Shown here: one piece after another, positions 1 through 44,753 of the stretch
Layout of the letters: each line of letters starts with the position of its first letter
Numbering within the stretch: position 1 is the first letter of the stretch
Assembly (NCBI GenBank): GCA_001821555.1
Contig: MHMM01000007.1
Location: 1 to 44,753 of the forward strand
Origin: Candidatus Nealsonbacteria bacterium RIFOXYB1_FULL_40_15
GTDB lineage: Bacteria; Patescibacteriota; Minisyncoccia; Minisyncoccales; GWA2-38-27
Length of the DNA stretch: 44,753 nucleotides
Direction of reading: 5' to 3'
The notes under the pieces: model-generated
Databases searched by the model: none
What the model was told of the DNA's origin: nothing
The model's input: only the letters and a program-made list of their open reading frames with translations
Translations under genes and position numbers: made by a program

Positions 1-137
1 ATATTGGAACAAGTGTTAAGATTTGTTAAAGTTTGACCTTTAATCTATCTTACCTTGTTCCATTTCGTTTAGTATACCCAGCGGGATAAGCTTCAAATTC
101 AGGATTATTTGTGCTATAACAGACAGGTAAGCTGTTT

Positions 138-503
138 ATGATTAGTTTTCTTAAAAAGAAAAAAGAGCCGGAAACCTTGGAAGACGCTCTCAAAGAAATC
201 TCTGAATTAAAAAGAGAACTTAAAAATGCTTCCGAGGAAATTAAAGCCCTAAAAGAGCAGAGCGCTTTTTTTGTAAGCAAGATAGGAATAGTAAGGTACA
301 ACCCTTTCTCTTCGGCAGGAGGCGATCAGAGTTTTTCCATGGCTATTTTGGACAAGAACGGAACGGGAGCGGTAGTAACCAGCCTATATGCCTTGGAGGG
401 AAACAGAGTTTACGGGAAACCCGTTGAGAAGGGAAAATCCAGTTATTCTTTGTCAGAAGAAGAAAAAAAAGCTATAAACGAAGCTGTAAATGGCGGAAAA
501 TAA
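138..503 (+). CDS. DUF4446-like protein with N-terminal coiled coil
   Basis: ORF; coiled-coil N-terminus then KIGIVRYNPFSSAGGDQSFSMAILDKNGTGAVVTSLY; overlaps start of infB. Confidence 0.75.
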   Translation: MISFLKKKKEPETLEDALKEISELKRELKNASEEIKALKEQSAFFVSKIGIVRYNPFSSAGGDQSFSMAILDKNGTGAVVTSLYALEGNRVYGKPVEKGKSSYSLSEEEKKAINEAVNGGK

Positions 504-1959
504 TAAAAAAACCAGGCCCCCGATAGTCGTAATTTTAGGCCATGTAGATCATGGCAAGTCTTCTTTATTGGAAGCAATTAAGGATTTTAGGATTACAGCC
601 AAAGAATCGGGAGGAATAACTCAGCATATAGGAGCATACCAGGCGGATTATGAAGGGAAAACAATTACTTTTCTTGACACTCCGGGACATGAGGCCTTTG
701 AAGCCATAAGGTCTAGGGGGTCTGATATAGCAGATATTGCTATATTGGTAATAGCATCCGAAGAAGGAATAAAGCCCCAGACAAAAGAAGCAATTAAGCT
801 GATTAAAGAATCCCAGACTCCTGCCATAGTTGTATTAAATAAAATAGACAAGCCCTCGGCAGATCCGGAAAGAATAAAAAGAGAACTTTTAAAATATGAC
901 ATAGTAGTGGAATCCATGGGCGGAAAAATCCCTTCTGTAAACACTTCTGCCTCAACAAAACAGGGCGTAAAAGAGCTCTTGGAAATGATTATTCTCCTCT
1001 CAGAGCTTGAAGGATTTAAGGCAGATTACTCAAGGGGCGCAGAGGGATACGTTATAGAGTCTTATATTGACAGCAAGAAGGGGCCAGCGGCTACTTTGAT
1101 CGTCAAAGAAGGGATACTAAAAGAAGGAGACATCGTGGGAACGGAAACTTCAAACGGCAAGATCAAGTCCTTGAATGATTTCAAGGGAAATCCGATTAAA
1201 GAAGCGTCCCCCTCCACTCCGGTTTTGGCCTTAGGTCTTGAAAAAAGCCTCAAATCAGGAGAAAAATTTAAGGTATTTAAGGATATTGCTTCCGCAAAAA
1301 AAGAAATCAAAGAAACCGCGGGTCTTTTCGGGGATTTTATCAAAAAAGAAAATTCATTAAATTTAATAATAAAGGGCGATGTTTTAGGATCTTTAGAGGC
1401 CATTGAAAAAGAATTCCAGAAAATACCGCAAGAGAAGGTTTCTATAAATGTCGTAAAGGCGGACACGGGCAACATATCTGAATCGGATGTAAGGATGGCA
1501 AAAAACACTTCAAGCATTATTTTGGGATTTAAGGTAAAAGTTGAAAATACGGCTCAGAAGCTTTCTTTGAGAGAAAAGATAAGAATATTGAATTTTGATA
1601 TTATATATGAGCTTTCAGAACAAGCTAAAAGAGCTTTGGAAAAAAATCTTGAGCCGGAAATAGCAAGGATTTCTACCGGCAAGATAAGGATATTGGCGGT
1701 TTTCAAGACCGAAAAAGGAAAGCAGATAGTGGGAGGCCGTGTTCTTGAGGGTGAAATAAAAAGAGGGAAAGCCGAGGTTATAAGAAATGAGGAATATATA
1801 GGCGAAGGAAGGATAACCAAGCTCCAGCAAAACAAACAGGATACGGATAAGATATCAAAAGGAAGAGAGTGCGGAATCTCCTATGAAGGAGAAGCAAAGA
1901 TTCAAGAAAATGATATCTTAAACGCATTTGTGGAGGAAAAGCAGATGCCGGAGCTATGA
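490..1959 (+). CDS. infB: Translation initiation factor IF-2 (short form)
   Basis: GHVDHGKSSLLEAI, DTPGHEAF, NKIDKP GTPase motifs; IF-2 C-terminal domains. Confidence 0.97.
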   Translation: MAENNKKTRPPIVVILGHVDHGKSSLLEAIKDFRITAKESGGITQHIGAYQADYEGKTITFLDTPGHEAFEAIRSRGSDIADIAILVIASEEGIKPQTKEAIKLIKESQTPAIVVLNKIDKPSADPERIKRELLKYDIVVESMGGKIPSVNTSASTKQGVKELLEMIILLSELEGFKADYSRGAEGYVIESYIDSKKGPAATLIVKEGILKEGDIVGTETSNGKIKSLNDFKGNPIKEASPSTPVLALGLEKSLKSGEKFKVFKDIASAKKEIKETAGLFGDFIKKENSLNLIIKGDVLGSLEAIEKEFQKIPQEKVSINVVKADTGNISESDVRMAKNTSSIILGFKVKVENTAQKLSLREKIRILNFDIIYELSEQAKRALEKNLEPEIARISTGKIRILAVFKTEKGKQIVGGRVLEGEIKRGKAEVIRNEEYIGEGRITKLQQNKQDTDKISKGRECGISYEGEAKIQENDILNAFVEEKQMPEL

Positions 1960-2297
1960 AAAACAAGATATTAGGACTCACCAGGCTTTTAAAAGAAGAA
2001 ACAGGAAAGATTATTTCCGGTGAAATAGAGTTGCCGAATAGAGCGGTCGCCACCATAACTAGAGCATCTGTTTCTAACGATCTTAAAACAGCCAGGATAT
2101 TTATATCAGTCCTTGGGAACAAATACCAAGAAGAGGAGATATTTAGAACCCTCAAGGCCTGCTCTGGAAAAATACAGCACATCTTAAACAAAAGACTTAG
2201 GATAAAATTTGTCCCAAAGATCACTTTCTTAAAAGAGAAATACATGGAGGAAGAAATGAAAATGGAAGAGCTTCTGGAAAAACTGGAGGAAAAGTGA
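1956..2297 (+). CDS. rbfA: Ribosome-binding factor A
   Basis: Sequence pattern and position after infB; ends in TGA. Confidence 0.88.
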   Translation: MKNKILGLTRLLKEETGKIISGEIELPNRAVATITRASVSNDLKTARIFISVLGNKYQEEEIFRTLKACSGKIQHILNKRLRIKFVPKITFLKEKYMEEEMKMEELLEKLEEK

Positions 2298-2311
2298 TAT
2301 TATTCAACCGC

Positions 2312-2386
2312 GGCGTGGTAGCCAAGTGGTAAGGCAACAGTCTGCAAAACTGTTATACGTGGGTTCAATTCCCACCCACGCCTCCA
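2312..2386 (+). tRNA. tRNA-Cys (GCA), CCA encoded
   Basis: Cloverleaf GGCGTGG...CCACGCC; anticodon loop CTGCAAA; TTCAATT T-loop. Confidence 0.95.
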
Positions 2387-2389
2387 GGA

Positions 2390-2472
2390 GCCCAGGTGGC
2401 GGAACGGTATACGCACAACACTTAAAATGTTGCGGGAGCAATCCCATGTGGGTTCGAGTCCCACCTTGGGCA
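2390..2472 (+). tRNA. tRNA-Leu (UAA)
   Basis: GCCCAGG/CTTGGGC acceptor; anticodon TAA; long variable arm; TTCGAGT T-loop. Confidence 0.94.
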
Positions 2473-2480
2473 CAAAGCAA

Positions 2481-2505
2481 AAACCGCCTTTCTAGGGCGG
2501 TTTTG
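2481..2505. terminator. Bidirectional Rho-independent terminator
   Basis: AAAACCGCC-tttcta-GGGCGGTTTT hairpin. Confidence 0.75.
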
Positions 2506-2506
2506 C

Positions 2507-3025
2507 TTAATCTTCAAGTATTTCTAGATATGTCCTTTTTACTCCGAAATTCTTAGCTTGTTCGTAGGCAGGAAACCATATATCAAAGTGATGGTTTCCT
2601 TTTCTGGCATTCATCCTGTCTTCAACCACAAATACCTTTTCTCCGTAAAGTTCGGGTATTCTTACTAGGGTTCCGAAGGGAAGCATGTTGTTGGCTATGA
2701 TTCCGTCTTCAACCCATTTCCCTGAAGCAGTGATAAAAGGAGTGCTGTCTGTCTGCCACACCGTGCTTGAATAGCCGGTAATAACCACGTTGACCTTTTT
2801 TACATTCAAAGGTTCAAAGGGTTTGGCTACGGGCATTACCGTGTTGTTTTGTGTAACAGGAAGGGATTCAAGGGTATCCTTTTCTGTCTCCCCTTCTCTT
2901 ATTACTCCTGATATTTCCACGGCAGCAACGCTAAGAATTCCAAAGAATAAAATAGCGACAAAGGATATAGAAAACACCTTTTTTACGAACAGATAAGATT
3001 CTTCTTTTTCAATATGTATGTTCAT
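2507..3025 (-). CDS. 3D (Asp-Asp-Asp) domain exported or membrane protein
   Basis: N-terminal TM segment; VVITGYSST...FITASGKWVEDGIIANN...VVEDRMNAR...FDIWF, 3D-domain pattern. Confidence 0.8.
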   Translation of the reverse strand: MNIHIEKEESYLFVKKVFSISFVAILFFGILSVAAVEISGVIREGETEKDTLESLPVTQNNTVMPVAKPFEPLNVKKVNVVITGYSSTVWQTDSTPFITASGKWVEDGIIANNMLPFGTLVRIPELYGEKVFVVEDRMNARKGNHHFDIWFPAYEQAKNFGVKRTYLEILED

Positions 3026-3061
3026 GGTAATAAAAAATCCCCTTGTCTGGGGTATAGCTGT

Positions 3062-3090
3062 ATTCTAGCATATTTTAAGGCCAAAGTCAA
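3062..3090 (-). promoter_or_regulatory. sigma70-type promoter for the 3D-domain gene
   Basis: Minus strand TTGACT-N17-TAGAAT, followed by CCCCagacaaGGGGATTTTTT in the leader. Confidence 0.6.
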
Positions 3091-3112
3091 TATACCGCGG
3101 GCAAAATCATGG

Positions 3113-3184
3113 AGCGGGAGACGGGATTCGCACCCGCGATCTTCTCGTTGGCAACGAGACATTCTACTGCTGAACTACTCCCGC
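3113..3184 (-). tRNA. tRNA-Gly (GCC)
   Basis: GCGGGAG...CTCCCGC cloverleaf; anticodon loop with GCC; CCA encoded at 3110-3112. Confidence 0.95.
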
Positions 3185-3271
3185 CTTTGGTCCGCCGAAG
3201 CGAACCTACGGCGAGGCAATGCCCGCAATAAGATTCGCGAAGGCGATATTTAACAATACAATCCTTGCGTG

Positions 3272-3344
3272 TGCCTCGGGTCAGACTTGCACTGACTACC
3301 TCAGCTTTTTCAGAGCTGCGCTCTACTACATGAGCTACCGAGGC
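3272..3344 (-). tRNA. tRNA-Phe (GAA)
   Basis: GCCTCGG...CCGAGGC acceptor; loop CTGAAAA. Confidence 0.93.
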
Positions 3345-3372
3345 AATATATTAAATTATATCAGAATAGGTG

Positions 3373-3446
3373 TGGGCGGTGAAGGACTCGAACCCTCGGC
3401 CTCCGCAGTGTAAATGCGGCGCTCTAACCAGCTGAGCTAACCGCCC
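3373..3446 (-). tRNA. tRNA-Val (UAC)
   Basis: GGGCGGT...ACCGCCC acceptor; loop TTTACAC. Confidence 0.95.
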
Positions 3447-3477
3447 CCAAAAAGGCCTATGGCAGAAAACCCGCATG

Positions 3478-3559
3478 TGCGGACGGTGGGACTTGAACCC
3501 ACATGCCCGTAAGGGCACAGCTCCTCAAGCTGCTGCGTCTACCATTGCGCCACGTCCGC
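3478..3559 (-). tRNA. tRNA-Leu (GAG)
   Basis: GCGGACG...CGTCCGC acceptor; loop TTGAGGA; long variable arm. Confidence 0.93.
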
Positions 3560-3979
3560 CTATTTCTCCTCTTCGGAAAGCTTTTCTGAAGATTCTTCGG
3601 CCTTCTTGGCTTCCCATGTAAGGCCCTCAAACTCCTTTCTTTTAAGCCTGGATTTTCTGCCTTTTGCAGTTCTCAAATAATAGAGCTTAGCCCTTCTGAC
3701 CTTGCTTCTTTTGACAACCTCTATTTTTTCTATAAGGGGAGAGTGCACAGGGAAAATCTTTTCCACTCCTACCCCGGAGGATATCCTTCTTACTGTAATA
3801 GTGGAGGATATGCCCTTTCCGTGCTTTCTCGCCAAAACAACCCCCTCAAAGGGCTGGAGTCTTTCTTTGTCTTTTTCTTTTATTTTCTGGAAAACCTTGA
3901 CAGTGTCTCCGGGCATTATGCTTGGGATCCCCTGCTTCAACTGCCCTGAAGTAAATGTTTCTATTGTTTTGGAAGACAT
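3560..3979 (-). CDS. rplS: 50S ribosomal protein L19
   Basis: [30 protein letters not shown]...RRAKLYYLR. Confidence 0.95.
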
Positions 3980-4626
3980 ATTTTTAATTCCTCGGGCAGT
4001 TCTGATTTGAATTCTCTATACTTCCCGTCAGGAAACTTTAATTTTATATAACTTGCGTGCAAAAAGTGTCTTTTCAGATTATCCGGGCAAGGCTGGTTTT
4101 TAAATCCATAAACCTTATCCCCCACTATGGGATGACCTATGTATGCCAGATGGCATCTTATCTGGTGTTTTCTTCCTGTTTTAGGATGAACTTCAAGCAA
4201 AGTATAATTTTCATATTCTTGAATCACTTTGTATTCTGTAACAGCTTCCCTTCTGCTTGAAGGCCCCGGCTCAAAAGGAAGATAAGCTCTTTGCTTCTTG
4301 CCATCCTTGGGAGATCTTCCTATGGGAACATTTATCGTCCCTTCTTCTTCTTTAAAGCGACCTGTCGCCAAAGCTATATAGCTTTTAACTACACTCCTAG
4401 TTTTAAACTGTTTTTGAAAAAAAATCAAGGCCTCGCCGGTCTTTGCAAGAACAAGAAGGCCCGATGTATCTTTGTCCAATCTATGCACGATCCCCTTCCT
4501 TTCAACTTCATTTAGCTCGGGGCGTAATTTTGAAAGCTCCTCTCCTAAAGTTATAACATCTATTCCCGCCGGTTTGTCTATAACAATAGAATCTTTATCT
4601 TCGTATAACACTTCTATTTTGTCCAT
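3961..4626 (-). CDS. RluA-family pseudouridine synthase
   Basis: [19 protein letters not shown]; start moved to [10 protein letters not shown] because the longer ORF runs into the upstream tRNA. Confidence 0.92.
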
Positions 4627-4631
4627 ATCTG

Positions 4632-4703
4632 TGGGCTCAGTAGGAATCGAACCTACGGTCTCGTCGATGTCGACGACGCATTTTACCATTAAACTATGAG
4701 CCC
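4632..4703 (-). tRNA. tRNA-Val (GAC) with C at position 33
   Basis: GGGCTCA...TGAGCCC acceptor; GTAGG-TTCGATT-CCTAC T-arm; anticodon arm CGTCG-TCGACAT-CGACG. Confidence 0.85.
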
Positions 4704-5386
4704 GCGTCGACTATTTTCTTGCAAAAATAACGGCTTAAAAATAATAGTCTCCTTTGAACGGCAACATTTCCGCACCGGAGAACACAAACTCCTTTATATG
4801 AGGGATATGTTCTCGACCCAATGGTCCTTTTATCAAACATCGCTCTTCTGAAGCTGATCAAGGGAATATTTAATTCTTTTGCCCAAAATTTTTTTGTCTC
4901 TTCGGGATTCTGATCTGCCCTAAGGTGTAATTCGCAATATATTCGACCAATATCAATATTGTAAATTTTTTTTAAGCTTGATAAAAAAAATCTTAATATC
5001 AACGGATCAGAACTCCCGATAGCTGTCTGGTCTGTTGTCTTGCCTCCTTCACTAATATACAGAACAGATAAAGCAAGCTCAAGAATATGCTTATCTTCTA
5101 TATTTATATTATTCAGCACATTAAGGGCTTGGCACTCAGCCTCTTCAATTCTTTTTTGTTTTTGTTTATTGTGCCAAATAACAGCTTTCTTCCGAGCTTC
5201 AACTAGTGCATTTTTTGAATTTTTAAGTAACTTTTTTCTTTGGCTAGGAGTAAGTTTAACTTTTTTAAACCACCCACTAAGCGTTGACCGAGCAATCCCA
5301 AGCTTTTTCTCAATTTTACTCATTGAATAACCTTGCTTTCTCAGTCGAATCGCTGCCTCTTTGAACTCGAACCACTTAGACTTCAT
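4694..5386 (-). CDS. HTH plus LAGLIDADG-like (homing-endonuclease-fold) protein
   Basis: N-terminal HTH (MSKIEKKLGIARSTLSGWFKKVKL); LSVLYISEGGKTT...IGSSDPLILRFFLSSLKKIYNID...FWAKELNIP; stop codon lies inside the tRNA-Val gene. Confidence 0.6.
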   Translation of the reverse strand: MKSKWFEFKEAAIRLRKQGYSMSKIEKKLGIARSTLSGWFKKVKLTPSQRKKLLKNSKNALVEARKKAVIWHNKQKQKRIEEAECQALNVLNNINIEDKHILELALSVLYISEGGKTTDQTAIGSSDPLILRFFLSSLKKIYNIDIGRIYCELHLRADQNPEETKKFWAKELNIPLISFRRAMFDKRTIGSRTYPSYKGVCVLRCGNVAVQRRLLFLSRYFCKKIVDAGS

Positions 5387-5574
5387 ATACCTATTATATA
5401 CTCAGTAATACGAATTGCAAAGAAGCTATTTGCCCAAACAGATTATTACACATCTTATAGTACATTAAAAACAAATTATTTTCAATCTACTATTATTTAA
5501 ATATCTTATATTCTAAAAAAATTATCACCCCAAGGAAAAATCCGCAAACCGAGATAAGAATATCTTTTATGTGG

Positions 5575-5647
5575 TGCGCCTGGATGGATTCGAACCATCG
5601 ACCCCTGCTTTATAAGAGCAGTGCTACTACCACTGAGCTACAGGCGC
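5575..5647 (-). tRNA. tRNA-Ile (UAU)
   Basis: GCGCCTG...CAGGCGC acceptor; CTGCT-CTTATAA-AGCAG anticodon arm; GATGG-TTCGAAT-CCATC T-arm; CCA encoded at 5572-5574. Confidence 0.92.
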
Positions 5648-5659
5648 TTATTCAATCCG

Positions 5660-7534
5660 CTATTCTACATCTTTTATGTCAATTTTCAAGTCCTGTTTTT
5701 TCTTTTCAGGATCCCCTCTCATTAGGCCCTCAAAGTCCTCTTTTTCTATGGTTTCTTTTTCTATCAAAACATCGGCTATCTTATCAAGAAGTTTTCTTCT
5801 TTTGCTCAAAGTTTTTTCGGCTTGGATCTGCCCCTGTTTTATAAACTTCTCCACTTCATCGTCTATTCTTGAGGCCACTTTTTCAGAATAATTTCTTTCT
5901 TCAGAGATTTCTTTCCCCAAAAAGACTAGCTCTTCTTTTTCTCCATACGATATTGGGCCCAAAGAAGACATTCCATATTCTTTGACTAATCTTCTTGCAA
6001 GATCCGAAGCTTTTTTCAAATCATTTGAAGCTCCTGTGGTTATTTCTCCGAATACTATTCTTTCGGCTGTATACCCTCCCAAAAGAGTTGCTATCTCGGA
6101 CATAAACTCGGTTTTTGTCATCATTCTTTTTTCTTCGGAAGGAGTTTTCAGGGTATATCCTGCAGCCATCCCTCTGGATATAATGGATATTTTTCTTATA
6201 GGTTCTGTCCCGGGAAGAGAAGCCGAAACTAAGGCATGCCCTGCTTCGTGGTAAGCTGCTATTTTCTTTTCTTTTTTAGAAAGCACATGGCTTTTTCTCT
6301 CTGGGCCAAGCAAGACCTTGTCTATGGATTCCAGGAATTCTTCCTGCCAGATCTGCTCTTTGCTTCTTCTCGCGGCAAGAATAGCGGCCTCGTTGGCAAT
6401 ATTTGCTACGTCTGCTCCCGAAAAACCCGGCGTTCTTTCTGATATTTCTCTTAGATTCACATCTTGAGACAAAGGCTTGCCCTTGCAATGAATTTGAAGT
6501 ATTTCTTCTCTTCCTTCTACGTCAGGCATATCCAAGACGACTTTCCTATCAAATCTTCCCGGCCTTAAAAGGGCGGGGTCTAATATATCCGGCCGGTTCG
6601 TACTGCTCAAAACGACTATTTGAGAATCTTGTTCAAATCCGTCCATCTCAACAAGTATCTGATTCAAAGTCTGCTCTCTTTCGTCGTGCCCTCCTCCTAT
6701 GCCTGCTCCCCTGTGCCTGCCTATGGCATCAAGCTCATCAATATAAATTATTGCCGGCTGGTGCTTTTTTGCAGTTGAAAACAGATCTTTTACCCTTGCA
6801 GATCCTACTCCTACAAACATTTCAACAAATTCAGATCCTGATATTGAAAAGAAGGGCACATCGGCTTCTCCCGCAACCGCCCTTGCCAAAAGCGTTTTTC
6901 CTGTGCCAGGCATACCCGTGAGCAAAACTCCTTTCGGAATTCTGGCTCCCATTTTAAGATATTTATTAGGATTTTTAAGGAAGTCTACTATTTCTTTAAG
7001 CTCTTCTTTGGCTTCTTTCAGGCCTGCGACTTCCTTGAAGGTAACTTTGGTTTTAGGATGCCCCTCTGCCCCAAAAAGTCTTGCTCTGGCCCTTGTAAAA
7101 CTGAAAGTCTGGGCAGCCCCTGCTTTTGCCTGCTTTAAGATAACCCAGAAAAAGAATCCGAATAGAACCAAGGGAGCTATTCCGAAAATAAGCAGGGGGA
7201 TTAGCCATGAAGAAGCCCCTTCTTTTTCTTCTTTAATATCTATATTCACCTGATCTATCCTCTGCTGTCCGGCTCCGTAAGAAAGAAGAGTCTCTCTTAG
7301 TCCTGTTTCCGGCTCTTTTCTTGAGACCATCTCTTTTCCATCCTTATATTTTATCGTCAGCTCTGAACCGTAAGCTGTAATTTTCTCAACCTTGCTCTGA
7401 TTTATATCGCTCACAAGCTGGTTCAAAGAAACCTCTTCCGCCTGGGAAAAAGGCTGGAAAACAAGAGCGAATATTCCCGAGATGACCACAAATATTATCA
7501 AAATAGCAACGATATTCTTTAAAAGAAACTTCAT
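5660..7534 (-). CDS. ftsH: ATP-dependent zinc metalloprotease FtsH
   Basis: [21 protein letters not shown] region, [11 protein letters not shown] zinc site, N-terminal TM segments. Confidence 0.98.
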
Positions 7535-7586
7535 TTATTTAAATAATTAGTAATTAAGTAAGATTATTCTAACACAGAAAGGGAAA

Positions 7587-7622
7587 TAAAAAAAGCCCCA
7601 TGCTACTACGTTTCACATGGGG
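7587..7622 (-). terminator. Rho-independent terminator of 7651-8148 gene
   Basis: Minus strand CCCCATG-tgaaacgtagtag-CATGGGG then T-run. Confidence 0.8.
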
Positions 7623-7650
7623 AACAATTCACCACCAACCGCGAAGATCA

Positions 7651-8148
7651 TCACGCGATCTTCCGTTTCTGGTCGCTGTCGATCCTACTCTTCAGCCATT
7701 GAAGGTGCTGACGCAGATTCTCCAAGCCGAGTCGTTGCCCATGGGCTTTCTTGATGGACTCTTCACTGAACTCGGCCGCGCAAGTTATCTTCGCGACGGC
7801 CCTTTCGCGAACCTCCGTGGAGATTTTGCCCTCCAAGGAACGGAGGCGGTTGGCCACGTCGGCCACTGCCTGACTGCGAATCTCTTCTTTCCTCTTGGCC
7901 GCCACATCCTGAAGCTCTTTGAGCTCTTTTTCCAGTCGCGGGAAGGTTTTTTCCTGCCCCCAATAGTAAGCCCATGCAAAGATGTTGCCCCAGATCTGAG
8001 GTATTTCGCTACCAGTGATTAACGCCTCCGCCGCCGCCTCAACCAGTCGGTCGTACTCTTGCTTGCCGGCATTACATACCGGATCGCGGTAGTCCCTGTT
8101 CCTTTGCCCACAGTGCGGACAAATATGTCTTTCAGTTCTGTCACTCAT
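7651..8148 (-). CDS. Hypothetical protein with N-terminal CxxC zinc-ribbon-like motif and coiled coil
   Basis: HICPHCGQRN; own promoter and terminator; visibly more GC-rich than neighbours. Confidence 0.7.
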   Translation of the reverse strand: MSDRTERHICPHCGQRNRDYRDPVCNAGKQEYDRLVEAAAEALITGSEIPQIWGNIFAWAYYWGQEKTFPRLEKELKELQDVAAKRKEEIRSQAVADVANRLRSLEGKISTEVRERAVAKITCAAEFSEESIKKAHGQRLGLENLRQHLQWLKSRIDSDQKRKIA

Positions 8149-8203
8149 CGTTACATCCCTTCAAAGGGGGTTAATAAAATAGATTTACAAATGTCCTGAT
8201 TAA

Positions 8204-8231
8204 ATTATACATTATCAATTATTTTTGTCAA
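8204..8231 (-). promoter_or_regulatory. Consensus sigma70 promoter
   Basis: Minus strand TTGACA-N16-TATAAT upstream of the 8148 start. Confidence 0.8.
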
Positions 8232-8261
8232 TACTCTTCGGACACTTTTATTATTTTAAAT

Positions 8262-8303
8262 AAAAAAGCCCCGTGTCGCTCATTATCTATGCTAACATGG
8301 GGC
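8262..8303 (-). terminator. Rho-independent terminator of the 46-aa ORF
   Basis: Minus strand GCCCCATGT...ACGGGGC then TTTTTTATTT. Confidence 0.75.
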
Positions 8304-8432
8304 GTTGATGTGTTCAGAATCTGCGTCTTCCGCAATTTGCCGAAGAAGCAACATTGTATTTCTTACAGCTTCTCTGTTTCGCCTTCTTTGTTTCCGCAGT
8401 TCTTCTTCGTCTAATTTTTCTTCGTCTTCCAT
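8292..8432 (-). CDS. Small 46-aa charged protein, absent from the supplied ORF track
   Basis: Translation MEDEEKLDEEELRKQRRRNREAVRNTMLLLRQIAEDADSEHINAPC*; AAGGAGATC RBS; stop embedded in the terminator hairpin; TTGAAA-N16-TATAAA upstream. Confidence 0.6.
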   Translation of the reverse strand: MEDEEKLDEEELRKQRRRNREAVRNTMLLLRQIAEDADSEHINAPC

Positions 8433-8474
8433 ATCTGATCTCCTTGTAAATGAGCAAAGCGCACTTTTTTCATT

Positions 8475-9032
8475 TTATACGCTTTTGTTCAATATTTTCA
8501 AGGCAGCTTTCAATCTTTCTTCCGGAGAAAGATTTGAGGGAATCTTTTCCAGGGTTTCTCTAGCTTCTTTTCTGGAAAATCCCAATCCTACCAACCCGTC
8601 CTCTGCCTCGTCGTCTTTCTTTTCTGGAATATCTTTGATTTTCCCTGTGAGCTCTAAAATAATAGCCATTGCTTTTTTCTTTCCTATTCCTGGAATTCCG
8701 AAGAATACGCTTTCGTCCTTATTCTTTATCTTTTCTTTTATTTCCTCAAGAGAACCCAAAGAAGATATTTCCAGAGCGGCCTTAGGGCCTATCCCTCTTA
8801 TCTGCTCTAACATCTCAAAAAATTCAAGCTCCTTTTCTGCTAAAAACCCGTAAATATCAATAGCGTCTTCTTTTACATTGGTAAAGCAGTGCAGATTGAT
8901 GTTATCCCCTATTTTTGGTATAATAGAAAGGTTCTTCTTAGATAAGAAAACTTTATATCCGACACCACCCGTTTTTACAGTTATGGACTTTTCCTTCTTT
9001 GAAATTACAGTTCCTTCTAAGTAAGCTATCAT
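8475..9032 (-). CDS. ruvA: Holliday junction DNA helicase subunit RuvA
   Basis: MIAYLEGTVISKKEKSITVKTGGVGYKVF...FLAEKELEFFEMLEQIRGIGPKAAL; start trimmed to MIAYLEG. Confidence 0.95.
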   Translation of the reverse strand: MIAYLEGTVISKKEKSITVKTGGVGYKVFLSKKNLSIIPKIGDNINLHCFTNVKEDAIDIYGFLAEKELEFFEMLEQIRGIGPKAALEISSLGSLEEIKEKIKNKDESVFFGIPGIGKKKAMAIILELTGKIKDIPEKKDDEAEDGLVGLGFSRKEARETLEKIPSNLSPEERLKAALKILNKSV

Positions 9033-9053
9033 TTTGATATATTTCCGAAAAAT

Positions 9054-9135
9054 AATATTTGCAAGACCCTGCGAACGCGACGGCGTAAGCACGAGGAATT
9101 TTTCAGCAGAAAAATATCTGTGTCTAGCAAATATT
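9054..9135 (+). repeat. Structured intergenic repeat element, copy 1
   Basis: Terminal arms aatatttgcAagac/gtctAgcaaatatt plus internal ATTTTTC-agca-GAAAAAT hairpin; homologous to 27042-27121. Confidence 0.8.
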
Positions 9136-9160
9136 TATTTGAGGAATATTATATTTTAGC

Positions 9161-11098
9161 ATGGATTTCAAATTAGTATCAAATTTTAAGCCGGCAGGAG
9201 ACCAGCCGGAAGCAATAGAAAAACTGATAAAAAACATTCAAAAGGGCGAAAAACACCAGGTGCTTTTGGGTGTCACAGGATCAGGAAAAACATATGTGAT
9301 GTCCAATGTAGTGGAAAGAACCGGCCTTCCTGCTTTGGTTATAAGCCACAATAAGACTCTGGCGGCCCAGCTTTACCAGGAATTCAAAGGGTTTTTCCCT
9401 GGCAACGCTGTCCACTATTTCGTGAGTTATTATGATTATTACCAGCCGGAAGCGTACATTCCCCAAACAGACACTTATATAGAAAAGGATGCCAGCATAA
9501 ACGAAGAGATAGACCGAATGAGACATTCCGCTGTCCAGGATCTGATCATGAGAAAAGATGTAATAATAGCCGCTTCTGTTTCCTGCATATATAATATAGG
9601 GTCTCCAAAAAATTATGAATTCGTGTCTTCTGAATTTAAAAAGGGGCAGAAGATATCAAGAAGAGATTTCTTAAGAAAACTCACTCTGCTCCAATACCAG
9701 AGAAACGACTCTGAATTTGGGCCCGGAGATTTCAGGGCAAGGGGCGGATCTGTTGAAATAAATCTTATCACGGGCGAAAATGTCCTAAAATTTGATTTTT
9801 TAGAAGATACCATAGAAAAGATCTCGCGGTCTGAATCTTCGGTGGATCCTAAATATATTGAAATAACAGAAGCTGTCCATCTCTTTCCAGCTGCATTTTG
9901 GACAACTCCCGAAAAAAAGATGAAAGAAGCTGTAAAGAATATAAGGGAGGAGCTTTACGAAAGATTGCAAGAACTCAAAAAACAGGGGAAAACAATAGAG
10001 GCCCAGAGACTGGAAAGAAGAACAGAATACGATCTTGAAATGATAGAAGAATCAGGATACTGCAACGGGATAGAAAACTATTCAAGACATATGGAATTCA
10101 GAAAACCCGGCGAAGCCCCCTTCAGTCTTATAGATTACTATAAAGAATACTATCCTGAAGGATTTATTATATTTATTGACGAATCCCACCAGACAATCCC
10201 CCAGATAAGGGCCATGGCTGTTCAGGATAGGATAAGAAAAGAAACTCTTGTCAGCCACGGATTCCGCCTGCCTTCGGCTATAGATAACCGCCCCTTAAAG
10301 TTCAGCGAGTTTGAAAAAAGAATAGATAAGGCCGTTTATGTTTCAGCCACCCCTTCTTTGTATGAAAAAAACAAAGCAAAGGATAATATAATAGAGCAGA
10401 TCATCAGGCCCACAGGCCTCTTGGAGCCAGAAATAGAAATAAGAAAAACAGAAAACCAGCTTAGAAACTTGATAGAAGAAATACAAAAGCGGGTTGAGAA
10501 AAATCAGAAAACCCTTGTCCTTACCTTGACGAAGAGACTTTCTGAAGCGGTTTCAGAATATCTTTCAGAGCGGGGAATAAAAAACAACTGGCTGCATTCT
10601 GAAGTAAAAACTTTGGACCGGCCTAAAATATTAAGAGATTTAAGACTCGGCAAATATGACGTTCTTGTAGGAATCAATCTTTTGAGAGAGGGACTGGATC
10701 TTCCGGAGGTTTCCTTGGTCGCCATACTAGATGCGGACAAAGAAGGTTTTTTAAGAAATGAAACTACTCTTATACAGATTATGGGAAGGGCGGCCAGGCA
10801 TCCCGAAGGAAAAATTATACTTTACGCAGATAAAACAACAGGATCTATGGCTTCTGCCATAAAGGAAATAAAAAGAAGAAGAAAAATACAAGAAGACTAC
10901 AACAAAGAACATCATATTACGCCTAAGGCAATTACTAAAGAAATAAGAGAATGGATGTTTTCTGAAAAAGAAATACTCCCCCTGGATTTAGCTCAAGATA
11001 AAAAAATCCTAGAAAAAGAAATGAAAAAAGCCGCCAAAAATCTGGACTTTGAGAGAGCGGCTGAGATAAGAGACGCGATCAAAAGGATCTCCTCTTGA
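9161..11098 (+). CDS. uvrB: Excinuclease ABC subunit B
   Basis: LLGVTGSGKTYVMSNV, YYDYYQPEAYIP, C-terminal UVR motif. Confidence 0.98.
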   Translation: MDFKLVSNFKPAGDQPEAIEKLIKNIQKGEKHQVLLGVTGSGKTYVMSNVVERTGLPALVISHNKTLAAQLYQEFKGFFPGNAVHYFVSYYDYYQPEAYIPQTDTYIEKDASINEEIDRMRHSAVQDLIMRKDVIIAASVSCIYNIGSPKNYEFVSSEFKKGQKISRRDFLRKLTLLQYQRNDSEFGPGDFRARGGSVEINLITGENVLKFDFLEDTIEKISRSESSVDPKYIEITEAVHLFPAAFWTTPEKKMKEAVKNIREELYERLQELKKQGKTIEAQRLERRTEYDLEMIEESGYCNGIENYSRHMEFRKPGEAPFSLIDYYKEYYPEGFIIFIDESHQTIPQIRAMAVQDRIRKETLVSHGFRLPSAIDNRPLKFSEFEKRIDKAVYVSATPSLYEKNKAKDNIIEQIIRPTGLLEPEIEIRKTENQLRNLIEEIQKRVEKNQKTLVLTLTKRLSEAVSEYLSERGIKNNWLHSEVKTLDRPKILRDLRLGKYDVLVGINLLREGLDLPEVSLVAILDADKEGFLRNETTLIQIMGRAARHPEGKIILYADKTTGSMASAIKEIKRRRKIQEDYNKEHHITPKAITKEIREWMFSEKEILPLDLAQDKKILEKEMKKAAKNLDFERAAEIRDAIKRISS

Positions 11099-11132
11099 TA
11101 TTTTTAGCTTTTTAAGGTATGCTGGCTTTATT

Positions 11133-11393
11133 ATGCCTATAACAAAATCAGCGCAAAAAGCCTTGAGGCAAAATGCAAAAAGAGCTTCTCTGAACAGAAT
11201 GTACGAAAAAAAGATTAAGATTCTTGTAAAAGAAATTTCTTCTTTGATTAAAGAAAAGAAAAAAGAAGAAGCCAAAGCCCTTTTATCCAAGATTTACAAG
11301 GCATTAGACAAGGCGGCAAAAACAAACGTCATAAAAAAGAATACGGCCTCAAGGAAAAAAAGCAGGATAACAAAACAGGTCGAAAAAATCTAG
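11133..11393 (+). CDS. rpsT: 30S ribosomal protein S20
   Basis: MPITKSAQKALRQNAKRASLNRMYEKKIK. Confidence 0.93.
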   Translation: MPITKSAQKALRQNAKRASLNRMYEKKIKILVKEISSLIKEKKKEEAKALLSKIYKALDKAAKTNVIKKNTASRKKSRITKQVEKI

Positions 11394-12298
11394 ATCCTGC
11401 TCACCAGCATTTCAATCCCCTCTTCGGGGTCCATTTTCCCCGTCTTTATCTCTAACTCTGCCCGGAAAATATCCCGGTAGATTTTTTTTAATTCTTCAAA
11501 AGAAAATCTTTCCGCCTGCCAGCAAGTTTTTTTGACAACAAAAGGATTGAGCCCGGTTTTTGCCAGAATTTTTCCGAACGGATATCCTTTTGATAAAAGC
11601 TCTTTTATAACAAGAAGGTTTCTAAATTGATAGTTTATCATTGAAAAAACATACAAAGGAGAGTCTCCTTTTTGAAGATGTTTTTTTACCAGCTTGAGAG
11701 CAAGGGCTTTATTTCTGTCTGCAATGCTATCAATAGTTTTAAAAATATTATTTTCAATAATAGGCCTTACCAATAACTCCACGTCTTCTTTTTTGGCTTG
11801 GCTGTTTTTTGTATAATTCATTATCTTCGTTATTTCGTTTCCCATTCTCCAAAGATCGGGACCCACATATTCAACCAGGGTTTTTTCCGCAGGATATTCA
11901 GCTTTTAATCCTTTGTTTCTCATCCATTGGATGAGTTTTAAGCCCGATAGAAGATCAAATTTCTGGCATTTCCCATTCTGTCCGGCCAGAGCCTGAAGAA
12001 GAGGCTTTGGAACTTCTCCCTCCTGGCAAAAAACCAAAATATCTTTTGATTTTAGAACGGCGTCGTGCTCTTTTAAGAATTCTTCTTTGAATTGAGCAGA
12101 CGAAAACGGGTTCTCAAGGATAAGAAGCTTTGCCTCTTCAAACATTGAACGCTGCCTAATCTCTTCTTTTATATCTTTAAATGAAAAATCCTGGAATCTT
12201 TTAAGACTTACGCTTCCTTTTTTTTCGTACTTCTGGATAATTTCTTTGAGCTTATCTCCTATTCTGTATCTATCTTCTCCATATAGCAGAATAATCAT
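11390..12298 (-). CDS. holA: DNA polymerase III delta subunit
   Basis: MIILLYGEDRYRIGDKLKEI, HolA pattern; overlaps rpsT end at CTAG. Confidence 0.85.
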   Translation of the reverse strand: MIILLYGEDRYRIGDKLKEIIQKYEKKGSVSLKRFQDFSFKDIKEEIRQRSMFEEAKLLILENPFSSAQFKEEFLKEHDAVLKSKDILVFCQEGEVPKPLLQALAGQNGKCQKFDLLSGLKLIQWMRNKGLKAEYPAEKTLVEYVGPDLWRMGNEITKIMNYTKNSQAKKEDVELLVRPIIENNIFKTIDSIADRNKALALKLVKKHLQKGDSPLYVFSMINYQFRNLLVIKELLSKGYPFGKILAKTGLNPFVVKKTCWQAERFSFEELKKIYRDIFRAELEIKTGKMDPEEGIEMLVSRI

Positions 12299-13113
12299 AA
12301 TTTTTGGCAAGACGGGCAAAAATGAGCGCTTCTCTGCCCTATTTTTTTTCTCTTTATTAGACTAGAACACCTAAAGCATTTCTGGCCCTCTCTACCGTAA
12401 GCTTTTTTTATCTCTCCGAATTTTCCTTTTATGCCTTCGGTATTTCTAAAATCCGAGATGCTCGTTCCCCCCGCTTCAAGAGCTTTTTTTAAAATCTTTT
12501 TTGAACTTTTGTAAATATCCTGCATTTCTTTTTCTGAAATATCGGCTGTTTTTCTTTCGGGATGCACATTGCTCTCCCAAAGGATTTCATCAGAGTATAT
12601 GTTCCCTATTCCAGAAACAACCGTCTGGTCCATCAAAACCTGTTTTATTTTCCCTCTTTTTTTCCTTATCTTTGCCTCAAACTCTTCGGATCCGATTTGG
12701 AAAGGATCGGGCCCTATTTTCTCCAGATCTTTTTCTATTTCTTCTTTCTTCTTAAGTTCTATTTTCGCAAATTTTCTCAAATCTGAAAGCGCGAGAGTCT
12801 TCCCATTATCTAAAATAAACTTTGCGTGGACAAAAGAGTTCATTGGGTCTTTTTCATTCCATCGGTCATAAAGATAATGCCCTGTTAGCTTAAGATGGGT
12901 TAGCATTGAAAGGCCTCCCGACAGATCAAAAATCAGATTCTTGCCCTTCCGCCAAATCCTGACTATTTTTTTTCCTATTATTTCTTTTCTGAAAGAGCTC
13001 CAATCTTTCTTTATAATCTTCGGCTCGTCGGTCCAAACATCAACAAAGGTTCTGTTAAGAACCTTTGATTCCAAGCTTTTCCTTGTTGTCTCCACCTCGG
13101 GAAACTCCGGCAT
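12295..13113 (-). CDS. mutM: Formamidopyrimidine-DNA glycosylase
   Basis: MPEFPEVETTRKSL; C-terminal zinc finger CFRCSSLIKRKKIGQRSAHFCPSCQ. Confidence 0.97.
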   Translation of the reverse strand: MPEFPEVETTRKSLESKVLNRTFVDVWTDEPKIIKKDWSSFRKEIIGKKIVRIWRKGKNLIFDLSGGLSMLTHLKLTGHYLYDRWNEKDPMNSFVHAKFILDNGKTLALSDLRKFAKIELKKKEEIEKDLEKIGPDPFQIGSEEFEAKIRKKRGKIKQVLMDQTVVSGIGNIYSDEILWESNVHPERKTADISEKEMQDIYKSSKKILKKALEAGGTSISDFRNTEGIKGKFGEIKKAYGREGQKCFRCSSLIKRKKIGQRSAHFCPSCQKL

Positions 13114-13114
13114 T

Positions 13115-13501
13115 TTATTGCGCAGGAGCTGACTCCGGCTTTAGTACGGATCTCACTTTTTCTATTATTTCTCCGGGAGTAAAATGGGCTTTGATGAGAT
13201 AATCGGAAGCTCCCATCTTCAGGCCTTTTTCTATATCGTCTTTTTGGCCAAGATTGGACAATATAATGACGGGCACGTTTGAAATTTCAGGATCCGCCTT
13301 TATCCTCGCCAAAACTTCAAATCCGTCAATTCCGGGAAGTATCAAATCCAAGAGAACAAGATCCGGCTTCTCCTTCTTTACAGCTTCAATCCCCTTCTCT
13401 CCGTCTACGGCTTCGGCTATATCATATCCTTCCTTTAGAATTTTCTGCGAGATAAGCTCTCTCAGAAATTTATCGTCTTCAACAACTAATATCTTTTTCA
13501 T
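13115..13501 (-). CDS. CheY-like response regulator
   Basis: KKILVVEDDKFLRE...PDLVLLDLILPGIDGFEVL. Confidence 0.95.
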   Translation of the reverse strand: MKKILVVEDDKFLRELISQKILKEGYDIAEAVDGEKGIEAVKKEKPDLVLLDLILPGIDGFEVLARIKADPEISNVPVIILSNLGQKDDIEKGLKMGASDYLIKAHFTPGEIIEKVRSVLKPESAPAQ

Positions 13502-13581
13502 GCTTTTTTTGATTTCTGCAGTCGGACTGCAGTCTTCTTAATTAATAATTAATGTTAACTTATATAGAAAATGTTTGCAAA

Positions 13582-14688
13582 TCAGTAAAATTCGCTGGTC
13601 AAAAATTCTCCGAAACTCTTTTTAATGGGCACTGTAAAATAGAAAGCTGTTCCTTTCCCCTCTTCCGATTCAAACCAGATTTTTCCCTCGTGGGCTTCAA
13701 TTATATTTTTGACGATATAAAGCCCCAGACCAGTTCCTTCCGTGTCTATCTTTCTTATATTTGAGCTTCTGAAAAATTTGCTGAAGATTTTATCTTGTTC
13801 GTTAAACGGAATTCCCATCCCCGAATCTTCTATTCTAACCTCTATGTCTTTTTTCCCCTTTTCTATTGAAACTATAATTTTCCCTCCTTCGGGAGTATAT
13901 CTTATAGCATTGTCCAGAATATTTGTTACGGCTATTTTCATTTTTTCTATATCAAGCATCACTTGGGGAAGCTGCTCCTCGGGCTTTAGAAAATCAACCT
14001 GCAAATTTTTATTTTCCAGATCCTTCCGATGATCTTCCACCACCGATAAAATAATTTCTCCGAGATTTGAAAGAACAACTTTATTGAGATACCTTCCTTC
14101 CTCTATTTCTGCGACATTAAGAAGATCGTTTACCAGATTTATAACTTTATTGTTTGTTATAAAAGCTTGCTTTACAACTTCTTCCTGCTTCTCGGTAAGC
14201 TTTCCTAGATCTCCGTCTAATAAAGTCTGGAGGGACCACTTGATTCCTGAAATAGGAGTTCTTAATTGATGGGCGGCAAGAGTGACAAACTCGCTTTTGA
14301 GTTTGTCCGCAAGTTTTTCTCTTGTAACATCGTGAAGTATGACCAACGTGCTCAATCTTTCCTGCCTTAATTTGACATGGACTGTTGTGACTTCAAGTAT
14401 TACATTCTCCCCGGCCTCAACTTCCTCTCTGAAACATTCTCTTAATCCTGCCCCTAAATGTTTTACCAAGGGCTCCATTCTTTCAAATCTGTTGATCTCC
14501 AAAGTTGACTTCCCTAAAACATCTTTGTCCTCAACATCCAGGATTTTCTTGGCTTGGGGATTCAAAAGGAAGAGCCGGTTGTTCTTGTCAAAGACTAGCA
14601 AGCCATCCGTGAGATAGTTCACAATAGTCAGATCCGATCCCTGCATCCCATTGTTCTCTTCTTTTTTTTCTTTATTCCAAAACATCAA
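13582..14688 (-). CDS. PAS-containing soluble sensor histidine kinase
   Basis: AAHQLRTPISGIKWSL H-box, NILDNAIRYTPEGG, DSGMGIP, GTGLGLYIVK. Confidence 0.95.
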   Translation of the reverse strand: MMFWNKEKKEENNGMQGSDLTIVNYLTDGLLVFDKNNRLFLLNPQAKKILDVEDKDVLGKSTLEINRFERMEPLVKHLGAGLRECFREEVEAGENVILEVTTVHVKLRQERLSTLVILHDVTREKLADKLKSEFVTLAAHQLRTPISGIKWSLQTLLDGDLGKLTEKQEEVVKQAFITNNKVINLVNDLLNVAEIEEGRYLNKVVLSNLGEIILSVVEDHRKDLENKNLQVDFLKPEEQLPQVMLDIEKMKIAVTNILDNAIRYTPEGGKIIVSIEKGKKDIEVRIEDSGMGIPFNEQDKIFSKFFRSSNIRKIDTEGTGLGLYIVKNIIEAHEGKIWFESEEGKGTAFYFTVPIKKSFGEFLTSEFY

Positions 14689-15563
14689 AGCAGTTTAAGA
14701 TTTGTTTCTCTTTTGCCTAATCTTTTAATTAAAGATTTAAAATTATATTCTTCAAGCATTTCCAGGCCCTTTTTGCTATTATATCCCTTCCAGGCCAAAT
14801 CTTTAAGCCCAAAATCAAATGGAACTGACTTTTCTATTTCAACCAGCATTTTAGACATAAAAGCGTCTTCTTTCCCCGACTCCAATTTCTTCCTCAAAGA
14901 AGGACTCACCTTGTCTAGATTTTTGTAGGCCGCCTCTAGGGATCCGAAGTCTTTTATAATTTTTGACGCTGCCTTCTCCCCTATCCCTCTTACCCCGGGG
15001 ATATTGTCTGAAGGATCCCCCCTCAAAGATTTGAAGTCAATCAAGTTTTCAGGATTAAGCCCTGAATATCTTTCCGAAACTTCTTTCCTTCCGTAAATCA
15101 AAGCATCTTTTATTCCTCTTTTAAGAAGATATACTTTGACATTATCTTTTACCAACTGGAGCGCATCCATATCTCCTGTGAGTATTATCACCTCCGCATC
15201 TTTTGAAAACTTTTCGGCGGCAGTCCCTATAATATCATCGGCCTCATATCCTTCTTTTTCAAAAACAAAAACGGAGAAGGCGTTGAGAAAATCTTTCACT
15301 TTTGGTATTTGGCTGTAAAGCTCATCGGGGGCCTTTTGTCTTGTCGCTTTATAACCCTTGTATTCTTTATGCCTGAATGTCGGAGCAGGATAATCAAAAG
15401 CCGCCAAAATAAAATCGGGATTAAACTCTTTTACCGCCTTAAAGAAAAAAAGAAGAAATCCGTAAACAGCCCCCGTCTGCTCTCCGTTCTTGCTTTCTAA
15501 AGGAGGGAGGGCGTGAAACGCTCTATGTATCACCGCGTTTGCATCAATAATAGCAAGCTTCAT
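14685..15563 (-). CDS. 5'-3' exonuclease (PolA N-terminal domain-like)
   Basis: IIDANAVIHRAFHALP, AAFDYPAPTFRH, GYEADDIIGT, SDNIPGVRGIGEKAA. Confidence 0.95.
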   Translation of the reverse strand: MKLAIIDANAVIHRAFHALPPLESKNGEQTGAVYGFLLFFFKAVKEFNPDFILAAFDYPAPTFRHKEYKGYKATRQKAPDELYSQIPKVKDFLNAFSVFVFEKEGYEADDIIGTAAEKFSKDAEVIILTGDMDALQLVKDNVKVYLLKRGIKDALIYGRKEVSERYSGLNPENLIDFKSLRGDPSDNIPGVRGIGEKAASKIIKDFGSLEAAYKNLDKVSPSLRKKLESGKEDAFMSKMLVEIEKSVPFDFGLKDLAWKGYNSKKGLEMLEEYNFKSLIKRLGKRETNLKLL

Positions 15564-15582
15564 ATATATATTATTCTAGCAT

Positions 15583-15613
15583 AAAAAACAGCGCCCTTAA
15601 AAGCGCCGTTTTT
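15583..15613. terminator. Rho-independent terminator
   Basis: AAAAACAGCGC-ccttaaaa-GCGCCGTTTTT. Confidence 0.7.
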
Positions 15614-15627
15614 AGCGAGAGACAACA

Positions 15628-16662
15628 TTACCACCAGCAATCTTTCTCCTTTCTTTTCGCAGGCTCGGAAGGAAGCGATGCTTCTTGTTTCGCGACAAGA
15701 AGAATAACTCTCTTCAATTCTTCGGGTCCGCTATAAATATGGTATTGATTCTCAACTTTCCAGCCATCAGCGACAACCTTTTTGAGCGCCCTGGCTAAAC
15801 CTTCGTCCTCCCTGAAATGCGCCTCTAGGACGGCCCCCGTATCCCATTCTTTCATGGTGTATATAGTATACACGACGAGATCTTCTTGTCCGAGGATTGC
15901 TGTATTCAGGGTTTCTTCTTTGAGCCCTTCGCCTACCAGAGCGATTTTCAAATCCAAGGATTTGATTTGTTCTTCTAGAGAAGCCCTGGTCTGCTGGTGC
16001 AGATCCGCCACAAACCTTTCAGAAGGCATGGGCTCTTTGGGAAGCAGAGGATCCAGTCTTTTGGAATTGAACTCCTCTATCCCCGCCATCTTTTTATCCA
16101 GGGCCTTGATTTGTTCTTCCAGAGAAGCCCTTGTCTGTTGGTGCATTTTTTCTATATCAGGGACAATGATGGCAGACGAGGGCTGGTTCCCAATCTTATC
16201 AACCTTTTCGCCCAGAGCTTCAATCTGGGCTGACAAGGAAGACTTGATTTGGCTTTGCTCGGAAACAAGCTCCTTAAAAAGACTATGCTCTGCCAAAGAA
16301 GACTGGCGTTTTTGGAGATCCTCCGCCCGCTTTAATCTTTCGTCCAAGGATTTGATCCGCTCGACTAAGACATCTCTGTCAAAAGCCAATTCATCCTTAG
16401 CCCTTGTTTCAATTTTTTCCCTGATCTCGCCTGTATCCTCCCTTACTTCCTCCGCCACAGAATTCACATCAGTTAAGCGCCCCTCCACCCTTAAAAGGGC
16501 TCCAGAAATAGTGTCTAAGGCGTTTTCTAAATTGGCGCCCACAAACACGATCTTCCTCTTGATCAGGGTTTGCGGAACAGCAAGCAGGAGAATAAAAGCC
16601 AATCCCCCCGCCAGTATTCCGATGATAAGACCGAACAGACCATTTCCTTTTCTGGCATTCAT
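15628..16662 (-). CDS. Membrane-anchored coiled-coil protein
   Basis: N-terminal TM; internal duplication HQQTRASLEEQIKALD / HQQTRASLEEQIKSLD; AAGGAGAG RBS. Confidence 0.7.
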   Translation of the reverse strand: MNARKGNGLFGLIIGILAGGLAFILLLAVPQTLIKRKIVFVGANLENALDTISGALLRVEGRLTDVNSVAEEVREDTGEIREKIETRAKDELAFDRDVLVERIKSLDERLKRAEDLQKRQSSLAEHSLFKELVSEQSQIKSSLSAQIEALGEKVDKIGNQPSSAIIVPDIEKMHQQTRASLEEQIKALDKKMAGIEEFNSKRLDPLLPKEPMPSERFVADLHQQTRASLEEQIKSLDLKIALVGEGLKEETLNTAILGQEDLVVYTIYTMKEWDTGAVLEAHFREDEGLARALKKVVADGWKVENQYHIYSGPEELKRVILLVAKQEASLPSEPAKRKEKDCWW

Positions 16663-16733
16663 TGTTGTCTCTCCTTAAAAAAGATTGTAATGTGCCATTC
16701 TCTTTTTATCTTTTACAAGATTAAAAAATAATT

Positions 16734-16761
16734 AAAAAACCGGCGCTTGGGCCGGCTTTTT
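16734..16761. terminator. Bidirectional Rho-independent terminator
   Basis: AAAAAACCGGC-gcttgg-GCCGGCTTTTTT. Confidence 0.8.
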
Positions 16762-17594
16762 TATTCTTCTTCTTCGGGCTTTTTTAACAGAAGCATCTTC
16801 TGGATTTGCCCCATCTGTGCCATTACCACATTTATCTGTTTCTGGAGTTCCATCATAGTCTTCCTTGTCTCTTTTTCTTCTTTATAGCTTTCTAGTATAT
16901 CTTCTAGGTGCTCTTTAGTATATTTCCTTCCGTCTATCTCTATCATTTCAAGATCGACTCTATTCAACGCGGGCGGAGACGCCATAAACTCCGCCCTGAT
17001 CGGCTCTTCTTTTTGTCCATGGACAACACCATCCCCATCTATGGGCTGTCCATGGACAGATTCATTCTTGTCCATGGACAGATCTTCCGGCTTTGAAGAC
17101 GAAGCGTCCTTCAGCTCATCAAGCCAAGCAGAAGAAAGCTCCCAGTCAAACGACGAAAAACCAAGGATATTTTTTCTAACATTGACCTTTTTAAGCTTTC
17201 TTGTTTTTTGATATATTTCCTCTTGAGAACTTTTCCAATCCAGACCAAGGGGAATAAGGATCTCTCTTATCCTTCTCCTTAAAGTCTTTTCGGAAAGTCC
17301 GCTGTATTCAGCCGACTTGACCATGGACAAATACTCTTTCTGTCCATAGACAAGATCTTCCTTGTCCATGGACTGTCCATGGACAATCTCTTTCTGTCCA
17401 TGGACAAAATACGGTTGTCTACCCCCTTGTCCATGGACAAAACTGTTTTGTCTATGGACAACTTCAGTTTGTCCATGGACAACCCCTTCCCTGTCCATGG
17501 ACTGTCCATGGACAACTTCAGGTTGTCCATGGACAGTGTCTACCCCCTGTCTAGGGTCATCATAAAGATTATTCTTTAAGTTTTCGTTTTGCAT
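16761..17594 (-). CDS. HTH-type protein with VHGQ/SMD repeats encoded by a palindrome array
   Basis: SMVKSAEYSGLSEKTLRRRIREI resembles an HTH; flanked by VHGQ/SMD repeats; C-terminal coiled coil. Confidence 0.7.
   Translation of the reverse strand: MQNENLKNNLYDDPRQGVDTVHGQPEVVHGQSMDREGVVHGQTEVVHRQNSFVHGQGGRQPYFVHGQKEIVHGQSMDKEDLVYGQKEYLSMVKSAEYSGLSEKTLRRRIREILIPLGLDWKSSQEEIYQKTRKLKKVNVRKNILGFSSFDWELSSAWLDELKDASSSKPEDLSMDKNESVHGQPIDGDGVVHGQKEEPIRAEFMASPPALNRVDLEMIEIDGRKYTKEHLEDILESYKEEKETRKTMMELQKQINVVMAQMGQIQKMLLLKKPEEEE
17015..17534. repeat. Phased array of palindromes, core GTCCATGGAC (14-bp consensus TTGTCCATGGACAA)
   Basis: 11 exact cores starting at 17015, 17048, 17070, 17364, 17375, 17396, 17429, 17471, 17493, 17504, 17525; one-mismatch cores at 17319, 17342, 17450; a more degenerate core at 17037. 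Confidence 0.95.
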
Positions 17595-17657
17595 TATTTT
17601 ATTTTATCCGCTTTCCTTCAACCCCGCAAGTGCAAAAACAATTTAGCTTGTTTAAAA

Positions 17658-17694
17658 TAAAAAGCGGCGTTTGGAAATTCCATAACACGCCGCC
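17658..17694 (-). terminator. Rho-independent terminator of 17725-18159 gene
   Basis: Minus strand GCGGCGT...ACGCCGCTTTTTATTTT. Confidence 0.8.
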
Positions 17695-17724
17695 AACCTC
17701 CGGTGGATCGCAAGCGAACAACAG

Positions 17725-18159
17725 CTAACGATCCGGGATTGCCCAGACCGCCATAACGTGGTCTGGGAGTCCGGCCTGGGGGAGCTTCATCATCACTCTG
17801 TACCCGCTCCGATGAAGTGCGTCCAGCCCCTGGGAAAACTGCCAGTGCGGATCCTTGGGATCCTTGGCGACAATGTAGGTAACTCCTCTTTCCAGGACAA
17901 TCCAGCAGTTGTCCAATCGTTGGATTGATACACCTGGCGTCTCGTTGGGTTCGTCCCAAAAAGCCTTCCGCCTTGATAGATACTCTCTGGTTGCAGCCAT
18001 CCGACGAGGAAAAACGTCTGCTCCTGCTGTCGCTTGCTCTTTCGGGACCGATGGCTCCGGTTCGCCGCTAGGGCTGTCCCATATGCTTGGATGGGTGAAG
18101 AGGACGGTCGTGAATATCACGATCGCAACTGCAAGCGGAATAAAGGACCCTCTATTCAT
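17725..18159 (-). CDS. Hypothetical protein with N-terminal signal or TM segment
   Basis: MNRGSFIPLAVAIVIFTTVLF; AAGGAGATAGAG RBS supports the downstream start. Confidence 0.7.
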   Translation of the reverse strand: MNRGSFIPLAVAIVIFTTVLFTHPSIWDSPSGEPEPSVPKEQATAGADVFPRRMAATREYLSRRKAFWDEPNETPGVSIQRLDNCWIVLERGVTYIVAKDPKDPHWQFSQGLDALHRSGYRVMMKLPQAGLPDHVMAVWAIPDR

Positions 18160-18229
18160 CTCTATCTCCTTGTTCTGCAAAACATGTTGATTGAAAATCG
18201 CAACAGTGCGATTTTTATGTGCTACTTAC

Positions 18230-18258
18230 AGTATATCATAATTATTATGATATGTCAA
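18230..18258 (-). promoter_or_regulatory. sigma70 promoter with palindromic operator-like spacer
   Basis: Minus strand TTGACA-N17-TATACT; 21-bp palindrome ATATCATAAT-N-ATTATGATAT at 18233-18253; leader hairpin at 18194-18215. Confidence 0.8.
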
Positions 18259-18703
18259 TAACCCGAGTGTTTTTGTCTACGAATTTAAAGTTTATCCACC
18301 TTGTGTTTTTTGGCAAGGATTCCTTTATATTCTCTGCCCATTCTATAGCCACTATATTTTTGGGGTCGGAAATAATCTTTTCAAAACCCAAATCCAAGAT
18401 CTCTTTTGGCTTCTCTATTCTGTAGCAATCAAAATGATAAAATGAGCCTGGCTCATATGAGCCAGGCTCATTTTTGATTGGATATTTTTTGAAAATATTA
18501 AAAGTGGGGCTGGTTATTTTTTCTTTTATTCCAAGACCTGCCGCAAAGCCCTGCATAAAAGTGGTTTTCCCGCTACCAAGATCCCCCTTGAGAGCAAAAA
18601 CTAATGCTAAATCTTCAGGCAGGGGAGAGGCTATTATCTTTTTTGCCAAGCTTTTTGCTATCTTATGCGTTTCTTCCGCATTGCGAGTTATATATTTAAT
18701 CAT
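18245..18703 (-). CDS. tsaE: tRNA threonylcarbamoyladenosine biosynthesis ATPase TsaE, with in-frame palindrome insertion
   Basis: LKGDLGSGKTTFMQGFAAGLGI, SPTFNIFKKY, FYHFDCYRI. Confidence 0.95.
   Translation of the reverse strand: MIKYITRNAEETHKIAKSLAKKIIASPLPEDLALVFALKGDLGSGKTTFMQGFAAGLGIKEKITSPTFNIFKKYPIKNEPGSYEPGSFYHFDCYRIEKPKEILDLGFEKIISDPKNIVAIEWAENIKESLPKNTRWINFKFVDKNTRVIDIS
18439..18474. repeat. Perfect 36-bp palindrome inside tsaE
   Basis: AAAATGAGCCTGGCTCAT|ATGAGCCAGGCTCATTTT; flanked by CAATCAAAA (18426-18434) and TTTTGATTG (18472-18480). Confidence 0.97.
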
Positions 18704-18715
18704 AGCTGCAATTTA

Positions 18716-18764
18716 CAATTTCTAATTTTTAAATAATTTCTAATAAATTATAAATTAGAAATTG
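18716..18764. repeat. AT-rich intergenic inverted repeat
   Basis: CAATTTCTAATTT (18716-18728) / AAATTAGAAATTG (18752-18764). Confidence 0.7.
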
Positions 18765-18842
18765 AACATTTGACTTATGGCGTCTATTGATATAAATTGA
18801 ATTAATTAGTTAATAATAATACTTTTCAAACTTTTTAAAAGC

Positions 18843-20138
18843 ATGCTGGCTCCAGCAAGAATAACAGGAGAGGTGGTAATCCCAGAATCAATTGTTTTAG
18901 ATATTGAGAAAAAGGCAAAAAATATAGCGGAGTTTGGAAAGGAAATCGAATTTTCTTTAGACAAAAAAATCAGCCAACTGGTGGAAATTGTTTTAGCCGG
19001 AGCTGTTGCCTTAGGATCGTCCGATATCCATTTGGAGCCAGAAAAAGAAAAAGCCAAACTAAGATTGAGAATAGACGGAGTGCTCCAGGACGTAATCTTT
19101 TTGGACAAGAAATACTATTCGGCCCTCTCTTCAAGAATAAAATTACTTTCAAAGCTAAAGCTTAATGTTTCAGACAGGCCGCAGGATGGAAGGTTTTCTA
19201 TTTTGTTCAAAAGCACATCAATAGAAATAAGAACATCTTCTTTGCCTGCAGAAAACGGAGAATCTTTTGTCTTGAGAATACTGGATCCTAAAAGCTTGAT
19301 TGACGCAGACTCCCTCGGACTTAGAAAAGACCTTGCATTAGTATTCAGCCAGCAAATTAAAAGACCCAATGGGATGATTCTCGTCACCGGCCCCACCGGC
19401 TCCGGGAAAACAACCACTCTTTACGCCGTATTAAAAAAGCTTAACAGCCCGGATATAAAGATAATTACGATAGAAGATCCTATTGAATACCACCTTGACG
19501 GAATATCCCAAACCCAAGTTGACCCGAAAAAAGGATATGATTTTTCTTCGGGATTAAGATCTGTCATGAGACAAGACCCCGATGTTGTGCTGGTAGGGGA
19601 GATAAGAGATCTTGAGACTGCAAAAACAGCCATCCAGGCCGCCCTTACAGGACACTTGGTTTTGAGCACCCTTCATACCAATGACGCAGCTGGATCAATA
19701 GCCAGACTCCAGTCTTTGGGAGAAAACCCGGCAAACATAGCCCCTGCAATAAATATGGCGATTGGACAGAGATTAGTCCGAAAACTCTGCAAAAAATGCG
19801 CTGAATTAAAGAGCCCCGCAGAAGAAGATCTGAAAAAAATAAAGGCGGCGCTTAGAAATCTGCCCAAGGACGTGAAGCCACCTGAAATAAAAAAGCTTTA
19901 TTACCCTAAAGGATGCAGATATTGCGGAAATACAGGATATAAAGGAAGAATAGGCATATTTGAATTCTTTGTAATGGATTCTGATATGGAAAAGTTCATT
20001 CTTGCATCGCCTTCAATATCCGGCTTAAGAGAAAAGGCCGTTCAAAAAGGAATGGTTTTGATGAAACAAGACGGGTTCTTGAAGGTTTTAGAAGGAGAAA
20101 CGACAGTGGAAGAAGTTGAGAGGGCCGCAGGCCAATAA
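18843..20138 (+). CDS. pilB: GspE/PilB-family secretion or pilus ATPase (short form)
   Basis: SSDIHLEPEKEKAKLRLRIDG, GPTGSGKTTTLYAVL, VLVGEIRDLETAKTAIQAALTGHLVLSTLHTN; CxxC...CxxC zinc motif. Confidence 0.93.
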   Translation: MLAPARITGEVVIPESIVLDIEKKAKNIAEFGKEIEFSLDKKISQLVEIVLAGAVALGSSDIHLEPEKEKAKLRLRIDGVLQDVIFLDKKYYSALSSRIKLLSKLKLNVSDRPQDGRFSILFKSTSIEIRTSSLPAENGESFVLRILDPKSLIDADSLGLRKDLALVFSQQIKRPNGMILVTGPTGSGKTTTLYAVLKKLNSPDIKIITIEDPIEYHLDGISQTQVDPKKGYDFSSGLRSVMRQDPDVVLVGEIRDLETAKTAIQAALTGHLVLSTLHTNDAAGSIARLQSLGENPANIAPAINMAIGQRLVRKLCKKCAELKSPAEEDLKKIKAALRNLPKDVKPPEIKKLYYPKGCRYCGNTGYKGRIGIFEFFVMDSDMEKFILASPSISGLREKAVQKGMVLMKQDGFLKVLEGETTVEEVERAAGQ

Positions 20139-20188
20139 AAAACCCCGCCCTCTATACTGAATAAATCAGATATGCTTAGAGGGCGGGG
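20137..20188 (-). terminator. Minus-strand Rho-independent terminator
   Basis: 12-bp stem CCCCGCCCTCTA/TAGAGGGCGGGG; U-run only on the minus strand, overlapping the pilB stop. Confidence 0.88.
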
Positions 20189-20337
20189 TAAACAGGCCTA
20201 GGGCTGGGGGGGGGAGAACTTTAGCTTTGGAACAAAAAGTTTAGAATGCTCTTGAGGTGTGGTTTCGCCTAAGCCAAACCATCCATCTGCAGAACAATCC
20301 AAGCCCCCGCAGCCCTAGACCTATTTTGACTTGAACT
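20137..20337 (-). ncRNA. Putative structured ncRNA, family unknown
   Basis: Minus-strand promoter, ~17-bp GC-rich closing stem (20195-20214 with 20305-20322), internal hairpins, then terminator; no plausible CDS. Confidence 0.7.
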
Positions 20338-20343
20338 CGTCCA

Positions 20344-20372
20344 TTCTAACAAATTATATTGAAAATGTCAAG
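20344..20372 (-). promoter_or_regulatory. sigma70 promoter driving the putative ncRNA
   Basis: Minus strand TTGACA (20367-20372)-N17-TAGAAT (20344-20349); overlaps the ruvB start region. Confidence 0.8.
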
Positions 20373-21354
20373 AGTTTTAGAAAAATCTTCAGAAAGCATT
20401 GATTCCGCCCTAAGGCCTAAGAACTGGGATGAATATTTCGGCCAAGAGAAAATAAAAAGAAATCTCCGGGTTATTATAGAGGCGGCTAAGAAAAGATCTG
20501 AATCAATAGAGCATATTTTGTTCTACGGCGGAAGCGGACTGGGAAAAACAACCATTTCCCAGATAATAGCAAGGGAGATGGGAAAGGAAATAAGGATAAT
20601 AGCAGGACCCACTCTTGAAAAAGTGGGGGATTTGGCTGCGATACTTACAAGTCTTTCTGAAGGAAGCATTCTTTTTATAGACGAATGCCACAGGATTAAC
20701 AGGGTTGTAGAAGAGTTTTTGTATCCTGCTATGGAAGATTTTAAGCTCCATTTAGTTTTAGGAAAGGGGCCTATGGCCAGAACCATGGATTTGGATCTGC
20801 CCAGATTCACCCTAATAGGAGCCACAACAAGATTGGCGATGTTATCGTCCCCTTTAAGAAATAGATTCGGAGCTGTTTTCCAGCTTGATTACTATAACAA
20901 AGAGGATATAGAAAAGATAATTGAAAGATCTGGCGGAATCCTAGGGATCGGAATAGAGAAACCCGCTCTTTCTATAATCGCCAGGTCTTCCCGCTTTACT
21001 CCGAGAGTAGCAAACCGCCTAGTTAAAAGAATAAGAGATTTTGCCCAGGTAGAAGGAAAAACTACGATTACGCTTGAGATGGCCGAGAAAAGCCTTGAAT
21101 TGCTTGAAATAGACAAAGTGGGGCTTGAGCCATCCGACAGGAAAATACTTTCTGCAATTATAGAAAAGTTTGAAGGGGGGCCGGTAGGCCTTCAAACTCT
21201 GTCGGCTTCCACCAACGAAGAAAAAGATGCGATTCTTGATATTTATGAACCATATCTTATGCAGATAGGATTTTTGGAAAGAACCCCGAAAGGAAGGACC
21301 GCCACAAAATCAGCTTATGAACATTTGGGGCTTATTCCCCCTAGATTGATATAA
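20359..21354 (+). CDS. ruvB: Holliday junction DNA helicase RuvB
   Basis: LRPKNWDEYFGQEKIKRNL, GGSGLGKTT, GATTRLAMLSSPLRNRFG; start at 20359 or 20365. Confidence 0.96.
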   Translation: MKMSRVLEKSSESIDSALRPKNWDEYFGQEKIKRNLRVIIEAAKKRSESIEHILFYGGSGLGKTTISQIIAREMGKEIRIIAGPTLEKVGDLAAILTSLSEGSILFIDECHRINRVVEEFLYPAMEDFKLHLVLGKGPMARTMDLDLPRFTLIGATTRLAMLSSPLRNRFGAVFQLDYYNKEDIEKIIERSGGILGIGIEKPALSIIARSSRFTPRVANRLVKRIRDFAQVEGKTTITLEMAEKSLELLEIDKVGLEPSDRKILSAIIEKFEGGPVGLQTLSASTNEEKDAILDIYEPYLMQIGFLERTPKGRTATKSAYEHLGLIPPRLI

Positions 21355-21368
21355 TTGCCCGAAACCCC

Positions 21369-21396
21369 TTGATCTTTTTTGAGTTCCGTGTATAAT
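21369..21396 (+). promoter_or_regulatory. sigma70-type promoter for RRM gene
   Basis: TTGATC-N16-TATAAT. Confidence 0.6.
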
Positions 21397-21500
21397 TAAA
21401 TAAATAGTAAGCGTCTTCTCGTCTTTGCTGCACCCTTGCAGGGATAAGCTAAAAGAGAAAGATAAATAGGTTGGCTTACTCCTTAACAATTTGCAAAAGT

Positions 21501-21770
21501 ATGGCAAAGAAATTATATGTCGGAGGGCTGTCTTACAGCACCACCGAAGATTCTTTGAGAAACTACTTTTCTGAAGCAGGAACAGTTGAATCTGCCACTG
21601 TCATAATTGACAGACTTTCAGGCAGGTCCAAAGGATTCGGCTTTGTTGAAATGTCAACAGAGGAAGAGGCTCAGAAGGCAATTGAGACGTTCAATGGAAA
21701 AGAATTTGAAGGAAGAACGCTCACTGTCAATGAGGCTAAGCCTTTAGAGAAAAGAGAGTTCAGAAGATAA
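21501..21770 (+). CDS. RRM-domain RNA-binding protein
   Basis: KLYVGGLSYSTTEDSLRNYF (RNP2) and SKGFGFVEM (RNP1); start trimmed to MAKKLYVG. Confidence 0.94.
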   Translation: MAKKLYVGGLSYSTTEDSLRNYFSEAGTVESATVIIDRLSGRSKGFGFVEMSTEEEAQKAIETFNGKEFEGRTLTVNEAKPLEKREFRR

Positions 21771-21776
21771 CCGATT

Positions 21777-21800
21777 CCCCGCTTTAAAAGGCGGGGTTTT
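21777..21800 (+). terminator. Rho-independent terminator
   Basis: CCCCGC-ctttaaaag-GCGGGG-TTTT. Confidence 0.8.
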
Positions 21801-21877
21801 GGTTTTTATGTTATAATAAACAAGATGTTTCGTACTATAATAAAAGGTCGCGTAATTAAATAATTAAATAATATATT

Positions 21878-22714
21878 ATGAAAAAAACAGTATTTTTCTT
21901 TCTGCTTCTGGCTATTCCTTTTTCAATCCAGGCCGTAACCACGGACGAGCCGGTTGGAGGAGATGTTGTTGTAACCCAGCTTCCCGAAACCGTTCAAAAT
22001 CTGAAACAAAGAATAGCGGACCTTCTTGCCCAAATAGCAGAGCTCCAGCAAAAAGTCGTTGAGATGAAAGGAGAAGTAAAGTCCCTTTCTCTTGAATTAA
22101 AAACCCAGCTTAAAGAAGGGTCTTCAGGAGAAGAGGTAAAACTTCTCCAGGAAGTTCTGGCTACAGATCCTGAAATTTATCCTGAAAATCTTATTACCGG
22201 ATACTTCGGATCCTTAACCAAAAGAGCGGTAAAAAGATTCCAGGAAAAAGCAGGACTGGAACAGGTCGGAAATGTCGGACCCAAAACTCTCTCTAAAATA
22301 AATGAGCTCCTTAAAGAAGGCGCGGGAAATTCAGGCAAAGTCCCTCCCGGGCTTCTTACGGCTCCCGGAATACAAAAAAAGCTCTCCAGAAGCTTTGAGG
22401 CTTGTGTCGCATCGGGAAACCCTGTTTCTGAAAGCTATCCCAGAACCTGTACTTTTGGGGGGAGAACATATACAGAAGACCACTGCGCAAGCGATTCAGG
22501 AAAAATAATGACCAAGGCAGATGCTGAAAAGATTGCAAAAGAAAGCGAGTGCGGAGACAGGCTTATGAACAGCTTTTCCTGCAATAAGACAACCTCAACT
22601 TATTGGGTAGATCTTAACTTAGAAAAAGAAGGTTGCAGCCCTGCCTGTGTCGTAGATATAGAAAATAAAACAGCGGAAATAAACTGGAGATGCACGGGAC
22701 TCTTGGTTCCGTAA
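21878..22714 (+). CDS. Secreted protein with coiled coil and peptidoglycan-binding domain
   Basis: Signal peptide; GSSGEEVKLLQEVL...ITGYFGSLTKRAVKRFQEKAGL. Confidence 0.85.
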   Translation: MKKTVFFFLLLAIPFSIQAVTTDEPVGGDVVVTQLPETVQNLKQRIADLLAQIAELQQKVVEMKGEVKSLSLELKTQLKEGSSGEEVKLLQEVLATDPEIYPENLITGYFGSLTKRAVKRFQEKAGLEQVGNVGPKTLSKINELLKEGAGNSGKVPPGLLTAPGIQKKLSRSFEACVASGNPVSESYPRTCTFGGRTYTEDHCASDSGKIMTKADAEKIAKESECGDRLMNSFSCNKTTSTYWVDLNLEKEGCSPACVVDIENKTAEINWRCTGLLVP

Positions 22715-22720
22715 AACAAA

Positions 22721-22746
22721 GGTCGCCCCAAAAGGGCGATTTTTTG
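22721..22746 (+). terminator. Rho-independent terminator
   Basis: GGTCGCCCC-aaaa-GGGCGATTTTTTG. Confidence 0.75.
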
Positions 22747-22759
22747 TTATAATCTTCTA

Positions 22760-23581
22760 ATGAGGATCTTAGGAATAGTTTTTCTAGTTTCTTTCCCTTT
22801 ATGCGCTTTTTCTTTAGGATTAATAGATATAAACAATGCAACTTTAGAAGAATTGGATGAGTTAGCGGGAATCGGGCCAGCGTTGGCAGAGAGAATTATT
22901 CAGAACAGGCCGTTTTCTTCGGTTGAAGATTTGATAAAAGTAAAAGGTATCGGAGAAAAGTCCCTGCTGAAAATAAAGGAGCAGGGATTGGCTTTTGCAA
23001 ATGCAGAAAATAATTCTCAAGAGGCGCCTATTCAAAATGAAATAATTGAACCTCATGCCAGTTATCCTGACAAGATATTCTTTGTGGAAGTTATGCCCTC
23101 TCCTGAAGGGAAGGATGCGGAAGGGGAATATATTGTTATAAAAAACGGCGGCGATTCTTTAGCAGATCTTTCGGGCTGGCAAATAAGAGACAAAGAAGGA
23201 TCTTCTAAAGTTTTTGCACTTAATAAATCTATTTCTGCCCTAAAAACTCTCACATTATTTAGAAAAGAGACGGGAATAACTTTAAATAATTCAGGAGACG
23301 GACTTGAGTTGCTTGATCCTAATGGAAATATAGTAGATTCCGTTGAGTTTGGAAAATCTGCCAAGGGAGTTCCTTACATTAAAACAGCATCAGGGTGGGA
23401 GTGGAAAGAAATTAAGAAGAAGGAGGAATACCAAGAAAAAGCAAGCCCTTTTCCCCTTTCCCAAAAGGCCGAAATAATAGATATTTCTTCTGGAAAATCA
23501 AAACCTCCTGCGATTCTTGCCGGTTTTATCGTGGCTATTGTTTCCGGAGGAATCTTTCTTTACCTGAAAAATAAATTGTGA
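22760..23581 (+). CDS. ComEA-like helix-hairpin-helix protein fused to a lamin-tail domain
   Basis: IDINNATLEELDELAGIGPALAERII HhH; AEGEYIVIKNGGDSLADLSGWQIRD...GDGLELLDPNGNIVDSV lamin-tail-like; signal and C-terminal TM. Confidence 0.82.
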   Translation: MRILGIVFLVSFPLCAFSLGLIDINNATLEELDELAGIGPALAERIIQNRPFSSVEDLIKVKGIGEKSLLKIKEQGLAFANAENNSQEAPIQNEIIEPHASYPDKIFFVEVMPSPEGKDAEGEYIVIKNGGDSLADLSGWQIRDKEGSSKVFALNKSISALKTLTLFRKETGITLNNSGDGLELLDPNGNIVDSVEFGKSAKGVPYIKTASGWEWKEIKKKEEYQEKASPFPLSQKAEIIDISSGKSKPPAILAGFIVAIVSGGIFLYLKNKL

Positions 23582-23596
23582 TACTATGACCTCGTT

Positions 23597-24301
23597 ATGT
23601 CAGGACACAGCCATTGGGCCAGCATAAAACATAAAAAAGGAGCTGAAGACGCCAAGAGAAGCAAAGTATTCTCCAAAGTTTCCAAGCTGATTTCGGTTGC
23701 CGTAAGGGAAAAAGGGGCAGATCCCGCCACAAATCCTAGCTTGAGAACAGCGATAGAGCAGGCAAAACAGGTAAATATGCCTAAAGAAAATATAGAGAGA
23801 TCTATAAAGAAGGGAACGGGAGAGCTTGCCGGAGAAAGCCTGGACTCTTTCATATTTGAAGCTTTCGGGCCCGACAATGTGGCCCTGATAATAGAAGGGA
23901 TAACCGACAACAAGAACAGGACGTTGGGGGATATAAAGCAGATACTTTCGCAGCACAATGGAAAGCTTGCAGGAGAAGGATCAATAAAATGGATGTTTGA
24001 AAGAAAAGGAGTCATATCCATTGCAGAAAAAAGAACCGAAGAATTGGAGCTTAAGATAATAGAATCGGGAGCTGAAGATATAAAATGGCAAGACGATATG
24101 GCAGATGTAATTACAAAGCCCGAGGAACTGGAGCAGGTAAAAAGCATTCTTGAAAAAGAGGGGCTGAAAATAGAAAACTCTTCTTTGGGGTGGATCCCCA
24201 AGGAAGAGGTTGACGCTAATAAAGAAAAATTAGAAAAGCTTTTTGAATCCTTAGATGATAACGATTCTGTTCAAAACATTTACTCCAACGCAAAATGGTG
24301 A
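23597..24301 (+). CDS. YebC/PmpR-family protein
   Basis: MSGHSHWASIKHKKGAEDAKR. Confidence 0.97.
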   Translation: MSGHSHWASIKHKKGAEDAKRSKVFSKVSKLISVAVREKGADPATNPSLRTAIEQAKQVNMPKENIERSIKKGTGELAGESLDSFIFEAFGPDNVALIIEGITDNKNRTLGDIKQILSQHNGKLAGEGSIKWMFERKGVISIAEKRTEELELKIIESGAEDIKWQDDMADVITKPEELEQVKSILEKEGLKIENSSLGWIPKEEVDANKEKLEKLFESLDDNDSVQNIYSNAKW

Positions 24302-24786
24302 TATTGGGGATAGATCCCGGAACAGCCACTGTAGGATACGGCCTTATTAAAAAAACAGGGAGGGATGTGGCCGCGATAGATTACGGATGCATAGAAACTT
24401 CTTCAACCCTTAGTCCCGGAGAAAGACTTAAAATAATACACGAAAGCATCTCAAAGATTATAGAGAAACATTCTCCCAAGTTAATGGCGGTTGAAAATGT
24501 ATATTTCTTTAAAAATCTGAAAACTGCCATGCCTGTAAGCCAGGCGAAAGGAGTAATCCTTTTCACGGCGGCTAACGCCTCTATCCCCGTGTTTGAATTT
24601 ACCCCTCTACAAATGAAAATGGCTATAACAGGATATGGAAAAGCAGAAAAAAAGCAGGTCCAAAAAATGATAAAAATTATGCTCGGCCTAGAAGAAAAGC
24701 CATTAAAAAAAGACAGGAGAAAAGACGACGCAACTGATGCCCTGGGAATAGCCCTCTGCTGCGCAATCAAAAATAATTTTCTTTGA
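24295..24786 (+). CDS. ruvC: Crossover junction endodeoxyribonuclease RuvC
   Basis: ILGIDPGTATVGYGLI; AVENVYFFKNLKTAM; DDATDALGIALC. Confidence 0.96.
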   Translation: MVILGIDPGTATVGYGLIKKTGRDVAAIDYGCIETSSTLSPGERLKIIHESISKIIEKHSPKLMAVENVYFFKNLKTAMPVSQAKGVILFTAANASIPVFEFTPLQMKMAITGYGKAEKKQVQKMIKIMLGLEEKPLKKDRRKDDATDALGIALCCAIKNNFL

Positions 24787-25810
24787 GCTTTTTTATCTTT
24801 AAAAAAGACTCTTCTATCCTTTCTTCTTTTATTTCTCCTGATTCCAAAAGTTCAAGAGCTTTTTTGACTCCTTTTCCCACAGAAATTCTCCAACCGGAGA
24901 AAATAAGAATGTCAGATCCTGCCTCAATTGGTTTTTTTATTATCTCATCCAAAGAATAATTATTAAGCAAAGAATATTGAGACAAATCGTCAGTCATTAT
25001 GATATATTCCCCCTTGATAGTGTTCTTCAAAATTCCGATTCCTTCTTTTGAGAAACTAAAGGGCATTTCTCCTAATTCCCTGTAAATAACATTGGAAATC
25101 ATTACCATATCAAAATTTTCTATCTCTGAAAAATGAGAATATTCAGGAAGGTTTTCAACTGAAGCAAGGTTATCCTCCGGATGGAATGGAATCCCTCCGT
25201 ATCCGGGAAAATGTTTTATACAAGATAGCGTTCCTCCTTCCCCTTGCCCTTTTAAAATATTATTTCCAAGCAAAGCATGATCTTTTGAAAACCCTCTTTG
25301 ATATATGAAGTCTCCGGGAGACAAGATATCCAGTAGGGGAGCTAGATTAAGATTGATGCCCAAACTTTTTAATTCTTCTGATCTTTTTTTCCCTATTTTA
25401 TAAGCATCTTCTCCTGTTTCTATTTCTTGCTGGGAAGTGCTTTCAACCCATTTTATTCTTGAAACCTCTCCGCCCTCCTGGTCAACTGCTATAAAAAGAG
25501 GGAGGCCAGTGTCCTCTATGGCTATTTTTTGCAGATCCTCTGCAAGTTTTTTCAGTTCATCTTCGGTTCCGATATTTTTAGAAAGAAGAAGCACGGATCC
25601 CGGATGCAATTCCTTTATAATTCTTTCTGTTTCTTCTGTCATCGTTTTTCCTTCTATGCCTATCATAAACATCTGTCCTATTTTTTTATCCAAAGGCAAT
25701 TCTTTCTCGGGGATTGCCTCCCCTACAAAATCAGGACTTCCTTCTTTCAAAAAAAATACAAAAATCCAAACAAAAAGAACGGCAAAAACAATTAAGAGGG
25801 TTTTCTTCAT
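24767..25810 (-). CDS. Glycoside hydrolase family 3 (NagZ-like)
   Basis: KIGQMFMIGIEG, IAVDQEGGEVSRI, CIKHFPGYG, MTDDLSQ. Confidence 0.9.
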   Translation of the reverse strand: MKKTLLIVFAVLFVWIFVFFLKEGSPDFVGEAIPEKELPLDKKIGQMFMIGIEGKTMTEETERIIKELHPGSVLLLSKNIGTEDELKKLAEDLQKIAIEDTGLPLFIAVDQEGGEVSRIKWVESTSQQEIETGEDAYKIGKKRSEELKSLGINLNLAPLLDILSPGDFIYQRGFSKDHALLGNNILKGQGEGGTLSCIKHFPGYGGIPFHPEDNLASVENLPEYSHFSEIENFDMVMISNVIYRELGEMPFSFSKEGIGILKNTIKGEYIIMTDDLSQYSLLNNYSLDEIIKKPIEAGSDILIFSGWRISVGKGVKKALELLESGEIKEERIEESFLKIKKLKENYF

Positions 25811-26976
25811 TTTATTTTGACGAATTTCCTTTTTCCCACCTGGATAACAGTCCCGGAAATGGCTTCTATATCTTTTTTCCAGTCTTTTTCCGGTTGGCTG
25901 TTTATCTTCACCCCCCCCTGTTCAATTAGTCTCTTGGCGTCTGATTTGGAAGACACCAGATTAGACTTAACCAAAAGGTCCAGAATATTAATCTTCTCTT
26001 CTATTATTTTTATCTCTTCTATATTTTCTGGAACCTCTTTATTTTTAAATATTTTATTGAATTCTTCTTCTGCCTTTTTGGCATCCTCTTCAGAGTGATA
26101 CATTTTTATAACCTCCCTTGCCAGCATTGCTTTCAAGTCCCTGGGATTATTTTGAGATTTTTTCATTTTTTCTATTTCTTTTATCGGAACGCGGGTTACG
26201 GATTCAAAATAATCAAATATAAATTCGTCCGGCATAGACATAATCTTGCCGAACATTTCTTTGGGAGAATCTTCTATCCAGATGCAATTGCCCGAGGTTT
26301 TGCTCATCTGTTTTCCGTCTGTCCCAAATATCATTCTGCAAGTCATTACGTACTTTTCCCTTCCATTCATTTTTCTCTGCAAATCTCTTCCGATCATCAT
26401 ATTAAAAAGCTGGTCGGTTCCGCCTATCTCAAGATCCACATCTAAAACTACCGAGTCATATCCCTGCATCAAAGGATACATTGTTTCGTGATACCAGACA
26501 GTATCGCCCCTGTTAATTCTGTTCTGAAAATTATCCCTTTGAAAAAGCTGGGGAGCTGTTATATTTGATGCGATATTGACCATATCCTTGTATTTAAGTT
26601 TTAGAAGCCAATCCCCATTTTTTCTTATTTTAACCTTCTTAAAATCAATGATTTTCCCCGCCTGCCTCTTCCACGTTCTTATATTCTCCTGTATTTCTTT
26701 TTTTGATATCTTTTTTCTGGCCTCTTTTCTCTGGGAAGGATCTCCAACAACCACAGTGCCCGTGCCAATAACCAAAATAGTCTCGTGTCCAAGATCTGAA
26801 AATTCTTTAAGCTTTAAGAGGTTTATTGTGTGTCCTAGGTGGAGTTTGCCGCCAGTCGGATCTATCCCCAAATAGATCCTTATCTTCTTTTTTTCTATAA
26901 AACTTGCAAATTGTTTTTTATCAGGTAAAATTCTGTCTACGCCCCTAGTTAATACTTCTTCTATATTGGGTTTCAT
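25807..26976 (-). CDS. tyrS: Tyrosyl-tRNA synthetase
   Basis: IYLGIDPTGGKLHLGHTINLLKL; KMSKTSGN; S4-like C-terminus; start trimmed to MKPNIEEVL. Confidence 0.95.
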   Translation of the reverse strand: MKPNIEEVLTRGVDRILPDKKQFASFIEKKKIRIYLGIDPTGGKLHLGHTINLLKLKEFSDLGHETILVIGTGTVVVGDPSQRKEARKKISKKEIQENIRTWKRQAGKIIDFKKVKIRKNGDWLLKLKYKDMVNIASNITAPQLFQRDNFQNRINRGDTVWYHETMYPLMQGYDSVVLDVDLEIGGTDQLFNMMIGRDLQRKMNGREKYVMTCRMIFGTDGKQMSKTSGNCIWIEDSPKEMFGKIMSMPDEFIFDYFESVTRVPIKEIEKMKKSQNNPRDLKAMLAREVIKMYHSEEDAKKAEEEFNKIFKNKEVPENIEEIKIIEEKINILDLLVKSNLVSSKSDAKRLIEQGGVKINSQPEKDWKKDIEAISGTVIQVGKRKFVKIK

Positions 26977-27041
26977 AATTATTAAATCTATATTAGAATA
27001 AACATATAATATTGTAAATATAAAAATTCGGCAAAATAAAC

Positions 27042-27121
27042 AATTTTGCAGGACCCTGCGATCGCGGCAGCGGGAGCACGAGGAATTTTTTAGCAGAAAA
27101 ATATCCGTGTCCAGCAAAATT
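27042..27121 (+). repeat. Structured intergenic repeat element, copy 2
   Basis: Arms aattttgcAggac/gtccAgcaaaatt plus ATTTTTT-agca-GAAAAAT hairpin; homologous to 9054-9135. Confidence 0.8.
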
Positions 27122-27144
27122 CGTTTGTTGAGCAAGAATTTTCT

Positions 27145-29100
27145 ATGGCTGAAAGAAAATTCAAAAGAGAAATATACGGACAGAAAAAAAGGATGATTTT
27201 TAGAATCCTAATTTTTGTTTCTTTAGGATTCTTTTTAACAGCCCTCTTAGGATCGGCTGTTTTTCTTTATTACGCCAAAGACCTCCCAAGGCCCGAAAAA
27301 TTCACCGAAAGAGAGTTTGTAGAATCAACTAAAATATATGATAGAACAGGCCAAATCCTTCTTTATGAAATGTTCTCGGAAGAAAAAAGGGAGATAGTGC
27401 CGCTCTCGGAAATTTCTGATTACCTCAAGAAAGCTGTTATATCTACTGAAGACGCAAAGTTCTATTCCCATAATGGAATAGATTTTACCGGAATTTTAAG
27501 GGCCTTCAAGTTGAATTGGAACAGGGGAGATCTTTCTTACGGGGGATCCACTATCTCCCAACAGTTGATCAGATCTACCTTTTTGTCTACTCAAAAAACA
27601 GCTGAAAGGAAAACTAGAGAAATAATACTTACCTTGGAGCTGGAAAGAAAATATGGAAAAGACCAGATACTTGAATGGTATTTGAATCAGATCCCTTTGG
27701 GAATAAATATATATGGAGCAGAGTCGGCCTCAAAAACATATTTTAATAAAAGAGCTAAGGATCTCACTTTGGCAGAATCAGCTTTACTGGCGGCGGTTAT
27801 AAAAATGCCAAGCCACTATTCTCCTTTCGGGAAACATCTTGATCAGCTTTTGGCCAGAAAAGATTATGTCCTGGATAGAATGGCCCAGGAAAATTATATA
27901 ACAAAAGACGAAGCCGAAGAAGCAAAAAAAGAGGACCTTAAGTTTGCCCAATTTGCAAATACAATAAAAGCTCCACATTTTGTTTTGGAAGTTCAGGACT
28001 ACCTTATAAAAACATACGGGGAAACTTCTTTGAGGGAGGGGGGGTTCAAAGTCTATACCACCCTTGATTGGGAAATGCAGGAAGAGGCCGAAAAAGTCAT
28101 AACCGATAATATTGAAAGAATAAAAAAATATAAAGCATACAACACCTCTCTAGCCGCCCTTAGCCCGAAAACAGGAGAGATACTCGCTATGGTCGGCTCG
28201 TCGGACTGGTTTTCAAAATCCTATCCTGAAGGATGCATATCAGGAAAAGACTGCCTGTTTGAGCCAAAAGTAAACATCGCCACTTATGGAATAGGCAGGC
28301 AGCCCGGATCGGCTTTCAAGCCCTTTGCATACGTAACCGCTTTTCAAAAAGGCCATAAGGCAGAAGAAATAGTAGTTGATGAGTATACTGATTTCGGAGT
28401 ATGGGGCAATTCCCACTATACTCCGCAAAATTATGACGGTCTTTTTAGGGGGCCTGTTACATTAAGATCTGCCCTAGCCCAGTCCCTAAACATACCAGCC
28501 GTAAAAGTCCTCCTATATCTTGCCGGCCTAGAAGACACTCTAGAAACAGCAAAAAGAGCAGGACTGACAACCTTGGGCAATCCTGCTTCTTTCTACGGCC
28601 CCTCTATAGTGCTTGGAGGGGGAGAGGTAAAGCTTTTGGATATGGTTTCTGCTTATGGGGTATTTGCAAACGACGGGATAAAAGTTTCTCCCTCATATAT
28701 ATTGAAGATAGAGGATTCCAAAGGAAGAATAATAGAACAGAACAATAAAACTCCTAGAAGCATTTTGGACCAGCAGGCAGTGAGAATGCTTAACAGCGTC
28801 CTTTCAGATAATACGGCAAGAACTCCTATGTTCGGAGCAAATTCAAGCTTGTATATTCCAGGATGGCAAACAGCCGCAAAAACAGGAACAACAAACAGTT
28901 ATAGGGATGCCTGGGCGATAGGGTATACTCCCTCCATATGCGTGGGAGTTTGGGCAGGGAACAACGATAACACTCCCATGAGCGAAAAGTCATCTATTAC
29001 AATATCGGGTCCTATTTGGAAATCATTTATGTTAAAAATTCTACCGAAGTTCCCGAAAGAAGATTTCATTCTTCCCGAAGGATACGCAAATCCTGAATAA
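27145..29100 (+). CDS. Class A penicillin-binding protein (1A family)
   Basis: STEDAKFYSHNGIDFTGILRAF transglycosylase; RQPGSAFKPF, AQSLNIPAVK, AAKTGTTNSYRDAW. Confidence 0.97.
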   Translation: MAERKFKREIYGQKKRMIFRILIFVSLGFFLTALLGSAVFLYYAKDLPRPEKFTEREFVESTKIYDRTGQILLYEMFSEEKREIVPLSEISDYLKKAVISTEDAKFYSHNGIDFTGILRAFKLNWNRGDLSYGGSTISQQLIRSTFLSTQKTAERKTREIILTLELERKYGKDQILEWYLNQIPLGINIYGAESASKTYFNKRAKDLTLAESALLAAVIKMPSHYSPFGKHLDQLLARKDYVLDRMAQENYITKDEAEEAKKEDLKFAQFANTIKAPHFVLEVQDYLIKTYGETSLREGGFKVYTTLDWEMQEEAEKVITDNIERIKKYKAYNTSLAALSPKTGEILAMVGSSDWFSKSYPEGCISGKDCLFEPKVNIATYGIGRQPGSAFKPFAYVTAFQKGHKAEEIVVDEYTDFGVWGNSHYTPQNYDGLFRGPVTLRSALAQSLNIPAVKVLLYLAGLEDTLETAKRAGLTTLGNPASFYGPSIVLGGGEVKLLDMVSAYGVFANDGIKVSPSYILKIEDSKGRIIEQNNKTPRSILDQQAVRMLNSVLSDNTARTPMFGANSSLYIPGWQTAAKTGTTNSYRDAWAIGYTPSICVGVWAGNNDNTPMSEKSSITISGPIWKSFMLKILPKFPKEDFILPEGYANPE

Positions 29101-29136
29101 AAAAAACGGAGCGTAGTAATAACGCTCCTTTTTTCT
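29101..29136. terminator. Bidirectional terminator
   Basis: A-run GGAGCGT-agtaata-ACGCTCC T-run. Confidence 0.85.
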
Positions 29137-29153
29137 TTTTCGTTGCCTCTGGT

Positions 29154-29279
29154 CTATGTCCGGAGGATTGATGGATTTCTAGTTAATTCTCCGGCCTGCA
29201 GAAGGATTGTCATCTTTTCTGCATCTGCAGTTGATATCCTCTTTCTCGACTTCGCTTTTTTCTTCTTCCTTGGCTTCAC
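29154..29279 (-). CDS. Possible 41-aa basic ORF, GTG start overlapping upstream TGA
   Basis: GTGA overlap with the 29276-29539 gene; VKPRKKKKAKSRKRISTADAEKMTILLQAGELTRNPSILRT*. Confidence 0.35.
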   Translation of the reverse strand: MKPRKKKKAKSRKRISTADAEKMTILLQAGELTRNPSILRT

Positions 29280-29539
29280 GGCTTCCCCCTTTCTGCCAAA
29301 AGTTGCTTCGCCTCGCAGATAAGACTTTCCACTAGTCTTTGGGTGATGATGGCGGCATCAATTAAATCAAACTCTGTTTTCTGGGTACGAGCCAGATCAA
29401 GCAGGGCTTCCAGAAAATCTGCCTCATCTCCCCAACGATAGGAAAATCTGTATATTTCCCTCCCTTTATGGTAGAATTCGTGCCTCATGGGCCTTGCCAA
29501 AGGAGGAACCAACCCCCTTTTATCATATGCATCCGCCAT
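29276..29539 (-). CDS. Hypothetical 87-aa protein
   Basis: ORF with AAGGAGCGG RBS and strong promoter. Confidence 0.7.
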   Translation of the reverse strand: MADAYDKRGLVPPLARPMRHEFYHKGREIYRFSYRWGDEADFLEALLDLARTQKTEFDLIDAAIITQRLVESLICEAKQLLAERGKP

Positions 29540-29590
29540 AGTCCGCTCCTTTCAATAGAACAACGAATATTGACAAAGTTTCTAGTCTTA

Positions 29591-29618
29591 ATTGTAATGA
29601 ATTTTTAATGTTTGTCAA
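29591..29618 (-). promoter_or_regulatory. sigma70 promoter for 29276-29539 gene
   Basis: Minus strand TTGACA-N16-TACAAT. Confidence 0.75.
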
Positions 29619-29678
29619 CCCCGCAGAAGAAATTTGATATTATTTCATTATTGGGGCAAATCAAATTTCTCTACGGGG
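29619..29678. repeat. 60-bp imperfect inverted repeat between divergent genes
   Basis: CCCCGCAGAAGAAATTTGAT / ATCAAATTTCTCTACGGGG. Confidence 0.85.
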
Positions 29679-29732
29679 CCAGCCTTTTTCCACTTTCTTT
29701 ATGTTTAAGTTATATGATATAATACGTAAAAT

Positions 29733-30143
29733 ATGGCAGAAGAATATACAAAAGAAGAACTGCTTGAGCTTTATGAACAACTCCCCGAAACACTTAAAAA
29801 AGCTGTTTATTCTCCCGAAATCGGGAACACGACTCTTAGTGTCTGCAGGGAAGCGGGGATGGATAAAGAAAAGGATATGTATTCTGTCCTAAAGAAAGTT
29901 GGCTATGTTTTTTTAGGAATATTGTCTCCCGACGATTTCAAAGGAGAAATAAAGTCAGATCTTAAAATTGAGGAAGAAAAAGCCGAAAAGATTTATTCGG
30001 TTATAAACAAAGAGGTTTTTGGAAACCTAAAAAAAGAGCTGGAGCTTTTGTACGGCATTACCCTGAAACGATCCGCCCCTGTTTCTCCTCCAAAAAATGA
30101 AAAACCGAAAAGATCTGACAGATATTTGGAGCCAATAGAATAA
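29733..30143 (+). CDS. Hypothetical protein at head of T4SS-like operon
   Basis: ORF preceded by extended -10 TGATATAAT; nearly contiguous with PrgI-like gene. Confidence 0.7.
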   Translation: MAEEYTKEELLELYEQLPETLKKAVYSPEIGNTTLSVCREAGMDKEKDMYSVLKKVGYVFLGILSPDDFKGEIKSDLKIEEEKAEKIYSVINKEVFGNLKKELELLYGITLKRSAPVSPPKNEKPKRSDRYLEPIE

Positions 30144-30145
30144 TT

Positions 30146-30571
30146 ATGCAGTTTACAGTCCCCCAGTTCATAGAAAAAGAAGCCAAAATCGTAGGACCTT
30201 TAACCTTTAAGCAGTTTCTTTTTGTGGGAACTGCCGGAGCTTGCTGTATTATACTCTATTTTATCCTCCCTCCTTTTTTGGTAATAATTTTAGGAATAGT
30301 GCTTTTTGGAGGAGCCCTGGCATTGATATTTTACAAAAAAGAGGGATTTCCTTTATATATTGTCATAGCAAAGTCTTTTTTGTATGTCTTTCAGCCAAAA
30401 GTATATCTTTGGAAAAAGAAGAATATTCCTATAAAAGCAATTAAGGAATCCGAGACGGAGAAAAAAAGAAAAGAGGAGGCAGAGGAAAAAGAGCACAAGG
30501 GCCCGAGATTAAAAGTCTCAAATTTCAGCAGATTAAATGATTTATTAACCCACATAGAGACAAAACAATAA
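30146..30571 (+). CDS. PrgI-family inner-membrane protein
   Basis: FTVPQFIEKEAKIVGPLTFKQFLFVG plus TM helices; precedes VirB4. Confidence 0.8.
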   Translation: MQFTVPQFIEKEAKIVGPLTFKQFLFVGTAGACCIILYFILPPFLVIILGIVLFGGALALIFYKKEGFPLYIVIAKSFLYVFQPKVYLWKKKNIPIKAIKESETEKKRKEEAEEKEHKGPRLKVSNFSRLNDLLTHIETKQ

Positions 30572-31197
30572 TGCCCTCAACCCAGGACTTCTTGCAATTT
30601 GACCAAATTAGAGACGGAATACTGATCCTCAAAAATAAAGGATTGCGGTCTGTTTTAATGATTTCCTCCCTGAACTTTGTTTTAAAATCTCCCGAAGAAC
30701 AAGAAGCTATACTTTACCAATTCCAAAACTTCCTAAATTCTTTGGACTTCTCCTGTCAAATCCTTGTTTCTTCCAGAAGATTGAATATAACAGGATATTT
30801 GGACCGGCTTGAGAAAATAGAACAAAAAGAAGAATCTGAATTATTAAGAATACAAATTGCAGAGTATAGAAAATTTATAGAAGAGATCATAGGCGGGGGA
30901 TCGGTTATGCAAAAAGCTTTTTATATTATTGTTCCGTTTTCTATAATGGAGGCCCAATCTATTTCCCAGCAATTAAGGCCGACTAAAGTTTCAGAAATAA
31001 CAGAAGAAATGTTCCAGAGGGCGAAGGTCCAGTTGATGCAAAGAGTTGAGTTTGTTGCATTGGGACTTAGATCCTGTTCTTTGGAAGCTGTCCCCTTAAA
31101 TACTCTTGAGGTTTCGGAGCTTTTATGGGGAATATATCATCCTTCAGAGGCCGAAAGAGGATATTATCCCGAGTTCCCTGAAGAATTAATGGAATGA
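30571..31197 (+). CDS. TraC N-terminal-domain-like protein
   Basis: TQDFLQFDQIRDGILILKNKGLRSVLMISSLNF; directly upstream of VirB4. Confidence 0.7.
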   Translation: MPSTQDFLQFDQIRDGILILKNKGLRSVLMISSLNFVLKSPEEQEAILYQFQNFLNSLDFSCQILVSSRRLNITGYLDRLEKIEQKEESELLRIQIAEYRKFIEEIIGGGSVMQKAFYIIVPFSIMEAQSISQQLRPTKVSEITEEMFQRAKVQLMQRVEFVALGLRSCSLEAVPLNTLEVSELLWGIYHPSEAERGYYPEFPEELME

Positions 31198-32999
31198 AAT
31201 TTGAAATTCCTTTTTTAAAAAAGAAAACGGAGGTGGACGAACAGTTTTTCTCCGGAGAACACCTAAAGATAGGCGATATCATCGCTCCTTCTTTTATTGA
31301 AGTAAAGCAGAATGCTATAAATATGGGCGAGAGGATGAGCAAGAGCTACTTTATATTCTCTTACCCGAGATATATAACGACGGGGTGGCTTTCTCCGATT
31401 ATAAATCTCAATTACCCCATGGATGTTTCTTTCTTCTTCCATCCGGTTTCGTCTGAAAAGATATTGAAGCAGTTAAGAAGAAGAGTGACAGAAGTTCAGG
31501 CCGAAATATCAGAAAGAGAAGAAAAGGGGCTTATTAGAGACCCTGCTCTTGAAACGGCTTACCAGGACCTGGAGGATTTGAGAGACAGGCTCCAAACGGC
31601 CCAGGAAAGAATGTTTAGATTCAGCATGTATATTACCGTGTATGCGGATTCGGAAAAAGAGCTAAAAGAAATTGAAACTAATTTAAGATCTATTCTAGAA
31701 TCCAGGTTGATATATATAAAACCGGCGCTCTACCAGCAAAAAGAAGGATTTACCTGCACATCTCCCTATAATTTAGACCAATTGGATATAACCACCTTGA
31801 TGAACACAGGCCCCCTTTCCAGCGCCTTTCCTTTTGTTTCTTTTGACTTGAGCTCCAATGAAGGAATACTTTACGGAATAAACAGCCACAACAACTCAAT
31901 AGTGTTGTTTGATAGGTTTACCTTGGCAAACGCAAACTCCGTTATTTTTGCTGTTTCCGGCTCCGGAAAATCCTACGCAGTAAAACTTGAGATATTGAGA
32001 TATCTTATGCTGGGGGTTGATTCTATAATTCTGGACCCTGAAAACGAATACAAGTTTTTAGCAGAAGCAGTTGGAGGATCTTTCTTTGATATATCTTTGG
32101 GGTCTGATTATCATATCAATCCTTTTGATTTGCCCCAGCCAAAAGAAGACGAATCCGCCGAAGATGTCTTGAGGAGCAGTATTATAAACCTTGTTGGCCT
32201 GATGAGATTGATGATGGGAGGGCTTTCTCCAGAAGAAGACGGGATTATGGACAGCGCTATAACCGAAACTTACGCCGCCAAAGATATAACTGTAGAATCC
32301 GATTCTTCTTTGTGGGGAAAAGAAGACGGCTTGCCCTTCCCATTGCTAGAAGACCTAGAACAGGTTCTTTCCACTATGGAGGGAGCTGAATCTTTAGTAA
32401 AAAGACTCCAGAGATTTACAAAAGGAGTCTATTCTAATTTCTTTAATCAGCATTCTAATGTGAGCATGGCCAATAGAATGGTGGTTTTTGGAATCAGGGA
32501 TATGGAAGACGAGCTAAGGCCGATGGCTATGTATATAATCTTAAGATTTATTTGGAAGACAGCTACCTCGGAGATGAAAAAGCGCATTCTCGTGGTTGAC
32601 GAAGCTTGGTGGCTGATAAAAACAGAGGAGGGGGCGTCTTTTCTCTTCGGAACAGTCAAAAGGGCCAGAAAATACTGGCTGGGAGTAACAACCATCACCC
32701 AGGACGTAAATGATTTTATGAGATCAGAATACGGCCAGCCCATAATAACAAACTCTTCTTTGGTTATTTTGATGAAACAAAGTCCCGCTACGATTGAAAC
32801 GGTTAGAGATGCATTTAATCTTACAGAAGAAGAAAAAATGCTTCTCTTAGAAGCTCCGGTAGGGGAGGGAATATTTTTCGCCGGAACAAAGCATGTCTTA
32901 ATCAGAGTAAAGGCCTCTTATGCCGAGGACCAAATAATAACAACTTCTCCGGAGCAGCTGGTTAAAATAAAACAGGCGAAGAGAGAGTTAGGAGAATAA
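31194..32999 (+). CDS. virB4: VirB4/TraC-family conjugative ATPase
   Basis: FAVSGSGKSYAVKLEILR Walker A; ILDPENEYKFLAE; RILVVDEAWWLI Walker B; TQDVNDF. Confidence 0.93.
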   Translation: MKFEIPFLKKKTEVDEQFFSGEHLKIGDIIAPSFIEVKQNAINMGERMSKSYFIFSYPRYITTGWLSPIINLNYPMDVSFFFHPVSSEKILKQLRRRVTEVQAEISEREEKGLIRDPALETAYQDLEDLRDRLQTAQERMFRFSMYITVYADSEKELKEIETNLRSILESRLIYIKPALYQQKEGFTCTSPYNLDQLDITTLMNTGPLSSAFPFVSFDLSSNEGILYGINSHNNSIVLFDRFTLANANSVIFAVSGSGKSYAVKLEILRYLMLGVDSIILDPENEYKFLAEAVGGSFFDISLGSDYHINPFDLPQPKEDESAEDVLRSSIINLVGLMRLMMGGLSPEEDGIMDSAITETYAAKDITVESDSSLWGKEDGLPFPLLEDLEQVLSTMEGAESLVKRLQRFTKGVYSNFFNQHSNVSMANRMVVFGIRDMEDELRPMAMYIILRFIWKTATSEMKKRILVVDEAWWLIKTEEGASFLFGTVKRARKYWLGVTTITQDVNDFMRSEYGQPIITNSSLVILMKQSPATIETVRDAFNLTEEEKMLLLEAPVGEGIFFAGTKHVLIRVKASYAEDQIITTSPEQLVKIKQAKRELGE

Positions 33000-33084
33000 A
33001 AATAATTTTCAATTCTTAATTTTCAATTTTTATTAAATGACCAATGATTTAATTTTTAATAGACCTACTTAAAAATTTCGAAGA

Positions 33085-33429
33085 ATGGCAGAGGAAGTAA
33101 TAAATAACAATACAGAAAAACCTCCAAAACCGGAAAAGGTTTCCGCAAAAAAGAAGGGTGGCTGGTTTAAAAAAATACCTGCCAATGTCTTGCTTTCCCC
33201 CGGAGGCCTCATTCTTATAATCTTTGCAGCGATGATGGAAATTTTGGATTTGATTCCTCTGCCTCTTTTGGATCAAATTTGGGAATTGCCACTCGAACTG
33301 ATTTTTATTGCTCTTCTCTGTTTTATAGCCAAAGTACCCTTAAAAGCATCCCTTGCCCCTTTTATATTAGAAAGAATCCCTCTTTTGAGCGATATTCTCC
33401 CCACTTGGGTTTTGAGAATGTTTTTTTAG
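33085..33429 (+). CDS. Small hydrophobic membrane protein
   Basis: ORF with hydrophobic segments. Confidence 0.7.
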   Translation: MAEEVINNNTEKPPKPEKVSAKKKGGWFKKIPANVLLSPGGLILIIFAAMMEILDLIPLPLLDQIWELPLELIFIALLCFIAKVPLKASLAPFILERIPLLSDILPTWVLRMFF

Positions 33430-33875
33430 GCAGGTTTTACTACTATTCTCCTATCAGGGTCTTCACCCCTGCTTTCGGTCACGACATCGGTTCTAGCCGA
33501 AAGCTCCATATGGATAATCCTTCTTTCGTAGGAAGACATGGGGGAAAGAGATTTTTCTTTTCCTGTCAAAGAGACTTCGTCTGCTGTTTCTTTTGCTGTC
33601 TCTCTAAGATATTCTGATTTCTTTTCTTTATAATCATTAATATCTAGTTCAATATATGTCCCTTCCGGCATATCCTTTTTTACTAAGGCCCTCAAAAGCT
33701 TTTGTATTTCAGCCAAAACTTGGCCGTTCTGGCCTATAAGCATTTTGGGATCATCCGTCTTTGCCTTTATAAGATAGTTGGCGTCTTCTGTGTTTTTTAC
33801 TGAAACATCAACAGCAAAAGTCGCTCTTTCAAAAAACTCTTCGGCTATTTTTTTAATTGTCTCCTCGTTCCTCAT
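33426..33875 (-). CDS. Jag/KhpB-like KH-R3H RNA-binding protein
   Basis: MLIGQNGQVLAEIQKLL KH motif; SSYERRIIHMELSARTDVVTESRGEDPDRRIVV R3H. Confidence 0.92.
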   Translation of the reverse strand: MRNEETIKKIAEEFFERATFAVDVSVKNTEDANYLIKAKTDDPKMLIGQNGQVLAEIQKLLRALVKKDMPEGTYIELDINDYKEKKSEYLRETAKETADEVSLTGKEKSLSPMSSYERRIIHMELSARTDVVTESRGEDPDRRIVVKPA

Positions 33876-34566
33876 GGTTTTTCTTAAGAATAATATATTG
33901 CTGGGCTATTGTAAATAGAGTTGTTGTCAAAAGATAGAGCCCGAGGGCAGAAGGAAGCCCTATGAGTATGAATAACATAAAAACAGGGCTGAAGTACTGC
34001 ATTTGTTTTTGGACTTGGGATGATATATCGTCTTTTTTAGCAGGTGTTTTTTTGCCCGAAATAAGCCGCAGTTGGAAAAATTGGGCTAATCCCACAAAAA
34101 TAGCTAAAATAATATTTGGTTTTGAAAGATCAATTAATCCCAAAAACATAGGATTTATGGCTCCGGGATTAGAAACAAAGCTGTAGAGAAGCTTAAGCTG
34201 GTCAGGATCTAACCCCCTCCAAAAAACCCTATAAATAGCTATTAATATGGGGAGTTGTATTAATAAAGGAAGGCATCCTGAAAAAGGGCTTACTTTCTCT
34301 TTCCTATAAAGATCAAATATCTGCTTTGTCTGCTCCTCTTTGTTGTCTTTATATTTTTCCTGGATCTCTTTTATTTTGGGCTGTATCTCTGAAAGAGCCT
34401 TCTGGGATTTTATAGATTTTGATCCTAAGGGATACAAAACTAGTTTTATTAAGACTGTAAGAATGATTACTGCTATTCCAAAATCCCTGCCGGGCAGATA
34501 TTGGTAAAGAAAAACAAGTATATTTAATAGGGGCTGGTAAAGGAGTGTATTAAATAGATTCAGCAT
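33853..34566 (-). CDS. yidC: Membrane protein insertase YidC
   Basis: DFGIAVIILTVLIKLVLYPL; KEKVSPFSGCLPLLIQLPI. Confidence 0.95.
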   Translation of the reverse strand: MLNLFNTLLYQPLLNILVFLYQYLPGRDFGIAVIILTVLIKLVLYPLGSKSIKSQKALSEIQPKIKEIQEKYKDNKEEQTKQIFDLYRKEKVSPFSGCLPLLIQLPILIAIYRVFWRGLDPDQLKLLYSFVSNPGAINPMFLGLIDLSKPNIILAIFVGLAQFFQLRLISGKKTPAKKDDISSQVQKQMQYFSPVFMLFILIGLPSALGLYLLTTTLFTIAQQYIILKKNHEERGDN

Positions 34567-34572
34567 AATTCT

Positions 34573-34776
34573 TTAGGGCAAGTCCGCACCGCCCTTATTC
34601 CATGGATTGCACCTTGCGACCCTTGCGGCGCATTTTAAGAGCCCCTTTGCGCCATATTTTTCTATAGAGATAATACAATATTCAGAACAAGTTGGATAAA
34701 ATCTGCAATTGTGCCCCAATAGAGGAGAAACCGCCGCTTGGTATATTTTAATTGCTTGAGTTAATATTTTCTTCAT
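34573..34776 (-). CDS. yidD: Membrane protein insertion efficiency factor
   Basis: CRFYPTCSEYCIISIEKYGAKGLLKCAARVARCNPW. Confidence 0.95.
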   Translation of the reverse strand: MKKILTQAIKIYQAAVSPLLGHNCRFYPTCSEYCIISIEKYGAKGLLKCAARVARCNPWNKGGADLP

Positions 34777-35101
34777 TTTTGAACATCCTTGATTTTTTAA
34801 AAAGCATTCTCATATCATTCTCTATCTCGTCCTCTTTTATGCCAGGCAGGGCTATTACAACTGCATCATACCCCTTTTTAAGATTATTTGTTTTTGCAGA
34901 TTCTCTCATTTTCCTCTTTATCCTATTTCTTTCTACGGCCTTCAGAGATACCCTCTTACCGACTATAAATCCGAAACGCGAAAAATCAAGGTTATTTTCC
35001 GCCTTTTTCAAAACAATTTTCTTTTCCTTAAAACTTTTGCCTCCAGCAAAAACTCTTTCAAAGTCTTTTTCTTTTGAAAGCCTGTTTTCCTTGGGCAACA
35101 T
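34748..35101 (-). CDS. rnpA: Ribonuclease P protein component
   Basis: FGFIVGKRVSLKAVERNRIKRKMRE. Confidence 0.93.
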   Translation of the reverse strand: MLPKENRLSKEKDFERVFAGGKSFKEKKIVLKKAENNLDFSRFGFIVGKRVSLKAVERNRIKRKMRESAKTNNLKKGYDAVVIALPGIKEDEIENDMRMLFKKSRMFKNEENINSSN

Positions 35102-35102
35102 A

Positions 35103-35237
35103 TTAAACAGCGAGTCTTTTTCTGGATTTCGCTCTGCGTCTCTTTATTACTCTCCTTCCTGCTTTTGTATTCTGGCGGACCAAAAAACCGTGCGTTCTTT
35201 TCCTTTTTCTTTTTTTCGGCTGATATGTTACAGACAT
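35103..35237 (-). CDS. rpmH: 50S ribosomal protein L34, absent from the supplied ORF track
   Basis: [44 protein letters not shown]. Confidence 0.95.
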
Positions 35238-35240
35238 AAT

Positions 35241-35520
35241 AAAAATTTCTAATTCTTAATTTGTAATTTCTATTAAATTTTTAACGAGTTAATTTCTATC
35301 TAATTAATATAAAAATTGAAGGGCAGAAATTGAAAATTAACTTGTTTTCAGTATAGCTTTTATTTTAATTCATATCAAGTAATTGTAAATAAAATTCTCT
35401 AAAAAGTTTCACTTTAGGTTATCCACATATTGTTAACAACTTGTTAACAAAATCTCTGCTTTTGTATTCCTTAGGCCTTGTGATATACTTAAATTAATTA
35501 AATTTTAAGGAACAAAAAGT
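35241..35520. other. Putative oriC (part 1): AT-rich with DnaA box
   Basis: Between rpmH and dnaA; TTATCCACA at 35419-35427; TTGTTAACAA at 35430-35439 and 35441-35450. Confidence 0.8.
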
Positions 35521-36867
35521 ATGACAAACCAAGAACTTTGGCAGGCAGTCTTGGCTCAGATTCAGCTTAATATATCGCAGGCAAATTTCGCCACGTGGTT
35601 TAAAAACACAGAGATCTCGCACCAGAAAGAAGGAAGAATTCTTGTTTTGGTTCCAAATTCATTTGTAAAAGAATGGCTTCAGAATAAATATAATAAAAAT
35701 ATATTCAAGATACTGCATGATTTGGACTGCAATATAAGAGAAGTGGAATATCAAATCGGAAAAGCCAAAATAGAGCCCAAAAAAGAAGAAATGATAATGC
35801 CCGAGACAGACCAGCTGGAGTTCCAGGAATTTAAGGTTAATAAAGACACTAACTTAAACCCGCGATACACCTTTGACACTTTTGTTGTGGGCCCTTTTAA
35901 TGAACTCCCCCATGCTGCAGCAGTGGCGGTTTCAAAAAAACCCGGAATTGTTTATAATCCCCTTTTTATTTACGGCGGGGTAGGGTTGGGGAAAACCCAT
36001 CTCATACAATCTATAGGAAATGAGATAGACTCCGCTTTCAAAAAAAATAAGGTTAGATATATTTCGTCCGAAAAATTCACTTCGGAAGTGGTTTCTTCTA
36101 TTAAAAATCAAACAATAGAGCAGTTTAAAGCAAAATACAGGGATATAGACACCTTGATTATAGACGATGTTCAGTTTTTAGCCGGGAGAGAAAAAACGCA
36201 AGAAGAATTTTTCCATGTTTTTAATATTCTTTACGAAAAAAATAAACAGATTATTCTTTCTTCAGATAGGCCGCCGAGAGCGATAAACTCTTTAACAGAA
36301 AGATTGAGATCCCGCTTTGAGGGAGGAATGATAGCGGACGTTTCAGCTCCCGACCTTGAGACCAGAATGGCGATACTAAAAACCAAGGCCCAAGAGAAAG
36401 GAGTAGAGTTTGGGGAAGAAATATACCAATACATAGCATCTGTTATTAAAAATAACATAAGGGAGCTTGAGGGAGCATTAAACCGGCTAGTAATTTATGA
36501 GAACCTGAACCACAAAAAGCCGGATATGGAAGCGACTCAAACTTTGTTCAAAAATATACTTTCCTCGCAAAACAGAGTTGTAACCCCTAGAAAAATTATC
36601 CAAGTGGTGGCTGATTTTTATGATCTTAAAGAAAGAGAGATTTTAAACGCTTCCAGAAAAAAAGAAATAGTCAGGCCGAGACAAATAGCAATGTTTCTTT
36701 TGAGACAGGAGCTTAAAAGCTCTTTCCCATCCATAGGAAGAAAATTTGACGGGAAAGACCATACAACAGCGATACATTCTTACAAAAAAATACTTAGGGA
36801 GGTTGAAACTGACAAGAAATTAGAAGAAGAAATTGTGCTGATAAAAGAACAAATTTTGGCGTCTTAG
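35521..36867 (+). CDS. dnaA: Chromosomal replication initiator DnaA
   Basis: IYGGVGLGKTHLIQSIGN; LIIDDVQFLAG; DHTTAIHSYKKI. Confidence 0.98.
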   Translation: MTNQELWQAVLAQIQLNISQANFATWFKNTEISHQKEGRILVLVPNSFVKEWLQNKYNKNIFKILHDLDCNIREVEYQIGKAKIEPKKEEMIMPETDQLEFQEFKVNKDTNLNPRYTFDTFVVGPFNELPHAAAVAVSKKPGIVYNPLFIYGGVGLGKTHLIQSIGNEIDSAFKKNKVRYISSEKFTSEVVSSIKNQTIEQFKAKYRDIDTLIIDDVQFLAGREKTQEEFFHVFNILYEKNKQIILSSDRPPRAINSLTERLRSRFEGGMIADVSAPDLETRMAILKTKAQEKGVEFGEEIYQYIASVIKNNIRELEGALNRLVIYENLNHKKPDMEATQTLFKNILSSQNRVVTPRKIIQVVADFYDLKEREILNASRKKEIVRPRQIAMFLLRQELKSSFPSIGRKFDGKDHTTAIHSYKKILREVETDKKLEEEIVLIKEQILAS

Positions 36868-37069
36868 CTTGTGGATAAATTCGGGAAAATATTGTTAATT
36901 AAAAATTAATTAAAAGTGAATAAAAAAAGGGTGGGATTTATCCCCCAATTAATTAATGATTTTTTAACAATCCTGCACAATATTTTTCCCCAATGGGGTT
37001 GAATAGAAAAAACACCTTTTTCCACACCACTAATACTAACAATAACTTATTTAATTAATTATAATTATT
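36868..37069. other. Putative oriC (part 2)
   Basis: TGTGGATAA (36870-36878, reverse DnaA box), TTTTCCACA (37018-37026); AT-rich. Confidence 0.65.
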
Positions 37070-38194
37070 ATGAAATTCCAAATCCTTCAGGAAAAATTAA
37101 AAGAAGGATTGAGTATTATAGAAAGAGTTGTTTCAAGGTCTTTAACTTTGCCGATTTTAAATAATGTTTTAATTGAGGCGGGGAAAAACTTTCTCTGTCT
37201 TTCTTCAACGGATTTAGAAATTGGAATAAAATGGTGGGCACTGACCAAAACAGAAAAAGAGGGAAGTATAACCGTCCCATCAAAACTTCTTTCGGGATTT
37301 GTTGGTTTGTTGCCAAATAAAAAAATAGAGGCAGGGGCTCTTAAAAATGATTTTTTTAGTATTGAATGTGAAGAATGTAAGACAAAAATAAAAGGGCTTT
37401 CGGCAGAAGAGTTTCCCTTGATTCCCAAAGTTTCAAAAGAAGAATTTATCTCTGTTAAAAGCTCTGAATTTTGCAGGAATCTTGCGCAGATAGCGGATAT
37501 CCCGGCGCTTTCTGCCACAAGGCCCGAAATATCCGGAATCTATTTTTCTTTTCAAAAAAACCAGATAATATCGGCTTCAACTGATAGTTTTAGATTAGGA
37601 GAAAAGAAAATGACTCCCCTAAAGTCTTCTTTGTTATCTCCCAAAACACTGATTGTGCCCCAAAAAACCATAAAAGAGGTTATAAACATATTCGGGATAA
37701 AAGAAACAGAGCTTAAAATATACTTTTCTCCCAACCAAATAATGTTTGAATCTTTGATGCAGGAGACAGACCATCCCGAAGTCCAGCTAGTATCTCGGCT
37801 GATAGAGGGAAGCTACCCTAATTATCAGGAAATTATTCCCAAAAAGTTTACCACAAAGCTTATTCTTAATAAAGAAGAGTTTTTGGCCCAATTAAAACAA
37901 GCGTCTCTTTTTTCGAGTAAAACAGGAGAAATAAAATTAAAAAGGGAGGATTCAAGGGTAGAAATTTTAAGCCAAAATACAGAGCTAGGGGAACACGAAT
38001 CTTTTATTTACAGCAAAATAGAAGGAGAAAAATTTGAAATATCTTTTAATCACAGGTTTTTATCGGACGGCATATCTAAAACAAAATCAGAGGATATATC
38101 TTTGGAATTAAATGGAGACTCCGGTCCCGGAGTGGTTAGATCTCCGGGCGATGACAGCTACACCTATGTGGTAATGCCCATAAAAGGGAACTAA
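37070..38194 (+). CDS. dnaN: DNA polymerase III beta clamp
   Basis: MKFQILQEKLKEGLSIIERVVSRSLTLPILNNVLIEA; C-terminal YTYVVMPIK. Confidence 0.97.
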   Translation: MKFQILQEKLKEGLSIIERVVSRSLTLPILNNVLIEAGKNFLCLSSTDLEIGIKWWALTKTEKEGSITVPSKLLSGFVGLLPNKKIEAGALKNDFFSIECEECKTKIKGLSAEEFPLIPKVSKEEFISVKSSEFCRNLAQIADIPALSATRPEISGIYFSFQKNQIISASTDSFRLGEKKMTPLKSSLLSPKTLIVPQKTIKEVINIFGIKETELKIYFSPNQIMFESLMQETDHPEVQLVSRLIEGSYPNYQEIIPKKFTTKLILNKEEFLAQLKQASLFSSKTGEIKLKREDSRVEILSQNTELGEHESFIYSKIEGEKFEISFNHRFLSDGISKTKSEDISLELNGDSGPGVVRSPGDDSYTYVVMPIKGN

Positions 38195-38200
38195 AAACCA

Positions 38201-38229
38201 TTGACAGACTCAAAACAGTATGCTATAAT
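38201..38229 (+). promoter_or_regulatory. Perfect consensus sigma70 promoter
   Basis: TTGACA-N17-TATAAT. Confidence 0.88.
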
Positions 38230-38298
38230 CTAGATAGCTAGAGAGTGTTTCTTTGGCAAAACTGATCATTGACAACTACATACTAAGTGGAGGTCCGT

Positions 38299-39555
38299 AT
38301 GGATAGTTTCTGGAAGCAGAAGATGTTCTGGGTATGGGTAGTGTTGGTCGTTTTTTTGGCTATATTCGTGCCCATAATTGTAACACGGGTCTTTGGATTC
38401 ACGGTCCAGAATATAGTCGATATTTTTCCTTTAGACCTGGATGGTGTGTCAGAAAAAACAAAAGAAGAGCTAATAAAAAAGCAAGAACAGCACGTTTCTT
38501 TATTGGCTCTAGCGATTCTCTTGTTTGTGGGTTTTTTGGCGATTTGGTACAGGACTCAAAAGCACTTTATAAAGATGCTTTTGGTCTGGGTTATTTCGGT
38601 ATATTTGCTTTATTTGTTAATTGCCGAAATCACCATAAACCAGCTCGCAATATTCAGCCTTGTGTGGCTAGTCGCTCAAGCCATGACTGTGTATTTGCTA
38701 TATCGCTGGGGCCGCATAAACTTTGATCAGTGTGGCTCGGTAGAAAAACCCGCACAAGCAGTGGTGGTCAGGCTGGGTAAAGATATAAAGGCAGTTGGCC
38801 CAGGGCTTTACTTTACTCTTCGGCCGTTAGACAGATTATGGAAGTTCCCTACAGCAACAGTCGGGGCTACCTATAATGTGACTGACGGTGTTTATAGTAG
38901 GGCCGACGGCACAATATCAAGCCAACCGATTACCGGCAATGTGAGTTTCCATTTTACCCCCCCCGACATTAATACACCCTACAATGTAAGAGGCCAATCA
39001 AAAACCGGGGGAGAGATTCTGAGGCAGATGTTTAGAAACTTACCTGCTGGCGATTTTGTCGGGAAAGGGGCGAAAGAAGCGTTCGTGAGGTTTTTCAAAC
39101 TCCTTGACCCGACAATTCTAGGGGGGTTTCGTCAAGCCATGATTGTCCGGAATTCGGATGAGTGCCGGCATGATAAGGCCGGCATTGAAAGGGACATGAA
39201 AGTTTATGTGAGTACTGAAGACGGAAATCCACTTGCGGTGTGGATGATCCCCATGGATCTCGTGGATTTTGAGGTTAAGCCCAAAATACCCGATGCTATG
39301 GAGGAGGCCTACATGGCTCCTGAAATCGCCGCGAAAAAAGCCGAAGCCTCTAAAAAGGAGGCGGATGCAATCAAGAGAAAGCTTGTCGCCGTAGGACTAG
39401 GAGGAGGAGACCCCGACGCCTTTATTCTAGTGGATGGTTTGGGCGGTGGGAAAGGGCCGTCAGCGGAGAATGTTTTCTATGCGACTATGGCGGCCTCTTC
39501 TATGCGGCAAGGAGGGGGCAGTAGGTTTGGGGTTTTTAATCCTAAGAAGCCCTGA
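38299..39555 (+). CDS. SPFH/band-7-like membrane protein with N-terminal TM helices
   Basis: VEKPAQAVVVRLGKDIKAVGPGLYFTLRPLDRLWKFPTATV; GTGGAGG RBS before MDSFW. Confidence 0.75.
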   Translation: MDSFWKQKMFWVWVVLVVFLAIFVPIIVTRVFGFTVQNIVDIFPLDLDGVSEKTKEELIKKQEQHVSLLALAILLFVGFLAIWYRTQKHFIKMLLVWVISVYLLYLLIAEITINQLAIFSLVWLVAQAMTVYLLYRWGRINFDQCGSVEKPAQAVVVRLGKDIKAVGPGLYFTLRPLDRLWKFPTATVGATYNVTDGVYSRADGTISSQPITGNVSFHFTPPDINTPYNVRGQSKTGGEILRQMFRNLPAGDFVGKGAKEAFVRFFKLLDPTILGGFRQAMIVRNSDECRHDKAGIERDMKVYVSTEDGNPLAVWMIPMDLVDFEVKPKIPDAMEEAYMAPEIAAKKAEASKKEADAIKRKLVAVGLGGGDPDAFILVDGLGGGKGPSAENVFYATMAASSMRQGGGSRFGVFNPKKP

Positions 39556-39566
39556 ACAAAGACCAT

Positions 39567-39592
39567 AAAGGGACTCATTGAGAGTCCCTTTT
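39567..39592 (+). terminator. Rho-independent terminator
   Basis: AAAGGGACTC-attga-GAGTCCCTTTT. Confidence 0.8.
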
Positions 39593-39729
39593 GTATTACT
39601 TTTTTAAATATTCTAAATTTATTCCGGTGCCACTTTCCCGATTTACTTGTCAGTGTATCTTTTATCTCGTAACTAACCCTCATTTTTGTATTAATTAGTG
39701 GGGTCTACGCTTATTTTTACTTCCCCGGA

Positions 39730-41997
39730 CTAATAGACGGCGGAGCTTTCGTCTAGCCCCTCTTCTCCTTCGGGCGACGGAGGCGGCGTGTCATCATCTG
39801 GCGACGGAGGCGGCGTGTCATCATCTGGCGGTATGTCTCCCGGATCGTCCGGAAAAATAGTATCTGCGGCGGAAACGGTGCCCGGTTTGTGTTTAAATAT
39901 TTCGTCTTTGGAGTAGTATCTAATTCCTGCTATATCAACTCCATGAGGTCTTATACGAGGCGCCGCATTTATGAGAGCTGCTTGTGGCACTCCGTATTTT
40001 TCCGCGATATGTTTCCAATAAAGCTCTTGGTATTTCTTCAGGGTCTCCGGGTCTTTATTTACATCTTCTGCCTTTGCTAACTTAAGCTCTTTTTTATTTT
40101 CATCAACCCATCTAGAAAAACCCCTTGTTAGGGTAAATTGCCTTGTTGCTCCTGCTCCTTTTAATGTGCAAAGTTTTCTCCACGTATCCTCTCCCTTGAG
40201 GGCGGCAAATGCTTCCAATACGTCAACGTTATCAACAACCTCCTGTTCCTGATTGACAATGCTTTTGTCTTTTGCGTCAGATACCAATTGCGCCATTGCC
40301 TGTAATCGTTCCTGATTCAAAAGTTCTTTTTGTTGTTTTTCTGATTTTCCTTTTTTCTGTTCTTTCGTCAAACTAACACCTATCATGCCCAAACGAGCAT
40401 CGTCTCTAAGGGCCTTTTCTTTCATGCCGGCCTTTTGCAGATATTCCATAGCCCTTGAGGCAGTTTGATCATTAAGAAATTTATCGTCTTTAAACAGTAG
40501 CTCTTCTTTTTCTGTATTTGTTAATTTACGTTTTTTGCCATTTTCATCTTTTACTATCATTTCGCGGTCATACTTATATTTTCTCATATATGCCTTTACA
40601 AAGTCCTGGCTGTCTCCTCTAGCCACAATTACATTATGCACTGCGGCGGCAGCTTTTAGGCCATGATATTTGCCATTGGCCACTCTGTCCATCTCTTCTC
40701 CCGAGTCTCCTGTAATTTCTTTTTCCATCGCTCTAATTGAGTTTTCTGTATCACTGGCTTGCTTTAAAGGCTCGGGCCTGAACCAGCGTATTGGAGCGGG
40801 CAGCGCATCCCATTTATTTGCTATGCTGCGGCCTATATCGCGGGCAGTAACCGTCCGGCCCTCTCTGTTCCAAAGATTAAGCTTCCTGTCGGGGAGATTC
40901 AGTCCCTTCCACGCCTTCCTAGCACCCCACCCAGTGGCTCGTTTAGGCGCGGTTATGCCGGCCCAACGCATGGCGCCGTAAGTTTTGCCTTTTGCGAAAC
41001 CAAAAGCCTTGCCGACTATTTCAGAACCAATTGCTGAAGATTTGAGTCCGACTGCAAAACCGACGAGTATCAAAGCATAAACAATAACAAAGGGAATCAC
41101 CTGGTCAAGCCATCCATATTCCACAGGTTCTTGTGTAAATGAAGACAGTTTATTTTCAAAAACAGAATTTATTTCAGCAAAAGTTGCTGCGGCAAGATAA
41201 ATAAAGAAGACGATGGGTATACCAATGATAGACCACTGTACCAATTGTTGCCACCATAATTTCCAAATTTTTTCTGTTTGAGGAAGAATCATTGCAACAA
41301 ACGCGATAGGAGATAAAATAACTAAAATCCAAATTGCAATATGTCGAGCTAGAAACATAACCCATATAATGCAAAAAATGAAAAATTGCAACAAATTAAA
41401 ATTAACTAGAACCACGCCTCTAGCAAGAACGCCGGCTGCCATAGAAAAATCATCTGCTTGGGATATTTCTTTCGCAATCTTAAAAATTCCCCATTCGCTG
41501 GAGCTTATAATCTCATTTATTCCCTCTGTAATTCCTGCCGAAAAATAAGCCATAACTATATTTGTGGCATCCACCATCAATCCGACCAAAACCGGAGCGA
41601 AGTTAACTAAGAGAGAAACAATAATAAGTTTAACTAAAATCTTTTTGCCGTCATATGCTTTAATATTCAAAGTAATTAACAGCGCAACCACAATTAATAC
41701 GGTTACAATTCCCAAGCTGACAAATTGTTTGGTTATTCCTAAACCAAGCTCAACGACCGGGTTATTATTGACGTAGCCCCAAGTAAAAGCATCTTGGCCT
41801 ATTATAGAATTGCACAATCCCCCGGCGATTTCAGCAAGCTTTCTCGTGACTACAAGGAGAAATCCAATAATTATTCCAGGAAGAGTAAGCAGTACATTCT
41901 TTCCGTATTTATCAAGCCAGCCTGCTGATGCGGATAAGGGAAAAAGCAGAGACAATAAAATAATCCCACAAAAAGATACAGCATTTTTTATTTTCAT
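39730..41997 (-). CDS. VirB6/TrbL-like polytopic membrane protein
   Basis: Signal and multiple TM helices, long hydrophilic region, acidic Pro-rich C-terminal repeats. Confidence 0.7.
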   Translation of the reverse strand: MKIKNAVSFCGIILLSLLFPLSASAGWLDKYGKNVLLTLPGIIIGFLLVVTRKLAEIAGGLCNSIIGQDAFTWGYVNNNPVVELGLGITKQFVSLGIVTVLIVVALLITLNIKAYDGKKILVKLIIVSLLVNFAPVLVGLMVDATNIVMAYFSAGITEGINEIISSSEWGIFKIAKEISQADDFSMAAGVLARGVVLVNFNLLQFFIFCIIWVMFLARHIAIWILVILSPIAFVAMILPQTEKIWKLWWQQLVQWSIIGIPIVFFIYLAAATFAEINSVFENKLSSFTQEPVEYGWLDQVIPFVIVYALILVGFAVGLKSSAIGSEIVGKAFGFAKGKTYGAMRWAGITAPKRATGWGARKAWKGLNLPDRKLNLWNREGRTVTARDIGRSIANKWDALPAPIRWFRPEPLKQASDTENSIRAMEKEITGDSGEEMDRVANGKYHGLKAAAAVHNVIVARGDSQDFVKAYMRKYKYDREMIVKDENGKKRKLTNTEKEELLFKDDKFLNDQTASRAMEYLQKAGMKEKALRDDARLGMIGVSLTKEQKKGKSEKQQKELLNQERLQAMAQLVSDAKDKSIVNQEQEVVDNVDVLEAFAALKGEDTWRKLCTLKGAGATRQFTLTRGFSRWVDENKKELKLAKAEDVNKDPETLKKYQELYWKHIAEKYGVPQAALINAAPRIRPHGVDIAGIRYYSKDEIFKHKPGTVSAADTIFPDDPGDIPPDDDTPPPSPDDDTPPPSPEGEEGLDESSAVY
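39773..39826. repeat. 27-bp tandem repeat (2 copies) encoding SPDDDTPPP
   Basis: GGCGACGGAGGCGGCGTGTCATCATCT x2. Confidence 0.9.
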
Positions 41998-41999
41998 TT

Positions 42000-43424
42000 T
42001 TATAACACTTCTCCCTTAATTACCAAAATCGACTTTGTGCATGGATAACAAACAAGTAGATGCTGGATAATGTTTGTATTAGTGCCACCCATAACCTTAT
42101 TACAGCCATCTCCGCATTGCCCAATCGGATTGTCCAATAAATTATTGTCGTCTTTGGTTATTACCTCACAAGTGTTTTTTGCTAAAAGGTTGTCTTCGTC
42201 AAACAATACAGCAAAATAACCGCCTTCCGGTTCAATCTGAATTGACCTGATCTCAGAATGAATAATGTCCGGATTGTTAGTATCTTTATTCGCAAGGCCA
42301 AGGCTTAAGAGTTTTTCAGTTAGGATTTCATCGGAGTTTTTTCCATGGGTTGACATGTGTGCTAAAAAAGCATATCTTGTATCTTCTACTTTTCTTAGGC
42401 AAAGAGTGGGGTCTTGATTATAGCCAACGCATTCGTATAATATTACTCCCTTATTCTCGGGGGCTGGATCTGACTCGGGCTTTTTAAATATTGTGATAGA
42501 ATAGGAATTTTTAAATCCCAGATCGGGATGAAGATCCATATTGTCTTCATAGGTAAACACTTTGCACTTGCCTTTCATATTATAGTCTTCGTGGAAAATT
42601 ACACCGTAGTTATATTCCCACAATACATGAACTTCTCCGTCTCCTCCCAGAACATAGGTTTTTTCCGGTACATGGAAAACGGAATGCTTTTTCCCCTCTA
42701 ACACCGGATTGGAATTTGGATCATCCGGATTAAAATAAGGGTTTTCTTCTGCTCCGCCTTTTGGAGTAAAAACAAAATTAGTTTTAAAGTTTGCTGAAAC
42801 GGGTATTTTTGAACAGATCCCAGAGTCATTTTTAATAAATTTTCTAAAGCTTTTTACTGCATCCCGTATATTTTCTTTATTTTCGCTAGTCGTATATGTA
42901 TGTAAAATACCAGATAAAACCGGAAGTTCGCTTGGTTTTTCAACATCATAATTACATATATATATGCCAGGCGGAATAACCGGTTCAATAGCATCAGGAT
43001 CAGTAAGTTTTAGTATGGTTAATTGAGGATTAATAGTGCGGAAGATAATAAAGGCAGAGAACAAAATGACAGCTCCCAAAAATGCAGATGTTATGCCTTT
43101 TTTGGCTTCCGAAAGCTTTTCTGCTGACCCGAAAGATGTAAACCATTTTATGCCGTTATATATCAAAACACCAAAGATTATAAGGCCGATTAGAGCCATA
43201 GCTAACCGGTAAATATAGCTTACGTATCCTGGCAGGCCTGAGTTCATAGGCACTGCCTCTGTTTCGCCAGGAATAATGGGATAAACAAGCTCAAGGTCTA
43301 CAAGATTGTTTTTTTCTTCTTCGGTGTCGGCAAGGGCGGAGGTGGCAGAGAACAAGGCCAAGGCAATTATAATAACCGCCATCAATCCTATCGCCCCCCT
43401 TTTTATTTTTGAAAATTGATTCAT
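42000..43424 (-). CDS. VirB2/TrbC pilin-like N-terminal TM pair fused to a large C-terminal domain
   Basis: Signal peptide; YIYRLAMALIGLIIFGVLIYNGIKWFTSFGSAEKLSEAKKGITSAFLGAVILFSAFIIFRTINPQL. Confidence 0.65.
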   Translation of the reverse strand: MNQFSKIKRGAIGLMAVIIIALALFSATSALADTEEEKNNLVDLELVYPIIPGETEAVPMNSGLPGYVSYIYRLAMALIGLIIFGVLIYNGIKWFTSFGSAEKLSEAKKGITSAFLGAVILFSAFIIFRTINPQLTILKLTDPDAIEPVIPPGIYICNYDVEKPSELPVLSGILHTYTTSENKENIRDAVKSFRKFIKNDSGICSKIPVSANFKTNFVFTPKGGAEENPYFNPDDPNSNPVLEGKKHSVFHVPEKTYVLGGDGEVHVLWEYNYGVIFHEDYNMKGKCKVFTYEDNMDLHPDLGFKNSYSITIFKKPESDPAPENKGVILYECVGYNQDPTLCLRKVEDTRYAFLAHMSTHGKNSDEILTEKLLSLGLANKDTNNPDIIHSEIRSIQIEPEGGYFAVLFDEDNLLAKNTCEVITKDDNNLLDNPIGQCGDGCNKVMGGTNTNIIQHLLVCYPCTKSILVIKGEVL

Positions 43425-43468
43425 TAAAAATTCATTGAAAATTGATAATAGTAAATTGAAAATTGTTA

Positions 43469-44753
43469 TTACTGTAGTATATCATTTATTTCTCTTGCTG
43501 TATTGTCTATTCGCCTAGAAAGATTTAATATTTCCCCCAAATTAACCCTAATGGTTTCCATAGGGTAGGGGTTGCCTCCTGACGGCGGCAAAGATTCGCA
43601 AGCAGGGTAATTATTCAAGCCGGTTATGCTGAATTCTAAGCTACTTTTTTGGAGGCCGGGCAAGGGAATTTCTTTATCTCTCACATAGCTTAATTCTTCT
43701 AGCGGGATAACGCCAAGTTTTTCTTTTATGGGTTTCTTTAAAATAAAATTTTTAACTTCCTCCGGCCAATTAATTGGAATTTCTGCCGGGATTTTTTTGA
43801 GCAGCATATTCACGCCCTCAAATTTTTCCGCCGGTATGTTTATATCTTCTAATGGTATAGAACCAGACGGATTGCAATCTTTTTTACAGAGCGACTCGCA
43901 AATTGGTCTATTTTCTCCCTCATTTTCGCAATCCTCTTCGCACCATTGCTCACACTGTTTTTTCTGTCTCTCGCCTTCTTCATTATCTCCCTCCTTTTTC
44001 TCCTTGATCATTTTCTCTATTTCTCTTTTTGCGTTTTCTTTTATTTTTAATTCTGCCTTCTTAACACCTTCGTAGATTTCATCCTCCACTATTTTTGCAA
44101 AGGCCTTTGCCGCATCGTCAAGGTGGTCTTGAATATTTTTTTGAATAGCCTTGTTTATGGCATTCTGAATTTTGGCTATTTTAGGATTTAATTCCGAATA
44201 AACAGATTCTTTGACGTCTTTGCAAAACTTATTGATGCTTACATATTCATTATTGCATAAATCAATATTTTTTAAAAATCTTGGCCAATAAAAATAATAA
44301 TCAGGATACGAAATTATAATAGGAATCCCTGATATTCCGCCGCCTATGCATCCGGTTGGTATATCTATAATTGAAGAGACGAGCCCAAGTAAAAAGTTAA
44401 AGGAATCCATTTCAATTCCTTTGAAATTTAAAACTATTTCCGGGACAGGCAGGTCTATTTTCGGCATATCAAGATCTAATGATATAAATTTTGCCAAATC
44501 AAACTCCGGGAAGGGGATTGGCATCGGCGGGAATTCCAGCACCTCGGTATCTATATCTAGGGGTATATCTCCTATGTCTCCTCCTATGGGGACAGATGTT
44601 TTTATGGGGGGTATTTTTATGGGCGGGATTTTTAGGGCTGGGTATGGGATGTCTAATTGAAGAGCTGGGATAATATCTAGGCAATCGTCAAAATCACAAA
44701 AATTATAATTTGAAAAAATAAGATCCTCAAATATTAAATTAGGAAGTTTTACT
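43469..44753 (-). CDS. Large Pro/Ile-rich protein, 5' end runs off the window
   Basis: Frame stays open to the window edge upstream of the listed start at 44542: ...VKLPNLIFEDLIFSNYNFCDFDDCLDIIPALQLDIPYPALKIPPIKIPPIKTSVPIGGDIGDIPLDIDTEVLEFPP. Confidence 0.7.
   Translation of the reverse strand, partial: VKLPNLIFEDLIFSNYNFCDFDDCLDIIPALQLDIPYPALKIPPIKIPPIKTSVPIGGDIGDIPLDIDTEVLEFPPMPIPFPEFDLAKFISLDLDMPKIDLPVPEIVLNFKGIEMDSFNFLLGLVSSIIDIPTGCIGGGISGIPIIISYPDYYFYWPRFLKNIDLCNNEYVSINKFCKDVKESVYSELNPKIAKIQNAINKAIQKNIQDHLDDAAKAFAKIVEDEIYEGVKKAELKIKENAKREIEKMIKEKKEGDNEEGERQKKQCEQWCEEDCENEGENRPICESLCKKDCNPSGSIPLEDINIPAEKFEGVNMLLKKIPAEIPINWPEEVKNFILKKPIKEKLGVIPLEELSYVRDKEIPLPGLQKSSLEFSITGLNNYPACESLPPSGGNPYPMETIRVNLGEILNLSRRIDNTAREINDILQ

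Follow-up and report, generated by a model that had tools for sequence, protein, structure and literature searches.

Palindromes with a conserved two-hairpin core in Patescibacteria resemble the palindromic elements of Rickettsia

Two intergenic segments of about 80 nucleotides, similar in sequence and apparently able to fold, lie some 18 kb apart in a contig of Candidatus Nealsonbacteria bacterium RIFOXYB1_FULL_40_15 (MHMM01000007.1; the 44,753-nucleotide stretch analysed here is called the window). Their pairing raises the question of whether they are leaders of messages, small RNAs or copies of a dispersed element.

Fold of the two segments in the window

The preliminary description placed the two copies at 9054-9135 and 27042-27121, and the sequence reads exactly so. 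Both occupy divergent gaps, one between ruvA and uvrB and the other between tyrS and a penicillin-binding protein gene (neighbours assigned via Pfam), and the end of the second palindrome touches the start codon of the latter gene at 27145. The features are as follows.

9037-9154, plus strand: copy 1, full palindrome including an outer, locus-specific imperfect stem, in the ruvA/uvrB gap (from arm extension and fold)
9054-9067, plus strand: copy 1, 5' arm of the outer stem P1, AATATTTGC-A-AGAC
9068-9121, plus strand: copy 1, conserved core, which contains P2 and P3
9070-9091, plus strand: copy 1, hairpin P2, with TGC, a GA-type internal loop, a GCG stem and GCA (from sequence and pair counts)
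9095-9119, plus strand: copy 1, hairpin P3, GGAATTTTTC-AGCA-GAAAAATATCT, with one bulged A (from sequence and pair counts)
9122-9135, plus strand: copy 1, 3' arm of P1, GTCT-A-GCAAATATT
27020-27146, plus strand: copy 2, full palindrome including an outer imperfect stem, in the tyrS/penicillin-binding protein gap
27042-27054, plus strand: copy 2, 5' arm of P1, AATTTTGC-A-GGAC
27055-27108, plus strand: copy 2, conserved core
27057-27078, plus strand: copy 2, hairpin P2 (from sequence and pair counts)
27082-27106, plus strand: copy 2, hairpin P3, TTTTTT-AGCA-GAAAAA, with a U-G closing pair (from sequence and pair counts)
27109-27121, plus strand: copy 2, 3' arm of P1, GTCC-A-GCAAAATT

The P1 arms read as first described in both copies, with an A between the arm segments on each side, although weaker pairing continues outward beyond the ends originally given to them. 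The A-A mismatch that had been taken as a shared feature is present in both copies but is not fixed: it is one of the forms taken by a purine-rich internal loop that varies between copies, keeps a constant distance from the core and reads GA/GA, AA/AA, GA/AA or AG/CA in sister copies of the same genome. The double change from A-T to G-C between the copies (AGAC/GTCT versus GGAC/GTCC) was verified in the sequence, and both inner hairpins are real in each copy. When compared with dinucleotide shuffles, the folding z scores were −4.3 for copy 1 and −3.5 for copy 2 on the plus strand and −4.8 and −2.8 on the opposite strand; for each copy and either strand, none of 200 shuffles was as stable as the real fold. 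The same window holds eight tRNA genes inside 3.4 kb (2312-5647).

A family of palindromes in Patescibacteria

The preliminary description proposed a covariance-model search of this genome and of other Patescibacteria, and this search returned eight copies in the source genome and positive results in 37 of the 389 phylum members searched. Seven of the eight are clear copies found by DNA search and one is diverged and was found by the covariance model, so the two in the window are no chance pair. All eight are intergenic and most are no more than a few tens of bases away from a neighbouring gene, in gaps that are divergent, co-directional (for example fmt/efp and mraZ/rsmH, with gene names read from translations), operon-internal or just past a stop codon, and in either orientation to the neighbours. 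Thirteen other genomes of the same family gave no match to the element. Because gap types and orientations are mixed and these relatives are empty, a conserved regulatory leader is unlikely; a constant orientation upstream of related genes, kept in relatives, as a cis-regulatory 5'-UTR element would have, was not found among them. With about a quarter of the copies elsewhere lying in coding sequence, in both orientations, the earlier suggestion of a 5'-UTR element or small RNA was not supported, while the suggestion made beside it, a dispersed element of REP or MITE type, gained support.

The exact 30-base core pattern matched 57 stretches in GTDB genomes, and the titled groups among these matches are all Patescibacteria (Nomura-, Taylor-, Yonath-, Wildermuth-, Giovannoni-, Zambryski-, Moranii- and Paceibacterota). 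The distribution across the positive genomes is patchy, with from one to at least 11 copies in each, these counts being lower bounds, since no more than 11 candidates were scored in any genome. Genome G456, which is of the same class as the source genome, carries a cysteine desulfurase site identical to that of one Nomurabacteria record. No copy was found in phage, plasmid or viral collections, and Rfam gave no match over the element at either the gathering or a relaxed threshold. A literature search for palindromic insertions in Patescibacteria or Parcubacteria, which mostly did not reach subscription journals, retrieved no paper. The two matching segments are placed in an apparently undescribed palindrome family of Patescibacteria.

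An alignment of 54 copies gave one architecture, an outer stem P1 and the two hairpins P2 and P3. Changes on both sides were seen in 23 of 31 pairs, and double-change cells numbered 335 against 93 in shuffled alignments, a count reached by none of 500 shuffles. Paired cells amounted to 94.3% (74.5% in shuffles), and the covariation score was 0.524, compared with 0.144 ± 0.009 after shuffling and at most 0.133 when the partners were slid. This covariation check, which had been proposed together with the claim of a fold under selection, supports selection for or maintenance of the fold; of the two outcomes named in advance as refuting it, a family limited to two copies and homologues with broken pairing, neither was seen. 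By stem, both sides had changed in 14 of 14 pairs of P1, four of four of upper P2 and three of ten of P3. P2 has a loop of GNCG type and tandem mismatches of G.A type. In P3, one A bulges out of an A/T stem and the C-AGCA-G tip hardly varies; the conservation of P3 is overstated in this set, since the pattern search itself required part of its sequence; in diverged copies P3 does show double changes from A-T to T-A.

Among 145 parsed copies, most have a conserved core of 52-62 nt, and the median number of Watson-Crick pairs in P1 is 25. Fifteen P1 stems, each of 18-33 bp, are perfect, and many other arms are imperfect. The sequence of P1 is private to each copy, with only inner stretches common within a lineage, such as TTTGC in the source genome and AATAGTCTT/AAGAGCTATT in the genus g15. 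On the plus strand of the element, G.T mismatches outnumbered A.C mismatches 53:11 in intergenic copies, and 35:11 when related arms were removed (p = 5e-4). This excess fits folding of the plus strand, as RNA or as single-stranded DNA alike.

Copies inside genes and the corresponding empty sites

Of the 145 parsed copies, 34 lie in open reading frames as judged by a simple criterion, 23 in sense and 11 in antisense. The translations read through the insert in TsaD, PcrA/UvrD, PheT, MnmA, RsmE, cysteine desulfurase (IscS) and others, and Pfam recognised all six insert-bearing proteins that were checked. A stop interrupts the consensus core in one of the six frames, and the other five are open; in-gene copies keep the frame open across both core and arms and use both orientations and several frames. 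An AlphaFold model of a cysteine desulfurase with its insert, built on a shallow alignment, was unusable, with a mean pLDDT of 57 and low values at the insert.

We searched 40 genomes of one genus, in which the pcrA loop was readable in 13 relatives. The loop is empty in three of these, at 17-31 nt, and the filled loops mostly measure 97-141 nt, the exceptions being a loop of 208 nt that holds two hairpins and two more loops of greater length. At two intergenic sites (L133:16010 and L133:7777) the core and both arms are likewise missing in relatives. Because the empty relatives lack the core together with both arms, the insert is the whole palindrome and its arms are not copied flank; an origin of the arms as an inverted duplication of the flank was rejected on these grounds at several sites. 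The flanks of filled and empty sites are too diverged for calling a target-site duplication, and none was established. We also considered insertion into pre-existing hairpins, an idea suggested by the iscS loop, where AT-rich codons are complementary, and unsupported at the other sites.

The inserts of the pcrA loop are members of this family or unrelated palindromes, and most have private arms of considerable length; the cysteine desulfurase loop likewise holds varied palindromes. In tsaD, two genomes whose flanks are about 92% identical carry different palindromes at one place. The pcrA and cysteine desulfurase loops appear to be hot spots for the insertion of hairpins in general. As separate observations, a second palindrome family with the core GAAGGAGTGGTTGAGCGAAGCTCATCCCCGAGCGACTGA and private arms is present in G134 (C1:134724-134806, and the mnmA and ksgA/rsmA-like sites), at places where the related genome G367 carries the present element. 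Further unrelated palindromes fill the pcrA loop (L251, L261 and L266-L270) and the cysteine desulfurase loop (L182-L199), and one type in these gene loops reads CCCTCTCC..GGAGAGGG.

Orthologous in-gene inserts were compared over their first 20 pairs. In iscS (L050/L054) there were seven double changes, 13 unchanged pairs and none unpaired, and in mnmA six double changes, 13 unchanged and one unpaired. Other orthologous comparisons left four to eight of the 20 positions unpaired, so any correction between the arms is incomplete. That some long stems are perfect though unique suggests that one arm is corrected by the other. None of the arms of the nine parsed G134 copies recurs at full length elsewhere in that complete genome, and the idea that the arms are guides or spacers copied from elsewhere was discarded, as no match there exceeded 12-18 nt. 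Copying of whole palindromes within a genome was not seen directly; copies have only inner arm stretches in common.

Mobilisation and likeness to known elements

Taken together, each copy is probably a member of a family of non-autonomous palindromic mobile elements of Patescibacteria that behaves like the Rickettsia palindromic elements. The unit would be an entire palindrome, roughly 100-130 nt long, with the conserved P2 and P3 core held within a long P1 stem, and its insertion sites would be gaps between genes and those loops of conserved proteins that tolerate an insert. Copies in genes would survive there because the core is free of stops in five of six frames and the insert lengths preserve the reading frame. 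The mobilising enzyme would most likely recognise the conserved core on one folded strand. The private and often perfect P1 stays complementary while diverging, with both arms changing together in orthologous inserts; the likeliest cause would be that replication switches template at the hairpin and so corrects one arm from the other, and selection for a foldable strand may help, the present data separating neither from the other. Template switching has also been suggested for coding palindromes in Nematomorpha (PMC6649704).

No mobilising gene was found beside the copies and no carrier element was established. Reverse transcriptases showed no link to the copies, and TnpB/Cas12f-like proteins, present in 12 of 389 genomes, are too rare to matter. 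The best of the other readings takes the copies for REP-type elements moved on a single folded strand by a Y1 transposase (RAYT or IS200-IS605-like). REP elements and RAYT systems move as a folded single strand, and the fold of the present element shows strand asymmetry. A Y1 transposase seemed enriched in an initial set of 36 genomes, and within the class it was present in 11 of 15 positive and five of 19 negative genomes (p = 0.014, uncorrected for genome size or kinship). Across 389 genomes, however, 21 of 37 positive and 162 of 352 negative genomes carried one (p = 0.23), which is no significant association over the phylum. A REP/RAYT host has a Y1 gene, usually adjoining the copies, but G134 carries ten copies of the element without one, G228, G332 and G341 bear copies and also lack it, and among the places listed no Y1 gene directly adjoins a copy. 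The element is moreover three to five times the length of a REP, and we consider this explanation unlikely.

We give a rather poor chance to a functional structured RNA (a 5'-UTR element, a small RNA or a site for an RNA-protein contact) that is multi-copy by chance and whose fold is conserved by its function in the transcript. The strong covariation, the constant internal loops and the nearly invariant C-AGCA-G loop are what such an RNA would show, and the excess of G.T over A.C indicates one folding strand. The eight copies of the source genome, however, have no consistent orientation or neighbour gene, the rest of the family lacks the element, and copies lie within coding sequence on either strand. 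In antisense in-gene copies G.T also exceeds A.C (9:3, or 4:2 without related arms, too few for a test). It is very improbable that the in-gene copies are small introns, with an RNase III-like cut of the long stem and re-joining of the message: long and at times perfect stems do mark the insert edges and essential genes are hit, but the frame is open through core and arms, which would be needless were the insert removed, and many arms are imperfect.

The mobile palindromes favoured here are closest in kind to the Rickettsia palindromic elements (RPE), stem-loops of 105-146 bp in several families, with in-frame copies in conserved genes (PMC2229807, PMC10969869) and were described by Ogata 2000 and 2002, as cited in those two papers. 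The title of Ogata 2002, as cited in PMC10969869, calls protein-coding palindromes a unique feature of Rickettsia. RPE hosts include pheT, and insertion into solvent-exposed places and possible hot spots common to several families have been discussed (PMC3767692). RPE and the Wolbachia palindromic elements share with the present element a palindrome of about 100-150 bp, several families, and both intergenic and in-frame copies in conserved genes, pheT included. By size, copy number and its in-frame and intergenic copies, the element is, in kind, an RPE-like coding palindrome. The host phylum is different; whereas RPE have 12-bp terminal inverted repeats (PMC2229807), the copies here have a two-hairpin conserved core in a private stem with a median of 25 pairs, and, unlike RPE, they use both orientations and several frames.

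In the mitochondria of Nematomorpha, coding palindromes also have perfect, jointly evolving arms in coding genes and are seen as parasite-like (PMC6649704). No shared core or dispersed family is described there, and their arms encode conserved protein, whereas the arms in Patescibacteria are part of the insert. ERIC, Correia/NEMIS, RUP and other bacterial MITEs are alike in being small, non-autonomous and dispersed, with folded transcripts and some in-frame fusions, but they have shared terminal repeats, and ERIC, NEMIS and RUP also target-site duplications (PMC2229807). Terminal inverted repeats common to the copies, as in MITEs, were not found here, the arms being private, and no duplication was established. 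REP palindromes are dispersed as well, but they measure 20-40 bp and carry a conserved tag of the GTAG or CGTC superfamily (PMC3733652); we noticed no tag of this kind in the present element, whose link to Y1 is weak.

It is conceivable, though doubtful, that these palindromes form a mobile nucleic acid class of their own, apart from MITEs, REPs and RPEs, in which a conserved three-way-junction core is recognised on one folded strand, the stem is re-made or re-homogenised in each copy, and unrelated cores replace one another at in-gene hairpin hot spots of essential genes of Patescibacteria. The family would be a second, apparently independent and widespread case of protein-coding palindromes, after Rickettsia and then Wolbachia, in hosts that are small-genome Patescibacteria. 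Such a case would open comparative tests of how small palindromes spread, why essential enzymes tolerate them and why their arms change jointly. The in-frame inserts in tsaD, pcrA, pheT, mnmA and iscS should be masked in gene annotation and phylogenies of these bacteria.

A variant core was also observed (L107 2095-2152 and 5772-5829; L108 602-660; L109 3261-3318; L113 1922-2142), mostly without an enclosing stem and preceded by a hairpin of its own. In L108 and L113 it lies inside or beside tRNA genes, and in L107 within a repeat of about 260 bp that occurs in inverted orientation. About 100 nt downstream of the variant copy of L109 is a group I intron (3425-3701; Rfam RF00028, 86 bits), and in L113 two tandem variant cores stand in a tRNA array (1816-2300) with a duplicated 3' part of a tRNA between them.
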